A stretch of 64,000 nucleotides of DNA from an uncultured Bacteroidia bacterium (GTDB lineage: Bacteria > Bacteroidota > Bacteroidia > Bacteroidales > Prolixibacteraceae), in the NCBI GenBank assembly GCA_903902325.1, contig CAIUUO010000066.1, positions 1-64,000 of the forward strand, in the 5' to 3' direction. Under the pieces are notes generated by a model that was not told the DNA's origin, searched no databases, and saw only the letters and a program-made list of their open reading frames with translations. Shown piece by piece: positions 1 to 64,000 of the stretch. Within the stretch, counting starts at the first letter, position 1; each line of letters starts with the position of its first letter. The position numbers and the translations under genes were made by a program.

Positions 1-203
1 ATCTCTCTACTGGACAAAACGCCTGTAAAAGAGCTACTTACAAATACTGATTACAAAAATGTCAATGAACTAAATTGTAAACAACTGTCACTCAGTCTCT
101 TTTAACGAGACAGTCATGAAATTGTTTATTGAATAATACTTTTTTGCTATGGCAAGAAATCAACTCATTGGTCTATCTAATTATTTGATGCGGTCGCCAT
201 TGG

Positions 204-1193
204 CTAATAGCTTCTGGCATTCAATATCTTTGCCGCTTCTACCGCGTGGTAGGTAATGATGATGTCCGCACCTGCCCTCTTGATAGATGTCAGGATTTCC
301 ATCATCACCCTCGGTCCATCGATCCAGCCATTTGCCTCCGCAGCTTTTACCATGGAAAATTCACCACTCACATTGTAAGCAGCTACAGGCATCCCGAATT
401 CACTTTTAACCCTGTGAATCACATCGAGGTAGCTTAATGCCGGTTTCACCATCACAATGTCTGCACCTTCTGCAATATCCAGTTCAACTTCCCTCATTGC
501 TTCGTCCGTATTGGCAGGATTCATCTGGTAAGTGGCCCGATTGCCGAATTTTGGCGCACTCTCTGCTGCCTCCCTGAATGGGCCGTAAAATCCTGAGGCA
601 TATTTGGCTGAATAAGCCATGATCGGAATTTTGTAAAATCCATTGGCATCGAGTTGCTCCCTGATGACGCCTACCCTTCCATCCATCATATCGCTTGGAG
701 CAATCATGTCGGCACCTGCTTCTGCAAGTGAAACAGATTGCCTGGCAAGTGTCACAAGTGTCAGGTCGTTCTCAACATCTCCATCCACGATGGTACCGCA
801 GTGGCCATGCACGGTATACTCGCAGTTACAAACATCCGCAATCACAAATAATCCCCTGGTCAAAGGTTCCTGTTTGATGGCGCGAATAGCCTGCTGTACG
901 ATTCCGTTGTGCTCACATGCCACACTTCCATCCTCATCCTTGTGTGGAGGTATACCGAATAGCAAAACGGACTTAACCCCTGCAGCAACGATGTTTTTAC
1001 ACTCCTCCACCAGGAGGTCTACAGAAAGTTGTGAGTTTCCCGGCATTGAACTGATGGGATTGTTCACTTTGGTGCCGGAGCAAACAAACAAAGGCATTAC
1101 AAAGTCATCCACCGACAATTTGGTTTCGGTAACCATTGCCCTAAGTACACCATTGTATCTTAATCTTCTTAATCTTGTAACTGGAAATCTCAT
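204..1193 (-). CDS. hemB: Delta-aminolevulinic acid dehydratase (porphobilinogen synthase)
   Basis: Cytosolic enzyme that condenses two 5-aminolevulinate molecules to porphobilinogen. The 329-residue length is normal for the family. The two Schiff-base lysines are visible at K197 (in YSAKYAS) and K250 (in MVKPALSY). A catalytic-zinc cysteine triad C122, C124, C132 (DVCNCEY...HC) marks it as a Zn-dependent rather than Mg-only HemB. It starts at an ATG 11 bp after the hemC/hemD stop, so it is the last gene of the hemA-hemCD-hemB operon on the minus strand. About 200 bp downstream to the window edge show no gene. Confidence 0.97.
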   Translation of the reverse strand: MRFPVTRLRRLRYNGVLRAMVTETKLSVDDFVMPLFVCSGTKVNNPISSMPGNSQLSVDLLVEECKNIVAAGVKSVLLFGIPPHKDEDGSVACEHNGIVQQAIRAIKQEPLTRGLFVIADVCNCEYTVHGHCGTIVDGDVENDLTLVTLARQSVSLAEAGADMIAPSDMMDGRVGVIREQLDANGFYKIPIMAYSAKYASGFYGPFREAAESAPKFGNRATYQMNPANTDEAMREVELDIAEGADIVMVKPALSYLDVIHRVKSEFGMPVAAYNVSGEFSMVKAAEANGWIDGPRVMMEILTSIKRAGADIIITYHAVEAAKILNARSY

Positions 1194-1204
1194 GATATTG
1201 TTTT

Positions 1205-2917
1205 TTAGGATTGTTGATAATAATTGACGATCGCTTCGGTAAGTCCCTCTGCATTTGACATTTTAGCCGTGAGCATAGGTTCATACCCTGCTTCCTGAAT
1301 GGCGTTTGTAGTAGTTAATCCAATGCTGCCTATTTTAAGCTGACCCAGCAGGCTGAAATCGACTAGCGAGACAAAATGATTAAAGGTAGATGGACTGGTA
1401 AATAAGATCAGGTCATAATCTCCATCTGAAATTCGCCTGATCACCATTGGATCCACCTGCCTGGGTAAACACGTCTCATAAACATTGATTCTTTCAACCC
1501 GATTGGTCGATTCCATATTTTTCATCAGGGTCTCGTCAGCCAGATCTCCCAATGCCAGGAGAATATTCTGGCTTGCGAGTTGCTGAGTGCTCAAAAACTC
1601 AGATGCCATTTCTGCAGATCCATGCTTTTTTCCTGTAAAAGCAGGTGAATATCCGTAATATTCGAGTTCTGAGGCCGTTTTTGTTCCAACAACAGCAACC
1701 TCGAGGTTTGCAGGTAATTCTGAACTCCCCGTCAGGTCGATGAGTTGTTTAAAGAATTGTGCAACACCGTTCCTGCTCGTGAAAAACAGCCAGTCGTAAC
1801 GGTCAAGATTTAATATCTTTTCTTGATCCGCCTGGCTCAATGCAGCAGAACGAATCTCAATCATTGGCAATGAAAGCAGAACAGCCCCTTGCGCTGTAAG
1901 CAGATCGGGTAAGGTATCCCCGGTCTCCGGAGCCCGTGTTGAAATAATTACTTTGCCATTCAGTGGCAGTCCCTCTTTTTTTGCAAACGGATCTTCCAGT
2001 CTGATCTCCCGGAGAATATCCCTACCCCCTTTGCGGAGAAGGCTTTCAGCCAATTGAACAGAAAGTTCAACCGCCTGGTCTATTGGTCCTTCAATTTTCT
2101 CTCTGATAAATTCCTCTCCGTTGATGCTGGAAATAAATCCATTGAGTTCAAATTTCCCTCCGGAAATCCGGCTGTAACTTCCTACCGGAATCTGGCATCC
2201 TCCCTCCAGCGTACGCAAGAAGGCGCGTTCGGCATCCGTGGCAACTAAAGTCTCCTCATCATTGATGGCAGCAACGATATTTGCAATGATTGGGTCATCT
2301 TCACGAACCTCAATGGCAATGGCGCCCTGGCTGCAGGCAGGAATCACCAGATCCGGATCAATCAATTCAGAGATATACTGATCCATTCCGAGCCGCTGCA
2401 GACCTGCACCTGCCATAACCATGACGGTGCAAAAGCCCTCTTCCATTTTTCGGATGCGGGTATTTACATTACCTCGGATCTCCACAATATTGAAATCCTT
2501 GTTGATCCTAAGCAATTGTGCTTTTCGTCTCAGGCTTGAAGTAGCGATGATATCTTTTGAAGTCAGGCTGCTGATGGTTCTTTTGTTTGAACTGATGAGG
2601 GCATCACGAACCTCACCCCTTTTTAGCACGGCGCCGAGTACAACTCCTTCCGGGAAACGGGTGGGCAGATCTTTCAGACTGTGAACTGCCATGTCAATTT
2701 CATGGTCAAACATGGCTATTTCCAGTTCCTTGGTGAACAATCCCTTGTCGCCAATTTTGGACAATGGGACATCCAGTATTTTATCTCCCTTTGTTTTGAT
2801 GACCACGATCTGGAATTGGGATCCGGGAAATTTTGATTCCAGTTCTTCCTTGACCACATTGGCCTGATAGATGGCCAGTTGACTTCCCCTGGTTCCTATT
2901 CTGATGATTTGATCCAT
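1205..2917 (-). CDS. hemC: Fused porphobilinogen deaminase / uroporphyrinogen-III synthase (HemC-HemD)
   Basis: Bifunctional enzyme of tetrapyrrole synthesis. Residues about 1-310 are hydroxymethylbilane synthase (RIGTRGSQLA start, HSLKDLPT, SSLRRKAQL). The dipyrromethane cofactor cysteine lies in LEGGCQIPVG, near residue 241. Residues about 320-570 resemble the low-conservation HemD fold (VIISTRAPETGDTLPDLL; LFFTSRNGVAQFF; LILFTSPSTFNHFV), which cyclises and inverts ring D. The frame also opens at a TTG at 2923 inside the hemA stop (ATGA-like overlap), but the ATG at 2917 aligns with the family start and is preferred. It is tightly coupled to hemA upstream and hemB downstream. HemC-HemD fusions are known in Bacteroidota and some other bacteria. 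Confidence 0.93.
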   Translation of the reverse strand: MDQIIRIGTRGSQLAIYQANVVKEELESKFPGSQFQIVVIKTKGDKILDVPLSKIGDKGLFTKELEIAMFDHEIDMAVHSLKDLPTRFPEGVVLGAVLKRGEVRDALISSNKRTISSLTSKDIIATSSLRRKAQLLRINKDFNIVEIRGNVNTRIRKMEEGFCTVMVMAGAGLQRLGMDQYISELIDPDLVIPACSQGAIAIEVREDDPIIANIVAAINDEETLVATDAERAFLRTLEGGCQIPVGSYSRISGGKFELNGFISSINGEEFIREKIEGPIDQAVELSVQLAESLLRKGGRDILREIRLEDPFAKKEGLPLNGKVIISTRAPETGDTLPDLLTAQGAVLLSLPMIEIRSAALSQADQEKILNLDRYDWLFFTSRNGVAQFFKQLIDLTGSSELPANLEVAVVGTKTASELEYYGYSPAFTGKKHGSAEMASEFLSTQQLASQNILLALGDLADETLMKNMESTNRVERINVYETCLPRQVDPMVIRRISDGDYDLILFTSPSTFNHFVSLVDFSLLGQLKIGSIGLTTTNAIQEAGYEPMLTAKMSNAEGLTEAIVNYYQQS

Positions 2918-2919
2918 TT

Positions 2920-4170
2920 TCAACTCTGTGCAAATAATTGGTTAACCACCGAAATATACTCTCTGTTACAACCATTGTCTGTTACGGATTTGATGTTCTC
3001 AATCATCATCCCAATGAGCTTTTTTGTAATCAGATCGCCGTATTCCAAGGCTTTTTCGTAATTCTCTTCCTCTTTATTCTTGATGATCCCGTCCAGAACA
3101 TTGCGACTGGCTTCCTGGAAACTCGTGGAAATGGTCTTAAATGTTGGCGCCAAAGCCCTGATATTGTACCATTTTATGAATTCAGATACGGATTCGCCAA
3201 TCATCTGTTCCGCCATTTCAATCTCACCTTTCCTTTTTTCAAGGTTGTTCTCGATGACAAGGTTCAAGGCATCAATATCATAAACATGAACATGATCAAG
3301 CTCTCCTACTTCCATTTCAACATTCCTGGGTACAGAAAGGTCAATGAAGAATAGCGGCTTTCCCGAACGAACCTTCATCGCCTGTTTGACCAAATCAACT
3401 GTGATGAGGGGTTTTTTGGAGGTAGTGGAGGTGATTACAATATCGTTTTCGAGTAGAAGTTCATCCAATTGCTCAATATCAGAAACTTTGGCCTGATATT
3501 TTGCCGCAAGTTCTTCCGCTTTCTCCCTTGTACGGTTGACAATGGTAAAAAGGGAACAAGATTTCTTGATCAGATTTTGCAGGGTTAGTTCACCTGTTTG
3601 TCCAGCTCCAACCAACAATACCGGATGTGCACCCAGAGGATGAAATTTTTTGGAGGCAAGTTCCACGCCTGCGTAACTGATTGAAACAGCGCCAAGGTTG
3701 AGCGCAGTCTCTGTTCGAACCTGTTTTCCGGCCTTCAGAGCATCATCAAAAAGCTTTCCAAGGGTACAACTGATCAGCTTGTTGGTTTTGCTGATCAGAA
3801 CAGCACTTTTAATCTGGCTCACAATCTGGTATTCACCCAAAGCCATTGAATCCAGTCCTGAGCCAACATGGAAAAGATGATCAGCTACTGCCTCATTTTC
3901 CAAATGGTAAAAATATTTTTTGATTTCCTTATCGGATTTCCTATAGGTGAAAAGCAAATTCTCGATATCGGATGCACTCAACGGAACGAGAAGTTCGTGC
4001 ATCTCATAATAAATTTCGGTACGGTTGCAGGTGGAAAGTACAATTGCACCTAAAATTCCGTTCAATTTTAGAAGAGATACGAACCTTTTAATGTCTTCTT
4101 CACAAAAGACAAAGCGTTCTCTCACTTCAATGGGTGCCGACTTGTGGTTCAAACCAAGTAATCCGATCAT
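2920..4170 (-). CDS. hemA: Glutamyl-tRNA reductase
   Basis: First committed step of C5-pathway tetrapyrrole synthesis: NADPH reduction of Glu-tRNA(Glu) to glutamate-1-semialdehyde. The 416 residues are the usual length. The N-terminus (GLNHKSAPIEVRERF) and catalytic cysteine C48 in STCNRTEIYY are intact. A Rossmann motif (VLLVGAGQTGE) and the C-terminal helical dimerisation domain follow. The ATG start is first in a minus-strand operon with the hemC-hemD fusion and hemB. No hemL or hemE lies in this window. The promoter should lie in the 340-bp gap upstream, but no convincing TAnnTTTG element was found there. Confidence 0.96.
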   Translation of the reverse strand: MIGLLGLNHKSAPIEVRERFVFCEEDIKRFVSLLKLNGILGAIVLSTCNRTEIYYEMHELLVPLSASDIENLLFTYRKSDKEIKKYFYHLENEAVADHLFHVGSGLDSMALGEYQIVSQIKSAVLISKTNKLISCTLGKLFDDALKAGKQVRTETALNLGAVSISYAGVELASKKFHPLGAHPVLLVGAGQTGELTLQNLIKKSCSLFTIVNRTREKAEELAAKYQAKVSDIEQLDELLLENDIVITSTTSKKPLITVDLVKQAMKVRSGKPLFFIDLSVPRNVEMEVGELDHVHVYDIDALNLVIENNLEKRKGEIEMAEQMIGESVSEFIKWYNIRALAPTFKTISTSFQEASRNVLDGIIKNKEEENYEKALEYGDLITKKLIGMMIENIKSVTDNGCNREYISVVNQLFAQS

Positions 4171-4509
4171 AAGGTCATGTCTCTAATTCGTTTTCGGAAG
4201 CGATATTAGAAACAGAATCTGTAGTAAATCTGAAGTTATTCCCCTGCAATTGCCCCGCTAATTAGAAAATCTTTTTGGCATTCAGCAGAATTTGGATGAA
4301 CGATAAAAAGCCGTCCTGTTCTGGTATCGGTTCAGCTTAACTGGTTTGTGAATATAAATAAATAATATAGAGGTGATTAGCCGGAGCTTAGTTGTGAAAT
4401 ATCGCCACAAAAAATAGGTCCAAACAATTTTGACATCGCCTGAATAAATCAACGAACCAAACTATCTGGATTAAATCAAAATTACCAAAACCAAATTATT
4501 TAAATTCGT
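4171..4509. other. Intergenic gap upstream of hemA
   Basis: AT-rich 339-bp spacer between the hemA start and the 3' end of a histidine kinase gene, both on the minus strand. It should contain the hem operon promoter. I see no ORF, tRNA, terminator-grade hairpin or well-spaced promoter motif in it. Confidence 0.5.
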
Positions 4510-5778
4510 TCAACCTTCATTTTTAAAGTAAACAGTCATGGAATGCATGCCATCTGCAAACAGGTAGTTCACTTCAAAACCATAGAGTGAGCAGATCTTT
4601 TGGACAATGGAGAGTCCGAGGCCCAGGGATTCAGGCGAAGAAGATGATTTGAAAAACCTTTTGAAAAGCAAATTTTCATCAACCGGAAGTCTTGGACCTG
4701 AGTTGGCAATCCGAAGAAAATTTTTCTCAACCGTCACAACCAGTTTGCCACCTTTTACATTGTGCCTGATAGCATTTTTAAACAGGTTGACAATCAGCAT
4801 CTCTGCCAGATACGGATCCATCAGTACCGTCACTTCAGGAGTAAAATATTTGAGTACCTCAATTTTTTTGTCACGAATCAAATCATCCAAATCCTCAAGC
4901 AAATTGGTCAGAATGGCTTCCGGGCTAATTTGTTTGGACGCTGGAAATTGCTTGTTCTCAATCTTGGCGAGCAGGATCAGGGTACTGTTGTATTTCGAAA
5001 GACGTATGGAAGCTTCGTAGGCATCCGCCAGGGCTTTGTATTGTTTCTCGTTCATATCACCTGACTGCAGTAACAATTCGAGTTTTGAATTGATGATAGC
5101 CAATGGAGTCTGAATCTCATGGGAAGCATTCTCTGTGTACTCTTTCAGATTCAGGTAATCGTCCTTGATCCTTTCGGTCATGGTTTTTAGTACCCTGTTC
5201 AAATCGGCAAATTCCTTGACATCAGAATCCTGCAATGTGAAATCCTCATGGGTATTGAGATCGTACCTGTTAATCTTTCCGATTGTATCATAAAAAACAC
5301 TCCAAACCAGCCTGGAGGAATAGCGGTTTACTACCAGCAATGCTATAATCAACAAAATAACGAGTACCGTCATCGTGGAGATAATTCGTATGATTAGTGT
5401 ATCTGTTTCTTCCAGTGATTTAAAAATGCGAATTTCATAGACTTGGTAGTTAACGGTCTCGGCAAAATCCATCTGTCTGAACAATTGAAAGCGCTGTTCT
5501 TCACGATTATAAATCAAGGTATCGTTGAAGCTGTCTGCGGCTTGCATTTTCGAGACAGGTTTTACCAGTACCATTTCATTTCGACCAGGAGTTTGGCTTA
5601 CAGACGAATGAGCCTCTTCCATCTGACGAATCAGACTGATTTTTCGTTTGACCATCTCCCTGTTGATGTTGTTGTCGACTTGTACGCGCAGGGAATAATA
5701 GAAGGCTATCACCCCGAAAAGATAGATAAACAAGGAGATTGAGAGCAAATTGAGGGTGGTTTTGGTCAATAGCCTCAT
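4510..5778 (-). CDS. Sensor histidine kinase (OmpR/EnvZ class)
   Basis: Inner-membrane sensor kinase of 422 residues. Two hydrophobic segments (about 8-30 and 128-150) flank a roughly 95-residue extracytoplasmic loop. The HisKA box carries H220 in ENASHEIQTPLA, followed by an N box (NLFKNAIRH) and a G box (GLGLSIV) of the ATPase domain. Its ATG overlaps the response regulator stop by 4 bp (ATGA), so the two are translationally coupled with the regulator first. The sensory loop has no recognised domain, so the signal is unknown. Nearby genes are haem synthesis and a cation efflux protein, but a link to either is only a guess. Confidence 0.92.
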   Translation of the reverse strand: MRLLTKTTLNLLSISLFIYLFGVIAFYYSLRVQVDNNINREMVKRKISLIRQMEEAHSSVSQTPGRNEMVLVKPVSKMQAADSFNDTLIYNREEQRFQLFRQMDFAETVNYQVYEIRIFKSLEETDTLIIRIISTMTVLVILLIIALLVVNRYSSRLVWSVFYDTIGKINRYDLNTHEDFTLQDSDVKEFADLNRVLKTMTERIKDDYLNLKEYTENASHEIQTPLAIINSKLELLLQSGDMNEKQYKALADAYEASIRLSKYNSTLILLAKIENKQFPASKQISPEAILTNLLEDLDDLIRDKKIEVLKYFTPEVTVLMDPYLAEMLIVNLFKNAIRHNVKGGKLVVTVEKNFLRIANSGPRLPVDENLLFKRFFKSSSSPESLGLGLSIVQKICSLYGFEVNYLFADGMHSMTVYFKNEG

Positions 5779-6452
5779 GTGACATCAAATTTATACCCAA
5801 GGCCGTAAATAGTCCTGATGTAATCATTGCAGCCTTTCTTCAAGAGCTCCCTCCTCAAGTTTTTGATGTGGGTATAGATGAAATCGTAGGAATCCGCCGA
5901 ATCCATATGGTCGCCCCACAAATGTTCGGCCAGTCCGGCCTTGGTGATAATCTTATTTTTGTTGGAGATGAAAAACAGCAGCAGTTCATACTCCTTCTTG
6001 GTCAAAACAAGTTCCTGATCCAGTACAAATGCCCTGTGCTCATCGGGTATTAATTTTATCTCATTCAAAATCAATTCATTGCTTCCCTGAAAACTTATCC
6101 GGCGGTAAATGGATTTTAAATGCGCGTTGAGTTCTGCGAGATGAAAAGGCTTTGTAAGATAGTGGTCAGCGCCAATTTCCAATCCCTCAATTCTGTTGTC
6201 CAGCGAATTGCGTGCCGAAACAATGATGATTCCCCCTTGGATGGCCTCTTTCTTTAGCAACCGGATCAGATCAAGACCGCTTCCATCCGGCAAATTGATA
6301 TCCACTACCATGCAATCATACTGGTAAAGTTCAATCTTCTCTACCGCATCCTGAAAAGTATAAACTACTTCACACAGATGTCCCTCACCATCGAGGTATT
6401 CGACGATGGCTTCCGACAGGGAACGTTCATCTTCAATGATCAATATTTTCAC
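5775..6452 (-). CDS. OmpR-family response regulator
   Basis: DNA-binding response regulator of 225 residues. The receiver domain (1-115) has the acidic pair E7/D8, phospho-acceptor D51 in MVVDINLPDGSG, and the conserved lysine in YLTKPFHL. The winged-helix output domain (about 130-225) shows the family's LTKKEYELLLFF and RTIYGLGYKF motifs. It is the upstream partner of the coupled histidine kinase. A short array of CACAAAT-type words lies directly upstream of its start. Confidence 0.95.
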   Translation of the reverse strand: MKILIIEDERSLSEAIVEYLDGEGHLCEVVYTFQDAVEKIELYQYDCMVVDINLPDGSGLDLIRLLKKEAIQGGIIIVSARNSLDNRIEGLEIGADHYLTKPFHLAELNAHLKSIYRRISFQGSNELILNEIKLIPDEHRAFVLDQELVLTKKEYELLLFFISNKNKIITKAGLAEHLWGDHMDSADSYDFIYTHIKNLRRELLKKGCNDYIRTIYGLGYKFDVT

Positions 6453-6455
6453 TTA

Positions 6456-6510
6456 CCACAAATTAAACCACAAATTAAACCACAAATGACACAAATGGAC
6501 ACAAATAAAA
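6456..6510. repeat. Short direct-repeat array (CACAAAT words)
   Basis: Tandem copies of a roughly 12-bp word (CCACAAATTAAA) that degenerate into CACAAATGA and GGACACAAAT. The array begins 3 bp upstream of the response regulator start codon on its transcribed side. It is seen directly in the sequence; function is unknown. It belongs to the family of word-built intergenic repeats found throughout this window. Confidence 0.8.
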
Positions 6511-6635
6511 AACAGGATTACTTCGAATTACACTAATAGCGCGAATATAACCTAAATTGTAAAATTTTCTCTTTTTATCAATTTTTCAACATCCAAATAA
6601 ATAATCAACGAATCAACAAGTTAGCTAATTATCAC

Positions 6636-6679
6636 ATTGTCGAATTGTCAAATTGTCGAATCGCCGAATTGTCAAATCA
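6636..6679. repeat. Short direct-repeat array (AATTGTCGA words)
   Basis: Four to five near-copies of a 9-10-bp word (TTGTCGAAT / TTGTCAAAT) ending exactly at the 3' end of the cation efflux gene. Similar words (TTCGACAA) recur at 26.43 kb on the opposite strand. No coding or regulatory role can be read from it. Confidence 0.75.
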
Positions 6680-7570
6680 TCAAAGCCCATCCGGCTTCTC
6701 ATTGGCAATATGACCCTGTTCCTGGGGCTCTGCATGTATGTACACTTCACTTCGCTTGATCCTTGAGCCTATCTCCCGCTCAATTTTGTCACAGATTTCG
6801 TGTACATTCCTCAAACTCAAATCAGGATCCAAATGTACGTTAACCTTCACAAAGGTATCTGCCCCAGAGGTCCTGATTTTCAAACTATGAAAATGCTTAA
6901 CCTCCTCCATCTCCGAAAGAGTCTTTTTTACCAAGTCAACGGTATCCTGGGGTGCCTTATCCAGCAAAACATCGATTGATTTTTTTCCTAGCCGGAATGA
7001 TACAGACAGAACAATCACTGCCACACCAAGAGCTGCAACTGAATCGGCAAAATAAAATCCAAAATCAGCACAAATCAACCCTAAAAAAACAACTCCGGAA
7101 CTCCAAATGTCAGTTGAAAAATGCAGTGCATCCGCTTCGAGTGCCTGACTGTTGTATTTCTTGGCAACGCGGCTTAATGCACGGGATCGCGAAATATCGA
7201 TGATAATGGAACAAATAACGACAATGAAACTCCATATACTGACCTCGATGTGTGTTTTACCAGTAATCAGCCGGATCATTGCTTCATAGATAATCCAGAC
7301 ACAAGTAATCAACAATAAAAATGTCTCCACCAAAGCGGAGAAATTTTCGATTTTCCCATGTCCGAAGTTGTGCTGTTTGTCGGCGGGTTTGTCAGAGACA
7401 CGGACCGAGAAATAGGTAATGACAGCCGCGACCATGTCCAGTCCCGAATGAAGAGCCTCAGATAAAATACCCAGACTACCTGTAAGGAGACCGATAACCA
7501 ACTTGAATCCGGTCAGGAACACAGCGGCCAGAACGGAGAAGAATGCCACATTTAACTTTTCTTTCTGCAT
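6680..7570 (-). CDS. Cation diffusion facilitator (CDF) metal transporter
   Basis: Inner-membrane proton-coupled divalent-metal efflux protein of 296 residues, with about six hydrophobic segments in the first 200 residues and a cytoplasmic C-terminal metal-sensing domain. Metal-site residues fit the HxxxD/HxxxD pattern: H41/D45 in EALHSGLD and H150/D154 in ADALHFSTD. The HGKIE motif follows TM2. This pattern is usual for Zn-preferring members, but specificity cannot be fixed from sequence. The start is an ATG. It is monocistronic as far as can be seen, and a second distinct CDF gene lies at 30.8-31.7 kb. Confidence 0.92.
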   Translation of the reverse strand: MQKEKLNVAFFSVLAAVFLTGFKLVIGLLTGSLGILSEALHSGLDMVAAVITYFSVRVSDKPADKQHNFGHGKIENFSALVETFLLLITCVWIIYEAMIRLITGKTHIEVSIWSFIVVICSIIIDISRSRALSRVAKKYNSQALEADALHFSTDIWSSGVVFLGLICADFGFYFADSVAALGVAVIVLSVSFRLGKKSIDVLLDKAPQDTVDLVKKTLSEMEEVKHFHSLKIRTSGADTFVKVNVHLDPDLSLRNVHEICDKIEREIGSRIKRSEVYIHAEPQEQGHIANEKPDGL

Positions 7571-7718
7571 AGTTAAGGTAAGGAAAGATGAAGAAAAAGA
7601 AATGCAAATTTAGCCCATTTTGATCAATAAAGAGTCCCTGACACTAGGGAAAAATGAAATACTGATTTTACAAATAAAGTTGCAATATTTGCAATGATTA
7701 ACGACACTTCTACATCGT

Positions 7719-8540
7719 ATGAATCTTAAAAAGGGAATATTTCAACGCACTGAGTTGCTTCTGGGTAAAGAACGGATGGAAAAGACTATGTCTAAAAACG
7801 TTATTATTTTTGGAATAGGAGGCGTAGGTAGCTGGTGTGCTGAAAGCCTTATCAGGAGCGGTATTCAGCGATTGACCCTTGTTGATTCTGACAGGGTTTG
7901 CATTACGAATATCAACAGACAACTCCATGCTACAGCTCTTACGGTTGGGGAGGTCAAGACCGATGCCCTGAAAAGACGATTGCTAGAAATTAATCCGGCG
8001 GCCGAAATCACCGCGATTCAGAAGATCTATAACAAGGATAACGACCATCTCTTCGAACTCGAAAAATACGATTACATCATCGATTGCATCGATAGCCTGG
8101 GAAGCAAGACCCATCTGATCAGGCAGGCAACACGCACCGGAGCAGTTTTCTTCTGTTCCATGGGCGCTTCCCTGAAAATGGACCCCACGAGAATCAGCGT
8201 AGCCGAATTCTGGAAAGTGATTGGTTGTCCATTGGCTTCAAAGGTCAGGAAAATGATCAAAAAGGGTGACTTGCCGGCCAAAAAATTTATGTGCGTCTTT
8301 AGTGACGAAGTGCTCGAAAACAAGGGAGCCGGATCTTCCTGCGGAACCGACCAATGCCTTTGTCCAAAGTCAAAGATTGCAAAGGGAGATCCTGAACTGG
8401 CCGATCATGAATGGTGCAGCCAGAAGGCAGTGATTAACGGGACTGTGGCACACATCACTGCGATCTATGGATTTACCTTGGCTGGTCTGGTTATACAGCA
8501 TATATACAATGAGGAATTGACAGTTGACAATAACAATTGA
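7719..8540 (+). CDS. tcdA: tRNA threonylcarbamoyladenosine dehydratase (TcdA/ThiF family)
   Basis: E1-like ATP-dependent enzyme that dehydrates t6A37 of tRNA to the cyclic form ct6A. The nucleotide-binding motif GIGGVGSW (residues 32-39), the following LVDSDRVCITNINRQ and the downstream DCIDSLGSK are typical of TcdA/CsdL. The upstream FQRTELLLGKERMEK matches the usual N-terminus and supports the ATG at 7719. At 273 residues it is normal length. The last residues (ELTVDNNN) are encoded by a GACAGTTGACAA-type intergenic repeat word, so the C-terminal tail seems to be repeat-derived. Confidence 0.9.
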   Translation: MNLKKGIFQRTELLLGKERMEKTMSKNVIIFGIGGVGSWCAESLIRSGIQRLTLVDSDRVCITNINRQLHATALTVGEVKTDALKRRLLEINPAAEITAIQKIYNKDNDHLFELEKYDYIIDCIDSLGSKTHLIRQATRTGAVFFCSMGASLKMDPTRISVAEFWKVIGCPLASKVRKMIKKGDLPAKKFMCVFSDEVLENKGAGSSCGTDQCLCPKSKIAKGDPELADHEWCSQKAVINGTVAHITAIYGFTLAGLVIQHIYNEELTVDNNN

Positions 8541-8570
8541 AAATGTAAGGTGAAAGTATTAATTCACTTT

Positions 8571-9065
8571 ATGCAAAATAGAGCAATGATTATAAGACAT
8601 ATATTACAAACAGACAATCAGTATTTAGCTGAAATCATCAGAAGTACTCTGGTGGAATTCGGAGCCAATCATCCGGGTACTGTCTATTTTGACTCGTCGA
8701 TAGATTCGCTGTTTGAGCTCTTCCGCAAACCTGGATCTGTTTATTATGTGGTCGAAAATGAGGATGGGAAAATAGTGGGAGGTGGAGGCATATTTCCGAC
8801 AGAAGGACTTCCACCCGACACCTGTGAACTGGTAAAGATGTACCTCATTCCCGAAGTCAGGGGGACAGGTCTCGGAAAATCCATCATTGAAAAATGCATG
8901 CACTCGGCGTATGGATATGGATATAGAAAGGTCTATTTGGAAACAATGCCCGAATTGAAACTGGCCTTGAAAGTATACGAAAAATTTGGATTTCATTACC
9001 TGGATCATCCGATAGGCAACAGCGGACATTTCGGTTGCGATCTTCACATGATACGGGAATTGTAG
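8571..9065 (+). CDS. GNAT-family N-acetyltransferase
   Basis: Acetyl-CoA-dependent acetyltransferase of the Gcn5-related fold, about 165 residues. Motif A is seen in ELVKMYLIPEVRGTGLGKSIIEKC, with the acetyl-CoA pyrophosphate loop RGTGLG, followed by LALKVYEKFGF (motif B). The substrate is unknown. Possible starts are GTG at 8550 and ATGs at 8571 and 8586. Family similarity begins at MIIRHI (8586), so 8571 may still be a few codons long. It follows tcdA by 30 bp and may be cotranscribed. Confidence 0.87.
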   Translation: MQNRAMIIRHILQTDNQYLAEIIRSTLVEFGANHPGTVYFDSSIDSLFELFRKPGSVYYVVENEDGKIVGGGGIFPTEGLPPDTCELVKMYLIPEVRGTGLGKSIIEKCMHSAYGYGYRKVYLETMPELKLALKVYEKFGFHYLDHPIGNSGHFGCDLHMIREL

Positions 9066-9126
9066 CTTTCAGATACTCCAAAATTTTAATTAGCTAAAAT
9101 ATTAACCGACGAGTAGAGGCAATTTT

Positions 9127-10770
9127 TCAATTACTTTCTGAATCTGATTGGCCCGAAATGTCTATACCGTATTTTGCAAGCTTTTCGAAGAGTATCATTT
9201 TGCTGACAGGTTTGATAATAAAATCATCACAACCTGATTCCAATGCACGATGCTTGTTTTCCAAACTAGCATAAGCCGTTATGGCCAAAATTGGCAAATC
9301 TTCCCTCATGGATTTTATCAGTTGGGTGGCCATATAACCATCCATAATCTGCATTTTGAGGTCCATAATAACTGCAGCAATCTCAGGATTTGATTTACAG
9401 AGTTTAACAGCTTCTTCGCCGTTTCGGGCATGGATAACCCTTGCGTGGATGCATTTCAAGAGAATATCGATGTACATAAAATTTATCTCATCATCCTCAG
9501 CCACAAGAATCGTCTGAATAGCTTCTGAAGTATCAACTTTCTGCACCAATTTCTTGTCTCGATGTTCTACATTGGGATTCGGAATAGAAAAATAAAATTC
9601 AGATCCCTTTTCCAGCTCTGATTCCACCCAAATCTTCCCTCCAAGCAACTCCACCAGACCCTTGACAATGGACAAACCCAATCCACAACCTTCATAGCTT
9701 CGGGAATAAGAATTATCCTCCTGCGTGAAATTTTTAAATATCAACTCCTTACCCTCCTGCGAGATTCCTTTCCCCGTATCCTTGACATAAAATACAACTT
9801 CATCTTCCTTCCTGACATAACCAAGTGAAATGCTTCCTTGTGTGGAAAATTTGATGGCATTTTCCACCAGGTGCTTGAGTATTTTCAACAATAATTCCTT
9901 GTCTGTCAGGATGGTTAAATCAGGATCAAAGGAAGGTATATCCAAAAATAATTTGATACCCTTCGTTTCAATCTCATATCTGAAAAGCCTGGCAATTTCG
10001 TTAATAACCAGATCCGGGGGAATTTCATTCTTATCGATTTCCAGGTTGCCGGATGAAATCATAGATATCTCCAGGAAGTTAGTCACTGTATTGATTAAAC
10101 GGTTGGTGCTCTCATGAAGAATATCCAGGAACTTTCTTTTATCTTCATCCGTAAGATCAGGTTCTGTCAGAATCTGCCCGAAGCCTACTATTCCATTCAG
10201 GGGTGTTCTGATTTCGTGGGAAATATTGTTAATAAATGAGGTTTTAAGCCGATCGCTTGCCTCCGCTTTTTCTTTGGCGACGCTCAACTCAACGTTTTTA
10301 TGTATCAACTCGAGTGTCCTTTCCCTTACTTTCTCATCCAGAATTGCATTTTGGTTTTGCAATTGCTGTTGCAGATAACTAGAATAAAGCAGATTCCGGA
10401 TTCTCAAACCAACCTCCAGCAAATCAAATGGCTTGGTCAGAAAATCGCTCGCTCCGCCTGACAAGGCACGAATCTTGGTTTCGCTGCTCACATCAGCTGT
10501 TAGGACGAGAATTGGCAGGGCAGTCTGCCCATGCAGAGACCCTCTTAACAACTCCATGATCTCAAAGCCATTCAGATAGGGCATAGACAAATCAAGCAGT
10601 ATAATATCCGGATTAAAACTTTTAAACAGGGATTCAACAAGCCGTGGATCAGTAGTCGACCGGATATTTTCGTAGCCCTCAATTTCCATGAGTCCTTGCA
10701 GTACATCAATATTTGACTCCTGATCGTCTACAATCAGGATATTGGCTTTTTTAAGGGAGGCATCAATCAT
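9127..10770 (-). CDS. Receiver-histidine kinase-receiver hybrid protein
   Basis: Cytosolic signalling protein of 547 residues with no membrane segment. Domain order: receiver 1 (about 9-125; D60 in ILLDLSMPYLNG, K in FLTKPFDL), a coiled-coil linker (about 135-175), HisKA with H185 in NNISHEIRTPLNG, an ATPase domain (N box VENAIKF, G boxes DTGKGIS and GLGLSIV), and receiver 2 (about 420-540; D470 in VIMDLKMQIMDG, K in FIIKPVSK). It begins 41 bp downstream of the giant PAS hybrid kinase and is probably its operon partner, receiving phosphate on receiver 1 or relaying through receiver 2. No DNA-binding output is present. Confidence 0.92.
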   Translation of the reverse strand: MIDASLKKANILIVDDQESNIDVLQGLMEIEGYENIRSTTDPRLVESLFKSFNPDIILLDLSMPYLNGFEIMELLRGSLHGQTALPILVLTADVSSETKIRALSGGASDFLTKPFDLLEVGLRIRNLLYSSYLQQQLQNQNAILDEKVRERTLELIHKNVELSVAKEKAEASDRLKTSFINNISHEIRTPLNGIVGFGQILTEPDLTDEDKRKFLDILHESTNRLINTVTNFLEISMISSGNLEIDKNEIPPDLVINEIARLFRYEIETKGIKLFLDIPSFDPDLTILTDKELLLKILKHLVENAIKFSTQGSISLGYVRKEDEVVFYVKDTGKGISQEGKELIFKNFTQEDNSYSRSYEGCGLGLSIVKGLVELLGGKIWVESELEKGSEFYFSIPNPNVEHRDKKLVQKVDTSEAIQTILVAEDDEINFMYIDILLKCIHARVIHARNGEEAVKLCKSNPEIAAVIMDLKMQIMDGYMATQLIKSMREDLPILAITAYASLENKHRALESGCDDFIIKPVSKMILFEKLAKYGIDISGQSDSESN

Positions 10771-10811
10771 TTCTTCAGCATTAATTAACCCGATCCAAAA
10801 CTTTATATAGA

Positions 10812-13800
10812 TCAGATAATGAATTCATCAATAGTTTTCAAAAATATATTAATTTCCAGAGGTTTGGTAATGTACCTTTTTGCACCAAGTTCAGTTAGCT
10901 TTTCTATTTGCACTTGCATTGCATCGGCACTGATTACTACAACCGGAATATCCTTTGTTTCCTCATTGGTTTGCAACATTTCCAATACCTCGCTACCATG
11001 AATATCGGGTAGATTTAAATCCAGAAAGATCATATTCGGCCGGTATTCAAGTGCCAAGGGTATGGTATTCAATCCCAATGGGTCAGTTACCAACTGTATT
11101 TTAGGGCGTTGAGAAGATAGAATCTCCCGAACCAATGCAACATTGGATGCATTATCCTCTATATACAGAATGAGACCTGACTTGTCAGCATCTTTGGCGA
11201 TTAATTCTCCATAAGTAAGGATCTGGTCTCTGCCCTTTTTTATGGCTTCACAAATTGGGAATTCTATCCAGAAGGTACTCCCCTCTCCTGGGACACTCTC
11301 CACCCCAATATTTCCTCCCATTGCCATGGTCAATTTCTTGACAACCGCTAAACCCAGCCCGGTACCTTCTGTATCTGACTTTTCAGCCCCAATACGCTCA
11401 AAGGGATTGAAAAGCTTAGAGATATTGGCTTCTAATATTCCAATGCCTGTGTCAATCACCGAGATCCTAACCATAACAGTTCCATGGCCACCTTGCGGTA
11501 TCACCCTGCTTTCAAGAAAAACCCTTCCGCCATTCTTGTTGTACTTGATTGCATTGTTAAGCAAATTTAGCAATATCTGTTTAAGCCTTTGCTTGTCGGC
11601 CATAATATAAATCAATTGATTTGGTATATCAATGAATTCAAGTTGAATTTCCCTCGCCTTTGCCTGATGTCCCACAAGGTCAAACATTTCGTTAATAACT
11701 TCCTTGATTAGGACTGGTTCCAGTGAGAGGTAGAGGTGACCGGCTTCAATTCGCGAGATATCAAGTACTTCGTTGATCAGATCGAGCAGGTGCTTCCCGC
11801 TTCGCATGATGTAGTTAACCCCCTTTTTTTGTCCCGGATTAAGATCCCCCAACTCCAGCAATTGTGCAAATCCTAGAATGGAGTTCATCGGTGTGCGTAA
11901 CTCATGGCTCATCCTGGACAAGAACTCACTCTTGGCAACATTGGCCATTTCTGCTTCATAACGTGCACTGACTGCTTCTTCTTCAGCCTTTTTCCGTTCG
12001 GAAATATCAATCATTGTACACAAAAAATATCTGATGCTTCCGATAAAAATTGCATCGCTCGAAATCAAAATATTTTTAATGGTTCCATTCTTGGTGCGCA
12101 CCTTGATCTCCTCTTTTCTCACGGGAATGTTGTTCCTCAGACTATTTTTGATCCTGTGTCTCAAATCCTCATCCACAAAAAGATCCAATTCCTGGACCGT
12201 CTTCCCGATGACCTCCTCCCGTGAATATCCAAGGGATTCACTAAACTCGCTGTTTATATCAAAGAAATAACCGGTTTCAAATTCTGCCAGCGACATCATC
12301 ACGGAATTGGCCTGAAATGCCTTGGAAAATTTCTGTTCGGATAATTCAATCTGGGAAATGTCTTTGCTCACGCCAAATATAACAGACTGGTTGTTCCAAA
12401 AACCACGCTTTACCCTTGTCTCTACTGAAATTTGACGGCCTGACTTACTTACGATCGGCACAGGGCAAAAATCTGCTGTCCCGGCAAGCATTTCTCCCAC
12501 AATCCTACCTGCTTCATCTCTCCGTGCCGCTGGATGAACCAACAGAACAGATTTTCCCATGAGTTCCTCTGCGCTGTATTCCAGTCGATTACTAACTGTC
12601 GAATTGACGTGAATGATATTTCCGGTCTCGTCAAGTACCCAAAGAAAATCATCAATGGTATTGAAAAAGGTTTCATAATTCTGGCGCGTCTGTTCGAGCA
12701 AAAATTCCGCACGCTTGTTGTTGATCAGACTGGCCAACATTGCGCTCCAGACCCTCAAAATATTAACTTCTGCATCCGAATATTCCTTTTGGAGGAAAAC
12801 GGAATCCAATCCGACGAAACCTATCAGACTGTTTTCTGAGTACATTGGGATAACAATCAGTGATTGTATGCCCTGAGGTTCCAAAATTTCCCTTTCTGCT
12901 TTCCAACTTTCGGGCAGATCTTTAACTGATTGAATCAAAATATTCTCCCTTCGTTCAAGCGTTTCCATCCATTTTGGAAGAGCTTCAATGGAAATATCCT
13001 GAAGATTTTCTATTTCTGGGTTGATACCTTCATTGCACCACTCGAAAGTATTGCTGAAAGTTTTATTGTCATGATTGAATTCAAAGATATAGGCCCGGTC
13101 TGCATTCAGAAACCGACCTATCCGATCCAATGATTGATTGAGTGCATGGTCTATTTCCGGCAATGGAATCCCCGTGAGTTTGGGAGACATATGCAGTAGT
13201 TCATTTTCAAAGCTTTCAGCCTGCTTTTGAATGGTAATATCCCAATTGGTACCGATCACCCGTAAAGCATGGCCGGATGTATCACGTTCGACGGCGGCCA
13301 GGGCTCTAACAAAATGTATGGACCCATCAGGCCATACTACCCTGAACTCAGTATCAAACTCTTTTTCGCCACGAATGGCCATCTGAATTTCTTCATCACC
13401 CCGAATCTTGTCATCCGGATGCAGACCTTTCAGCCAGGCATCGTATGCATTGCTAAAATTTTCTTTCCTGATTCCGTAAATGGCGAACATCTGATCGTCC
13501 CACACCAGAAGATTGTGATCTACATCATAATCCCACACGCCGATACCGCCAGCACGCAATGCCAGGTTTAACCGCGAAGACATTTGCTCCAATGACTCCT
13601 CGACCAGTTTACGGGCCGTAATATCATGGTAATTCAGCAAAATGCCATTAATAACTTTATCATTGATCAGATTGGTCGCTGTAAGCTCAATAGGCTTATA
13701 ACTTCCATCCTTGCACAGGTATCGGTATTCAACAGTTCTTGCCGAGTTATCAACTTGAACGAGCTCATAGAATTCATTTTGTATTCGTTCCAAATCATCA

Positions 13801-15161
13801 GGATGAACCGTCGACCAGCTGCTGGAACCAATCAGGTCTTCGGGCTGCCAGCCAAAATATCTTGTGATATTCGGACTCTTGTAGCTCATAACTCCATTAA
13901 CTTCAATGACACCAATTACGTCTGAAATATTGGCTATCATGGAAGTGTGCTTGATTTCGCTGTCACGCAGGGCCGTTTCAGCCTGCCTGCGGTCGGTTAT
14001 ATCCTGCAGGGTTCCATAGGTACCGGTAATTTCACCTTTTTCGTTTAACGCAAGGCGGGCAAATACCTCAATCCACCGGAAACCACCTGATTTCGTAAGA
14101 TACCTGATTTCGTGCCGGCAATATTCTTTTTTTCGGTTAATTAAAGGCTCAAATAGCTCCCAATTCCGCACACGGTCATCGGGATGCACATAATTGATAA
14201 ACAATTGCCCGATTGATTCCTCCAATGTGAATCCCGTTATTTCAGTCCATGAATTATTCAGATATACCCATAAACCTTCTGCATCCGTGTAGAAAATAAC
14301 CTCACGGATATTTTCTACGACTGTCTTGTATTTACTTTCACTTTCCAGAAGGGCAATTTCAGCCCGGTTTCGATCTTCTATCTCTTTCCGCAGGTTTTCG
14401 TTCGTTTGGCCCAATTGGGCTGTCCTTTTCTGAATTAGAACTTCAAGGTTCGCATTTAAATTTAGAATGTCATTTTCTGTTTCCTTTCTTTTCGTGATAT
14501 CTTGTTTGACAGCAATATAACTGGTGATAATTCCATTTTCATCATGAACGGGAGTGATTGAAACGGTCTCCCAGAACAGCTCTCCACTTTTCTTTTTACT
14601 GAGCCATTCACCGTGCCATTCGAGTCCTTTGGTGATTCTATCCTGCATTTGTGTATAAAGATCATCTGGAGTCTCTGCCGGCTTAAGAATATCTATAGAC
14701 TGGCCAATTACTTCCTCTGAAGTGTATCCTGTTGTTTCAAAAAAAGCCCGATTTGCATATTCGATATGGGATTTTAAATCCGTAATAATAATTGAAACCG
14801 GACTCTGTTCAACAGCCAGAGAAAGTTTCTTTATCTCAATTTCATTTTTGACCTTTTCAGTAACATCCCTGCTTAAAACCAACACCCTATCATCATCCAG
14901 AGGTACAATCCTGGCCTCAAAATGGGAACTGGCTGATTCTGGCAGACTCACTGCATAGGTTACCGTGGTTGGTTCTTTAAAAAACAATACTTTACTGATT
15001 TTGTCCTGGAAAAGAATCGCCAACTCATTGTTGAAGACCTCCCGAATATTACTCCCAATAATTTTCTCCATGGGAATCAATAATTTCGTAGGATCAGCGG
15101 CGAAAAATTCCTTGTAATTACCCTCTTTTGTCAACACAAAAATCAGATCCGGAATGGCCAT
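10812..15161 (-). CDS. PAS/GAF multi-domain hybrid histidine kinase (C-terminal part of a split gene)
   Basis: The frame opens at an ATG and encodes 1449 residues. Seven PAS-like units are visible, with a coiled coil after the second and a GAF-like domain (around 670-840) before the sixth. HisKA follows, with the histidine near 1084 in SRMSHELRTPMNS, then an ATPase domain (NLLNNAIKYN, GTGLGLAVVKK) and a C-terminal receiver (D near 1380 in IFLDLNLPDIHG, K in YITKPLEI). No membrane segment is seen. Upstream, the same frame continues through 17 sense codons (ADEEKIRKQNERLNAII) to a TAA and then directly into the preceding PAS gene, so this is most likely the 3' part of one larger gene. The ATG at 15161 sits inside a PAS helix and is a doubtful natural start. 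Confidence 0.85.
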   Translation of the reverse strand: MAIPDLIFVLTKEGNYKEFFAADPTKLLIPMEKIIGSNIREVFNNELAILFQDKISKVLFFKEPTTVTYAVSLPESASSHFEARIVPLDDDRVLVLSRDVTEKVKNEIEIKKLSLAVEQSPVSIIITDLKSHIEYANRAFFETTGYTSEEVIGQSIDILKPAETPDDLYTQMQDRITKGLEWHGEWLSKKKSGELFWETVSITPVHDENGIITSYIAVKQDITKRKETENDILNLNANLEVLIQKRTAQLGQTNENLRKEIEDRNRAEIALLESESKYKTVVENIREVIFYTDAEGLWVYLNNSWTEITGFTLEESIGQLFINYVHPDDRVRNWELFEPLINRKKEYCRHEIRYLTKSGGFRWIEVFARLALNEKGEITGTYGTLQDITDRRQAETALRDSEIKHTSMIANISDVIGVIEVNGVMSYKSPNITRYFGWQPEDLIGSSSWSTVHPDDLERIQNEFYELVQVDNSARTVEYRYLCKDGSYKPIELTATNLINDKVINGILLNYHDITARKLVEESLEQMSSRLNLALRAGGIGVWDYDVDHNLLVWDDQMFAIYGIRKENFSNAYDAWLKGLHPDDKIRGDEEIQMAIRGEKEFDTEFRVVWPDGSIHFVRALAAVERDTSGHALRVIGTNWDITIQKQAESFENELLHMSPKLTGIPLPEIDHALNQSLDRIGRFLNADRAYIFEFNHDNKTFSNTFEWCNEGINPEIENLQDISIEALPKWMETLERRENILIQSVKDLPESWKAEREILEPQGIQSLIVIPMYSENSLIGFVGLDSVFLQKEYSDAEVNILRVWSAMLASLINNKRAEFLLEQTRQNYETFFNTIDDFLWVLDETGNIIHVNSTVSNRLEYSAEELMGKSVLLVHPAARRDEAGRIVGEMLAGTADFCPVPIVSKSGRQISVETRVKRGFWNNQSVIFGVSKDISQIELSEQKFSKAFQANSVMMSLAEFETGYFFDINSEFSESLGYSREEVIGKTVQELDLFVDEDLRHRIKNSLRNNIPVRKEEIKVRTKNGTIKNILISSDAIFIGSIRYFLCTMIDISERKKAEEEAVSARYEAEMANVAKSEFLSRMSHELRTPMNSILGFAQLLELGDLNPGQKKGVNYIMRSGKHLLDLINEVLDISRIEAGHLYLSLEPVLIKEVINEMFDLVGHQAKAREIQLEFIDIPNQLIYIMADKQRLKQILLNLLNNAIKYNKNGGRVFLESRVIPQGGHGTVMVRISVIDTGIGILEANISKLFNPFERIGAEKSDTEGTGLGLAVVKKLTMAMGGNIGVESVPGEGSTFWIEFPICEAIKKGRDQILTYGELIAKDADKSGLILYIEDNASNVALVREILSSQRPKIQLVTDPLGLNTIPLALEYRPNMIFLDLNLPDIHGSEVLEMLQTNEETKDIPVVVISADAMQVQIEKLTELGAKRYITKPLEINIFLKTIDEFII

Positions 15162-15215
15162 GATGATTGCATTGAGCCGTTCATTCTGTTTTCTTATTTT
15201 TTCCTCATCTGCTTA
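15162..15215 (-). other. In-frame TAA plus 17 open codons joining two PAS gene halves
   Basis: Reading the minus strand from the upstream gene, the frame runs VNIDVSGK, TAA (15213-15215), ADEEKIRKQNERLNAII, then MAIPDLIFV of the downstream gene, with no frame change. The 17 codons form the charged helical linker typical between PAS domains. One base change at the stop (for example CAA or AAA to TAA) accounts for the interruption. Confidence 0.9.
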
Positions 15216-18200
15216 TTTTCCCGAAACATCAATATTCACACCTCTCAGCCTGACAAGCTTATCATCCTTGAACTCAGGTACGATATTGTTTTGTACCCAA
15301 CTATAGTGCTGATCCGGCATCAGAACCCTGATATCATACTCAACAGACTTGTGAGTCTTGATCATTTCGAGGTACTTTATATCTACTATTGGTAAATCTT
15401 TCGGATGAACCCTGTCCAAAAAGTATTTAGTCTTCATTTCTGTTCCTTCCGGAACCCCCATAATTTTGTAATAATTCTCCGACCAGTTAAGAATACCGGA
15501 TTCTGTTTCCAACTCCCAACTGCACATCTGAGCAATTTTTTGTGCTTCGTTCAACTCGGCCTCTCGTTTTATCAAGGCGTTTTCTGCAATCTTTCGGTCA
15601 GTAATGTCATGAATAATGGAGTATAGCAAAGGCGTACCTCCAAATTTTATCGGACATGAATATACTTCCACATCACGTATCTCACCATTGCCTAAAAGAT
15701 GCTTAAATATGAAATTGCTTCGCTTTTCCGCCTTTGCTGATTGCATCTCCCGGTGTATCTCACTTTTTGAGAGCAAATTGATTTCGGAAATATTTTTTCT
15801 ACGCAATTCCTCGTAGGTATATTTATAATAATTACAGGCAGATGAATTGGCGTCTTTAATCTCGCCCGTTTCAGGGTCCACAATGATCATGACCGAATGA
15901 TTCTTCTGGAAAATTGATTTGTATCGCTCTTCACTTTGCTTCAATTCCTCCAATGCAAGCATACGTTCCGTGATATCTTCCTTGACGGCCAGGTAATGGG
16001 TTATCTTTCCTGCCGAGTCCAAAATTGGTGAGATTACAGCTGATTCCCAGTACAAGGTTCCATCTTTCTTCTTGTTGTGAAATATGCCATGCCAGTGATT
16101 ACCAGCCGATATTGAATCCCAGAGATGAGCATATTCTTCATTGCCCGTTTCGCCTGATTTTAAAATACGCGTATTTTGACCAATCAACTCATCCTCCGAA
16201 TAACCTGTTGCTTCAAAAACCTTTGGATTGGCGTATTCGATATTGCCTTTCAGGTTGGTAATAACGATACTGACAGGACTTTGTTCGACCGCTCTAGAAA
16301 GCTTACGGAGCTCATTTTCAGCCAGTTTTCTATCATTAATGTTGGTCATAGAACCGGTAACACCGATGACTTTGCCTTCTTTCAAAATGGGTGTGGTTGA
16401 AGAACTCACCCATCTGGATTGCCCATCATTTGAGAAAACCCTGAATTCAACATTTAAATAATCGACCTGACCAAGAGTTGACAAAGCCTCATAAATCATG
16501 GGTTTATCTTCAGGAACCAAGTAATTGAAAAGATTGGTCCGGATCAATTCCTCAGGAGTATAACCCAATATTTTCTCAATCGAAGGGCTCACATAATTGA
16601 TGATTCCTTCGCTGGTTATTTCGTAAATAGCGTCATTCACTGTTTCTACCAAATGACGGAAATTTTCTTCGCTTCTCCTGAGCTTTGCTTCTATAAACAT
16701 CCTTCTTGAAATGTCTCTGGTGATAAACACCATACCTTTCGACTGGCCATCTGCACGTCTGATAAATTGTCCGTTTACCTCAATATCGAATGTGCTGCCA
16801 TCGCGCCTGAGACCTTTGTACTGTGCTGACCCGAAATATTCGCCTCTGAACATTTTCGCCAAATTCGAAATAGCCCTGGATTGATCACTTTCAGCTATAT
16901 ACTCAATTAGGTGGTGGTTTATAACATCATCATGATGTTCCATTCCAAACATCAATTCCATATTTGGAGACGAGAACTGTATTCGTCCTTCCAAATCTGT
17001 AATAGTAATAACATCGGGCGATGCAATTAGTATGGACCGGTACAAGTCTTCACTCTTTTGAAGTTCTATTTCGAATTTTTTCTGTTCATTGATATCGATC
17101 AGCGTTCCAATTGTATGCACCTGATAACCATCCTGGTCAATGACTTTAATTGATTTACGTAACCATTTGATTTCGCCAGATTTTGTAATAAAACGGTATT
17201 CTTGATGCTGCGACAAATTTTCTTTTGTATTTGTCAATAATTTATTCTTAAGCGTTGGCTTGTCAGCTTCATATACGAAATCGAAAATATTTTTCCCTAT
17301 AAGTTCAACATTCCTAAAACCTAAAATATTCTCAACGACCGGACTTATGTAACTGATTGTACCATCACCTGCCATTTCATAAATGACTTCATCGATTGTT
17401 TCCACCAAATTTCGAAACAGCTCTTCATTCTTTTGCAGGGCATGCTCCATCTCCTTTCTATCCGAAATATCAACCAGCGTTCCGATTCCACCCATGAATA
17501 CACCATCTTTCATCCTGGCTTTTGTAGAGAACCTGATCCAGTGAGGTTTGCCGTCCTTTGCTACGATCTTATATTCCCGTTCAATTTCACCACTTAATGA
17601 AAGTTCAACAAATCTTTGAGCCAAATATTCTGCATTCTCACCTGTAAATTGAAGAAAGGATTTACCTATAAGTTCATCCTGTGAAAATCCAACCAGGTTT
17701 TGTATCGAAGGACTGATATAGGTAATTATGCCTTTGGTGTCTATCTCAAGAATTACATCATTGATGTTTTCGATCAGGTAGCGGTAATTCTTTTCACTTT
17801 CCACGAAAGTCTCAGTTGCCCGGCTCCGTTCAATTAAATTGCTGAGCTGCCGCGCAATTGCATGCAACATGTCTTCCTCTTCATTTAAAAAGGGTTTTTC
17901 TGGATTAAAAAGTTCACTCCTCAAATAATTTACCTCAATGTACCCGCCATTTTCTCCAAAAAAAATCAAATCCTTCGTAATTGACCAGTTGGTATGCGCA
18001 AAATTATCAGAGTGGCAGATCAGATCATCTACACAAACAGACACTGCCGTTAAGGCAGGGAATTGCAAGACATCAGGAATCATCGCAACGATTTCCTTCA
18101 GAACCTCATGGATTGTAAACAAAGGATTATTAGTAATCTCAGAAATCCGTTTATAACAATTCAATTCTTTTTCTCGTGTACCTAGCAATGACTCCAGTCT

Positions 18201-18311
18201 TTTCAACTCCTGATTTTCCTGTTTATGCAAAACGCTCAAAGAATCCAAGGTTTCTTTTACTGCTGTCTTCTCAAGGGGAAGTACATCTTTTGTTTTGTTC
18301 CTGGTTTTCAT
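15213..18311 (-). CDS. Multi-PAS sensory protein (N-terminal part of a split hybrid kinase)
   Basis: 1032 residues with no kinase or output domain. A charged coiled-coil N-terminus (about 25-60) is followed by a GAF-like segment (about 50-165) and seven consecutive PAS/PAC units, from about 168 to the end. Each unit starts with a helix such as SEKNYRYLIENINDVI and ends with an (I/V)DI(S/T)(D/E)RK-type PAC linker. Ligands cannot be predicted. The protein stops right after the seventh PAC strand, exactly where a linker helix should follow, and that helix is encoded in frame beyond the TAA. The product would therefore be a truncated input module unless the stop is read through, restarted or a sequencing error. 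The ATG at 18311 is the only good start. Confidence 0.85.
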   Translation of the reverse strand: MKTRNKTKDVLPLEKTAVKETLDSLSVLHKQENQELKRLESLLGTREKELNCYKRISEITNNPLFTIHEVLKEIVAMIPDVLQFPALTAVSVCVDDLICHSDNFAHTNWSITKDLIFFGENGGYIEVNYLRSELFNPEKPFLNEEEDMLHAIARQLSNLIERSRATETFVESEKNYRYLIENINDVILEIDTKGIITYISPSIQNLVGFSQDELIGKSFLQFTGENAEYLAQRFVELSLSGEIEREYKIVAKDGKPHWIRFSTKARMKDGVFMGGIGTLVDISDRKEMEHALQKNEELFRNLVETIDEVIYEMAGDGTISYISPVVENILGFRNVELIGKNIFDFVYEADKPTLKNKLLTNTKENLSQHQEYRFITKSGEIKWLRKSIKVIDQDGYQVHTIGTLIDINEQKKFEIELQKSEDLYRSILIASPDVITITDLEGRIQFSSPNMELMFGMEHHDDVINHHLIEYIAESDQSRAISNLAKMFRGEYFGSAQYKGLRRDGSTFDIEVNGQFIRRADGQSKGMVFITRDISRRMFIEAKLRRSEENFRHLVETVNDAIYEITSEGIINYVSPSIEKILGYTPEELIRTNLFNYLVPEDKPMIYEALSTLGQVDYLNVEFRVFSNDGQSRWVSSSTTPILKEGKVIGVTGSMTNINDRKLAENELRKLSRAVEQSPVSIVITNLKGNIEYANPKVFEATGYSEDELIGQNTRILKSGETGNEEYAHLWDSISAGNHWHGIFHNKKKDGTLYWESAVISPILDSAGKITHYLAVKEDITERMLALEELKQSEERYKSIFQKNHSVMIIVDPETGEIKDANSSACNYYKYTYEELRRKNISEINLLSKSEIHREMQSAKAEKRSNFIFKHLLGNGEIRDVEVYSCPIKFGGTPLLYSIIHDITDRKIAENALIKREAELNEAQKIAQMCSWELETESGILNWSENYYKIMGVPEGTEMKTKYFLDRVHPKDLPIVDIKYLEMIKTHKSVEYDIRVLMPDQHYSWVQNNIVPEFKDDKLVRLRGVNIDVSGK

Positions 18312-19091
18312 CCGGCTATATTGGGGTAAATTTGCTATTCAAACTGAAGGCTTAGGCACAATATAGAACTATTTAACGAATGTCGTAGACACAAATTCCA
18401 TTATTTTTCTGCATTTATTTGAGCGGCATGAATAATAATCTGAGATTAAACAACTTATCCCATATTGACTTACTTTTGCATTTGTAAGTAATTCACTTAC
18501 AGACGCGTACGCATATCAGGAAAATCAAGATTTCAAAAACATCATTCGACATAAAGGAAATGATCGAGGGGATAAGAACTTTCCAAATAACATCAATATC
18601 TCACATTTCCTCTATTTGGCTAAAACCTGCAATTTGCTCCATTAAAAAAAATCTTCTCAAGCATTTGATAATCGGGATTAAGTCACCGCTAGATTAACCA
18701 GAGAATCATGTTTCAAACTATGTTTTTTTTAGTAATACAATTTATTTAGAATTTGATATGGCTGTGAAAAGGCCATGACAATACATCAAAAATCGATGTA
18801 ATTTATTTGACAAATTCCAGGTATGGTCATAGGCAGTACCATTTCTTTCGGATCATATTTGGAAGAATCCACTCTTAGCGTCCTTCGTTGTTATCTATTA
18901 ACGTTTTACCACCAAGGACTCAAAGGTTCCCAATAAATGGACACAAAGTAAATAACCAAATAAAATTCTCTTTCTATCTCAGAATTAATCTCATAATCCG
19001 GGTAATCAAAGCATTTACCCATGTTAAAAGACATCCAATAGAAACAATGCCAATTTTTCTTATTTTTCGGCTTCATTTTTCAACTACTACT
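18312..19091. other. Long gene-free region upstream of the PAS locus and sugar transporter
   Basis: About 780 bp between divergently oriented genes. It should hold promoters for both. It contains a palindromic operator-like cluster at 18468-18500, a small ACATC/GATGT inverted repeat near 18.78 kb, and repeat words of the ACCAAGGACTCAAAGG type around 18.91-18.95 kb. An upstream in-frame extension of the transporter frame (from 18888) runs across these repeats and is not believed to be coding. Confidence 0.5.
18468..18500 (+). promoter_or_regulatory. Orphan promoter with palindromic operator (ACTTAC/GTAAGT)
   Basis: Three alternating copies of a hexamer: ACTTAC (18468), GTAAGT (18484), ACTTAC (18495). 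The last two form a perfect 6-bp palindrome with a 5-nt spacer. A TAnnTTTG-type element (TACTTTTG, 18471-18478) overlaps the first copy. This arrangement is typical of TetR-family operators in Bacteroidota, but no TetR gene lies nearby and the next plus-strand gene starts 600 bp away. No clear -33 element was found. Confidence 0.35.
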
Positions 19092-20357
19092 ATGAGCAAA
19101 TTCAAACTGAATAAAGACAGTTTCAGTCCGATTGTCATTATCGGCATCCTGTTTTTCGTCTTTGGTTTTATCACATGGCTGAGTGCAGTATTGGTCCCCT
19201 ACCTGAAGATCGCCTGTGAATTATCCAATTTCCAATCCTATCTGGTCGCCTTTGCATTTTACATCGCCTATTTCTTCATGTCTGTTCCGGCAGGATGGTT
19301 GCTGAGCCATACCGGTTATAAAAAAGGAATGATAACAGGTTTGGTCACCATGGCAATTGGCTCTCTTTTGTTTGTTCCGGCAGCGCTAACCCGAACGTAC
19401 GGTCTGTTTTTAACGGGTTTGTTTATTCAGGGTGCCGGAATGGCGTTGCTGCAAACCGCATCAAATCCATATGTAACCATCCTTGGACCAATCGAAAGCG
19501 CTGCCAAACGCATCAGCATCATGGGTATCTGCAATGGTATTGCCGGGGTATTGGCTCCTGCCATTTTAGGATTCATTACCCTCGATGGTGCGGATGAAAT
19601 TGTGGAGAAGATCAAAACCATGGCCGCAGATCAAAAGAATTTGGAACTGAACCTGCTTGCAGCAAGGGTGATTGTACCCTATCTCTTTATCATGGCAGCA
19701 CTTCTGTTACTTGCTCTCTTTCTCTATTACTCAAATCTGCCCGATATTGACCACGAGGAGGAGAATGCTGTTGAAGCTACCGAAGGCCCCTTGAAAACGA
19801 ATATATTCCAGTTTCCCCATCTGCTACTCGGAGTCCTGGCCATCTTTCTGTACACCGGTGTCGAAGTCATTGCAGGCAACACGATCATCAGTTATGGAGT
19901 GTATCTAAACATCCCGATCGAAACGGCAAGATTCTTTTCCTCCTTCACCATTTTCGCAATGCTGGTCGGGTATATTATTGGAATCATCGTCATTCCAAAA
20001 TACATTGAACAAAAGAATGTGCTGATCATTTCTTCTGTGATGGGACTGGCATTTGCCTTATTGGCTATCCTTACCACCGGGTTTGTCTCCGTCATGTTTA
20101 TCGCATTTCTCGGCCTGGCTAACTCGCTGATGTGGCCCTCCATCTGGCCACTGGCCATAACCAAGCTTGGGCGGTTTACCAAGACCGGTTCTTCCATGAT
20201 GGTGATGGCCATTTCAGGAGCTGCAGTTGTGCCGCTTTTGTATGGCAAGCTGGCAGATATCAGTTCCCCTTTGATCGCCTACTGGATCGTGATCCCTATT
20301 TATTGCTACATCCTGTACTATGCAACCTTCGGGCATAAAGTTGGACGAGTGAAATAA
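19092..20357 (+). CDS. MFS sugar:proton symporter, FHS (FucP/GluP-like) family
   Basis: Inner-membrane major-facilitator protein of 421 residues with about 12 hydrophobic segments, resembling fucose or glucose/galactose:H+ symporters (FGFITWLSAVLVPYLK in TM1; QTASNPYVTILGP after TM4; SLMWPSIWPLAI in TM10). These motifs are typical of the FHS family, but the sugar specificity is uncertain. The frame is open from 18888, but the 68 extra N-terminal residues lack family similarity and cross repeat-like DNA; the ATG at 19092 (MSKFKLNK) is the natural start. No sugar-catabolic gene is adjacent. Confidence 0.85.
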   Translation: MSKFKLNKDSFSPIVIIGILFFVFGFITWLSAVLVPYLKIACELSNFQSYLVAFAFYIAYFFMSVPAGWLLSHTGYKKGMITGLVTMAIGSLLFVPAALTRTYGLFLTGLFIQGAGMALLQTASNPYVTILGPIESAAKRISIMGICNGIAGVLAPAILGFITLDGADEIVEKIKTMAADQKNLELNLLAARVIVPYLFIMAALLLLALFLYYSNLPDIDHEEENAVEATEGPLKTNIFQFPHLLLGVLAIFLYTGVEVIAGNTIISYGVYLNIPIETARFFSSFTIFAMLVGYIIGIIVIPKYIEQKNVLIISSVMGLAFALLAILTTGFVSVMFIAFLGLANSLMWPSIWPLAITKLGRFTKTGSSMMVMAISGAAVVPLLYGKLADISSPLIAYWIVIPIYCYILYYATFGHKVGRVK

Positions 20358-20385
20358 TTGGGCGTGTTTTCTCAGGGAAGATTTG

Positions 20386-20393
20386 TACTTTTG
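20386..20393 (+). promoter_or_regulatory. Putative -7 promoter element
   Basis: TACTTTTG matches the Bacteroidota -7 consensus TAnnTTTG. It lies 38 bp upstream of the start codon of the MG2-like protein gene. A clear TTTG -33 box at 19-21 bp is missing, so this is tentative. Confidence 0.4.
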
Positions 20394-20431
20394 ATAGTTG
20401 CACTGGATCATCCACCCATAAAACCATCAAA

Positions 20432-22807
20432 ATGAAAATCTTTTACCTGCTTGCCATGCTAGTTTCGGCCGGATTAGCTCTTTCTGCCCAGGATCAGGGA
20501 ACCATTCCTCAATTAAACAGAAAAATGGTCAGTTTTTTTGACCAACATCCGATTGAGAAGGTTTTTGTTACTACGGATAAAATCAGCTATAAACCCGGTG
20601 AGACAATCTGGTTCCGAGCATTTGTCACTGATGGGTTCCTGCAACCCTCGCAAAAAGGCAACAAAGAACTCGTAGCCAAATTTTATGATGCTAAGGGGAA
20701 GTCTGAAATCCAGCAAATATTCAAACTTACCAATGGTTCAGCACGCTGTGACCTTACCTTGCCAAAGGAGCTCACAAAAGGCAATTATTTTTTGTGCGTA
20801 TACACTTCAGCCTCACAGAATCCCGCGGATATCTCAGTCAATATGCTTCGCATCGATCCGGATTACAACAATAAATGGATCATTGAAACAAGGTTGAAAG
20901 ACAGCATCTCCGTATCCGGACAAAAGAACGAATTCAATTTTGTTGCAAGGGACTTAACAGGGGAAATCCAAAAAAGCAGCTGGGTACGCTACCAATTAAT
21001 GAACGGTGCCGAAATACTCGATAAGGGAAAACTTAAAACCAACGACAAAGGGCAATTAACAATTCCTTTTACACTTCCGGCCAAAACAAACGGGGAGCCG
21101 TTTCTCATGGAGTTAAGCGCGAACAGGGAAGAATCGCTCAGTGAGCATTTCCTTCCTTCCAGCCTTGATCCCATACAAATCAGGTTTTATCCTGAAGGAG
21201 GCTATCTCATACCCGGAATACTGACTAAAATTGGATTCACAGCTTATAATAAATGGGGTTTACCCGTCGATGTGGCGGGAGAAATTAAAAATCAGGATGG
21301 GGAGAGTATTACCCAGGTAAGAACCATTGATCGCGGATTGGGGATGTTTACTTTAAGCAATCCCGGAAATCAAAAATTCAAACTTGTGCTTACCGGGACA
21401 ACCGGACAAAACCAGACTTTCCAGCTTCCGGATCCAAATCCAAGCGGACTTTTTCTTTCAGTAGTAAAAAATGATGCCCAGTTCATTTCCGCCAATCTTG
21501 TTTTCGCGGATAAACAGAAGCACACCATCGCCTTAACTATGACACAGGGAAGCAATCTGTCATGGGCAGCCGACCTGGATATCAACCAGAGTGGCAGGAT
21601 TAAAATACCTGTGGATTCCATTCCGCATGGAATCAATCTGCTTTCCGCATTCTCAGCCACCGGAGATTTGTTGGCAGAAAGAATCGTTTTTGTGGACAAG
21701 AAGCATGAACTCAAGATGGAAATAGTCCCGGAGAAAAACAGTTTGACAACCGGAGAAAGCATGAAAGTCAAAGTGCGCCTGACTGACGAAAAGAACCAGC
21801 CTGTCTCGGGCAACATAAGTATCACTGTTGCCGATCAATACCGGACAGAAGCCAATAAACCAAAAATCGATGAGTCCTTGCTGATCAGTTCTGAACTTGA
21901 AAATCCCTTTTCGCTGGTATCGGCAGCCCTCAAGGGCAAAATCAGCCAATCCATTCTGCTGGATGTTTACTTGATTACCAATAAAATGAAAAACTTCAAT
22001 TGGACAACCATAAAGAATTTTAATCCAGCAGTTTCCTCTATTGAAAAATCTTCCCTAAAAGCGGATCCTGATAAAAACAAGGATACACAACTGTCAGATT
22101 TTATTGCCGGTTATGCGCAGAGATACCGGTTGATGACAAAATCCGGAGTCACTGATCCGAACTACTTTGCCAACAATGAAGGGCTCTTTCAAAAGCCACC
22201 TAAAGTCAACACGCAGAATTCTGTTGCACTTGAAAACCAAAGAAGAATGTTTGAATCTGCCACGAGTATCCTGGAAGTAATCAAGACCCTCAAGCCTTAC
22301 AAGATCCAGAACAACATGATCGTTTTTGTAGGAAGCGAAAACTCCCTCAACTACCAGGGGGGCGCGTTAATTGTTTTGGACGGACAGATGCTGGGAACGG
22401 ATATTGCACAATTGTCGGGAATCAATCCTTCTGAAGTTGACCATATCAATGTTTCGACCAACGCCATGGACATTCAGCGATATACCGGTTTGAATTCGGT
22501 AGGGCTTATTGAAATATTCCAGAAAAAAGCCACCCTGAAGGAAACCTCTACCGGTGGTGATTCCAAAGAAAGGTACGAACAGGGATATCGTGTCCCGACA
22601 GTTTTCGCGCCGGCACCCTCCAATCCAAAACGCGACACCCGAACAACGCTGGCCTGGATCCCCGAACAAACGGTGGATGCAACGGGTCAGTTCGAATTTA
22701 CCGTAACAGCCGGAACCGTGCTGTCCGCTTTTGTGGTGGAAGTGGAAGGAATTTCCGACCATGGAAGAGTGGGATGCGGGAAAGTGGTGTTCAGAGTAGT
22801 AAAATAA
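20432..22807 (+). CDS. Large secreted MG2-domain-like protein with C-terminal plug-like segment
   Basis: 791 residues with a Sec signal peptide (MKIFYLLAMLVSAGLALSAQ; cleavage likely after SA/Q). The first domain (about 35-140) has the MG2-like signature EKVFVTTDKISYKPGETIWFRAFV seen in alpha-2-macroglobulin-like proteins of Bacteroidota. Further beta-rich domains follow to about 480. Near 650-705 a segment (ALIVLDGQMLGTDIAQL ... VGLIEIFQKK) resembles the start of a TonB-dependent receptor plug domain, but no beta-barrel follows. It is probably periplasmic or attached to the outer membrane. The role is unknown; similar proteins are abundant in the phylum. It sits alone between the sugar transporter and hicBA. 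Confidence 0.75.
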   Translation: MKIFYLLAMLVSAGLALSAQDQGTIPQLNRKMVSFFDQHPIEKVFVTTDKISYKPGETIWFRAFVTDGFLQPSQKGNKELVAKFYDAKGKSEIQQIFKLTNGSARCDLTLPKELTKGNYFLCVYTSASQNPADISVNMLRIDPDYNNKWIIETRLKDSISVSGQKNEFNFVARDLTGEIQKSSWVRYQLMNGAEILDKGKLKTNDKGQLTIPFTLPAKTNGEPFLMELSANREESLSEHFLPSSLDPIQIRFYPEGGYLIPGILTKIGFTAYNKWGLPVDVAGEIKNQDGESITQVRTIDRGLGMFTLSNPGNQKFKLVLTGTTGQNQTFQLPDPNPSGLFLSVVKNDAQFISANLVFADKQKHTIALTMTQGSNLSWAADLDINQSGRIKIPVDSIPHGINLLSAFSATGDLLAERIVFVDKKHELKMEIVPEKNSLTTGESMKVKVRLTDEKNQPVSGNISITVADQYRTEANKPKIDESLLISSELENPFSLVSAALKGKISQSILLDVYLITNKMKNFNWTTIKNFNPAVSSIEKSSLKADPDKNKDTQLSDFIAGYAQRYRLMTKSGVTDPNYFANNEGLFQKPPKVNTQNSVALENQRRMFESATSILEVIKTLKPYKIQNNMIVFVGSENSLNYQGGALIVLDGQMLGTDIAQLSGINPSEVDHINVSTNAMDIQRYTGLNSVGLIEIFQKKATLKETSTGGDSKERYEQGYRVPTVFAPAPSNPKRDTRTTLAWIPEQTVDATGQFEFTVTAGTVLSAFVVEVEGISDHGRVGCGKVVFRVVK

Positions 22808-22825
22808 TATATTGTGTGAATTGAT

Positions 22826-22833
22826 TATTTTTG
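22826..22833 (+). promoter_or_regulatory. Putative -7 promoter element of hicBA
   Basis: TATTTTTG (TAnnTTTG consensus) lies 17 bp before the ATG of the hicB-like gene, leaving room for a very short leader. No well-placed -33 box is seen. Confidence 0.35.
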
Positions 22834-22850
22834 CATTAAATCTGAGAAAT

Positions 22851-23057
22851 ATGAAAGAGATCGTTTTTATCGTTGAAGAATCGCAGGATGGCGGCTATTT
22901 TGCCAGAGCGGTCAATCAATCCATTGTTACCCAAGGTGAAACGATAGAAGAACTTCGAAGCATGATTTCAGATGCCGTGCGTTGCCATTTTGTTGAAGAA
23001 GAAATGCCTATGTATGTTCATTTACATGTAACCCGTGAAGAAACATTCACATTATGA
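22851..23057 (+). CDS. hicB: HicB-like antitoxin
   Basis: A 68-residue protein with the short HicB fold (EIVFIVEESQDGGYFARAVNQSIVTQGETIEELRSMI), in which the degenerate RNase-H-like domain binds and blocks HicA. No separate C-terminal DNA-binding domain is present, as in other short HicBs. The ATG at 22851 is chosen over an upstream in-frame start because family similarity begins there and the extra 13 residues overlap the promoter region. Its stop overlaps the hicA start by 4 bp (ATGA). The partner toxin gene is interrupted, so this is now an orphan antitoxin. Confidence 0.8.
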   Translation: MKEIVFIVEESQDGGYFARAVNQSIVTQGETIEELRSMISDAVRCHFVEEEMPMYVHLHVTREETFTL

Positions 23058-23293
23058 GACTGCCACGGGATATTGATGCTTCAAATCTCATCAAAGTACT
23101 TCTAAAGTTTGGATATGAACCAACCCGGTAAACCGGAAGCCATATCCGGCTAACCACACAACAAAACGGACCACATCATATAACCATCCCCAACCACAAT
23201 CCGATTAAAGTTGGAACACTGAATGCCATACTTACCGAAGTGGCACATCACATAGGAGTTCCGAAACAGGAAGTTATTAAGAAACAATCTTGA
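23054..23293 (+). pseudogene. hicA: HicA-like mRNA interferase toxin, interrupted by in-frame TAA
   Basis: Reading from the ATG that overlaps the hicB stop gives MRLPRDIDASNLIKVLLKF, then GYEPTR, stop, TGSHIRLTTQQNGPHHI and on to IGVPKQEVIKKQS and a terminal TGA, 80 codons in one frame. The stop (TAA, 23129-23131) sits at codon 26, where HicA proteins usually have Q in the motif RQTGSHIRL. The catalytic histidine motif GSHIRL lies after the stop. A single CAA-to-TAA change explains it. Everything else, including the PHHITIPNHNPIKVGTLNAIL segment, is intact, so inactivation looks recent. Confidence 0.85.
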
Positions 23294-23392
23294 ATATTAT
23301 TAACGTTAACCAATCTCTACAGAATATCAAAAGAATATTTGACGTAATTGGCTGCAATACCTTAATTTTCAGTTTTTTCTAACCAAGTACAC

Positions 23393-24787
23393 TTACTTTC
23401 CGATGCAAAAATGCTTGAAGATGTTCCCCAACACCTCGTCGGTTGTGATCTGGCCTGTGATGGAACCCAGGTAAAACAAGCATTCGCGGATATCCTGAGA
23501 AAGAAATTCACCTGAGATATTGGATTCGAGTCCGGCGATGGTGCGCCCGATGGCCTCCTGCGCTTTGGTCAGCGCCTCGTAATGGCGAATGTTGGTGACG
23601 ATGACATCCTCAGACTGCACTTTTTCCAGCGAAACGGCGCTCTGCATCTCCCGGATCAGGGCAGCGAGGTTATCCTTTGACTTCGCGGCAATAAAAACAA
23701 GCGATTCATTCTTTGTGAGCTTAACCTCGGAAAGGTTATACCGGGTCTCCTCCGTTGCCAAATCAGATTTATTGGCCACCAGGATCAATTTTTGACTCGT
23801 TACCATCTTCCTGATTGCAGCAATCCTGGTAAGGATGGAATCTAAGGGTGAAGTGACATCCAATACCAGCAAAACAATAGATGCCTGTTCCAGTTTCTGG
23901 TAGGAGCGTTCGATACCCATGCTTTCGATGGGTTCGGTAGTTTGACGCAGTCCGGCTGTATCGAAAAACCTGAAAAGAACACCATTGAGGTTGACGGTAT
24001 CCTCAATCACATCGCGGGTGGTACCATGGATATCGGAGACGATGGCCTTTTCTTCGTTGAGCAGGGCGTTGAGCAGGGTCGATTTGCCGACGTTGGTCTC
24101 CCCTACGATGGCAACGGGAATGCCATTCTTGATCACATTGCCCAGACGGAAAGAATCTGTCAGCTTTTTGATCAGGGATTCAACCTTTCGGGAAAGCGCA
24201 ATGAGTTGTGTTCGGTCGGCAAACTCAACATCCTCCTCGCTGAAATCGAGTTCGAGTTCGACCAAAGAGGTAAAATGGAGCAACTGGTCGCGCAGCATTT
24301 TGATTTCGGAGGAGAATCCGCCCCTCATCTGGTTCATGGCTACACGGTGTGCGGCCGAATTCCCGGATGCGATCAGGTCGGCCACTGCCTCGGCCTGGGA
24401 AAGGTCCATTTTGCCGTTCAGGAAAGCCCGCTGGGTAAATTCGCCGGGTTGCGCCAAAATGGCTCCCTGATCGATAAGTAATTGTAGAATCTGTTGTTGC
24501 ACGAAAAGAGACCCATGACAGGAAATTTCAACCACATCCTCGCCGGTATAGGAGTGAGGGGCCCGAAACAGACCGACCACTACTTCGTCCAGCGTTTCTT
24601 TTCCCTTTAGAATGAAACCAAAATGCAGGGTATTGGCAACCTGTTCGCTGAGGAACTTACCTTTGACCGGTGAGTGGAATACAGTGTCTGCGATCTGTAT
24701 GGCCTCCGCACCCGACAGGCGTATGACGGCAATACCGCCAATACCGGCAGGCGTAGAAATAGCACATATGGTCGGGGAATCAAACAT
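23393..24787 (-). CDS. mnmE: tRNA uridine-5-carboxymethylaminomethyl modification GTPase
   Basis: MnmE (TrmE) works with MnmG to install cmnm5 at U34 of tRNAs. The 464 residues show the N-terminal formyl-THF-binding domain (1-118), helical domain, and an inserted G domain: G1 GETNVGKS (229-236), G2 threonines in HGTTRDV, G3 DTAGL (276-280), G4 NKSD (339-342). The invariant C-terminal CIGK (461-464) is intact. The ATG start matches the family. The gene converges with the broken hicA, with 99 bp between their ends. Confidence 0.96.
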   Translation of the reverse strand: MFDSPTICAISTPAGIGGIAVIRLSGAEAIQIADTVFHSPVKGKFLSEQVANTLHFGFILKGKETLDEVVVGLFRAPHSYTGEDVVEISCHGSLFVQQQILQLLIDQGAILAQPGEFTQRAFLNGKMDLSQAEAVADLIASGNSAAHRVAMNQMRGGFSSEIKMLRDQLLHFTSLVELELDFSEEDVEFADRTQLIALSRKVESLIKKLTDSFRLGNVIKNGIPVAIVGETNVGKSTLLNALLNEEKAIVSDIHGTTRDVIEDTVNLNGVLFRFFDTAGLRQTTEPIESMGIERSYQKLEQASIVLLVLDVTSPLDSILTRIAAIRKMVTSQKLILVANKSDLATEETRYNLSEVKLTKNESLVFIAAKSKDNLAALIREMQSAVSLEKVQSEDVIVTNIRHYEALTKAQEAIGRTIAGLESNISGEFLSQDIRECLFYLGSITGQITTDEVLGNIFKHFCIGK

Positions 24788-24890
24788 GCAAGACTGATTT
24801 TTTTTGCAAATATACGGATTCCGGTCTCAAAGTCGCTGTGCCAGAATTATTGCATACAAAAGATGAGACTGATCTAACTACAGAAAAAAA

Positions 24891-24995
24891 TTAACCGCAA
24901 AGATCGCTGAGATTTCTCGCAGAGTTCGCAAAGTCTGATTGATTGACATTTAACTTTGCGGTCCTTTGCGCCTTCTCTGTGTTCTTTGCGGTTAA
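24891..24995. repeat. Inverted repeat built from CGCAAAG words
   Basis: Perfect 13-bp outer arms (TTAACCGCAAAGA / TCTTTGCGGTTAA) enclose partly complementary CGCAGAG/TTCGCAAAG-type words. It lies between the 3' end of the hsp20 gene and the mnmE start, both on the minus strand. It could form a long hairpin, but no U-run follows closely enough to call it a terminator. Confidence 0.75.
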
Positions 24996-25025
24996 AATAA
25001 ATTTTGAGGTGCCTAAATTCTGAAA

Positions 25026-25466
25026 TCAATTAATTTCAATGGCTCTTGCCGGTTTCGGCTTCAATTCCTCCCTTTTGGGAAGTGTCAGCAACAGGATACC
25101 ATCCTTGTAGGAAGCCTGGATCTGATCTCCATTGATGGTCTCTACCGGAATGTTGAACTGCCTGCGGAATGAGCTGTAGCAAAATTCACGGCGGGCAAAG
25201 CGATCGTTGGTCTCATTCTTTTCTTCTTCCTTTTCGACTGAGACTGTCAACCTGTTGTTGTCGAGATCCACTTTGAAATCTTCTTTTTTCATCCCTGGAG
25301 CAGCTACCTCAATCTGGATGTGATCGGCATTCTCCAAAATGTTTACTGCGGGAAGCGTCGTATTGTCGGCTGAAAATCCGGCATTGTTCCAATCCAAAAA
25401 TTCCCTGCCAAATAAATTGTTGAATAAAGCAGGATACAATCTGTCTGAAGTTCTGATAAGTGTCAT
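25026..25466 (-). CDS. Small heat shock protein (Hsp20/alpha-crystallin family)
   Basis: ATP-independent cytosolic holdase chaperone, 146 residues. The alpha-crystallin domain spans about 38-135 (NILENADHIQIEVAAPGMKKEDFKV; YKDGILLLTLPKRE near the end, containing the GILxLxLPK signature). The C-terminus ends in RAIEIN, providing the I-x-I motif used in oligomer assembly. The ATG at 25466 follows an unusually strong Shine-Dalgarno sequence for this phylum. Monocistronic. Confidence 0.93.
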   Translation of the reverse strand: MTLIRTSDRLYPALFNNLFGREFLDWNNAGFSADNTTLPAVNILENADHIQIEVAAPGMKKEDFKVDLDNNRLTVSVEKEEEKNETNDRFARREFCYSSFRRQFNIPVETINGDQIQASYKDGILLLTLPKREELKPKPARAIEIN

Positions 25467-25474
25467 TTTAAATT

Positions 25475-25480
25475 CCTCCT
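25475..25480 (-). promoter_or_regulatory. Strong Shine-Dalgarno sequence of hsp20
   Basis: AGGAGG on the minus strand, 8 nt upstream of the hsp20 ATG. Most genes in this window lack such a site, so it stands out and suggests high translation of the chaperone message. Confidence 0.7.
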
Positions 25481-25717
25481 ATTATTTAGTTATACTTTTA
25501 AATTTATGTATCACACGATTGCAATACATCCTTTTCCATTCAATCCTTATGCCAGAATTGGAGGAAGAAATGTATCTTCCTAAAAATCAATTTATTTCAG
25601 AATCACCGATTTTTCCAACCGACAAAATGGCAATTTTCAGACTGAATCAATCTGACAAAAAGTCATAATTACCTCATATCCATGATAATATGTCAGCTTT
25701 CACAAAAATCCACACGT

Positions 25718-26059
25718 GTTAAAAAGGTACACAGAGGTACACAGAGAAGCACAACTTGTCCCGATACTTCGGGAGAGTTACACAGAGGAAAAAATATTTA
25801 ACAGAGAAACGGAGAGAAGCAATAATTGTCCCAATATTTCGGGAGAAGAGCACAAAGATAAAAGTCGAAGTGAAGAAAATCGTCTCCGATTTTCTTCCTC
25901 TGTGTAACTCCTTTTTTTCCTCTGACGAATTTTCATCGGGCATCAATAACTTTTGCAACCACAATCTCATTCATATTATAATTATGCCTCTGTGTAATGA
26001 AATTTTCTCTGTGAATTTCTCTGCTTCTCTGTGTGCCTCTGTGTAATATTTTGTTTAAC
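25718..26059. repeat. 342-bp nested inverted-repeat element (ACACAGAG words)
   Basis: Imperfect terminal inverted repeats of about 35 bp (GTTAAAAAGGTACACAGAGG at the left; GTGTAATATTTTGTTTAAC at the right) enclose further inverted pairs: TTAACAGAGAAA against TTTCTCTGTG words, two copies of a TTGTCCCGATACTTCGGGAG-like 20-mer, and a perfect 11-bp hairpin at 25872-25897 (GAAGAAAATCG / CGATTTTCTTC). It fills most of the gene-free stretch 25467-26156. Open frames inside it are by-products of the repeats. No transposase is present. Confidence 0.75.
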
Positions 26060-26081
26060 CACAAATGATGATCTACCAGGG

Positions 26082-26112
26082 TTGCATCTCATGAAAAATT
26101 GAATTATATTTG
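26082..26112 (+). promoter_or_regulatory. Bacteroidota-type promoter for the 86-residue protein gene
   Basis: A TTG -33 core (26082-26084) is followed by a 20-bp spacer and TATATTTG (26105-26112), matching TAnnTTTG. The start codon of the downstream gene is 44 bp further on. Confidence 0.55.
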
Positions 26113-26156
26113 AAGTACAATCCAACCAGAGATTCACAAATCAAAAAAATTACGCT

Positions 26157-26417
26157 ATGCTTCCAAAATTTTTATTGGCAGATAATTCCCAGGTGCTTCC
26201 CGACACCATTTTTATCATTCATACCGAAGAGCCAAGATTCATAGTCGGGTGTGACCTGGAAGGATTCAATGTTGATCAGGAAATACACTGGATCGACGAA
26301 GAGCCTCAAAGTGCCGAACTGAGGGCCGAGTTGCTGGATCAGGCAGAAGAATTCATGGAACTGGAACTCGAATATGAAGAGGAACTGGACAAATTGGACG
26401 AAGAAAATGCTGATTAG
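26157..26417 (+). CDS. Small acidic protein of unknown function
   Basis: 86 residues, N-terminal half beta-like (DTIFIIHTEEPRFIVGCDLEGF), C-terminal half a strongly acidic helix (ELLDQAEEFMELELEYEEELDKL). No signal peptide or membrane segment. I do not recognise a characterised family; short proteins of this composition appear to be conserved in Bacteroidota. A well-formed promoter precedes it. Its last codons and stop (GCTGATTAG) are the first unit of a GCTGATTA repeat that continues downstream. Confidence 0.7.
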   Translation: MLPKFLLADNSQVLPDTIFIIHTEEPRFIVGCDLEGFNVDQEIHWIDEEPQSAELRAELLDQAEEFMELELEYEEELDKLDEENAD

Positions 26418-26449
26418 CTGATTAGCTGATTCGACAATTCGACAATGTG
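26410..26449. repeat. Direct-repeat array (GCTGATTA / TTCGACAA words)
   Basis: Three GCTGATT(A/C) units followed by two TTCGACAA units. The first unit encodes the C-terminal Ala-Asp and the stop codon of the preceding gene, so the array overlaps coding sequence. Confidence 0.7.
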
Positions 26450-26528
26450 AAAACGCCAAGGATCAATCTTTTCTTATCGTGTAACTTTAAACTTGTAACC
26501 TTTAACTTATAACTCAAAACTAATAATC

Positions 26529-26741
26529 ATGGACATCATCGATCCTATTTCCCCAAAAAGATTAAAACGTTCGCTGACAGACAAAATGGTAGGAGGTGTC
26601 TGCGGGGGTCTGGCAAAGTATTTTGACATTGACGCTACCCTGATCAGGCTTATTTTTGCGTTCGCTGCGGTGTTTGCAGGTACGGGCATTCTGGCCTACA
26701 TTGTCATGTGGATCATTGTACCCAAGGAGGATATGTATTAA
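26529..26741 (+). CDS. PspC-domain membrane protein
   Basis: 70 residues made of one PspC domain: [20 protein letters not shown] followed by [14 protein letters not shown] and a single transmembrane helix (about 40-64, [20 protein letters not shown]) ending in PKE. PspC proteins take part in phage-shock-type envelope stress responses; this stand-alone version has no pspA or pspB neighbour here. The ATG start is preceded by word-type repeats (AACTTGTAACC, AACTTATAACT). Confidence 0.88.
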
Positions 26742-26839
26742 TTTTCTGTTTCCATTCATTTCGGGAAAATCACGGGCACACTTCTTTTTTATTGGTGTAG
26801 AGGCATAACTATTAATAAATCCAGAATAACTATCATTCC

Positions 26840-27763
26840 ATGCTTAGAAGAAACTTCATACAGAAATCGGCGGCTGTTGCCGCCCTGACCGGAGTCGGGA
26901 CATCCGTTTTTGGCGCCAGCGAGGTACAGGATGTGAAACCCTCCAATAGTGCATTCTTCAAACTGAGGTATGCGCCCGGTTTCGGCACTTTCAACGAATT
27001 GGCCGGGAAAGACCCGATTGATCAGATTAAATTCTGTCACGACCAGGGATTCAGGGCCATGTTCGATAATGGATTCATGGGAAAGCCTGTTGAGCTCCAG
27101 GACAAAATTTCTGCCGAAATTGCACGGTTAAACATGAAACTTGGGCCATTTGTCCTTTATGCAGACTTCAGCAAGGAAACGATGGTGCTGAAAGACAATG
27201 AGGTCAGACAGATGCTTGTGGATAAAGTAAAGGCTGGTGTTGAGGTATGTCAGCGAGCCGGTATAAAATGGGCGCTGATGGTTCCGGGGAGATACAACGA
27301 GCATACGGATTGGGGATTCCAGACAGCCAACGTGATCGACATCATGCGGGAACTAAGCGAAATTGCCTTCAAGGGAGGCCTCACCATAGTTCTTGAACCG
27401 CTCAACAAAAGGGACCATCCGGGTCTGTTCCTGACGGGTATGGCGCAGACTTATGCTATCTGCAGAGCCGTAAACAGTCCGGCCTGTAAAATTGTGGATG
27501 ACTTGTACCACCAGCAGATCACCGAAGGAAACCTGATTCCCAACATCGAAACCTACTGGAGTGAGATCGCTGCCTTTCATCTTGGGGACAATCCCGGAAG
27601 AAAAGAGCCGGGTACAGGTGAAATTAATTTCAACAATATTTTCAAATTTATCCAAAGCAAAGGATACGATGACGTCCTATGCATGGAACACGGCCGGAGC
27701 ATCAAAGACAAGGAGGGTGAACTCGCTTTGATCGAAGCATACAGGAAGGCAGACAATTTTTAA
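26840..27763 (+). CDS. Exported hydroxypyruvate isomerase-like TIM-barrel protein
   Basis: 307 residues. The N-terminus LRRNFIQKSAAVAALTGVG resembles a twin-arginine export signal. The rest is an AP-endonuclease-2/xylose-isomerase-type barrel closest to hydroxypyruvate isomerase. Probable metal and catalytic residues are E186 in VLEPLNKRDHPG, D221 and H224 in DDLYHQQ, H247, and E283 in CMEHGRS; the Hyi signature DNPGRKEPGTGEINF is complete. Classical Hyi is cytosolic, so the signal implies a periplasmic member that may act on another keto sugar or related compound. Monocistronic, ending at a bidirectional terminator. Confidence 0.82.
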   Translation: MLRRNFIQKSAAVAALTGVGTSVFGASEVQDVKPSNSAFFKLRYAPGFGTFNELAGKDPIDQIKFCHDQGFRAMFDNGFMGKPVELQDKISAEIARLNMKLGPFVLYADFSKETMVLKDNEVRQMLVDKVKAGVEVCQRAGIKWALMVPGRYNEHTDWGFQTANVIDIMRELSEIAFKGGLTIVLEPLNKRDHPGLFLTGMAQTYAICRAVNSPACKIVDDLYHQQITEGNLIPNIETYWSEIAAFHLGDNPGRKEPGTGEINFNNIFKFIQSKGYDDVLCMEHGRSIKDKEGELALIEAYRKADNF

Positions 27764-27840
27764 AATATTAAAGACTTTTCCAGAGTTTAATCTTTTGACC
27801 AATTAATGAACAAAGGATTCAACTTTGGAAAAGTCTAATA

Positions 27841-27872
27841 AAAAAACCGCAGGAAGTTCCCGCGGTTTTTTA
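27841..27872. terminator. Bidirectional intrinsic terminator
   Basis: Stem AAAAAACCGC(A)GGA / TCC(C)GCGGTTTTTT with a tight loop and T-runs on both strands. It serves the convergent isomerase-like gene (plus) and the Ala/Lys/Pro-rich protein gene (minus). Confidence 0.8.
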
Positions 27873-27893
27873 TTGAAAGCGTGTTTTGCTTTT

Positions 27894-28208
27894 TTACTTT
27901 TTATCAACTGGCTTTGCGGCTGGTTTCGCAGCAGCTTTGGCAGCGGGTTTCGCAGCAGCTTTGGCAGCAGGAGCAGCAGCTGGTTTGGCAGCAGCTTTGG
28001 CAGCAGGAGCAGCAGCTGGTTTGGCGGCAGGTTTGGCAGCAGGAGCAGCAGCTGTTTTAGCGGCAGGAGCAGCAGCAGGTTTGGCGGCAGGTTTAGCGAC
28101 TGTCGTTTTCGCAGGGGCTTTTTTAACCTCTGGTTTTTTGTCCTGAGCATTCGCTGTAACTACGCCCAAAATCAGAGCGAAACTTAATAACATAGCTAAT
28201 TTTTTCAT
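27894..28208 (-). CDS. Secreted Ala/Lys/Pro-rich repeat protein
   Basis: 104 residues: a Sec signal peptide (MKKLAMLLSFALILGVVTANAQ) followed by a low-complexity mature region made almost only of A, K and P in units such as KPAA, APAAK and AAKAAAK. The mature protein is highly basic and histone-H1-tail-like, presumably disordered. It is a paralogue of the next gene upstream, with nearly the same signal peptide. Repeats at DNA level (GCAGCAGGAGCAGCAG) make length changes by slippage likely. Function unknown; binding to nucleic acid, LPS or other polyanions is only a guess. Confidence 0.75.
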   Translation of the reverse strand: MKKLAMLLSFALILGVVTANAQDKKPEVKKAPAKTTVAKPAAKPAAAPAAKTAAAPAAKPAAKPAAAPAAKAAAKPAAAPAAKAAAKPAAKAAAKPAAKPVDKK

Positions 28209-28240
28209 CTTGAAATTCTTTTTAATGATTGTTTACAAGA

Positions 28241-28275
28241 CAAATGTAAATCTACTTTCATGAAGGAATCATGAA
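28241..28275 (-). promoter_or_regulatory. Promoter and palindrome upstream of the Ala/Lys/Pro-rich protein
   Basis: On the minus strand TACATTTG (28241-28248) fits TAnnTTTG, 33 bp before the start codon. Just upstream, a perfect 7-bp palindrome TTCATGA-N5-TCATGAA (28257-28275) occupies the -33 region and may be an operator. No TTTG -33 box is visible. Confidence 0.4.
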
Positions 28276-28352
28276 GAAATAGAACAATTTATTATATAAA
28301 CATACAGAATCAGAGATTCTCAACTCCGGACATAAAGATTCAGAAAATAACC

Positions 28353-28387
28353 AAAAAAAACGCGGATGAAAGGCCGCGTTTTTTTTT
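28353..28387. terminator. Intrinsic terminator
   Basis: Stem AAAACGCGG / CCGCGTTTT with an 8-nt loop (ATGAAAGG) and long A/T runs on both sides, directly 3' of the 69-residue Ala/Lys/Pro-rich protein gene on the minus strand. Confidence 0.82.
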
Positions 28388-28400
28388 GAGTGTATACATA

Positions 28401-28610
28401 TTATTTGTTGATCGGCATTGCTGACTTTGGAGCTGCAACTGCTGTAGGTGCCGGGGCCACCTTGGCCGGTTTTGGGCTCGGCTTGGCCGCAGGCTTTGCC
28501 GTGGCAGTTTTTGTTGTATCTTTCTTTGCAACAACGACTTTTCCCTGAGCATTTGCTGTAAATACTCCAATAACAAGGGCAAAACTCAAAAGCATCACTA
28601 ATTTTCTCAT
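28401..28610 (-). CDS. Small secreted Lys/Pro/Ala-rich protein, paralogue of the neighbouring gene
   Basis: 69 residues: signal peptide MRKLVMLLSFALVIGVFTANAQ, almost the same as that of the gene at 27894-28208, then a basic tail (KPAAKPSPKPAKVAPAP). Both genes carry their own terminator, so they are separate transcription units that arose by duplication of one small gene. A near-palindrome TTCCGTTA-N11-TTACGGAA lies upstream (around 28.64-28.66 kb). Function unknown. The divergent two-component pair next door (28.7-30.8 kb) is a candidate regulator, by position only. Confidence 0.75.
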   Translation of the reverse strand: MRKLVMLLSFALVIGVFTANAQGKVVVAKKDTTKTATAKPAAKPSPKPAKVAPAPTAVAAPKSAMPINK

Positions 28611-28684
28611 TCTAATTTGTGTTAAATTAATTTTTCCGTTAATTATACTCTGTTACGGAAGAATGAATAAAAAGTTTAGAATGA

Positions 28685-30019
28685 TTATAAATAAAAATCT
28701 TTTAATGGAAAATTAATTGTGAAAACTGACCCTTTGCCCGGTTCTGAACTCACCTCAATTTTTGCATCGTGAAAAGCGGCAATACTGCTTACAATGGATA
28801 ATCCCAATCCATTTCCTTCGCCTTCAGCTGAATCTACTCTCTTGAAACGGTTAAAGATCAAAGGTATGTTTTCAGGTTCTATTCCTATTCCTGTGTCTTC
28901 AACCAGAATGTAAGAAGCAGAATCACTGAAATAATGACGGATGAAGACCTCTCCTCCTTCACGATTGTATTTGATAGCGTTGCTGACAAGATTGAACAGG
29001 AGAATATAGATTAAATACTTATTGACATCATTCAGCATAACCGGATGAGGAATTCTGTTTCTAATTGAGACATTTCTAATCTGAGCCCTTTCTTCAATGT
29101 TGGTAATAATCTCATTGACCAGTTCGTGAAGGCTGAATGTGTCTTTTTTATCATATTGGTCATTCTCTATTCTGGAGATTAGCAACAAGGCCTTGATGAT
29201 GTGCTGCAAACGAACCAATTGCTTTTGCTGATCCAAAATCAGTTTTACAGTTTTGGCCGGCAGTTTCTCAGAAACCAGTAAATTATCAAGTTTAGACTGC
29301 ATTACTGAAATGGGGGTAAAAAGTTCATGTGAGACATCCCCTATAAATTTTTTCTGGTTTTTGAGGATATCGTTGACTTTGTGCATCAATTCGTTGATGG
29401 TAGTATTCAGATAAACAAAGTCGGAAGTAGTGGATGCGATCTCCGAGTAGCTAAATGTTTCGGGATTGACAACAGTCTTCAATTTAGGAATAATCATCTG
29501 ATTCAATGGATGCAGCAGGTATTTAAATATACCAAGGTCGAACAGCGTGGTGACGAACAAAACAATCAGGATAATAGAAATTGAAATGTTTTTTAATGTT
29601 CTGTCCAAATTATAGATCATCTGCATGTTCTTCCCTATTTCCAGGGCATACAACTGGTTGTTCGATTCAAAATTACAGTTTAGTATCCTGTAATCGAATT
29701 CTTCTTCCTCAATGATTCGTGCTTCCTGCGAAAATTTTGAGGGCTCAGCCTTGCCGTCTGGGTCTACCGTGATAGAAATAAATTCATCCTTTAAAATGTT
29801 GTAACTCGCGAAAGCGCTGTCCTTTTCTGCATCGAGATAACTTTTAATGCCAATTTTCGCGACTGTAGCCATTGTCTTGTCCTTCATTTTTAACAGATCC
29901 CTGTCAGTATGGCTTCGAGCTAGTGTATCGATCATCTGTTCGACAAGAATAAACAGAATCAAAAAAATGACAATCTTTGAGATGGCACTGATCAAAGCAA
30001 GTTTTAATTCCAGCCTCAT
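28685..30019 (-). CDS. Sensor histidine kinase
   Basis: 444-residue membrane kinase. Hydrophobic segments at about 8-30 and 145-165 flank an extracytoplasmic domain of about 115 residues without a recognised fold. HisKA carries H231 in FIGDVSHELFTPIS; the ATPase domain shows LVSNAIKYN, DTGIGIEP and GNGLGLSIV. It is divergent from its response regulator, with 110 bp between start codons, so both may share a control region. The signal is unknown. Confidence 0.92.
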   Translation of the reverse strand: MRLELKLALISAISKIVIFLILFILVEQMIDTLARSHTDRDLLKMKDKTMATVAKIGIKSYLDAEKDSAFASYNILKDEFISITVDPDGKAEPSKFSQEARIIEEEEFDYRILNCNFESNNQLYALEIGKNMQMIYNLDRTLKNISISIILIVLFVTTLFDLGIFKYLLHPLNQMIIPKLKTVVNPETFSYSEIASTTSDFVYLNTTINELMHKVNDILKNQKKFIGDVSHELFTPISVMQSKLDNLLVSEKLPAKTVKLILDQQKQLVRLQHIIKALLLISRIENDQYDKKDTFSLHELVNEIITNIEERAQIRNVSIRNRIPHPVMLNDVNKYLIYILLFNLVSNAIKYNREGGEVFIRHYFSDSASYILVEDTGIGIEPENIPLIFNRFKRVDSAEGEGNGLGLSIVSSIAAFHDAKIEVSSEPGKGSVFTINFPLKDFYL

Positions 30020-30129
30020 AATCGATTAATTAACATCATTTTGATTTGAATGGTATCCTCTGTTTTTATATTGAACAAGATATTGATAATTTCGGGTCGT
30101 TTTATCCCTATCATATATATTATATACAA

Positions 30130-30813
30130 ATGAATCTATTAATTGTTGAAGATGAGATTTCCCTTTCGGATGAGATTCGAAGATTTCTGGAAAAAGAGGG
30201 TTTCAAATGCGATGAAGCTCATACCGGACGAATCGCCTCAGACAAGATATTTTCGAATGAATATGATATGATATTGCTCGATCTTGGTTTGCCTGATTAT
30301 GAAGGCATCGACCTGTTGAAAGAGGCAATTAAAAACAAGAGTGAAGCCTCAGTAATCATCATTTCTGCACGCACGGCCCTTGAAGACAGGATAATGGGTT
30401 TGGACCTTGGAGCCGACGACTATCTCTCCAAACCATTTTCGCTGATTGAACTGAAGTCAAGAATTCTGGCAGTCACCCGAAGGAAACATGGTCTTAAGGG
30501 AAACGTGATTCGGATTGGAAGCCTGGAAATCAATTTTAATAAGCGCAAAGTTTTTTATGGTGCGGAAGAGATCCCGTTGACCAAAAAAGAATATGACATC
30601 TTCAGTTTTCTCGTGTTAAACAAGAACAAAGTGACCACCCGACTCCAGATTTCAGAGCATATTTGGGGAGACATCTTCGAGGAAAACTACAATTCAAATT
30701 ACATTGATGTACACATAAAGAACCTTCGCAAAAAACTGACTGAATATCTGGAAGGTAATTTTTTAGAGACCGTCCGAGGGATAGGATTCAGGTTTATCGA
30801 TCCGGAAATCTGA
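30130..30813 (+). CDS. OmpR-family response regulator
   Basis: 227 residues: receiver domain with E7/D8, phospho-acceptor D51 in ILLDLGLPDYEG and lysine in YLSKPFSL, then a winged-helix domain (LTKKEYDIFSFLV ... TVRGIGFRF). The frame is open upstream to 30046, but MNLLIVEDE at the ATG 30130 is the universal family start. Its divergent partner is the kinase at 28.7-30.0 kb. It ends one base before the convergent cation efflux gene. Confidence 0.94.
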   Translation: MNLLIVEDEISLSDEIRRFLEKEGFKCDEAHTGRIASDKIFSNEYDMILLDLGLPDYEGIDLLKEAIKNKSEASVIIISARTALEDRIMGLDLGADDYLSKPFSLIELKSRILAVTRRKHGLKGNVIRIGSLEINFNKRKVFYGAEEIPLTKKEYDIFSFLVLNKNKVTTRLQISEHIWGDIFEENYNSNYIDVHIKNLRKKLTEYLEGNFLETVRGIGFRFIDPEI

Positions 30814-30814
30814 T

Positions 30815-31696
30815 CTAACAACTGGTACTGCAGGGTTCCGAGTTCTCGAATTCTACCTGGATGGTCGAATGTCCGATTTGAAACTGTTGGTTCAGGTGAT
30901 CCCGGATGGAAGAAATAAAAGCAGAATTTGTCTGAATGTTGGTGACGACATGAACTGTCAGGGCTACTTCTGAGGTACTCAACGCCCAGATATGCAAATC
31001 GTGGATGCCATCTACTTCCGCTAGATTTTCAAGGTATTGGCGGATTGACTGGATATTGATGTTTTCAGGAACTGCATCCAGTGACAGATTTATTGAATCA
31101 ATCAACAAATGGTAGGCGCTGTAAAGGATGACGGCAACAATGGCAAAGGAAATCAGAGAATCTATCATGAAGTATCCTGTCAGGGCAATTACAATACCTC
31201 CGACCACGACACCCAGCGAGACCAGCGCATCGGCAAAGAAATGAACGAAAGCGCTCCTGATATTCAGGTCGTGCTTCTCCCCTCTTACAAACAACCAGGC
31301 TGTGAAGCCATTGACAACGATTCCCGCGGTGGCAACCGCTATCACACTTGTTGCATGAATCTCCAAAGGATTCCTCAGTCTGGAAATCGTTTCCATCAGG
31401 ATAAAAACAACGGCAGCGAGCAGAAAAACCGTATTCAGCAACGCCACAAGGATGGTAGAACGCCGCAAACCGTAGGTAAACTTCAGCGTGGGTTTTCGGT
31501 CCGACAGATGAATGGCAAACCAGGAAAATCCCAATGCCAGAACGTCGCCAAAATTGTGGCCGGCATCGGCAAGCAAGGCCGTCGAATTCGACATTATCCC
31601 ATAGAAGACCTCCACCATGATGAATACAAGGTTCAGGACAATGCCGGTTTTCAGGGCATGGCCCGAATTAAAATCATGATTGTGTGTATGTTCCAT
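30815..31696 (-). CDS. Cation diffusion facilitator, ZitB/CzcD type
   Basis: 293-residue inner-membrane divalent-metal/proton antiporter. His-rich N-terminus (MEHTHNHD), six hydrophobic segments, and metal-site residues H47/D51 (ADAGHNFGD) and H152/D156 (VHFFADAL), the HxxxD pattern of Zn/Co/Cd exporters such as ZitB and CzcD. The C-terminal cytoplasmic domain ends in a cysteine-containing tail (EPCSTSC). It lies just upstream of a CzcB/CzcA-type efflux operon on the same strand, which supports a role in metal resistance. Confidence 0.92.
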   Translation of the reverse strand: MEHTHNHDFNSGHALKTGIVLNLVFIMVEVFYGIMSNSTALLADAGHNFGDVLALGFSWFAIHLSDRKPTLKFTYGLRRSTILVALLNTVFLLAAVVFILMETISRLRNPLEIHATSVIAVATAGIVVNGFTAWLFVRGEKHDLNIRSAFVHFFADALVSLGVVVGGIVIALTGYFMIDSLISFAIVAVILYSAYHLLIDSINLSLDAVPENINIQSIRQYLENLAEVDGIHDLHIWALSTSEVALTVHVVTNIQTNSAFISSIRDHLNQQFQIGHSTIQVEFENSEPCSTSC

Positions 31697-31710
31697 TCTT
31701 CCAGTTTTTA

Positions 31711-31826
31711 GAGTGCCTAAAGTGAACTAAAGTGCCTAGAGTGCCTAAAGTACTTCGCTGCAATGAATATTATTCCGGAGTCCCAAATTCTAGGCACTTT
31801 AGGCACTCTAGGCAGTTTAGGCACTT
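31711..31826. repeat. Inverted repeat built from AGTGCCTA words
   Basis: The left arm (31711-31752) repeats AGTGCCTA/GAGTGCCTAAAG; the right arm (31789-31826) carries the complement TAGGCACTTTAGGCACTCTA. A 19-nt block, TGCCTAGAGTGCCTAAAGT, is perfectly complementary between arms. It fills the space between the CDF gene start and the end of the RND adaptor gene. Confidence 0.8.
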
Positions 31827-31828
31827 CT

Positions 31829-33013
31829 TCAACATGCCATTTCACCCGCGTTCTTCTTGGCTGAAAGCAAAGTATATGCTCCTTTTAAAACCACTTTCGC
31901 ACTGTTAATGTCAAATCCTTCGGGCAGTCCAACTTCGGTATAACCACCATCTGTCACCCCTTTTTTGACCTCGATGATCCGGTATTCGGTAAATGGTTTT
32001 CCGCCTTCCACCTTGTTTTTGTCAAAGACGAAAATAAAATCCTTGTCATCAAAACTTACCACCGCCTCCGATGGCAAGGCAGTAACCTGACTACCCGCCG
32101 TTTCTATGATTGCATTGACATACATCCCCGGAAGGACATTTTTGCAAACGCCCGTCACGCTCGCATAAACTTTATAAGTTTTATCGGCATTGACTGACTG
32201 TCCCGTCTGGGTTACGATCGCCTCGTGTGTTTCTGTCTCATTGTTGATAAAGAACCTGATTTTCTGATCTCTGGCAACCTTGTTGGCATCCTTCTCAAAC
32301 AGGGTAAGTTCAAGAAAAAGCTTGTCGTTGTTGACAATTTTGAACATCACATCGGTAGGAGTAACATATTTTCCCAGGTTTACATTCACAGCTTCGACAT
32401 AACCCGTAATGGGCGATACCAGCGAGATGGACCGGCTGATGTTGTCTTCCTGCAGGTTGTCTGGATTTATACTGATAAGTACAAGCTTTTGTTTCAGCGC
32501 GTTAACCTGTGCTTTGAGGTTTTTGTATTCCGTAGTGACCTGCTGAACGTTTTGTTCGGAATAAACATCGTCCTTGAACAAGGAGCTATGCCTTTTAAAA
32601 TCCGCCTCGGCGAATTCAAGCTTGTTCCTGGCTTCCAGATAATTCTGCTGAATATCAACGAATTCCTGGTTTTCGATCACTACCAGAACCTGGCCCCTGG
32701 CAACTGCATTGCCGGGCATCAGACTCGTACTTTTGACAAAACCGCTCATGGGAGCGCATATCGTTGCAAGGTTCTGCGGAGCAGCGTTTACAATCCCGTT
32801 GACTTTGAGTGTTCCGCTCAAAGACCGCAATTCAACGGTCCCTGTGACGATATTGGCCAGTTTCACCTGATCGGAACGAAGTTCAACAATGTCGTCGGGA
32901 ATTACTTCCTCTGTTTTTGTTTCAGTTTTACCCTTCGTACCGCCACCGCAAGAAACAACTGTGCAGACGAAGAGGCAGGCAATTGCCAGGTAAATGATAT
33001 TTTGCTTTGACAT
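31829..33013 (-). CDS. Efflux RND periplasmic adaptor (CusB/CzcB-like), lipoprotein
   Basis: Membrane-fusion protein of a metal RND pump, 394 residues. A lipoprotein signal (LFVCTVVSCGGG; acylated Cys near residue 22) anchors it to the inner membrane. The barrel-sandwich/biotinyl-like halves (TICAPMSGFVKSTSLMPGNAV; LVSPITGYVEAVNVNLGKYV) flank a coiled-coil hairpin (about 120-185), followed by the beta-barrel domain. It is the downstream gene of an operon with the fused RND-channel protein, 11 bp apart, and the DUF6660-like gene. The substrate is probably a divalent or monovalent metal, not certain. Confidence 0.9.
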   Translation of the reverse strand: MSKQNIIYLAIACLFVCTVVSCGGGTKGKTETKTEEVIPDDIVELRSDQVKLANIVTGTVELRSLSGTLKVNGIVNAAPQNLATICAPMSGFVKSTSLMPGNAVARGQVLVVIENQEFVDIQQNYLEARNKLEFAEADFKRHSSLFKDDVYSEQNVQQVTTEYKNLKAQVNALKQKLVLISINPDNLQEDNISRSISLVSPITGYVEAVNVNLGKYVTPTDVMFKIVNNDKLFLELTLFEKDANKVARDQKIRFFINNETETHEAIVTQTGQSVNADKTYKVYASVTGVCKNVLPGMYVNAIIETAGSQVTALPSEAVVSFDDKDFIFVFDKNKVEGGKPFTEYRIIEVKKGVTDGGYTEVGLPEGFDINSAKVVLKGAYTLLSAKKNAGEMAC

Positions 33014-33024
33014 ATTTCTTTGAT

Positions 33025-36000
33025 TTAATATATTTTACCGGTAATGAATTCAATATTGATAATGGTCTGGTTGTAATTGTTGAGTGCATCGAGATAAGCC
33101 TGCTTGATGCTTAAGGCCCTGCTCAGGCTAAGCACATAGTCGAGATAATCCAGGGCGCCAGCCTTGTAGCTCCTCACAGACTGATCGATGATCATGCCGG
33201 CTTCAGGCACTGCCTGCTTTTCGTAATACTCAACGCTTTCCCTGTATTTCTCAAATTCATCCAGCAAAGATTGGTATTTTCCCTTCAGGGTACTGGAATA
33301 ATAACCTTCGTTGGCGATTGCGACTTGTTCTTTTACCCTGGCTGCCTTAATTTTTGAGGTAAAGGGTGAAAACCACAATGGAACAGAAATGCCTGCATGA
33401 ACACCTGTGAACCGGTCGCCGACGCCGAAAGTCCGCGGGACACCATTCACATCCTGAGTTCCCTGCATGGTTTGGCTAAAATAGCCAATGCTGAAATCGG
33501 GCAAGGCACGGCTCTGTTCCAGTCTTTTTTCAAGGCGCACAATTTCGACCTGCTGTTTGATTTGTTCCAGTTCGGGGTTTGCTTGCAAAGCGGTGCTATC
33601 GTGTGCAGGGACATATCCGATCCGGAACAAAACAGTATCTGCCGGAGAAACCGCAGAGCCGGTATTGAGTAGAGTTTGCAACTGGCGGTTCAAGATTCCG
33701 ATGTCGGCTTTTATTTGCTGCAACTGATTTTTGATTTCCAGACTTTGAGAACTGGCAGTGATCATTTCGAGTTTGTTGGTCTCTCCTGCCCTGGCCCTTA
33801 GTTCAGCGGCCCTCTTGAACCCTGAATAGAGGCTGTCCTGATACAACCACAATTTATATTTTGAATTGAGGTAGGTCAGTTGCCAGTATACCTGTTTGAC
33901 CCGGGTGGCTATTTCGATCCTTGACGATTTCAACTGCAACTCGCTGCTCTTTACGCTTGCTTCTGCCAGTTTGTTCTGATTTATGTAAACAGTTGGAAAG
34001 GCAAATGATTGGGTAACCGTAAAACTGTTGTCGCTTGAGTATGAATTAAACTGACCGAACTGGCCATCGATGGATATTTTCGGAATGTCCCATGATGCAC
34101 CTTTCAGGGCTCTTTGAACATCCACGGAATAAACTCCTGCACGTACATTCAGGTTACTGTCCAAAGCCATTCGGATTGCATCATGCAGATTGATTCTCCT
34201 TGCATCGCGGGCGCTTGCTTGATTAATACCGGACAATCCGATGGTAAGGAATAAAATGACCGAAATTACAGTCAAAGATTTCCGACTGGATTTCCGTCGT
34301 GACCTTTTTGAAGAGAAAATCACATAAAACACAGGAAGTACAACAAGAGTCAGGATTGTAGCAGTAACCAAACCTCCTATGACCACTGTTGCCAGCGGTT
34401 TCTGCACCTCAGCACCTGCGGAGGTAGAAATTGCCATCGGCAGGAAACCAAGTGAGGCCACCGAAGCAGTCATGATAACAGGACGTAAACGTGATTGCAA
34501 CCCTTTCAGCACACGCTCGCTCAAATCTGTAATACCATCCTTTTCAAGCCTGTTGAATTCTGCAATCAGAACAATTCCGTTGAGGACGGCTACTCCGAAC
34601 AGGGCAATAAATCCAACCCCTGCGGAAATTGAAAAGTTCATGTTTCGCATCCATAGCGCCAGAACTCCACCGATGGCCGACATGGGAACTGCAGTAAAAA
34701 TAAGCAGCGTTTGCCACACAGAATTAAACGTAAAGAACAGGAGTACGAAAATTAAGAGCAATGCGACAGGAACTGCAATTGACAATCTCGCTTTTGCCGC
34801 TTCAAGGTTTTTAAACTGACCACCATAAGAGACAAAGTATCCCGCCGGAAGTTTCACCTGTTTATCAATTTTAGCTGATACATCCTTAATGACACTTTGA
34901 ATATCCCGGCCTCGCACGTTGAATCCGATGTTGATCCTTCTTTTGGTATTTTCCCTTGAAACCTGGGCAGGACCTGATCTGATCGAAATATCCGCAACCT
35001 GCTCAAATGGGATTTGTCCGCCGTTTGGCAGGGCAACCGTGAGGTTTTTAACGTCATCGAGGCTTTGCCGGTAATCCTTGTCCAGCCTGACGATCAACCC
35101 AAAACGTTTTTCGCCGTCATAAACCACCCCGGCCTGACTGCCGGCAAATGCAGACCTTAACACACGGTTGGCATCCCCAACTGAAAGACCATACTGGGCA
35201 AGTCTGTCGCGGTTGTAATCGACCTGTACCTGGGCAAGTCCGGTAATTTTTTCTACATTGATATCTTCCACGCCCTCTATATTTTGAATTATTTTTTCAA
35301 CCGAAGATGCCTTATCAGCCAGTACATCCAGGTCATCACCAAAAATCTTAACGGCAATATCCTGTTTCGATCCCGAAAGCAATTCGTTAAAGCGCATTTG
35401 AATGGGTTGCTGGAATTCAAATTTCACTCCGGCAAGCGGAATCAGCGCTTCTTCCATTTTAGAAACCAGTTCTTCGCGTGTTTTGGCAGATGTCCATTCA
35501 CGCTTAGGCTTCAGGGTAATGATATAGTCACCTGTTTCCATTGGAGTAGGATCAGTAGGAATCTCACCGGATCCTATTTTGCACACAGCATGGATGATTT
35601 CAGGAAAATTTGCCAGCAATATTTTATTGGCCTTCTGTACAGTCTCCACAGTATTTGAGAGAGATCCACCCTGCAAAGTCATGACTCCTGCAGCCAAATC
35701 TCCCTCTTCTAGTTGCGGAATAAATTCTCCTCCCAGACTTCCAAACAGGAATAAACTTGATATAAATAAGAGAATGGCTGAAACGGATACCAGGATTTTA
35801 TTCCTTAGCGCATATAATATCACCGGATTGAAGATCCTCTGAATAAAATCCATGAACCTGTCTGAAATATTCCGCTTGCGCTCTGTTTTTTTACTCAGGA
35901 ACAAGGCTGAAGCCATCGGCACATAAGTCAGTGACAGAATCGTTGCTCCAAGAAGAGCAAAAGCCACGACTTGCGCCATCGGGCGGAACATTTTACCCTC

Positions 36001-37416
36001 GATGCCAACCAGGGCGATAATCGGGAGATAAACAACCAGGATGATGATTTGTCCGAAAGTTGCAGAACTCATCATGCGTTTAGCCGATTCGAAAACATTT
36101 TCGTCCATCTGTTCCTGCGAAAGGCGTTCAACACCCTGGTGGTGGTGCTTGCTCATAAAGATTCTGTGTACAACTCCCTCTACGATGATGACGGCGCCGT
36201 CAACAATCAGACCGAAGTCAATGGCACCCAAACTCATCAGGTTACCCGAAACACCAAACAGGTTCATCATGGTAATGGCAAACAGCATGGCAAGCGGAAT
36301 TACCGATGCAACGATTAGACCGGCACGCATATTACCGAGAAGCAACACGAGAATAAAGATGACAATCAGGGCGCCTTCAAGCAAATTTCTCGTGACAGTT
36401 CCAATGGCACGACCAACCAAATCAGAACGATTCAGGAATGGTTCGATCTTAACACCTTTTGGCAACGATTTCTGAATTGTGGCAATGCGATCGCTGACAT
36501 TGTTATTGACCTCATTTGCATTGGCGCCTTTAAGCATCATGACCACACCGCCTACTGCTTCGGTCGTATCAACCACAAAGGCTCCGTAACGGGTAGCACT
36601 GCCGTACTGTACTGTTGCGATATCCCTGATCAAAACGGGTATTCCCGAAGCATTTGATTTAACAACAATCTTCTCAATGTCATCAATAGTTTTCACCAGA
36701 CCAATTCCACGGATGAAATAGGCATTTGGTTTTTTATCAATATAGGCGCTGCCGGTATTTTCATTGTTCTTTTCAAGGGCTGTAAAAATGTCTGTCAAGG
36801 TAAGGTCCATGCCTCTCAGCCTTTCGGGGTTGACGGCGATTTCGTACTGCTTGACATAGCCACCATAGCTGTTTATATCGGCTACTCCCGGTGTTCCAAG
36901 CATTTCCCTTCGGACTACCCAATCCTGCAAGGTTCGCAACTCCATGGGGTTGAATTTCTTCTCCAATCCTTTATCTACCGCAAGCCTGTACTGGAAAATT
37001 TCGCCCAGACCGGATGAAAGGGGAGCAAGTTCAATTTTAGCCAACCCGGCAGGAATGACTTCTTCAGCCTCCTTTAAACGTTCGCTCAATTGTTGGCGCG
37101 CCCAGTAAAGGTCAATATCATCATCGAAGACAACCGTTACTACGGATAGTCCCAAACGGGAAATGGAGCGGAGTTCTATGATACCGGGAATATTGGCTAC
37201 TGCCACCTCAATGGGTGCCGTGATAAAGCTTTCAACCTCCTGCACTGCAAGTGAGGGTGCCAGAGATATCACCTGAACCTGGTTATTGGTTATGTCGGGG
37301 ATCGCATCAATGGGCAAACGAGTTATGGCATATGTTCCCCAACCAATCAAGGCAACGACAAAAAGTCCGATGACGAATTTATTCCTGATTGAAAAATGAA
37401 TAATACGTTCTATCAT
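33025..37416 (-). CDS. Heavy-metal RND transporter fused to a TolC-like outer-membrane channel (CusA/CzcA-CzcC fusion)
   Basis: 1463 residues. Residues 1 to about 1040 form an HME-type RND pump (MIERIIHFSIRNKF start; SLGAIDFGLIVDGAVIIVEG in TM4; large periplasmic loops). A basic linker is followed by a second signal-like hydrophobic segment (around 1050-1070, VISVILFLTIGLSGINQASA). Residues about 1075-1463 resemble the outer-membrane factor CzcC/TolC (INLHDAIRMALDSNLNVRAG; SYKAGALDYLDYVLSL). Such fusions are known in Bacteroidota; whether the polypeptide is cleaved at the internal signal is open. The frame opens at a TTG (37431), but the ATG at 37416 is the family start. Confidence 0.9.
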   Translation of the reverse strand: MIERIIHFSIRNKFVIGLFVVALIGWGTYAITRLPIDAIPDITNNQVQVISLAPSLAVQEVESFITAPIEVAVANIPGIIELRSISRLGLSVVTVVFDDDIDLYWARQQLSERLKEAEEVIPAGLAKIELAPLSSGLGEIFQYRLAVDKGLEKKFNPMELRTLQDWVVRREMLGTPGVADINSYGGYVKQYEIAVNPERLRGMDLTLTDIFTALEKNNENTGSAYIDKKPNAYFIRGIGLVKTIDDIEKIVVKSNASGIPVLIRDIATVQYGSATRYGAFVVDTTEAVGGVVMMLKGANANEVNNNVSDRIATIQKSLPKGVKIEPFLNRSDLVGRAIGTVTRNLLEGALIVIFILVLLLGNMRAGLIVASVIPLAMLFAITMMNLFGVSGNLMSLGAIDFGLIVDGAVIIVEGVVHRIFMSKHHHQGVERLSQEQMDENVFESAKRMMSSATFGQIIILVVYLPIIALVGIEGKMFRPMAQVVAFALLGATILSLTYVPMASALFLSKKTERKRNISDRFMDFIQRIFNPVILYALRNKILVSVSAILLFISSLFLFGSLGGEFIPQLEEGDLAAGVMTLQGGSLSNTVETVQKANKILLANFPEIIHAVCKIGSGEIPTDPTPMETGDYIITLKPKREWTSAKTREELVSKMEEALIPLAGVKFEFQQPIQMRFNELLSGSKQDIAVKIFGDDLDVLADKASSVEKIIQNIEGVEDINVEKITGLAQVQVDYNRDRLAQYGLSVGDANRVLRSAFAGSQAGVVYDGEKRFGLIVRLDKDYRQSLDDVKNLTVALPNGGQIPFEQVADISIRSGPAQVSRENTKRRINIGFNVRGRDIQSVIKDVSAKIDKQVKLPAGYFVSYGGQFKNLEAAKARLSIAVPVALLLIFVLLFFTFNSVWQTLLIFTAVPMSAIGGVLALWMRNMNFSISAGVGFIALFGVAVLNGIVLIAEFNRLEKDGITDLSERVLKGLQSRLRPVIMTASVASLGFLPMAISTSAGAEVQKPLATVVIGGLVTATILTLVVLPVFYVIFSSKRSRRKSSRKSLTVISVILFLTIGLSGINQASARDARRINLHDAIRMALDSNLNVRAGVYSVDVQRALKGASWDIPKISIDGQFGQFNSYSSDNSFTVTQSFAFPTVYINQNKLAEASVKSSELQLKSSRIEIATRVKQVYWQLTYLNSKYKLWLYQDSLYSGFKRAAELRARAGETNKLEMITASSQSLEIKNQLQQIKADIGILNRQLQTLLNTGSAVSPADTVLFRIGYVPAHDSTALQANPELEQIKQQVEIVRLEKRLEQSRALPDFSIGYFSQTMQGTQDVNGVPRTFGVGDRFTGVHAGISVPLWFSPFTSKIKAARVKEQVAIANEGYYSSTLKGKYQSLLDEFEKYRESVEYYEKQAVPEAGMIIDQSVRSYKAGALDYLDYVLSLSRALSIKQAYLDALNNYNQTIINIEFITGKIY

Positions 37417-37503
37417 AACGGGAAAAATCAAATTAATACAAGTTAATACAAGACTTTTTTCACCTTCAATAACAAATTGCGGAGGTGACTCGATTCCAAT
37501 GTA

Positions 37504-37815
37504 TTAAATGAACCTGGGAGGTTGCCAGACAGCGCAGGCAGGCGCAGAAACTGAGGCAGGTGAATTCTCTGCAAAGCGTAGATGAATAATTCGGGAACAA
37601 ATGAATTCAATTGCAATTTCCTGCTGAATCTTGGGTGATGAACAACAATTACAGGTGCAGAAGGGAGAACAGTGATCAATATCCTGCTGATAGCTGCTTG
37701 AAGTCTTTGCTGAAATTTTCGTTGTTATCAATGAAAGATCTTCCGGCTTATCCATGCAGGGAATTGCAGTGAGAACCATGATGTACGCGGATAATATTAA
37801 AGCAAAGAATTTCAT
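37504..37815 (-). CDS. DUF6660-like small Cys-rich secreted protein
   Basis: 103 residues: signal peptide (MKFFALILSAYIMVLTAIPC), a short linker, then a CSPFCTCNCC cluster and a C-terminus ending PPRFI. This pattern matches the small proteins (DUF6660) that precede CusA/CzcA-type efflux operons in Bacteroidota. The cysteine cluster and the location suggest periplasmic metal binding, not demonstrated. The upstream in-frame start at 37863 would put 16 residues before the signal peptide, so the ATG at 37815 is preferred. It is separated by 87 bp from the RND fusion gene and is probably first in that operon. Confidence 0.75.
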   Translation of the reverse strand: MKFFALILSAYIMVLTAIPCMDKPEDLSLITTKISAKTSSSYQQDIDHCSPFCTCNCCSSPKIQQEIAIEFICSRIIHLRFAENSPASVSAPACAVWQPPRFI

Positions 37816-37825
37816 AAGATGGTTA

Positions 37826-37859
37826 CAAATATAAAATATATTGGAATGTGTTGTTCCAA
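37826..37859 (-). promoter_or_regulatory. Promoter and palindrome of the metal efflux operon
   Basis: On the minus strand TATATTTG (37826-37833) fits TAnnTTTG, 11 bp before the start codon of the DUF6660-like gene. A palindrome TTGGAA-N7-TTCCAA (37841-37859) lies just upstream, positioned like an operator. The -33 spacing is not ideal (TTG at 23 bp). Confidence 0.45.
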
Positions 37860-37932
37860 CCAATGTTATTAGTTTTGAGGAGCAGAATTTTTATAAATTT
37901 GGTCAATCCCAAAATTAATCAAGTTCATTCAT

Positions 37933-38748
37933 ATGGATTTAGGCAACGGAGAACAAAAAATATTCATCTGGATTGATTTCTCTAAGGAAACAGAGGTGGT
38001 CATTCTGCATGGAGTGCAGGTTGCCATGATTCTAAACAAAGAAATATGCCTGATAGGGTCTCCGGCCGTAAAAAATGGTACCGTTGAAGAAGCAGAATCC
38101 CGGTTACGTTCATTGACTTTACCAATTTCTAAAATTCTTGGTACAGGAAGAGTGCACTTTCTCATTACGTTGCTTCCATTGCAATCCATCCTGACCGAGA
38201 TGGCCGAAGAGTATGATGCTTTGCTGCTGGTGGCCCATAAGAAAAACAGCAAAGAACTACTGAAACAACTTCCTCATTCGGGATTTCCATTTTTATTCGT
38301 TTCGGCCAAAGATAATCTGGATTTAAGCTACAGGAAGATTGCCGTTCCGGTGGGCTACATGAAAAAAAGCAAGGATCTGGCACTTTGGAGCAGCTATTTT
38401 GCAAGACACAACGGAGGAAAAGTAACATTACTTAAAACAATTGAAAAGTTTGGTGAGGATAACAGGATGGTTATGAGCAATCTCTTTTCCATAGAACGCC
38501 TGTTCAAAAATTTCCAATTTCCCTACGAAGTGGTGGAATGCCACACTTCTACCTGGAAGATTCAAAAAACGGCACTGGAACATGCCCTCGGTTTTCAACA
38601 GGGAGTTTTGATCATCTCATTTACCTACAGCTCTTCATTTATTGACCGTCTTTTTAAAATAAACGATGCCTTTGTGATTGCTCATTCCGAAGATTTGTCG
38701 GTTATGTGTATCAATTCACAACGCGACCTTTACACATTTTGCAGCTGA
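37933..38748 (+). CDS. UspA-like (universal stress) protein, two-domain
   Basis: 271 residues with two Usp-like alpha/beta halves (IFIWIDFSKETEVVILHGVQVA; RKIAVPVGYMKKSKDLALWSSYFA). The second half lacks a clear G-x2-G-x9-G(S/T) ATP-binding signature, so nucleotide binding is doubtful. Start ATG at 37933. It lies upstream of the nuo cluster on the same strand but is separated by a terminator and a new promoter. Function unknown beyond the fold assignment. Confidence 0.65.
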   Translation: MDLGNGEQKIFIWIDFSKETEVVILHGVQVAMILNKEICLIGSPAVKNGTVEEAESRLRSLTLPISKILGTGRVHFLITLLPLQSILTEMAEEYDALLLVAHKKNSKELLKQLPHSGFPFLFVSAKDNLDLSYRKIAVPVGYMKKSKDLALWSSYFARHNGGKVTLLKTIEKFGEDNRMVMSNLFSIERLFKNFQFPYEVVECHTSTWKIQKTALEHALGFQQGVLIISFTYSSSFIDRLFKINDAFVIAHSEDLSVMCINSQRDLYTFCS

Positions 38749-38752
38749 CATA

Positions 38753-38788
38753 CAGGAATGGAGCCATCCTGCTTTTTTTGTTTTTTTA
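38753..38788 (+). terminator. Intrinsic terminator after the Usp-like gene
   Basis: Stem CAGGA(A)TGG / CCATCCTG with a 2-nt apex (opening to a larger loop), followed by CTTTTTTTGTTTTTTT. It begins 5 bp after the stop codon. Confidence 0.7.
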
Positions 38789-38868
38789 TAATTTGTTTTG
38801 AGTCAATTTATTGTATCTACTAATGAAGATATTTTGATAACTTTTTAAATAAATTTTAACACTATAGG

Positions 38869-38896
38869 TTGCGTTCATGATAAATTTCTATTTTTG
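38869..38896 (+). promoter_or_regulatory. Putative promoter of the nuo operon
   Basis: TTG core (38869-38871), 17-bp spacer, TATTTTTG (38889-38896) matching TAnnTTTG, about 70 bp before nuoA. The spacer is 2-3 bp shorter than the usual 19-21. Confidence 0.45.
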
Positions 38897-38967
38897 TCGC
38901 TGTTTGTAGAAGTTCCTTATACACTGTTATTTAGAACAATTCTTATTAATACCTAAAACAATTCCAT

Positions 38968-39318
38968 ATGGAAAGTAGTGCATTGATACTTTTCTTCATC
39001 ACGGCTGTAACCCTGGTAGGTTTGGCGCTGGTTTTCTCCAGTTATGTGCCGCCAAGCTCGTACAATGAAGCAAAATTTGAACCTTATGAGTGTGGTATTG
39101 AGACCATCGGAGAAACCTGGAACCAGTACACCGTTGGCTACTACCTTTTTGCCATTCTGTTCCTGGTTTTCGACGTGGAGACCGTATTTGTCTTCCCGTG
39201 GGCTACGGTCATGAAAGAGGTTGGCATGGTCGGCTTTGTTGAGATTTTAATCTTCTTTGCCATTTTGGGTTTGGGATTGTTTTACGGATGGAAAAAACAC
39301 GCATTGAAATGGGAGTAA
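38968..39318 (+). CDS. nuoA: NADH-quinone oxidoreductase subunit A
   Basis: Membrane subunit of complex I, 116 residues, three transmembrane helices. Conserved loop with EPYECGIE and the [12 protein letters not shown] motif containing essential acidic residues. First gene of the nuoABCDHIJKLMN cluster; its stop codon overlaps the nuoB start region. Confidence 0.96.
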
Positions 39319-39860
39319 AAAGTAAAAAAGAGTTCGAAAAGAACGACTATCCTGTCCTGCAGGAATATGAAGGAGGAAGTATCATCCTCGCCAAATTAGA
39401 CGACCTGATCAACTGGTCAAGAGCTAATTCCCTCTGGCCACTCACTTTCGGTACACGTTGCTGTGCCATCGAATTCATGGCTGTCGGCGCATCCCGTCAT
39501 GATATGGCCAGATTTGGCTTCGAAGTTGCCCGTGCAACCCCTCGTCAGGCAGATATGATCATCATTTCAGGATCCATCAACTATAAAATGGCTCCGGTTC
39601 TGAAACGGCTTTACGATCAGATTGCAGATCCCAAATATGTGATCGCCATGGGTTCCTGTGCTATTTCGGGCGGACCCTTCTTCTATAATTCCTATGCAAT
39701 CGTGAAAGGTGCCGATCATGTAATCCCTGTAGATGTTTATGTACCAGGATGCCCTCCAAGACCGGAAGCCCTGTTGTTCGGAATGATGCAATTGCAAAAG
39801 AAAATCAGACGTGAGCGCTATTTTTCCAGAAAACAGAAGAAAATAGCACCACAACCCTGA
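39309..39860 (+). CDS. nuoB: NADH-quinone oxidoreductase subunit B
   Basis: Peripheral-arm subunit carrying the terminal [4Fe-4S] cluster N2. From the ATG at 39309 (MGVKSKKEF, 183 residues) the ligands are C51 and C52 (TRCCAIEF), C117 (GSCAISGG) and C148 (PGCPPRPE), all intact. It overlaps nuoA by 10 bp, indicating coupling. A further upstream in-frame start at 39288 would extend the overlap and adds no family similarity. Confidence 0.96.
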
Positions 39861-39927
39861 CCGGGCTTAAACATGGGATCAAAATCAATCAATTATAAAT
39901 CACTTAACAACCAATATTTTAAGTGAA

Positions 39928-40383
39928 ATGACAAATGAAGAACTTCAAGCTTACCTGACCGGTGAGTTTCCCAAAGCCGAGGTAACGCTCGGAAAACAGT
40001 ATGTCGAAATGATCGTCAAATCGGAGGATTTGGTTGAGACATCTATCAAGTTAAAGGGGATGCCTCAGTTATCGATGGATTACCTCTTCTGCCTGACAGG
40101 AGTAGACTATCCTGAGAAGATGCAGATCGTGTATCACCTGGAGTCGACCAAACACAGGCATGTACTTGTGATGAAATGTGATACCGCCGACAGGGTGGAT
40201 CCCAAAGTTGATTCTGTTCGCGAGATCTGGCGGACCGCCAAATACCACGAAAGAGAAGTTTACGACCTGATGGGTGTGCATTTCAACAACCACGACGACC
40301 TGCGCAGGCTCTTCCTCGAGGATGGCTGGGGATTCCCGCTGAGAAAAGATTACAAAGACGAAGTAAGAATAGTAGAACGATAA
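39928..40383 (+). CDS. nuoC: NADH-quinone oxidoreductase subunit C
   Basis: 151-residue 30-kDa-type subunit of the peripheral arm, with the family signature around WRTAKYHEREVYDLMGVHFNNHDDLRRLFLEDGWGFPLRKD. It binds no cofactor. It is a separate gene here, not fused to nuoD, with only 4 bp between them. Confidence 0.94.
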   Translation: MTNEELQAYLTGEFPKAEVTLGKQYVEMIVKSEDLVETSIKLKGMPQLSMDYLFCLTGVDYPEKMQIVYHLESTKHRHVLVMKCDTADRVDPKVDSVREIWRTAKYHEREVYDLMGVHFNNHDDLRRLFLEDGWGFPLRKDYKDEVRIVER

Positions 40384-40387
40384 CCTT

Positions 40388-41521
40388 ATGTCTGAAACAA
40401 AAGAGATTATCATTAGTACGGACAAGATCCATACCGACCAGTACCTGGTCAACATGGGACCCCAGCACCCGTCGACACACGGTGTACTCAGATTGCTTGT
40501 CAGTTTGGAAGGAGAAGTTGTGCATCATATCCAACCGCATGTCGGATATATCCACAGCGGGATAGAAAAGATGTGTGAAGCCATCTCCTACCCGCAGATC
40601 ATTCACCTTACCGACCGGATGGATTACCTTTCCGCACACATGAACAACGAAGCTGTTGCCCTTTGTGTGGAGAACGCCTTGCAGGTAGAAGTTCCTGATC
40701 GCGTCAAATACATCCGAACCATTATGGATGAACTTTCCCGTCTCGCCTCCCATCAGCTTTGGTGGTGTGTGATGGGAATGGACCTTGGCGCATTGACGAC
40801 CTTCTTTTACGGCCTTCGCGACCGTGAACACATTCTCGACATTTTCGAGGAAACCTGTGGTGCCAGGATGACCGTGAATTACAACCTCCCCGGAGGACTG
40901 ATGTTCGACATCCACCCGAATTTCCAGAAAAGAGTCAAGGATTTCCTGAAAGAATTCAAAACCAAATTGCCCGAATACGACGAACTGCTTACCGGTAACG
41001 TTATTTTCCGTCAAAGGGTCGACAACATCGGTCACCTGACACTCGAAGATGCGATTGCATGGGGTGTAACTGGTCCTTCTGGCCGTGGTTCAGGTTTCTC
41101 CTGCGACGTCAGGAAACATCAGCCATACAGCGCCTATCCAATGGTACAGTTTGAAGAAAAACTGGATACCAAAGGTGACTCATTCGTAAGATATCGCCTG
41201 AGAATTGAAGAAATGTGGGAATCCATCCATATTATTGAGCAATTGATTGACAATATCCCGGAAGGTGATTACGCTGTTAAGATGAAGGGTGTGATCAAAC
41301 TGCCTGAAGGTGAGTTTTATCAGCGGGTTGAATCTGCCAGGGGTGAATTCGGCGTATATATCGTCAGCGACGGCAAAAAGAATCCATATCGGGTCAAATT
41401 CCGTTCACCGGGCTTTTCCAATCTCTTCGCGCTGAACAAAATGGCCGCCGGTCACAAGATTGCCGACCTGGTAGCGATCATGTCTACGCTCGATTTGGTT
41501 ATCCCTGATATCGACAGGTAA
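40388..41521 (+). CDS. nuoD: NADH-quinone oxidoreductase subunit D
   Basis: 49-kDa-type subunit of 377 residues that forms the quinone-binding cavity with NuoB. Typical motifs: MGPQHPSTHGVLRLLVSLEGE, YIHSGIEK, RMDYLSAHMNNEA, SGRGSGFSCDVRK and a C-terminal DLVIPDIDR. Start ATG at 40388. An array of TTGACAA words directly follows the stop and separates this gene from nuoH. Confidence 0.96.
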   Translation: MSETKEIIISTDKIHTDQYLVNMGPQHPSTHGVLRLLVSLEGEVVHHIQPHVGYIHSGIEKMCEAISYPQIIHLTDRMDYLSAHMNNEAVALCVENALQVEVPDRVKYIRTIMDELSRLASHQLWWCVMGMDLGALTTFFYGLRDREHILDIFEETCGARMTVNYNLPGGLMFDIHPNFQKRVKDFLKEFKTKLPEYDELLTGNVIFRQRVDNIGHLTLEDAIAWGVTGPSGRGSGFSCDVRKHQPYSAYPMVQFEEKLDTKGDSFVRYRLRIEEMWESIHIIEQLIDNIPEGDYAVKMKGVIKLPEGEFYQRVESARGEFGVYIVSDGKKNPYRVKFRSPGFSNLFALNKMAAGHKIADLVAIMSTLDLVIPDIDR

Positions 41522-41528
41522 TTTACTA

Positions 41529-41561
41529 ATTGACAGTTGACAATTGACAATTGACAATTGA
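41529..41561. repeat. Direct-repeat array (ATTGACAA words) inside the nuo operon
   Basis: About four copies of an 8-bp unit (TTGACAAT, first copy TTGACAGT) in the 111-bp gap between nuoD and nuoH. A closely similar array lies between nuoM and nuoN. Confidence 0.8.
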
Positions 41562-41632
41562 AGGCAAGACAAAAATTTGCTCATTGTATCGTAGTTAAAC
41601 CCGATTAGAATTGATCGAAAATAATAATTAGA

Positions 41633-42721
41633 ATGGGATTCAATATTTACGACTTTACAGGAATGACCCACAACATGCACGTATCATTTATGGAGCATAT
41701 GTCTCCACTGATGACTACCATTGTTGAATGGACAATTATCGGGGTCTGCTATCTCCTCTTTATTGCACTGTTCGGATTGTTCCTGGTTTATGCCGAGCGA
41801 AAGGTTTGTGCGATGTTTCAGCAGCGTATGGGTCCAATGCGTGTAGGCTATTGGGGATTGCTCCAAACCATTGCCGACTTTATCAAGCTTTTGATGAAGG
41901 AGTTGATCACGCCAAAGGGTGTCGACAAATTCCTTTACAACCTGGCTCCTTTCATCATCATGATTGCCACTTTCATGGCCATGGCGGTTCTTCCGTTTGC
42001 GAAGGGTTTACAGACACTTGATTTTGACATTGGCGTTTTTTATGTGACTGCCGTTTCATCCATCGGTGTAATCGGTATCCTGATCGCAGGATGGTCGAGT
42101 AACAACAAATATTCATTGATAGGTGCCATGCGAAGCGGTGCACAGATCCTCAGCTACGAGCTTTCTGTTTCCCTTTCACTGGTGACCATGATTATCCTGG
42201 CGGGATCGATGCAGCTTTCAGTGATCGTTGAAGGCCAGCGCGATGCCTGGTTCATTTTTAAAGGCCACGTCCCCGCCCTGATCGCTTTCGTCATATTCCT
42301 GATTGCAGGTACGGCCGAAACAAACCGCGGACCTTTTGACCTTGCAGAAGCAGAGTCTGAATTGACAGCCGGTTTCCATACGGAATATTCAGGTATCAAA
42401 TTCGCCTTCTTCTTCCTGGCCGAATATATAAACATGTTCATCGTTGCCGCCATGGCAGTTACCGTATTCCTTGGAGGCTGGATGCCCCTCCATTTTGGCT
42501 CCCTGGAATCGTTTAACCATGTGATGGACTTTATTCCGCCATTGGTGTGGTTCTTCCTGAAAGTTGGCGGTGTCATCTTCCTGATCATGTGGTTCAAGTG
42601 GACATTCCCACGCCTGAGAGTCGATCAGATCCTGACCCTGGAGTGGAAATACCTGCTTCCAATCAATCTGGTCAACATTCTCCTGATGAGCCTGGTCGTT
42701 TTAACCAAATTCCATCTGTAA
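41633..42721 (+). CDS. nuoH: NADH-quinone oxidoreductase subunit H
   Basis: Membrane subunit linking the quinone site to the proton channels, 362 residues with about eight transmembrane helices. Signature [21 protein letters not shown] and the conserved acidic loop [22 protein letters not shown] are present. About 25 extra N-terminal residues precede the first helix. ATG start. Confidence 0.96.
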
Positions 42722-42733
42722 AAACATTGCACT

Positions 42734-43216
42734 ATGAATGGTCTATTTGAATATATCAAAACAGTTTTCAAAGGCGTAGGAACGCTTCTCACCGGTATGA
42801 AAATTACCGGAAGCTACTTCTTCCGGCCATGGAAACATGTCACACAACAATATCCCGAGAACCGCGAAACACTGAAGATGTTCGACCGTTTCCGCGGAGA
42901 GGTGATCATGCCGCACAACGAAAACAACGAGCACCTTTGTACCGGTTGCGGTATCTGCGAGTTGAACTGCCCCAATGGTTCCATCGAGATCATCAGCATG
43001 TCTGTTCTGACAGAAGATGGGAAGAAAAAGAGGGCCATCGACAAGCACATCTACCATCTTGGCATGTGTACCTTTTGCAATCTTTGCGTGAAGGCCTGCC
43101 CTACGGGCGCCATCATCATGGGTCAGGAGTTCGAGCATGCGGTATGGGACCGTACGAAACTGACCAAAGTATTGAATCTGCCGGGATCGAAAATTGCCCA
43201 GGGAGTTAAAGAGTAA
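42734..43216 (+). CDS. nuoI: NADH-quinone oxidoreductase subunit I
   Basis: 160-residue ferredoxin-like subunit with two [4Fe-4S] clusters: C69, C72, C75, C79 (CTGCGICELNCP) and C112, C115, C118, C122 (CTFCNLCVKACP). It carries clusters N6a and N6b of the peripheral arm. In complexes lacking NuoEFG this region is one candidate docking area for ferredoxin. It follows nuoH by 12 bp. Confidence 0.95.
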   Translation: MNGLFEYIKTVFKGVGTLLTGMKITGSYFFRPWKHVTQQYPENRETLKMFDRFRGEVIMPHNENNEHLCTGCGICELNCPNGSIEIISMSVLTEDGKKKRAIDKHIYHLGMCTFCNLCVKACPTGAIIMGQEFEHAVWDRTKLTKVLNLPGSKIAQGVKE

Positions 43217-43240
43217 TAACCGCATCAAAAAATATTCGTT

Positions 43241-43780
43241 ATGACGCTCAGTGATATCATGTTCTACCTGTTTGCCGGTTCCATCCTGACCTTTTCGGTC
43301 TTAACCGTCACCAGTCGCAGAATCCTCAGATCAGCGGTCTATTTGCTTTTCGTGCTGGTCTCAACGGCAGGACTCTATTTCATGCTGAACTACAACTTCC
43401 TTGCAGCTGTCCAATTAACAGTTTATGCCGGAGGTATTATCGTTCTGATCATCTTCTCCATCCTGCTGACCAGCCATGTCAGTGAAAAGGCAGTGGTTGC
43501 TCCGCTAAAACAGCAAATATTCTCTGCCCTGGCAGTTGCTGCAGGAGCAGTACTGACCTTGATGACCATCTTTAAATTTGCATTTACTCCAACTGCATCA
43601 CCTGCCATTGAATCCAATGTGCAGAATGTGGGTAGGGCCCTGGTTTCCTATGGCAGGGACGGATATGCATTGCCGTTTGAGGTAATTTCCATATTGTTGC
43701 TTGCAGCCATGGTTGGTGCCATTGTACTGGCAAAAAAAGAGAAACATCTGGATCCAACGGAACCAACATCCAATAACTAA
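43241..43780 (+). CDS. nuoJ: NADH-quinone oxidoreductase subunit J
   Basis: Membrane subunit of 179 residues with five hydrophobic helices. The conserved TM3 region (QLTVYAGGIIVLIIFSILL) with its flexible glycines is visible, and the C-terminal tail is hydrophilic. It lies between nuoI and nuoK in the expected order. Confidence 0.94.
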   Translation: MTLSDIMFYLFAGSILTFSVLTVTSRRILRSAVYLLFVLVSTAGLYFMLNYNFLAAVQLTVYAGGIIVLIIFSILLTSHVSEKAVVAPLKQQIFSALAVAAGAVLTLMTIFKFAFTPTASPAIESNVQNVGRALVSYGRDGYALPFEVISILLLAAMVGAIVLAKKEKHLDPTEPTSNN

Positions 43781-43801
43781 TCCTGATAAATCATTCACGC
43801 T

Positions 43802-44119
43802 ATGATAGGTAATATCTCACTCAATTCATTTCTTGTAATCAGTACCCTGATGTTCTTTATTGGCATCTACGGTTTCCTGACCAGAAGAAATTTGATTACG
43901 ATGCTGATGTCCATTGAGCTGATCCTCAATTCGGTAAATATTAATTTCGTGGTTTTCAACAGGTTTCTTTATCCCAACCAGTTACAGGGCCATTTTTTCA
44001 GCCTGATCGTAATTGCCGTTGCGGCATCGGAAGCAGCTGTGGCTATCGCGATCATCATCAACATCTACAGGAACTTCAAGTCGATTGATGTCGAGAATCT
44101 TGACCAAATGAAATTTTAA
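43802..44119 (+). CDS. nuoK: NADH-quinone oxidoreductase subunit K
   Basis: 105 residues, three transmembrane helices, MrpC-like. Conserved glutamates sit in the helices: SIELILNSVNINFV and AASEAAVAIAIIINIYR. ATG start 21 bp after nuoJ. Confidence 0.95.
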   Translation: MIGNISLNSFLVISTLMFFIGIYGFLTRRNLITMLMSIELILNSVNINFVVFNRFLYPNQLQGHFFSLIVIAVAASEAAVAIAIIINIYRNFKSIDVENLDQMKF

Positions 44120-44147
44120 ACCACTAACTGTTTAGAAAATTCACAAT

Positions 44148-46064
44148 ATGAGTAGTTACGCATATACATTGTTGATCCCGCTGATCCCTTTCTTCGTTTT
44201 TGTCTGTGTCGGAATGGCAGAGGACAAACTGAAAGGCAAACTGGGCGGATTAATTGGAACAGCAGGACTGGGTATTGCCACCTTCCTCTCCTATTACACA
44301 GCATTCAAATATTTTGTTGCTGATCATGTTGCAGGAACGGGATATACCTCTCTCAAGGCATTTGAACTCACCTGGCTTCACCTGACAGACAAACTGACCA
44401 TCAATCTGGGAATCCTGATTGATCCTATTTCTGTCATGATGCTCGTGGTCATCACCACAGTATCCTTCATGGTGCATATCTACAGCCTGGGCTATATGGA
44501 AGGTGAACGCGGTTTTGCCAGATTTTACGCATTCCTTTCATTGTTTAGTTTCTCGATGCTGGGATTGGTTCTGGCTACGAACCTTTTCCAGATGTATATC
44601 TTTTGGGAATTGGTGGGTGTCTCCTCCTTTCTTCTGATCGGTTACTATTATGAAAAACCAAGCGCCTTCTCAGCCGCCAAGAAGGCATTCATCGTTACAC
44701 GGTTTGCCGACCTGGGTTTCCTGATCGGTATCCTGATACTCTCTTTCAATACAGGAACCTTTGATTTCAAAGAGCTTACCAATCCTCACGGAGTAGCCAT
44801 CGCATCCATGGGTGGAGCCGCCTTCATGGGATTATCCGTCATTACCTGGGCCCTGATTTTTATCTTTATCGGTGGTGCCGGTAAATCGGCCATGTTTCCG
44901 CTGCACATCTGGCTGCCGGATGCCATGGAAGGCCCGACACCTGTTTCTGCCCTGATCCACGCTGCCACGATGGTTGTGGCCGGTGTTTATCTTGTAGCCC
45001 GACTGTTCCCGGTTTATGCATTGGGAGGTCCGGATGCATTGCATGTGGTTGCATGGGTTGGCGGTTTCACCTCGCTTTTTGCCGCGGTCATTGCCACTAC
45101 TCAGACAGACATCAAAAGGGTTTTGGCCTTCTCAACCATGTCTCAGATCGGATACATGATGCTCTCACTGGGCGTTTCCGGTTACGGAGGCGAAGAGGGA
45201 CTCGGTTTCATGGCTTCCAACTTCCACCTTTTCACACACGCCATGTTCAAGGCGCTTCTCTTCCTCGGTGCAGGAGCTGTTATCCATGCCGTTCACAGCA
45301 ACGACATGAACGAAATGGGTGGTTTGCGCAAGTACCTTCCCATTACCCACATGACCTTCCTGATTGCCTGTCTGACTATTGCCGGCATTCCTCCTTTCTC
45401 GGGTTTCTTTAGCAAGGATGAGATTCTGGCGGCTGCCTTCAATTCCAATAAAATCCTTTTCGGCATCGAATATTTTGTAGCCGGTCTGACCGCTTTTTAC
45501 ATGTTCCGCCTCTATTACAACATTTTCTGGGGAAAAGACCGTCATTACCACCACACTCCGCACGAAGCTCCTCTGGTGATGACTATTCCATTGATGATCC
45601 TTGCATTTGGCTCCGTCTTCTCCGGATTCCTGCCTTTCCATAACCTGGTTACCTCTGATGGTCTGGGATTTGAATCACACATCGACTGGATGATCGCCAT
45701 CCCTTCCATTTTGGTCGGAGTAGTAGGTATAGCTATTGCCACAGTAATGTATAAAAAGGAGACCGCACTACCCGATAAGGTAGCAGGTACTTTCAAATAC
45801 ATGTACAAATGGGCTTTCCACAAATTCTACATCGATGAGGTTTATCTCTTCGTCACCAAGAAGATCATCTTCAATTACATTTCCCGCCCTGTTGCATGGT
45901 TTGACCGCCACATCGTTGACGGAACTATGAACGGGATTGCAGGATTGGTACAGTTTGCCTCCGTTTCCATCAAGGGATTGCAATCCGGAAGGGTGCAGCA
46001 ATATGCTTTTGTATTTGTCACGGGAGCCATCGCACTGGTATTGATTTATGTTTACGTACTTTAA
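44148..46064 (+). CDS. nuoL: NADH-quinone oxidoreductase subunit L
   Basis: Largest antiporter-like proton channel subunit, 638 residues. It carries the core motif IFIGGAGKSAMFPLHIWLPDAMEGPTPVSALIHAATMV, the TM8-region histidine loop, and the long C-terminal lateral helix region ending in a final membrane anchor (YAFVFVTGAIALVLIYVYVL). Normal length. It lies between nuoK and nuoM. Confidence 0.96.
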   Translation: MSSYAYTLLIPLIPFFVFVCVGMAEDKLKGKLGGLIGTAGLGIATFLSYYTAFKYFVADHVAGTGYTSLKAFELTWLHLTDKLTINLGILIDPISVMMLVVITTVSFMVHIYSLGYMEGERGFARFYAFLSLFSFSMLGLVLATNLFQMYIFWELVGVSSFLLIGYYYEKPSAFSAAKKAFIVTRFADLGFLIGILILSFNTGTFDFKELTNPHGVAIASMGGAAFMGLSVITWALIFIFIGGAGKSAMFPLHIWLPDAMEGPTPVSALIHAATMVVAGVYLVARLFPVYALGGPDALHVVAWVGGFTSLFAAVIATTQTDIKRVLAFSTMSQIGYMMLSLGVSGYGGEEGLGFMASNFHLFTHAMFKALLFLGAGAVIHAVHSNDMNEMGGLRKYLPITHMTFLIACLTIAGIPPFSGFFSKDEILAAAFNSNKILFGIEYFVAGLTAFYMFRLYYNIFWGKDRHYHHTPHEAPLVMTIPLMILAFGSVFSGFLPFHNLVTSDGLGFESHIDWMIAIPSILVGVVGIAIATVMYKKETALPDKVAGTFKYMYKWAFHKFYIDEVYLFVTKKIIFNYISRPVAWFDRHIVDGTMNGIAGLVQFASVSIKGLQSGRVQQYAFVFVTGAIALVLIYVYVL

Positions 46065-46078
46065 GAAACTGATATAAG

Positions 46079-47590
46079 ATGAACATTCTAACCCTTTTTG
46101 TAGTGATTCCGACTCTTACCATAGCCGGAATCCTGTTCACGAAAGATTTGAAGCAATCACGAATGGTGAGCGCGATCGGGATGACCCTTCAGCTGATCCT
46201 TTCGGCTGTCCTCGTCTACCTTTATATCTCGGAACGTCAGGCCGGCAACATGGCTCCCATGCTCTTCACCTTCGATGCCCTATGGATTCCATCGCTGAAT
46301 ATCCATTATGCGGTTGGTGTGGATGGCATCTCTGTCGCCATGATCGCCCTCACCGGGGTGGTCGTGTTTGCAGGGATATTTGCCTCCTGGAAAATGGAAT
46401 TTCTGTCACGTGAGTTTTTTATCTCCCTTATACTACTGGCTACAGGGGTCTTCGGCTTCTTCATCTCCCTCGACCTCTTCACCATGTTCCTGTTTTATGA
46501 GATTGCCGTTATTCCAATGTACCTCCTGATTGGCATCTGGGGTTCCGGTCCGAAAGAATATTCAGCCATGAAACTGACCCTGATGCTGATGGGTGGTTCG
46601 GCCCTGTTGATGGTTGGTATCCTTGGCATCTATTTCTACTCGGCGCCTGCCGGCAGTCCACTCACGTTTAACGTACTGGAAATAGCCAAGCATCAGATTC
46701 CGATTGAGATGCAGCGCTTCCTGTTTCCCTTCACCTTTATCGGTTTCGGTATTTTGGGCGCTTTGTTCCCCTTCCATACCTGGTCGCCCGACGGTCATGC
46801 TTCGGCACCCACCGCGGTTTCCATGCTTCATGCAGGTGTTTTGATGAAACTGGGGGGTTACGGTGCATTCCGCGTGGCCATCTACCTGATGCCGGAAGCA
46901 GCCCATGAACAAGCCTGGATTTTCATCATCCTGACATCCATCAGTGTGGTTTACGGTGCTTTCGGCGCCATCTTCCAGAAAGACCTGAAATACATCAATG
47001 CCTACTCTTCGGTAAGTCACTGCGGCCTTGTTCTCTTTGCCGTTCTGATGATGAACCAGTCGGCTTTCACGGGTGCAGTGATCCAGATGATCTCCCACGG
47101 TTTGATGACAGCCCTCTTCTTCGCCCTGATCGGGATGATCTATGGCCGGACCCACACGAGGATGATCAACGAAATGGGTGGACTGATGAAAGTAATTCCA
47201 TTCCTGGGAGTTGTTTACGTCATCGCAGGTCTGGCTTCCCTCGGATTACCCGGGTTTAGCGGATTTGTTGCAGAAATGACGATTTTCTTCGGTGCCTATG
47301 AACATGTAGATACGTTTCATCGGGTTGCAACCATTGTGGCAGTATCTTCTATTGTCATAACAGCTGTCTACATTCTGAGGGTAGTCGGAACCTTGCTGAT
47401 GGGACCCATCACAGACAAGCATTTCCTGCATCTGGAAGATGCCAACTGGTATGAAAGACTTTCTACCATCACGCTGGTACTCGGGATTACCTTCATTGGA
47501 ATGGCCCCCTTCTGGTTGTCGGATATGATCCATTTCAGCCTGGCACCGCTGATGGCAAAATTGGCTACGATCCACCTGCCGGGGATGTGA
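46079..47590 (+). CDS. nuoM: NADH-quinone oxidoreductase subunit M
   Basis: Antiporter-like subunit of 503 residues with about 14 helices. Conserved features: LFYEIAVIPMYLLIGIWG with the essential Glu, the proton-channel region ALFPFHTWSPDGHASAPTAVSMLHAGVLMKLGGYG, and a Lys in the middle helices. It starts 14 bp after nuoL. Confidence 0.96.
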   Translation: MNILTLFVVIPTLTIAGILFTKDLKQSRMVSAIGMTLQLILSAVLVYLYISERQAGNMAPMLFTFDALWIPSLNIHYAVGVDGISVAMIALTGVVVFAGIFASWKMEFLSREFFISLILLATGVFGFFISLDLFTMFLFYEIAVIPMYLLIGIWGSGPKEYSAMKLTLMLMGGSALLMVGILGIYFYSAPAGSPLTFNVLEIAKHQIPIEMQRFLFPFTFIGFGILGALFPFHTWSPDGHASAPTAVSMLHAGVLMKLGGYGAFRVAIYLMPEAAHEQAWIFIILTSISVVYGAFGAIFQKDLKYINAYSSVSHCGLVLFAVLMMNQSAFTGAVIQMISHGLMTALFFALIGMIYGRTHTRMINEMGGLMKVIPFLGVVYVIAGLASLGLPGFSGFVAEMTIFFGAYEHVDTFHRVATIVAVSSIVITAVYILRVVGTLLMGPITDKHFLHLEDANWYERLSTITLVLGITFIGMAPFWLSDMIHFSLAPLMAKLATIHLPGM

Positions 47591-47626
47591 TTAATTGACA
47601 ATGGACAATTGATAATTGACAATTAA
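47591..47626. repeat. Direct-repeat array (ATTGACAA words) between nuoM and nuoN
   Basis: TTGACAAT / GGACAATT / ATTGACAATT units fill most of the 50-bp nuoM-nuoN gap. Same word family as the nuoD-nuoH array at 41.53 kb. Confidence 0.78.
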
Positions 47627-47640
47627 ATAAAATTTTAGAT

Positions 47641-49062
47641 ATGAGTTTAAGCGATATTCTGACAATGAGAAATGAGCTCCTTCTGACCTTCCTGGCCATG
47701 ATCCTGCTCACGATCGATTTGAATTTGAACCATGCGCAGAAAAAGAGTATGATCCCCATCTCGATTGGCCTGTTTCTGGTCGTCACCCTGATAGGTTTCA
47801 TTCCACAACCTGACCAGTCATTGTTTGGCGGCATGTACCATACCAACGGACTGATCCAGTTGATGAAGAACATCCTGAATATCGGGGCGCTCATCATCCT
47901 CTTCCAATCCGTGGGCTGGTTGAGAAGTCCTGCCAACAACACCAAAATCAGTGAATACTTCTTTCTGCTGGTCACCACGCTGATAGGGATGAACTTCATG
48001 ATCTCCTCGGGTGATTTCCTGATGCTTTACCTGGGACTTGAACTGGCCACCATACCAATTGCTGCCCTTGCCGCTTTCACCCATTTTAACACTAAATCAT
48101 CTGAAGCGGGGATCAAGTTGCTCCTTTCTTCTGCCTTATCTTCAGGAATCCTGCTGTATGGTATCTCCATGATGTATGGCTCTTGCGGTTCCATCTATTT
48201 TGATGCTATCGGAGCCGCCTATGCCAATGTTCCGCTGCAGGTGCTCGCATTCATCCTTTTCTTTACAGGGATGGCTTTCAAAATATCGCTTGTTCCTTTC
48301 CACCTCTGGACTGCCGACGTATATGAAGGTGCACCTATCAACGTGACCTCTTACCTGTCTGTTATTTCGAAGGGTGCTGCAGCATTCATCCTGATCATCG
48401 TCATGTTTACAGTTTTTAAAACACTTGCCCCCGTTTACAAAAACATGTTGTATCTGGTGGCTGTCCTGACCATGACTGTGGGTAACCTTTTCGCGATGAG
48501 GCAGAAGAACATGAAGCGGTTCCTTGCATTCTCATCCATTGCCCAGGCGGGATTTATCCTTTTGGGTATCCTCGGTGCCAATAAAATGGGTATGACTTCC
48601 GTCGTCTATTTTGTTCTGGTCTATATTTTCTCCAATCTCGGAGCCTTCGGTGTGGTGGCGGCGATTTCTGCCAAAACAGGCAAGGAATCCATGGACGATT
48701 ACGATGGACTGTATCTGACCAATCCAAAATTAAGCCTGTTGATGACGCTTTCCATGTTTTCGCTGGCAGGTATTCCTCCCGTAGCCGGATTCTTCGGAAA
48801 AATGTATTTGTTCATGTCAGCGGCATCCGGCGGTTATTACTGGCTGGTATTCATTGCGGTATTGAACGCGACCATCTCCTTGTATTACTATCTGCTTGTC
48901 GTCAAGGCGATGTTCATCAACAAAAGTGAGAATCCAATAGCCACTTTCCAAAGCGACGCCTATACTAAAATCGGATTGGTTCTTTGTGCTTTGGGTATCT
49001 TCGTGCTGGGTTTCTGGAGTCAGGTATATGAATTCATCAATAATTTGACTTTCGGAATCTGA
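47641..49062 (+). CDS. nuoN: NADH-quinone oxidoreductase subunit N
   Basis: Third antiporter-like subunit, 473 residues. Channel motif FKISLVPFHLWTADVYEGAPINVTSYLSVISKGAA and the Glu-containing helix LMLYLGLELATIPIAALAAF are present. It is last in the complex I cluster; no nuoE, nuoF or nuoG follows. Confidence 0.95.
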   Translation: MSLSDILTMRNELLLTFLAMILLTIDLNLNHAQKKSMIPISIGLFLVVTLIGFIPQPDQSLFGGMYHTNGLIQLMKNILNIGALIILFQSVGWLRSPANNTKISEYFFLLVTTLIGMNFMISSGDFLMLYLGLELATIPIAALAAFTHFNTKSSEAGIKLLLSSALSSGILLYGISMMYGSCGSIYFDAIGAAYANVPLQVLAFILFFTGMAFKISLVPFHLWTADVYEGAPINVTSYLSVISKGAAAFILIIVMFTVFKTLAPVYKNMLYLVAVLTMTVGNLFAMRQKNMKRFLAFSSIAQAGFILLGILGANKMGMTSVVYFVLVYIFSNLGAFGVVAAISAKTGKESMDDYDGLYLTNPKLSLLMTLSMFSLAGIPPVAGFFGKMYLFMSAASGGYYWLVFIAVLNATISLYYYLLVVKAMFINKSENPIATFQSDAYTKIGLVLCALGIFVLGFWSQVYEFINNLTFGI

Positions 49063-49178
49063 TTTACAATAAAAAGAATCAAAGAATAGCCAATTTTACG
49101 AAAATTTAATCATCTTTATTAACTCAACCCAAAGCAGGCGGTCCCTGAGCGCAGTCGAAGGGTTCATTTTTCTTGATC

Positions 49179-49511
49179 ATGGTACTCAAAGCAAAACATA
49201 TCGTTGAAGAGATTGGCAGCCAACGCTGCACTGTCGTTGAAAAAGGCATTGATAAAAAAAGGGTTGACTTTTTAAAGGCTCTGCTTCAACTCAATAAATT
49301 TGAGGTTGTTGTCGAGGAGGTAGCCAAAACCGAAGAGACACCCGAACAACTTTACAACATCGGTGTAACAGACCTCGTGTTCAATCCGGTGATCGCCGTG
49401 TATGAGATGAGCATGAAAACACCCAAGGGCGAGCCCGTCACTGCCGCCTACTGGAATCAGGAAACCACTGACAGTGTTAAGGAATATTGGTTGATGGCAG
49501 ATAAACGCTGA
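49179..49511 (+). CDS. Small conserved protein of unknown function
   Basis: 110 residues from the ATG at 49179 (a TTG 6 bp earlier is also in frame). Soluble, mixed alpha/beta, with no signal peptide or membrane helix. I do not recognise the family; the closing segment VTAAYWNQETTDSVKEYWLM is distinctive. Upstream lies a GGTCCCTGAGCGCAGTCGAA intergenic word. It ends just before a perfect hairpin. Confidence 0.7.
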   Translation: MVLKAKHIVEEIGSQRCTVVEKGIDKKRVDFLKALLQLNKFEVVVEEVAKTEETPEQLYNIGVTDLVFNPVIAVYEMSMKTPKGEPVTAAYWNQETTDSVKEYWLMADKR

Positions 49512-49556
49512 GGTTAAGTAAATTCATTTTAAGCCTTTTGCGGGAAGAATGTCGCG

Positions 49557-49618
49557 CAAAGAACGCAAACAAGCGCAAAGTAAAAATCATATTACTTTGC
49601 GCTTGTTTGCGTTCTTTG
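49557..49618. repeat. Perfect 27-bp inverted repeat (CGCAAAC/GCGCAAAG words)
   Basis: Arms 49557-49583 and 49592-49618 are exactly complementary over 27 bp with an 8-nt loop (AAATCATA), each arm starting CAAAGAACGCAAACAAGCGC. It lies between convergent genes. A T-run (CTATTTTTTATT) follows 6 bp after the right arm, so it may also act as a terminator for the plus strand. Confidence 0.9.
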
Positions 49619-49650
49619 AGTGACCTATTTTTTATTCCACATTTAAGATG

Positions 49651-50106
49651 TCAGGATTTGGACTTATACAACAGCCACCTGAAGGATGCGATATAAACTA
49701 TCAACCATCCTATGGCAAAGCAGATGAGCGCAGCAACAAAACCAAAGCCAAAGAAAAACAGGATGGCAAAAATCATATAGAAAAGATTAAACCAGGCCGT
49801 GATGAAAAACGCTTTCAGCCTGATGGCATCCAATACCTCAGTTTCCTCTTTTTCCCTGGTAAATGCGATCAGAAACAATCCTGCAATCAGTAAAATGCCG
49901 GCTATATCCTCAATCATCTGGTGCGTAATCATGGTAAAGCTTTTGGCTTCGATGTAAAAAGAGTAAACGGCAAAGACCTTCAGGTTCAAAAAGTCTGGTT
50001 TGTAATTGAACTGGTGCTTTAAAATCAACAGGATAATTCCAAAAATGGATAAAATAATGCCCAAAGGCCTGAATCCTTTGGGCATTAAGTATTTGCTTGT
50101 CTTCAT
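49651..50106 (-). CDS. Four-helix membrane protein of unknown function
   Basis: 151 residues with about four transmembrane helices (around 15-30, 65-82, 100-118, 120-145). No recognised domain. A strong inverted repeat (50056-50086) lies within the first codons of the message. Two genes on this strand (this one and the lipoprotein upstream, 33 bp away) may form an operon. Confidence 0.7.
   Translation of the reverse strand: MKTSKYLMPKGFRPLGIILSIFGIILLILKHQFNYKPDFLNLKVFAVYSFYIEAKSFTMITHQMIEDIAGILLIAGLFLIAFTREKEETEVLDAIRLKAFFITAWFNLFYMIFAILFFFGFGFVAALICFAIGWLIVYIASFRWLLYKSKS
50056..50086 (-). promoter_or_regulatory. Hairpin in the first codons of the membrane protein gene
   Basis: Perfect 12-bp arms AATGCCCAAAGG / CCTTTGGGCATT with a 7-nt loop, covering codons 7-17 on the minus strand. 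In mRNA this would form a stable stem just downstream of the start codon. A regulatory role is only an inference. Confidence 0.4.
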
Positions 50107-50139
50107 TCAGCGTGTATATAAATAATTGTATCAAAGTTA

Positions 50140-50781
50140 TTACAACAAAGAGATTTTTGTGGACGTTCCGTCGTTCATGTAGAAAATAATTGCCACCAAT
50201 GCATATTTATGATTGGTAACATAAACAATCCTGTTTATACCAGGTATCCTGGAATCCTGCTCAGTGGTCATTGTCTTGATCAGCATCATTCCGCCCATGA
50301 CCGGATAATCATCAACGGTGGTTTTTGCTGTTACTGTCCTGGTAATGGTAGTCCCGTCAGCTTTGGTCAAAGTATACTTATCCCCAACACTGCTGTTATA
50401 ATTGACAATAACGAACGGCTTGCCATCCTTGTTTGTGTAATCAAGAATACCTTCCGAAGTATTTTTATATTTTGTAGTCGTAACCAAATTGCCGGAAGCA
50501 TCCTTCAGGTTGGCAGGGATCAGATTTGTCAGTGTATTATTTTTGGGGAGGGTGGCCTTCACATCAAGAGTTATCACTCCATTTACATTGCTGGTTACGG
50601 TTGCTGATGCAGGGTAAGAAGTATTTCCGACAGTAACATTAGTCGTAACTTTGGTGCCAACCACATTCATGTCCAGATTGGAATCACCACCCACATCAGT
50701 CGAGGAGATCGTACCCCCATCCAATAAATTACAGGAGACCAAAAGTGCCAATACCGGCAGGAAGATGATAAATTTTTTCAT
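50140..50781 (-). CDS. Secreted lipoprotein of unknown function
   Basis: 213 residues. The signal peptide ends in a lipobox (LALLVSCNLLDGG; acylated Cys near residue 17). The mature part is Thr/Val/Asn-rich and predicted beta (TTNVTVGNTSYPASATVTSN), consistent with an Ig- or jelly-roll-like surface or periplasmic lipoprotein, but no named family is recognised. It is followed by the small membrane protein on the same strand. Confidence 0.75.
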   Translation of the reverse strand: MKKFIIFLPVLALLVSCNLLDGGTISSTDVGGDSNLDMNVVGTKVTTNVTVGNTSYPASATVTSNVNGVITLDVKATLPKNNTLTNLIPANLKDASGNLVTTTKYKNTSEGILDYTNKDGKPFVIVNYNSSVGDKYTLTKADGTTITRTVTAKTTVDDYPVMGGMMLIKTMTTEQDSRIPGINRIVYVTNHKYALVAIIFYMNDGTSTKISLL

Positions 50782-51021
50782 GATGGAATATTTATTTTAA
50801 ATTTAGTCAAACGGTTACTTTTCGTAAATTTAAATCCATTAAAATTAAGGTGCAATAGCCCAAACAGGTCATTTCTTTGTTTTGTGAAATAATTGTTACC
50901 ATTCATTTCCATCCCCCAAAAGAATGTCCCAATACAGCGTAAACCAGTACTTTTAACGTTTTTTTAAACAGATTATTCGATCAGTCGAATTTCTCAAACT
51001 TTAACGATAATTTGCACTTTT

Positions 51022-52281
51022 ATGCGTATCATTTGCTCCTTCCTGCTTGCTGGAATACTTTCCTCTTCCCTTTTTGCCCAAGAAAATAAAAAGGAAACAT
51101 CCGTTTCCCTGTACGGGTTCATCCGGAATGATTTTTACCTGGATACCTACAAGGGACTAAATTCCTTCAATGATCTTTTCTATCTCTACCCCAATTACGT
51201 TGGAGCAGATGCCAACGGACATGATATCAACCAGCAGACCTCAGCCAATATGCTCTCCATCGTATCGAGAATAGGTCTGAACATGACAGGGCCTTCGATC
51301 TTTGGTGCAAAGACTACTGGTTGTCTCGAGGCAGACTTTGCAGGTAAGCCGTCAATTTATTTGCTCCGCCTGCGCAAGGCATTTGTAGTTTTCAACTGGG
51401 CAAAAACATCCCTTCTCGTAGGCCAAACCTGGCATCCCTTTGGCGGAGGAGATATTTTCCCTACGGTTCCATCCCTCAATACCGGAAGTCCTTTTCGCCC
51501 TTTTAACAGATCGCCCCAGGTAAAATTGGATTACAGAACCGGATTCTGGACAGCATCATTCGCTGGCCTCTATCAGCAGCAATACATGTCATGCGGGCCA
51601 ATCGGAGCTTCCGATGTCTACAAACGCGACGCAGTGCTGCCTGAAATGGTGCTTGGAATTGATCACGGGAAAAACGGATTGAATTTCGGCGCCAACATCG
51701 ACTACAACACCATTAAACCCAGGGTAACTACAACGGGGAATAACGGAAATATTTACAACACGGATGAAATATTGGGCAGTCTTTCCTGGATGGTCTACGG
51801 GAGATACCAGCACAATAAACTGATGATGCTTTTCCAGGGATTCCTGGGCCAGAACCTGGCGCACATGACCCTCAACAGTGGCTATGGCATCTCTGACTTC
51901 AATCCTGCCACCGGTGCAGAGCATTACACCAATTACAATGGTCTCTTTACCATGCTAAATATCTCTTACGGTACTAAATGGAAGCCCGGAATTCTTCTCG
52001 GTTACGCAAAAAATTTGGGAACCAGCAAACCATTGTATAAATTTACAGTTTCAGGCGCTGAGAGTGCAACCGTCTGGGGAATGTCAACAAACATCCAGAG
52101 CGATTACCGGATATGTCCTTTTCTATCCTACAGTGTGAACAAATTTTTGTTGTCGGCAGAATATGAACTGACAGCTGCCCTGTATGGAACCGGAAAAATC
52201 AATTTTGAAGATGGCCTTTACCAGGATGTACACAACACGGTCAACCATGGCGCCAGAATAGTGATGACCTATTTTTTCTAA
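51022..52281 (+). CDS. Outer-membrane beta-barrel protein (porin-like)
   Basis: 419 residues with a Sec signal peptide (MRIICSFLLAGILSSSLFAQ) and alternating amphipathic strands throughout, beginning VSLYGFIRNDFYLD and ending in an aromatic C-terminal strand (GARIVMTYFF), as needed for BAM-dependent insertion. It resembles DcaP-like trimeric porins, but the assignment is approximate. Only 9 bp separate it from the phenylacetate-CoA ligase gene, so it may import the aryl acid used by that enzyme; this is inference from context. Confidence 0.75.
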   Translation: MRIICSFLLAGILSSSLFAQENKKETSVSLYGFIRNDFYLDTYKGLNSFNDLFYLYPNYVGADANGHDINQQTSANMLSIVSRIGLNMTGPSIFGAKTTGCLEADFAGKPSIYLLRLRKAFVVFNWAKTSLLVGQTWHPFGGGDIFPTVPSLNTGSPFRPFNRSPQVKLDYRTGFWTASFAGLYQQQYMSCGPIGASDVYKRDAVLPEMVLGIDHGKNGLNFGANIDYNTIKPRVTTTGNNGNIYNTDEILGSLSWMVYGRYQHNKLMMLFQGFLGQNLAHMTLNSGYGISDFNPATGAEHYTNYNGLFTMLNISYGTKWKPGILLGYAKNLGTSKPLYKFTVSGAESATVWGMSTNIQSDYRICPFLSYSVNKFLLSAEYELTAALYGTGKINFEDGLYQDVHNTVNHGARIVMTYFF

Positions 52282-52290
52282 AACAACGAT

Positions 52291-53592
52291 ATGATCTGGA
52301 ACGAGAAAATTGAATGTGCCACCCGCGATGAGATGCGTTCAATCCAATCCAAAAGACTGAACGACACGGTCCAGCGGATCTACCATGCGATACCCTATTA
52401 CCGGAAGAAAATGCAGGAAGCCGGTCTGACGCCACACGACATCAAAAGTGTGGACGACCTGAAGAAACTTCCCTTCACCACCAAGGCAGACCTGCGCGAC
52501 AACTACCCGTTTGGCCTCTTTACTGTTCCCATGAGCGAGATAGTAAGACTTCATGCATCATCCGGCACAACCGGAAAACCAACCGTGGTAGGATACACCC
52601 GCAAGGATATCCAGATGTGGTCGGAAGTTGTAACCCGGTCGTTGTGTATGGCCGGCGTACATCACCACGATATTGTCCAGATCGCCTATGGTTACGGACT
52701 TTTTACGGGTGGTCTGGGGATACATTATGGCACTGAGAATCTTGGCGCTTCCGTGATCCCGATTTCGGGAGGCAATACCACCAAGCAGATTCAGCTGATG
52801 GAAGATTTCGGCAGTTCCGTTATTTGCTGCACCCCTTCCTATGCCCTCAACATTGCCGAGGTCATGAAGGAGCAGGGTGTCAACATTAAAAACCTGAAAT
52901 TGAGGGTTGGCATCTTTGGCGCCGAGCCATGGACGGAAGCCATGCGGAAGGAGATAGAAGACAAACTTGGCATTAAAGCCATCGATATTTACGGACTGAG
53001 TGAAATCGTAGGTCCGGGAGTGTCGTGCGAATGCGAACACCAGTGCGGCATGCACATCAACGAGGATCATTTCCTGCCGGAGATCATCGATCCCGAGACG
53101 CTGGAACCCGTTGCACCCGGCGAGATGGGGGAACTGGTCTTCACCACCATCACTAAGGAAGGAATGCCCCTGATCCGGTACCGCACCAGGGACCTCACAA
53201 GGCTTATTGAAGAAAAATGCGCCTGTGGCAGAACGCTTGTCAGGATGGTGAAATGCAAGGGCCGCAGTGATGATATGCTAATTATCAGGGGCGTTAATGT
53301 ATTCCCATCCCAGATCGAATCGGTGCTTTTGCAGATGAGTGAGGTTGAACCGCATTACCTGCTGATCATTGAAAGGGAGGGAACCCTTGATACAGTTACC
53401 CTGATGGTGGAAGTCCAGGAGCAGTTCTTCTCGGATGAGGTCAGGAAACTGCAGGAGCTCAGGATGAAAATCACCAGGCAACTTGAAAGCACGCTGGGCA
53501 TTTCTGTCAATGTCAAGCTCGTAGAGCCAAAAACCATCGAAAGAACCGCGGGCAAGGCGCAACGAGTAATCGATAAACGTTTACTTATCTAA
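52291..53592 (+). CDS. paaK: Phenylacetate-CoA ligase
   Basis: Adenylate-forming enzyme converting phenylacetate (or a related aryl acid), ATP and CoA to the CoA thioester. The 433 residues are typical. The AMP-binding P-loop SSGTTGKP (90-97), the [10 protein letters not shown] motif and the hinge region RTRDL are all visible. In anaerobic bacteria this gene is often found with an ACT-domain gene and 2-oxoacid oxidoreductases acting on aromatic amino acids. Here the ACT gene follows, and a kor cluster lies 6 kb downstream. Confidence 0.92.
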
Positions 53593-53632
53593 AAAAAATA
53601 AAGCAATCAGATCAGTCGATCTGTGTTCAGCA

Positions 53633-53720
53633 AGTTATGAGTTATGAGTTATGAACTATAAGTTATAATTCGCTGCTAATCAAAAAATAACTCATAACTC
53701 ATAACTTATAACTCATAACT
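53633..53720. repeat. Inverted repeat built from AGTTATG words, abutting the ACT gene start
   Basis: The left arm (53633-53668) repeats AGTTATG/AGTTATA; the right arm (53687-53720) carries the complement (ATAACTCATAACTC). About 21 of 22 outer positions pair. It ends 7 nt before the ATG of the ACT gene, so in mRNA it would occupy the ribosome-loading region. Confidence 0.8.
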
Positions 53721-53727
53721 CCTTATC

Positions 53728-54153
53728 ATGCTAATCAAACAACTTTCCATCTTTCTTGAAAATAAATCAGGTCGTTTGAATGAGGTATCGGCCATTCTGG
53801 GAGCAGCAGGAATCAATATGTCAGCCTTCTCGGTAGCAGATACATCCGAGTTTGGAATCCTTCGGCTCATCGTTTCAGATCATGAAAAGGCCTTAAAGGT
53901 TCTGCGCGAAAACTCCTTTTCCGTCAGTCTCACCGATGTGGTGTGCCTGAATTGCCCCAACCAGCCGGGAGCTCTGGCCCGGGCGCTGGGGATTTTATCG
54001 GATAACAATGTCTCTATTGAATACCTGTATGCGTTTTCTGTGGGTGAAACAGCCAATGTCGTCATCAAACCCGACGATCTCGAGAAGTGCATCGCCGTTC
54101 TAACTGAGCACAGTATGGAACTGGTAAAGGCAAGTGATCTCTACAGGATATAA
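53728..54153 (+). CDS. Two-ACT-domain protein
   Basis: 141 residues made of two tandem ACT domains (KQLSIFLENKSGRLNEVSAILGAAGIN; NCPNQPGALARALGILSDNNVSIEYLY). ACT pairs bind amino acids and regulate; in this genomic setting (after paaK) they are thought to sense aromatic amino acids. A diverged copy of its last 26 codons lies 2.6 kb downstream at 56763-56843, on the other side of an accessory island. The promoter/RBS region is occupied by a long inverted repeat. Confidence 0.88.
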   Translation: MLIKQLSIFLENKSGRLNEVSAILGAAGINMSAFSVADTSEFGILRLIVSDHEKALKVLRENSFSVSLTDVVCLNCPNQPGALARALGILSDNNVSIEYLYAFSVGETANVVIKPDDLEKCIAVLTEHSMELVKASDLYRI

Positions 54154-54171
54154 TTCGGGGCTGAAATTTGT

Positions 54172-54336
54172 CCCGTGCTACCGCGTGATTGCATCGCGTG
54201 GTTTACCACACTACCTGATGACAATGATCCCGTCCAATATTCCTTTCTCCCTGTCATAACCGGCAGCTCACATGTGAATTCCAAAGCAAAAATCAACTTT
54301 CATTCGACCACGCGATGCAATCGCGCGGCAGCGGGG
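54172..54336. mobile_element. Internally deleted RAYT element (REP/MITE-like)
   Basis: A 165-bp element with terminal inverted repeats: left CCGTGCTACCGCGTGATTGC..., right ending ...CGCGCGGCAGCGGGG, sharing the palindromic core ATTGCATCGCGTGGT with the ends of the transposase element at 56.1-56.8 kb. Between the ends it keeps the last 18 codons plus stop (54211-54267, minus strand) of the transposase gene, reading AAGYDREKGILDGIIVIR, against AADYAGEKGILDGIIVIR in the full copy. About 20 bases of the DNA coding for the tail (GATGACAATGATCCCGTCC) are unchanged. It is a non-autonomous deletion derivative, probably mobilised by the nearby transposase. Confidence 0.85.
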
Positions 54337-54368
54337 CGTGAGAGCGGATGAATGGATTTTCCTATCTA

Positions 54369-54617
54369 TTATTCGTTCATTAATCCAACTAACGTCTCCC
54401 AAATCTTTGTATCTATAGGTTCAGGCATAATAGAGTCAAAGGAAATTTTCCCAGAGGCACCTTTACAAACACTAAAATAATTTTTGCCTGTAAGTTTTAC
54501 TCTTTTAAAGTCATCTGTTAAGGTGTCAGTTATTTTGTCAAACATTACTTTATCAGAATCTTCAAGATCGTGATAATTCACTCCATTAAGTGAAAAGATG
54601 CTTTTTAAGTCTTTCAT
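54369..54617 (-). CDS. Small protein of unknown function
   Basis: 82 residues, soluble, no signal peptide, no recognised domain. It lies in the AT-rich island on the same strand as the next two genes and starts 62 bp after the TPR gene stop. Its end (GAATAATAG) shares AATAATAG with the ends of the two upstream genes. Could be a small cassette gene or an immunity-type protein; no function is claimed. Confidence 0.55.
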   Translation of the reverse strand: MKDLKSIFSLNGVNYHDLEDSDKVMFDKITDTLTDDFKRVKLTGKNYFSVCKGASGKISFDSIMPEPIDTKIWETLVGLMNE

Positions 54618-54679
54618 AAGTAAAAGTTTAACTTCTTTATTAAATACAAATATTTTAAATATGCGTTAAAATTGGGCTA

Positions 54680-55288
54680 TTATTGGCAGTAATTTTGAAT
54701 AAATTCGTATGCTTCTTTGCTTCCTAATTCTCCAGCCTTGCTGAGATCAAGACAGCCCCCGTCTTTTTGTCCTAAATTAATTTTTGCTAATCCCCTGCAA
54801 ATATAGGCCCTACCATCTTTAGAATTAATTAAAATAGCTTTACTAAAATCCTCTATGGCTCCTCTGAAGTCTTTAAGGAAGGACTTTGCATTGCCTCTAT
54901 TATAATAGGCATCTAATGAGTTAAGTGAGTTAAGTTCAATAGCTTTACTAAAATCGATTATTGCACCTCTGTAATCTTCGAGGAAGAACTTTGCATTTCC
55001 CCTGGCAAAATAGGCCGAATTTTTTGAGTTTGGATCTATTTCAATAGCCTTATTATAATCCTCTAATGCGCCTCTATAGTCTTTGAGTTTAGCTTTTGCA
55101 TTTCCCCTATTATTATAAGCAAAAGATCCTTTTGGGTCAAGTTCAATAGCTTTATTATAATCAATTATTGCGCCTCTGTAATCTTCGACGATCTGTTTTG
55201 AGTTTCCTTTCAAAAAATAATCTATTGCTGTTTGGCTCTTGGCGACTACAGAAAAGGCGAGTAAGAGTAAAATCAATATCGTTTTCAT
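54680..55288 (-). CDS. Secreted tetratricopeptide-repeat protein
   Basis: 202 residues from the ATG at 55288: signal peptide (MKTILILLLLAFSVVAKSQ), then about five TPR units of 34-37 residues, each with the core (DYRGAI-DYNKAIELDP), and a short Cys-containing tail (CLDLSKAGELGSKEAYEFIQ). TPRs mediate protein contacts; partners are unknown. The open frame extends 27 codons upstream across the spacer, which is not thought to be translated. A 15-bp direct repeat (GCTATTATTGGC(A/G)GT) occurs at both ends of this gene unit. Confidence 0.8.
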   Translation of the reverse strand: MKTILILLLLAFSVVAKSQTAIDYFLKGNSKQIVEDYRGAIIDYNKAIELDPKGSFAYNNRGNAKAKLKDYRGALEDYNKAIEIDPNSKNSAYFARGNAKFFLEDYRGAIIDFSKAIELNSLNSLDAYYNRGNAKSFLKDFRGAIEDFSKAILINSKDGRAYICRGLAKINLGQKDGGCLDLSKAGELGSKEAYEFIQNYCQ

Positions 55289-55328
55289 GTTTCTTAAGTT
55301 TATGGTGGTTAAGCTATTATTGGCGGTC

Positions 55329-55772
55329 TTAATGTGTTCCGCAAACTTCATTGAATAGATATTCTCCATTTGTTTCTGGAATTTTTGTCTGCCATTCGGG
55401 GGTTTTAATCTTGATGTTCTCTATGATTGATCCATCTTTACTATAATCAATCCATTGTAATAATCTACTCTGATCATTATTGCAATCATATTCAATTAAT
55501 TGTAGTTCGTGGTCATAATTCATCCATTTAGGGATATCCTCTCTGTTGGCATATTTTATTCCCTTTGCGATATAGTCTGCTTTATCTTTTCCTTTGTGAA
55601 TCAGCTTTGTCCATGCTCTTAAATAATCCCCACTCCTTGTTATTTCACTTTTCTTTATAAAGGCTTCAGAACCATTCGGGCTTTTAGAAACTTTTATCCA
55701 TCCATCATTTTGACAAAAGCATATTGTTGGTATGCTTATAATCAATGCAATAATTAGTATCAATCTTTTCAT
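55329..55772 (-). CDS. Secreted protein, surface-adhesin E-like
   Basis: 147 residues: signal peptide (MKRLILIIALIISIPTICFCQ) and a compact beta-rich domain starting WIKVSKSPNGSEAFIKKSEITRSGDYLRAWTKL, resembling the adhesin-E-like domain found in small secreted proteins. The function is not established. AT-rich codon use compared with core genes suggests acquisition. First of three same-strand genes in the island. Confidence 0.6.
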   Translation of the reverse strand: MKRLILIIALIISIPTICFCQNDGWIKVSKSPNGSEAFIKKSEITRSGDYLRAWTKLIHKGKDKADYIAKGIKYANREDIPKWMNYDHELQLIEYDCNNDQSRLLQWIDYSKDGSIIENIKIKTPEWQTKIPETNGEYLFNEVCGTH

Positions 55773-56087
55773 AATTGGGTATTTTTCGCATCGTAATCAC
55801 AAATCATCTTTGGCTTTTTTGAAATATGGTGATTCTACATTGTTAATCTAATTAGAGTTGGCTAGTAGTTCAAAGCAAACATTAAAGGTAAGTAAGAATA
55901 TTTTAATATTGCTAATGATCTATACTAATTCTTTCACTTGCAAACTATGATTACCATACAATTTTAGACTATACCTCAACGAGTATTAAACAATGCACCT
56001 AAATCTGTTCGGAATGGGTAGAGGTATTTGACAAAATAGCTCAGCAGAAATCTTCAATAATATCATTAATTAAGATTAATTATTATA
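55773..56087. other. AT-rich gene-free spacer in the island
   Basis: 315 bp with no ORF, RNA gene or recognisable terminator. It must contain the promoter of the three-gene minus-strand set, but no clean TAnnTTTG with -33 could be assigned. It ends at the left terminus of the RAYT element. Confidence 0.5.
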
Positions 56088-56760
56088 CCCGCTCAACTGA
56101 ACGATTGCATCGCGTGGTAAACCACATTACCTGATGACAATGATCCCGTCCAAAATTCCTTTCTCTCCGGCATAATCGGCAGCGCTGCTATACAAGTAAT
56201 CTTCTGCCTTTGAAACCAATCCTGCTTCAACCGGGTTATGATGGATGTAATTGATTTTTTCATCAATAACTTTATTGCTCCATAATTCGATCGGATGGTT
56301 GTCATGCCTCCAGAACTGATATTTATTTACATTCGAAGATTGATTTCCTGCTTTTCGGAATTGTTCAAGTAAGTACTCTTTCCTGCTCTCGGTAGGGTTT
56401 TCAATAATAGCTTTAACTATGGCCTTGCTGGTGAACCGCTTAAAATCGCCAATTAGCAATTCAGGTTTTTGCTCGCTGACACTTCTAAAAATTAAATGTA
56501 CGTGACTGGACATCAGGCACCAGGCAAATATTTCCATCCCTTTTACTTTTTGGCAATAATGCAGACTATCAATAATAATCTTCTTGTATTCGACCCGGGT
56601 AAATACATCCAGCCACTCAACAACGGCAAAGCTAATAAAGTAAACTCCTTCAGGATTATAAAATTTGTAGTTGCGGCTCATGAATCTATTCAATAAAAGG
56701 TAATTTAAAAGTAAGAATTATCTTTCATTTGACCACGCGATGCAATCGCGCGGTAGCAGG
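56088..56760 (-). mobile_element. RAYT element with REP-like terminal inverted repeats
   Basis: One transposase gene bounded by palindromic ends. The right end (56729-56760) reads CCACGCGATGCAATCGCGCG..., the left end (56088-56119) ...ATTGCATCGCGTGGT. The ends are inverted repeats of each other and of the ends of the 165-bp derivative at 54.17-54.34 kb. The left terminus is partly degenerate (CTCAACTGAACG instead of CTACCGCG). It abuts the displaced 3' end of an ACT gene at its right side. Confidence 0.82.
56127..56693 (-). CDS. REP-associated tyrosine transposase (IS200-like, Y1 HUH)
   Basis: 188 residues of the TnpA_REP/RAYT type. HUH motif HVHLIF (H64, H66) within WCLMSSHVHLIF and the catalytic tyrosine Y149 in NYIHHNPVEAGLV are both intact, so it may be active. 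These proteins cut and move single-stranded REP hairpins such as those at the ends of this element. ATG start; the tail ends GILDGIIVIR, which is also preserved in the deleted derivative nearby. Confidence 0.92.
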   Translation of the reverse strand: MNRFMSRNYKFYNPEGVYFISFAVVEWLDVFTRVEYKKIIIDSLHYCQKVKGMEIFAWCLMSSHVHLIFRSVSEQKPELLIGDFKRFTSKAIVKAIIENPTESRKEYLLEQFRKAGNQSSNVNKYQFWRHDNHPIELWSNKVIDEKINYIHHNPVEAGLVSKAEDYLYSSAADYAGEKGILDGIIVIR

Positions 56761-56762
56761 GG

Positions 56763-56843
56763 GATGACCTTTCGAAATGTATTGCTGTTCTGACTGCCCA
56801 CAGCGTTGAACTGGTCAAAGCGAGTGAACTATACAAGATCTGA
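56763..56843 (+). pseudogene. Displaced 3' end of an ACT-domain gene
   Basis: Twenty-six codons plus TGA read DDLSKCIAVLTAHSVELVKA then SELYKI. They match the C-terminus of the intact ACT protein (DDLEKCIAVLTEHSMELVKA then SDLYRI) at 21 of 26 residues, but only 58 of 81 nucleotides, mostly by third-position changes. No start or N-terminal part is present; the RAYT right end lies immediately before it. It is thus an old homologous fragment, not a recent duplication. Confidence 0.88.
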
Positions 56844-56942
56844 AAGGTCGCTGAATTTTATCGTTTTTTTTTTACCTTGCGTTCCTGTTTCCATCATGGG
56901 ATTTAGCGCATCCTGTATTTTTATAAATTAAGAAGACAATAC

Positions 56943-57770
56943 ATGACGAAAATCGCTATACAAGGTATCAAAGGAAGTTTTCACGAGGATGCCGCACTTA
57001 AATATTTTGGTGATGCAGGCGAAATCGTCGAGTGCCGTTCTTTTCGCAAGGTTTGCGAAATGCTTGACAGGGATGAAGTTGATTGCGCTGTTATGGCCAT
57101 AGAAAACTCGATTGCCGGGAGCCTGCTTCAGAATTATGCCCTTATAAGGGATTACCACTTGAAAATTATCGGCGAAATCTACATCCACATTCAGATGAAC
57201 CTGATGGCATTCCCGGGTGTCAAAAAGAAAGAGATCAAGGAGATCTATTCCCATCCCGTTTCATTTTTACAGTGCGCCGAATACCTGGAAAGGCATTTCC
57301 CAAATGCGGAACGAAAGGAATTGGGTGACAATGCCATGGTCGCAAAAATCATTCGTGACGAAAAAATAGTGCATGCTGCTGCCATTAGTAACCTACGTTC
57401 GGCTAGCCTCTACGGTCTTGAAATCCTGGACAAGGGTATCGAGACAAACAAGAAAAATTACACTCGTTTCTGGATCCTTTCCAAACATGCCACCCAGCAT
57501 GAACAAAACAACAAGGCATCTTTGTGTTTTGAGGTTGGACATTATTACGGTGCATTGGCGCGGGTGCTCAATATTTTTGCAGAAAACAAAATCAACCTGA
57601 ACAAGATACAATCTGTTCCAGTCCTTGGAAAACCCAATGAATATACGATGCACGTGGATGTCGAATGGGATTCCGAGGGTGATTATGAACGTGCGATCCA
57701 TTTGATTCTGAAAAATGTTTCGAGCCTGGCTATTCTGGGAGAATATAAAAAAGCGGATATTAACACCTGA
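56943..57770 (+). CDS. pheA: Prephenate dehydratase
   Basis: Monofunctional enzyme of phenylalanine synthesis (prephenate to phenylpyruvate), 275 residues. Catalytic domain 1 to about 180 (IQGIKGSFHEDAALKYFG; DCAVMAIENSIAGSL; the catalytic TRF motif in NYTRFWILSK). A C-terminal ACT domain (about 195-270, GALARVLNIFAENKINLNKIQSVP) provides Phe feedback control; the classical ESRP motif is IQSVP here. It heads a pheA-flavodoxin-aminotransferase operon on the plus strand. Confidence 0.93.
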   Translation: MTKIAIQGIKGSFHEDAALKYFGDAGEIVECRSFRKVCEMLDRDEVDCAVMAIENSIAGSLLQNYALIRDYHLKIIGEIYIHIQMNLMAFPGVKKKEIKEIYSHPVSFLQCAEYLERHFPNAERKELGDNAMVAKIIRDEKIVHAAAISNLRSASLYGLEILDKGIETNKKNYTRFWILSKHATQHEQNNKASLCFEVGHYYGALARVLNIFAENKINLNKIQSVPVLGKPNEYTMHVDVEWDSEGDYERAIHLILKNVSSLAILGEYKKADINT

Positions 57771-57782
57771 AAAACTACATAC

Positions 57783-58301
57783 ATGGAAAAAATTGCCATT
57801 TTTTTTGGACCCCTGAACGGGTCGGTTCATCGGATAGCCAAACTGGTTGCTTCCAAGATTGGCACGGATAAGGTCGATCTGATTCACATTACAGATGCAT
57901 CTCCAGCCGATCTGGAAAAATATGACCGGATTATTTTCGGGATTTCCACCATTGGCAAAGATACATGGCAACAAAAATTTGACAACACAGACTGGTCCCA
58001 TTTTTTCCCGATTGTGACAGATTTCAATTTTAAAGGGAAGAAAGTCGCCATCTTCGGACTGGGAGACCACATCACCTATGCCTATCATTTCGTTGATTCA
58101 ATGGGACTTCTGGGCAAAACGATCAAAAACAATGGTGGTGAAATATTCGGCAAAGTCAGTACGGAAGGTTATACTTTCCAGGATTCGGATGCCATCGTGG
58201 AAGGACAGTTCATTGGCCTTCCCGTTGACGAAGACTTTGAGCCTGAACTGACGGAAGAACGCGTTTCTGCCTGGGTGGATTCTCTGATGAAGACATTCTG
58301 A
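57783..58301 (+). CDS. Flavodoxin with atypical phosphate-binding loop
   Basis: 172 residues, long-chain flavodoxin-like fold: first strand IAIFFGPLNGSVHRIAKLV, then IIFGISTIGKDTWQQKF (the 50s/60s FMN loop) and KKVAIFGLGDHITYAYHF (the 90s loop). The phosphate loop, normally TGNT, reads NGSV, which may weaken or alter FMN binding. It lies between pheA and an aminotransferase with 12-bp and 2-bp gaps, so it is clearly in their operon. The role there is unknown; it could be an electron carrier for the ferredoxin-type oxidoreductases nearby. Confidence 0.82.
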   Translation: MEKIAIFFGPLNGSVHRIAKLVASKIGTDKVDLIHITDASPADLEKYDRIIFGISTIGKDTWQQKFDNTDWSHFFPIVTDFNFKGKKVAIFGLGDHITYAYHFVDSMGLLGKTIKNNGGEIFGKVSTEGYTFQDSDAIVEGQFIGLPVDEDFEPELTEERVSAWVDSLMKTF

Positions 58302-58303
58302 TC

Positions 58304-59635
58304 ATGGCAAATACTCCAATCCCTCCTTCCATTGTGGAAGAACAAATCGCGGCGCTTGAGGTCGATGAGATCGGATATGCCTCGATTAGGGAGATTGTGC
58401 AACTGGTCAGCAGCATTGAGGCGGCAACCGGCATCAGGTACATCCGGATGGAGATGGGCGTACCCGGACTGCCACCGTCAAAAGTTGGGGTTGAAGCCGA
58501 AATAGAAGCCTTGCGCAATAATGTAGCTTCCATTTATCCCCAGATTGATGGCATTCCTACCCTGAAAACGGAGGCATCCCGTTTTGTCAAGCTTTTTATG
58601 GACATCGATGTGAAGCCCCAGGGATGCATTCCTACCGTAGGATCCATGGAAGGAAGCTATGCCGCCTTCCTGGTAACGGCTGCCAGGGAAAAGGAGAAGG
58701 ATACCGCCCTGTTTATCGATCCCGGTTTTCCTGTTCAAAAGCAGCAGATGCTGGTGATGAACCAGAAATACATCTCCTTTGATGTCTTCGATTACAGGGG
58801 GGAGAAACTGAGGGAAAAACTGGAATCCTATTTGTCAAAAGGGAATATCTGCAACATTGTCTATTCCAATCCCAATAATCCGTCCTGGATTTGCCTAACC
58901 GAAGCAGAGTTGAAAATCATCGGGGAGTTGGCCAACAAGTACGATGTGGTGGTGATCGAGGATCTCGCCTATTTCGCCATGGATTTCCGCCAGGATCTGT
59001 CAAAGCCCGGCGTGGCTCCTTTCCAGCCTACCGTAGCGAAATACACGGGTAACTGGGTCATGATGATATCCAGTTCAAAAGTCTTCTCCTACGCCGGACA
59101 AAGGATCGGTGTCCTGATCATTTCCGACCAACTGTACCACCGGCATTCGCAAAACCTCAGCGACAGGCTTCGAGTGCATGGATTCGGCAATGCCATTGTC
59201 CACAGGGTGCTGTATGCGATGACATCGGGAACTTCACATTCAGCACAATATGCATTGGCTGCCATGTTCAGGCATGCGAACGACGGTGACTACGATTTCA
59301 TCGGGGAAGTGAAGGAATACGGAGAAAAAGCACGCATCATGAAGCAACTCTTTACCTCCAACGGTTTTGAAATCGTTTATTCAACAGATATTGACAAACC
59401 CGTTGGTGATGGCTTCTATTTTACCATCAATTACCCGGGAATGGATGAGGCAAAACTACTGTATCACCTCCTGTTTTATGGCATCAGCGCCATCTCTTTG
59501 GGCAATACCGGGAGCTCAAAACAGGGTTTGAGGGCATGTGTCTCCAATGTTCGGCGTAATCAATTCGAAGATCTTGAAAGTAGATTGATTCAGTTTCATC
59601 GCGATTTTCCTGTCGACTTACAGATTGAAAGTTAA
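58304..59635 (+). CDS. PLP-dependent class I/II aminotransferase
   Basis: 443 residues of fold type I. Visible: NPNNPSW (substrate/PLP Asn loop), VIEDLAYFAMDF (PLP N1-contacting Asp), Schiff-base Lys in SSSKVFSYAGQRIGV, and the C-terminal carboxylate-binding Arg in GLRACVS. It is cotranscribed with pheA, so a role as aromatic (phenylpyruvate/4-hydroxyphenylpyruvate) aminotransferase is likely. Exact specificity is not readable from sequence. Confidence 0.88.
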   Translation: MANTPIPPSIVEEQIAALEVDEIGYASIREIVQLVSSIEAATGIRYIRMEMGVPGLPPSKVGVEAEIEALRNNVASIYPQIDGIPTLKTEASRFVKLFMDIDVKPQGCIPTVGSMEGSYAAFLVTAAREKEKDTALFIDPGFPVQKQQMLVMNQKYISFDVFDYRGEKLREKLESYLSKGNICNIVYSNPNNPSWICLTEAELKIIGELANKYDVVVIEDLAYFAMDFRQDLSKPGVAPFQPTVAKYTGNWVMMISSSKVFSYAGQRIGVLIISDQLYHRHSQNLSDRLRVHGFGNAIVHRVLYAMTSGTSHSAQYALAAMFRHANDGDYDFIGEVKEYGEKARIMKQLFTSNGFEIVYSTDIDKPVGDGFYFTINYPGMDEAKLLYHLLFYGISAISLGNTGSSKQGLRACVSNVRRNQFEDLESRLIQFHRDFPVDLQIES

Positions 59636-59735
59636 AGTGGCTGTTTTTTGAAAATATGTAAGAAAACGGATACAGGACAAAAGTCATAATTGACTTCAAT
59701 TCCTATTCCGAAATTTGAATAAAAATAACTTAGAC

Positions 59736-59963
59736 ATGGCTAAAGTCATAGGAGCAGTAGTTGTTGATTCAGAAGTTTGCAAAGGTTGTAACCTCTGTGT
59801 CGTCTCTTGTCCAACACAGACTTTGGGGCTCAACCGCGATGTCAACAGCAAGGGATATCACTATTCCTACATGGAGAATCCCGAGAATTGCATTGGATGT
59901 TCAAATTGCTCGTCAGTTTGTCCCGACAGTTGCATCGCAGTTTACAGAGTTAAGGTAGAATAG
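59736..59963 (+). CDS. korD: 2-oxoacid:ferredoxin oxidoreductase, ferredoxin (delta) subunit
   Basis: 75 residues from the ATG at 59736 (an upstream TTG is in frame but not needed). Two [4Fe-4S] motifs: C15, C18, C21, C25 (CKGCNLCVVSCP) and C52, C55, C58, C62 (CIGCSNCSSVCP). It passes electrons out of the oxidoreductase to ferredoxin. First gene of korDABC. Confidence 0.92.
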   Translation: MAKVIGAVVVDSEVCKGCNLCVVSCPTQTLGLNRDVNSKGYHYSYMENPENCIGCSNCSSVCPDSCIAVYRVKVE

Positions 59964-59989
59964 CATTAATCAATTAAAAATATCCTGAT

Positions 59990-61075
59990 ATGGGTGAATT
60001 AAGATTGATGAAAGGAAACGAAGTAATCGCTGAAGCGGCCATTCGGTATGGTTGTGACGGCTATTTCGGTTATCCGATCACTCCTCAGTCGGAAGTAATG
60101 GAATCCCTGATGGCGGCTCGCCCGTGGGAGACCACAGGCATGGTTGTTTTGCAGGCTGAGAGTGAGATTGCATCCATCCACATGGTTTATGGGGCAGCCG
60201 GTTGCGGCAAAAGGGTGATGACCTCGTCTTCCAGTCCGGGCATCAGCCTGATGGCAGAAGGGATCTCCTACATTGCAGGGTCAGAACTTCCCTGCGTGAT
60301 CGTCAACGTACAACGGGGCGGTCCGGGACTTGGCACAATCCAGCCTTCACAGGCGGATTACAACCAGGCCACCAAAGGGGGCGGACACGGCGACTATTCC
60401 TTGCTGGTTCTTGCTCCGGCTTCCGTCCAGGAGATGAACGACTTTGTTGGTTTGGGTTTTGACCTGGCATTCAAATACCGGAATCCGGTTATGATCCTCG
60501 CCGACGGGGTGATTGGCCAGATGATGGAAAAGGTTGAACTGATGGACCAGCAGCCCAGATGGACAGAAGAACAGGTAAAACAGATTACCGGAAGCTGGGC
60601 CACCCAAGGTAAAACCAAAGACCGCGAAAAACACGTGATCACCTCCCTCGAAATGGATTCTCACATCATGGAAAACAACAACCTCCGCCTGCAGGCCAAA
60701 TACCAGCAGATGAAGGATGAGGATGTAAGATATGAGACCATCGAATGTGAGGATGCCGATTATATTCTCGTTGCATTTGGCTGTGCTGCCCGCATATGCC
60801 AGAAAACAGTCCAGATGGCAAGGGCCAAAGGTCATAAAGTCGGTCTCCTGAGACCTATTACACTTTTCCCGTTCCCAGAAAAGGTTATTGCGGAAATGGC
60901 TTCCCATGTAAATGGCTTTCTGACAGTTGAATTCAACGCAGGACAGATGGTCAACGATGTGCGCCTGGCGGTCAATGGAAAAACCAGGGTTGAATATTTT
61001 GGCCGGATGGGGGGAATACTACCTTCACCTGACGAGGTAGAAAAGGCACTGTATCATAAACTGATAGGAGATTAA
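59990..61075 (+). CDS. korA: 2-oxoacid:ferredoxin oxidoreductase alpha subunit
   Basis: 361 residues. N-terminal pyrimidine-binding domain (CDGYFGYPITPQSEVMESL), glycine-rich AGCGKRVMTSSSSPGISLM, and a C-terminal transketolase-C-like domain (KGHKVGLLRPITLFPFPEKV). It forms the thiamine-dependent enzyme with KorB that oxidatively decarboxylates 2-oxoglutarate (or branched 2-oxoacids) and reduces ferredoxin. Substrate choice between Kor and Vor types is not certain. It lies 26 bp after korD and 3 bp before korB. Confidence 0.92.
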   Translation: MGELRLMKGNEVIAEAAIRYGCDGYFGYPITPQSEVMESLMAARPWETTGMVVLQAESEIASIHMVYGAAGCGKRVMTSSSSPGISLMAEGISYIAGSELPCVIVNVQRGGPGLGTIQPSQADYNQATKGGGHGDYSLLVLAPASVQEMNDFVGLGFDLAFKYRNPVMILADGVIGQMMEKVELMDQQPRWTEEQVKQITGSWATQGKTKDREKHVITSLEMDSHIMENNNLRLQAKYQQMKDEDVRYETIECEDADYILVAFGCAARICQKTVQMARAKGHKVGLLRPITLFPFPEKVIAEMASHVNGFLTVEFNAGQMVNDVRLAVNGKTRVEYFGRMGGILPSPDEVEKALYHKLIGD

Positions 61076-61078
61076 ATC

Positions 61079-61891
61079 ATGGCTGAAATAGCTGAAAGAC
61101 TCAAAAATATTATCAGGCCTGAAAACCTGATTTATGGCAAATCCCCGTTGCTGAATGAGGTGACCATGCATTATTGCCCGGGTTGCAGTCATGGCGTAGT
61201 GCACAAAATCATCGCCGAAGTCATTGATGACATGGGAATCCAGGATAGCACCATCGGGGTATCCCCGGTAGGTTGCGCCGTTTTCGCCTACAATTACATC
61301 GACATCGACTGGTCTGAGGCAGCGCACGGACGCGCTCCTGCAGTTGCTACCGGTATCAAGCGTATTTCGCCCGAGAAGACTGTTTTTACCTACCAGGGAG
61401 ACGGAGACCTTGCAGCTATTGGCACCGCAGAGACCATGCATGCCGTGAACAGGGGTGAAAATATCGTGATGATCTTCATCAACAACGCCATTTACGGGAT
61501 GACAGGCGGGCAAATGGCTCCTACTACCCTTCTTGGCCAGGTCACTTCAACAACGCCTTACGGCCGTAATGTCGACCTCAATGGTTATCCATTAAAAATC
61601 ACCGAACTGATCGCCCAGTTGCCAGGCGCTGCCTACGTAACACGTCAAAGCGTTCATACTCCCGCAGCAGTAAGGAAAGCCAGGAAAGCGATCAGAAAGG
61701 CATTCGAATTGTCCCAGAAAAATATCGGAACCTGCTTCGTAGAAGTTGTATCTACCTGTAATTCAGGATGGAAATTAACACCTGTCGAGTCAAACGACTG
61801 GATGGTCAAGCACATGTTCCCACTCTTCCCGCTGGGCGACCTGAAAGACGGTGGGAAAGATGCTACAGAACCTTTCAATATCCAAGGATAA
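61079..61891 (+). CDS. korB: 2-oxoacid:ferredoxin oxidoreductase beta subunit
   Basis: 270 residues, TPP-binding subunit. C33 and C36 in HYCPGCSHG are probable ligands of a [4Fe-4S] cluster. The TPP/Mg motif is GDGDLAAIGTAETMHA, followed by NNAIYGMTGGQMAPTT. Start ATG at 61079. It is separated from korC by about 200 bp containing a repeat, unlike the tight spacing of the other genes. Confidence 0.93.
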   Translation: MAEIAERLKNIIRPENLIYGKSPLLNEVTMHYCPGCSHGVVHKIIAEVIDDMGIQDSTIGVSPVGCAVFAYNYIDIDWSEAAHGRAPAVATGIKRISPEKTVFTYQGDGDLAAIGTAETMHAVNRGENIVMIFINNAIYGMTGGQMAPTTLLGQVTSTTPYGRNVDLNGYPLKITELIAQLPGAAYVTRQSVHTPAAVRKARKAIRKAFELSQKNIGTCFVEVVSTCNSGWKLTPVESNDWMVKHMFPLFPLGDLKDGGKDATEPFNIQG

Positions 61892-62061
61892 AGGAAAAAG
61901 GAGAAAGGAAAAAGTTAGGGGCAGCATTTGCGGCTGACCAATTAAGTAGAATAATAACGAAATGAAAAGCATAATGTGAGATGAGGTGTTATTCAAAAGG
62001 CAAAAGGCTGCAAGTTGAGTGTTTACTTTTTCCTTTTGCCTTTTGCCTTTTTCCTTATTTT
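61882..62061. repeat. Inverted repeat of AAGGAAAAAG / CAAAAGG words between korB and korC
   Basis: The left side (61882-61914) carries AAGGAAAAAGGAGAAAGG-type words. A perfect 14-bp pair, CAAAAGGCAAAAGG (61994-62007) with CCTTTTGCCTTTTG (62032-62045), forms the inner hairpin; a TTTTTCC-rich right side ends at 62061. It begins within the last korB codons and lies inside an operon. It might attenuate korC expression, but that is untested. Confidence 0.75.
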
Positions 62062-62097
62062 CAATAGTGCTTTAATAATCGATAATATTTCAAGATT

Positions 62098-62649
62098 ATG
62101 ACTGAAGAAATCATTATTGCCGGTTTTGGCGGACAGGGAGTTCTCTCCATGGGAAAGATCCTTGCCTATTCAGGAGTGATGCAGGATCAGGAAGTTGCCT
62201 GGTTTCCATCCTACGGTCCCGAAATGAGGGGTGGTACAGCCAACGTGACTGTGATCCTGAGTGATGACCGAATCAGTTCCCCGGTTCTCCATGAATTTGA
62301 TACCGCCATCATCCTCAACCAGCAATCCATGACCAAATTTGAAAAGATGGTCAAGGCGGGAGGAACTTTGCTCTATGACCCGAATGGAGTCGTAAAGCAT
62401 CCTACCAGGAAAGATATCAACATTTACAAGGTGGAGGGAGCCAGATTGGCCGTAGAAATGGGAAATCCACTCACCTTCAATATGATCGTTTTGGGGGCAT
62501 TCCTGAAGGCCAAACCCGTTATCAAAATGGAGAATGTCAAAAAAGGTCTTGAAAAGTCACTTCCCGAAAGACATCACAAGCTGATTCCGCTTAATTTGAA
62601 GGCCATCGAGGTTGGACAGGCCAATCTTGAAGTTGTGCAGGAAGTTTGA
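62098..62649 (+). CDS. korC: 2-oxoacid:ferredoxin oxidoreductase gamma subunit
   Basis: 183 residues of the POR/KOR gamma type: GFGGQGVLSMGKILAYSG at the N-terminus and PSYGPEMRGGTANVTVILSD, which is highly conserved. It forms the structural third subunit with KorA and KorB. Last gene of the korDABC operon. Confidence 0.93.
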   Translation: MTEEIIIAGFGGQGVLSMGKILAYSGVMQDQEVAWFPSYGPEMRGGTANVTVILSDDRISSPVLHEFDTAIILNQQSMTKFEKMVKAGGTLLYDPNGVVKHPTRKDINIYKVEGARLAVEMGNPLTFNMIVLGAFLKAKPVIKMENVKKGLEKSLPERHHKLIPLNLKAIEVGQANLEVVQEV

Positions 62650-62710
62650 CAAGAAACAGATAAAAACTATTTTTTTTAGTTGAGTTGTCAAAAAAATAAA
62701 CTGAAAAAAC

Positions 62711-62741
62711 TTGACATTTGGTTCACAATGATGTATCTTTG
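62711..62741 (+). promoter_or_regulatory. Strong Bacteroidota-type promoter with no gene downstream on its strand
   Basis: TTG -33 core (62711-62713), exactly 20-bp spacer, TATCTTTG (62734-62741), matching TAnnTTTG. The predicted start is near 62747. The only thing it can transcribe nearby is a short structured segment ending in a terminator-like hairpin. Confidence 0.6.
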
Positions 62742-62746
62742 CAATG

Positions 62747-62809
62747 TCGATTCTACGGATTCGACGCCGTAAAGCCTTAAGGAGTTTAGCTCTTTGAGGC
62801 TTTGCTTTT
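62747..62809 (+). ncRNA. Candidate small structured RNA
   Basis: About 63 nt between a good promoter and a terminator. Hairpin 1: TACGG-N8-CCGTA (62754-62771). Hairpin 2: AAAGCCTTAAGGAG / CTCTTTGAGGCTTT (62771-62803), a 14-bp helix with two G-U pairs and a 5-nt loop, followed by GCTTTT. No ORF with a start codon fits. The terminator hairpin overlaps the 3' end of the minus-strand gene at 62786, so the RNA would be antisense to that gene's end. Alternative view: the hairpin is only the terminator of korC or of the convergent gene. Confidence 0.45.
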
Positions 62810-63313
62810 AAATACAAGTTCATTTGTACCATTTTTCAATACCCAAACCTCATTAATCACATGCCCCTCTTTAATTCTTTGAATACAAGTTCTTTTAATA
62901 TGGTCATGGGTCATATTACAATCTTTAATAATTATTCTGGAAGATTGTTTTAGTCCACGTCTTAGCATGTTACTAAAATTCGTTTTAGGATTATTTGATA
63001 TAAACCCCTCATATTCAAAAAAATCATTATCGACTTTCAAGTCAGGACATTTCCCTTCGTACTTAGTCCCAATTAAACCGCCAAATATTTTTTTATACCT
63101 TTTATCTTTGAAATGAAGTTTAGGCAATATCTGCACTTTTCGACCTATTTTTGCAAACTCAAAAGAGATTAACAATAAATCACGGTAATCATTTTGATTT
63201 TTATCAACTTCAGAATGAATTTCGACACGACCATTGTTTTCAAACTCTTTATAGATTGTAAATTCTCCAGAGGAAGTTGATTTTGATAAATAAGGATGAA
63301 ATAAAATAGACAT
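62786..63313 (-). CDS. Orphan protein resembling CdiA-type C-terminal nuclease domains
   Basis: 175 residues, no signal peptide. The arrangement KVQILPKLHFKD, PDLKVDNDFFEYEGF, then NMLRRGLKQSSRIIIKDCNM, IKRTCIQRIKEGHV and INEVWVLKNGTNELVF resembles the PD-x(n)-E-type tRNase/CdiA C-terminal domains used in contact-dependent inhibition and other polymorphic toxins. The candidate acidic residues are in PDLKVD and YEG. No CdiA or TPS transporter, and no obvious immunity gene, is adjacent. AT-rich, suggesting acquisition. The family link is from pattern memory only. Confidence 0.5.
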   Translation of the reverse strand: MSILFHPYLSKSTSSGEFTIYKEFENNGRVEIHSEVDKNQNDYRDLLLISFEFAKIGRKVQILPKLHFKDKRYKKIFGGLIGTKYEGKCPDLKVDNDFFEYEGFISNNPKTNFSNMLRRGLKQSSRIIIKDCNMTHDHIKRTCIQRIKEGHVINEVWVLKNGTNELVFKSKASKS

Positions 63314-63490
63314 ACTTAGTCACTTCAATAATAATAGGCTTCAATTCCTGACGTTTACAAAACAACATTCTAATAAATTTAACCTATTTTACTGACATTT
63401 CATAATTGATAAATCTCCTGTTTTCTTTCATCGTTTTTTCTTAGTTTTAGCCTCAACAAACAACTTTATAACTAACTTTTTCTTCAAAGT

Positions 63491-64000
63491 ATGAATATAA
63501 AAATTAGGCTGACCCTGATGAACTTCCTACAGTTCTTTGTATGGGGTGCGTGGCTGATCTCACTTGGCGGATACATGATGGGACCATTGAAATTTACCGG
63601 CGGACAGGTAGGCGGAGTCTATGCAACCATGGGGATTGCTGCGCTCTTTATGCCGGGCTTAATGGGGATCGTTGCCGATCGCTGGATCAACGCAGAGAGG
63701 GTTCTGGGAATGTGTCATTTCATTGGGGCAATCCTGCTCTTTTGGGCTTCTACGATCACTAATCCCGTGGTGATGTACTGGGTGATGCTTTTCAATGCCA
63801 TGGCCTATATGCCCACTATTGCCCTGAACAGCGCCGTTTCCTATAATATTCTGCTTCAAAAAGGATACGATGTGGTGATAGATTTTCCACCCATCCGCGT
63901 TTGGGGAACCGTCGGCTTCATATTTGCCATGTGGATTGTGGATCTCTTGGGATGGGCCAGAAGTCCGGCCCAGTTGTATGTCAGCTCCGCGACAGCGCTT
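63491..64000 (+). CDS. Nucleoside permease-like MFS transporter (partial, runs off the window)
   Basis: The first 170 codons are present and stay open to the last base. N-terminus NIKIRLTLMNFLQFFVWGAW followed by LISLGGYM and later GIAALFMPGLMGIVADRW resembles NupG/XapB-type nucleoside:H+ symporters. Several hydrophobic helices are visible. The ATG at 63491 matches the family start. The rest of the gene lies beyond the window. Confidence 0.82.
   Translation, partial: MNIKIRLTLMNFLQFFVWGAWLISLGGYMMGPLKFTGGQVGGVYATMGIAALFMPGLMGIVADRWINAERVLGMCHFIGAILLFWASTITNPVVMYWVMLFNAMAYMPTIALNSAVSYNILLQKGYDVVIDFPPIRVWGTVGFIFAMWIVDLLGWARSPAQLYVSSATAL

Follow-up and report, generated by a model that had tools for sequence, protein, structure and literature searches.

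A probable recent nonsense change in a giant multi-PAS hybrid histidine kinase gene

On the minus strand of the window, the whole stretch of 64,000 nucleotides of DNA analysed here, positions 18311 to 10812 form one reading frame of 2,500 codons. These comprise 2498 sense codons, one internal TAA at 15213-15215 and the final stop; there is no frameshift, and the internal TAA is the sole interruption. A plain ORF call turns this frame into two proteins, one of which is a sensor that lacks an output; the ancestral unit, as argued below, is a single kinase some 2,500 residues long. A preliminary description of this DNA had reported the interrupted frame, its length, the coordinates of both ORFs and the 17 linker codons between the stop and the second start, and all of these are confirmed. 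It left four explanations of the stop side by side: a recent pseudogene, a sequencing error, a readthrough switch that makes both an input-only and a full-length protein, and a real split into two interacting chains. Is the TAA a lesion in a single gene, and if so, is it a young one? Or, are there two proteins here that work as a pair, or a stop that is sometimes read as sense?

The features of the locus are collected in Table 1. The predicted product was cut at its PAS exit motifs and every piece was scanned against Pfam. All 14 of the PAS pieces passed the Pfam cut-off, and matches were also obtained for one GAF domain, HisKA, HATPase_c and Response_reg. Two GAF-like regions, about fourteen PAS units, a kinase and a receiver had been proposed earlier; the PAS units, one GAF, the kinase and the receiver now stand on Pfam matches, while the first 172 residues match no Pfam family and are called GAF-like by inspection only. 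The first half does indeed have no output domain, as it consists of this N-terminal region and PAS 1-7. The second ORF, which begins at the first in-frame ATG past the TAA (15161, minus strand), carries HisKA, HATPase_c and a C-terminal receiver in one chain, the combination that characterizes a hybrid histidine kinase. Motif strings that we take to be the H box with its phosphoacceptor His, the N, G1 and G2 boxes, and the Asp and Lys of the receiver were all located in the kinase half.

Table 1. Features of the interrupted kinase locus and of the gene downstream of it, by position in the window
Feature	Coordinates	Strand	Description
First half, 1032-aa ORF, ATG start	15213..18311	-	GAF-like N-terminus followed by PAS 1-7; output domain absent
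N-terminal coiled and GAF-like region	17796..18311	-	no Pfam match
PAS 7, directly before the TAA	15216..15599	-	PAS_3, 44.9 bits
In-frame TAA	15213..15215	-	at the lysine position of the motif that closes PAS 7 (DVSGK-stop)
17 linker codons (ADEEKIRKQNERLNAII)	15162..15212	-	PAS-PAS linker, conserved across relatives
PAS 8 and linker, directly after the TAA	14844..15212	-	PAS_4, 35.3 bits
Second half, 1449-aa ORF	10812..15161	-	PAS 8-14, GAF, HisKA, HATPase_c, receiver
GAF domain	12708..13238	-	Pfam
HisKA and HATPase_c	11232..12014	-	Pfam; H-, N-, G1- and G2-box motif strings located
Receiver domain	10815..11228	-	Pfam
REC-HisKA-HATPase-REC gene, 547 aa	9127..10770	-	downstream of the kinase; recurrent neighbour of related giant kinases

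The continuity of the frame is, on its own, weak evidence for treating both ORFs as a single gene, and adjacent same-strand genes can give it. On a hand-made list of 35 window ORFs, five (this gene included) run into more than 60 open codons of the same frame. It is not frame continuity that makes one gene of the two ORFs; they are one gene because the residues on either side of the TAA align without gaps to frames that are open in relatives.

The segment after the TAA was searched against 61 genomes, the organism's own and 60 relatives, and 50 of them had a match. The search leads to long kinase frames in the relatives. Among 39 rows listed for the junction, 11 places in ten loci, counted as distinct relatives' places of at least 150 bits, align over PAS7-linker-PAS8 with 33-53% identity and are gap-free at the position of the TAA. 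The stop column holds lysine in all 11 of these, as part of the motif D-I/V-T-x-K-K with which a PAS unit ends. The count leaves out six rows that are the window itself, repeat rows for places already counted, and rows of lower score; a twelfth row of the alignment, also outside it, is the window with its TAA read as lysine. Lysine stands in the lower-scoring rows of the 39 as well, apart from an arginine in one and a gap in another, and none of them has a stop; the stop is present only in four copies of the window's own junction.

The picture is the same across the order. The junction protein was compared with 393 genomes of the order and 205 had a match. Lysine is found at the stop column in three places from this search (L125, L126 and L127), which with the 11 above make up the 14 best-matching places; in each of these an uninterrupted frame joins PAS7 to PAS8, and the position is occupied by lysine. 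The 18 order-wide rows listed have lysine in 15 cases and asparagine, methionine and arginine in one case each, with no stop. Only the window's own match has an internal stop among the order-wide matches listed, many of whose rows do not span the junction.

Three loci in genomes of the same genus also bear on the question. In genome G006 an ORF of at least 1333 residues (L030) has a window-like N-terminus followed by a window-like C-terminal half, and its residue at the position of the TAA is arginine; the frame ends with the contig, before the kinase. A 1840-residue ORF in the same genome (L031) has an open PAS7-PAS8 junction. In G004 the frame of L029, the 5' end of which is cut by the contig, passes the junction and reaches the receiver. 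A stop conserved with coding sequence on both sides was sought, and no relative's listed row has a stop at the position. Neither the junction searches nor the loci examined contain the same split, and a pair of independently conserved genes that share this stop and this start was looked for in the relatives and not found. On the evidence of these alignments we conclude that the two ORFs descend from one ancestral gene and that the TAA is derived in the window's lineage, because the relatives read open through the same point. The proposal that the ORFs are a single gene is thus strongly supported.

The surroundings of the gene were compared as well. Relatives of the downstream 547-aa gene, 38-62% identical to it, lie downstream of a related kinase in nine of the 29 loci examined, and three of these nine align over only its first 397 residues. 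At L075 the relative of the 547-aa gene comes after a second kinase, and a tenth locus (L057) has partial matches to it further downstream. Because the pairing recurs in nine of 29 loci, the giant kinase and the 547-aa protein probably act together, to judge from gene order. The pairing is not strict, since within the genus the nearest relatives of the 547-aa gene (in G003, G006 and G004) adjoin other kinases by their listed coordinates; synteny favours strict orthology without proving it. Elsewhere in the window, at 33025-37431 on the minus strand, a 1468-aa ORF combines an AcrB-type efflux pump domain (profile positions 1-1020 of 1021) with an outer-membrane efflux protein domain. Fusions of an AcrB-type pump with an outer-membrane efflux protein are known in Bacteroidota.

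Do other members of the family show a division of the same kind? The locus L027 (9791-17232), where ORFs of 930 and 1549 aa have a stop and start that overlap by one base, was considered as a natural split and rejected; it is a tandem pair of kinases, because each protein, on reading the sequences, has its own kinase region. At L073 an input-only protein adjoins a separate kinase with an N-terminus that looks unrelated by inspection. At L060 (3957-11871) an apparent frameshift lies inside a PAS elsewhere in the protein and leaves frames of 482 and 2159 codons, and L070 (3408-5930) stops just short of the kinase domain and has the look of a decayed gene; the window's stop occurs in none of these three. 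After the stop of L070 there is an apparent decayed remnant of a kinase. Two related loci thus carry different apparent lesions, and breakage at differing points is what recurrent loss predicts and a conserved split does not.

Internal stops were also seen in other matches. Among the matches listed from two family-wide searches, an N-terminal match (G082:C314:4292-4603) has one internal TAA and a match to the PAS12-GAF query (G133:C78:54049-54420) has one internal TGA. Both stops sit in parts of the protein other than that of the window's TAA. In the sister genomes G001-G007 a minority of the kinase matches listed carry internal stops, and some of these stop-bearing matches may bridge adjacent genes; others may belong to broken genes.

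How old is the stop? The TAA is probably recent, because the other 2498 codons of the frame are intact. The further stops or frameshifts of an older pseudogene are absent, and the frame holds one lesion in all. When unconstrained substitution was simulated (400 runs for each setting, with stops only scored), a second stop appeared after a median of 14 changes, with a 95th percentile of 57 changes, or 0.8% of 7.5 kb; with transition bias the 95th percentile was 88 changes (1.2%). With neither a second stop nor a frameshift in the frame, the gene, if abandoned, must have been given up only recently. Intactness fits the continued use of both halves equally well and does not separate abandonment from use: both halves are open with complete domains, and a functional split would look alike. 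The nearest relatives are too diverged to reveal a recent relaxation of selection in either half. A base rate comes from the available part of a survey of frameshifted genes in 1106 genomes, which gives 4010 pseudogene clusters against 146 cases of apparent recoding (PMC3711429). By analogy, that survey of frameshifts may serve as a rough guide for this stop.

We consider it likely that the TAA arose by a nonsense change, derived and probably recent, in a giant hybrid histidine kinase gene of the ordinary kind. A recent pseudogene is the best of the four explanations originally offered: the frames of relatives run through this position, the stop is a derived state and no further lesion has accumulated. 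The main rival is that the stop is an error of sequencing, assembly or strain consensus, the organism's gene being uninterrupted and the TAA an artefact of the draft, and we regard this as unlikely. The source genome is indeed a draft of 304 contigs with an estimated contamination of 1.83%, and the change is confined to a single codon of a frame that has no other stop or frameshift. The contig, however, is long (93 kb). Of 20 matches in this genome six are the window gene itself, and the 14 others, stretches of related proteins, contain no stops. Single substitution errors are rare in a short-read consensus.

Much less is to be said for a programmed switch, in which the UAA would sometimes be decoded to give an input-only protein together with the full-length kinase. 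The 1466 codons past the TAA are open, and the base that follows it is G, which lowers termination efficiency in E. coli reporters; yet in the same reporters UAA leaks less than any other stop, with a mean readthrough of 0.01-0.05% of control (PMC11126739, from the part of the text available). In-frame stops in bacterial genes are often found where purifying selection acts on the sequence, but most are short-lived and the vast majority are assumed not to be functional recoding, according to the accessible portion of another study (PMC7918605). The stop is retained in no relative examined. The draft genome has 45 tRNA matches, of which ARAGORN typed 43, and none of those typed reads UAA. An altered genetic code or a suppressor tRNA can be rejected within the draft, given this lack of a UAA-reading tRNA and the presence of two full-size release-factor genes. 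Their frames are 340 and 349 codons long, and there is a short one of 142 codons; RF1 and RF2 were not told apart. On the hand-made ORF list TAA terminates 19 of the 35 window ORFs, the first ORF of the interrupted gene included. With a stop that no relative shares and no tRNA found to read it, the suggestion of a readthrough switch loses its footing, and we judge it very improbable.

Under a functional split, re-initiation would allow a single operon to yield both an input-only chain and a kinase chain, and the two would cooperate. In its favour, the ATG of the second ORF lies 17 codons past the TAA at the edge of PAS 8, which leaves the domains complete, and none of the 11 aligned relatives has methionine at the start column, a weak hint at most. 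The family also includes one member that has no N-terminal half (L058), and a distant input-only protein that adjoins a separate kinase gene (L073; a 999-aa frame, 25% identical to the first half and a more distant relative). Against it, no relative examined has the split. At the 14 places compared, which lie in 13 related loci and are all open at the stop point, the first in-frame ATG, GTG or TTG comes 1-26 codons past that point, and in the window it is codon 18; counting ATG alone, the first one is 1-24 codons away in ten of the 14 places and 71-132 codons away in the other four. The second start would need no special explanation, because relatives that are open there carry starts at similar distances, and the idea that it is a special start was set aside for the same reason. 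No clear ribosome-binding site was noticed in the 30 bases upstream of the second ATG; genes of Bacteroidota often have none, so its absence carries little weight. With the split seen in no relative examined and the start at a distance that arises by chance, the two-chain reading fares poorly, and it seems to us improbable. That the stop has become fixed and is adaptive, with a GAF/PAS input protein parted at a PAS boundary from a working, re-initiated PAS-kinase, is very improbable. If it were true, a giant sensor would have become two interacting chains, their ratio set by translation, and any functional split would be a natural experiment on the passage of signals along long PAS arrays.

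What would a recent nonsense change do to this kinase? A single change would have struck the conserved lysine codon that closes PAS 7 of one giant hybrid kinase gene. Most ribosomes would then halt after the input half, and therefore the signal from the first seven PAS units could no longer pass to the kinase within a single polypeptide. Any kinase half that is produced would depend on weak re-initiation at the ATG, which lies 51 nt past the stop. The allele would most likely be one of lost or strongly reduced function, and within the population it may be short-lived or polymorphic. The second half resembles the naturally shorter L058, a 1344-aa frame, and because that kinase exists without an N-terminal half a second chain made by re-initiation might still have kinase activity. 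This is the main route by which the locus might keep partial function. As it stands, the locus is an example of the breakage of a large sensor kinase, of which L060 and L070 are other apparent cases. Among the papers listed in searches on kinase pseudogenes, the expansion of kinase families, pseudogenes or gene fission, and multi-PAS kinases, none appears to describe this gene.

The window gene is most likely an ordinary giant hybrid histidine kinase, and its stop no new kind of switch. Like it, the multi-PAS hybrid kinases found in its genus and family (L029, L030, L031, L060, L061, L063, L064 and L066) combine PAS arrays with HisKA, HATPase_c and a receiver, L030 being cut by its contig end before the kinase, and they match large parts of it, the parts varying from one kinase to another. 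Several share the PAS7-linker-PAS8 junction, and L060, L061, L064 and L066 also carry a relative of the downstream 547-aa gene. They differ in their numbers of PAS units, and all are open at the junction where it is present, whereas the TAA occurs in the window only. The in-frame stops described for prokaryotic genes likewise are single stops inside otherwise coding sequence; in the part of that study available, selection is demonstrated through closely related orthologues, whereas none so close was found for the window gene (PMC7918605). The young nonsense pseudogenes of bacteria, as described in the accessible part of Kuo and Ochman 2010 (PMC2916853), resemble the window gene, whose change is putatively inactivating, in having a single such change, relatives that are intact and no further decay.
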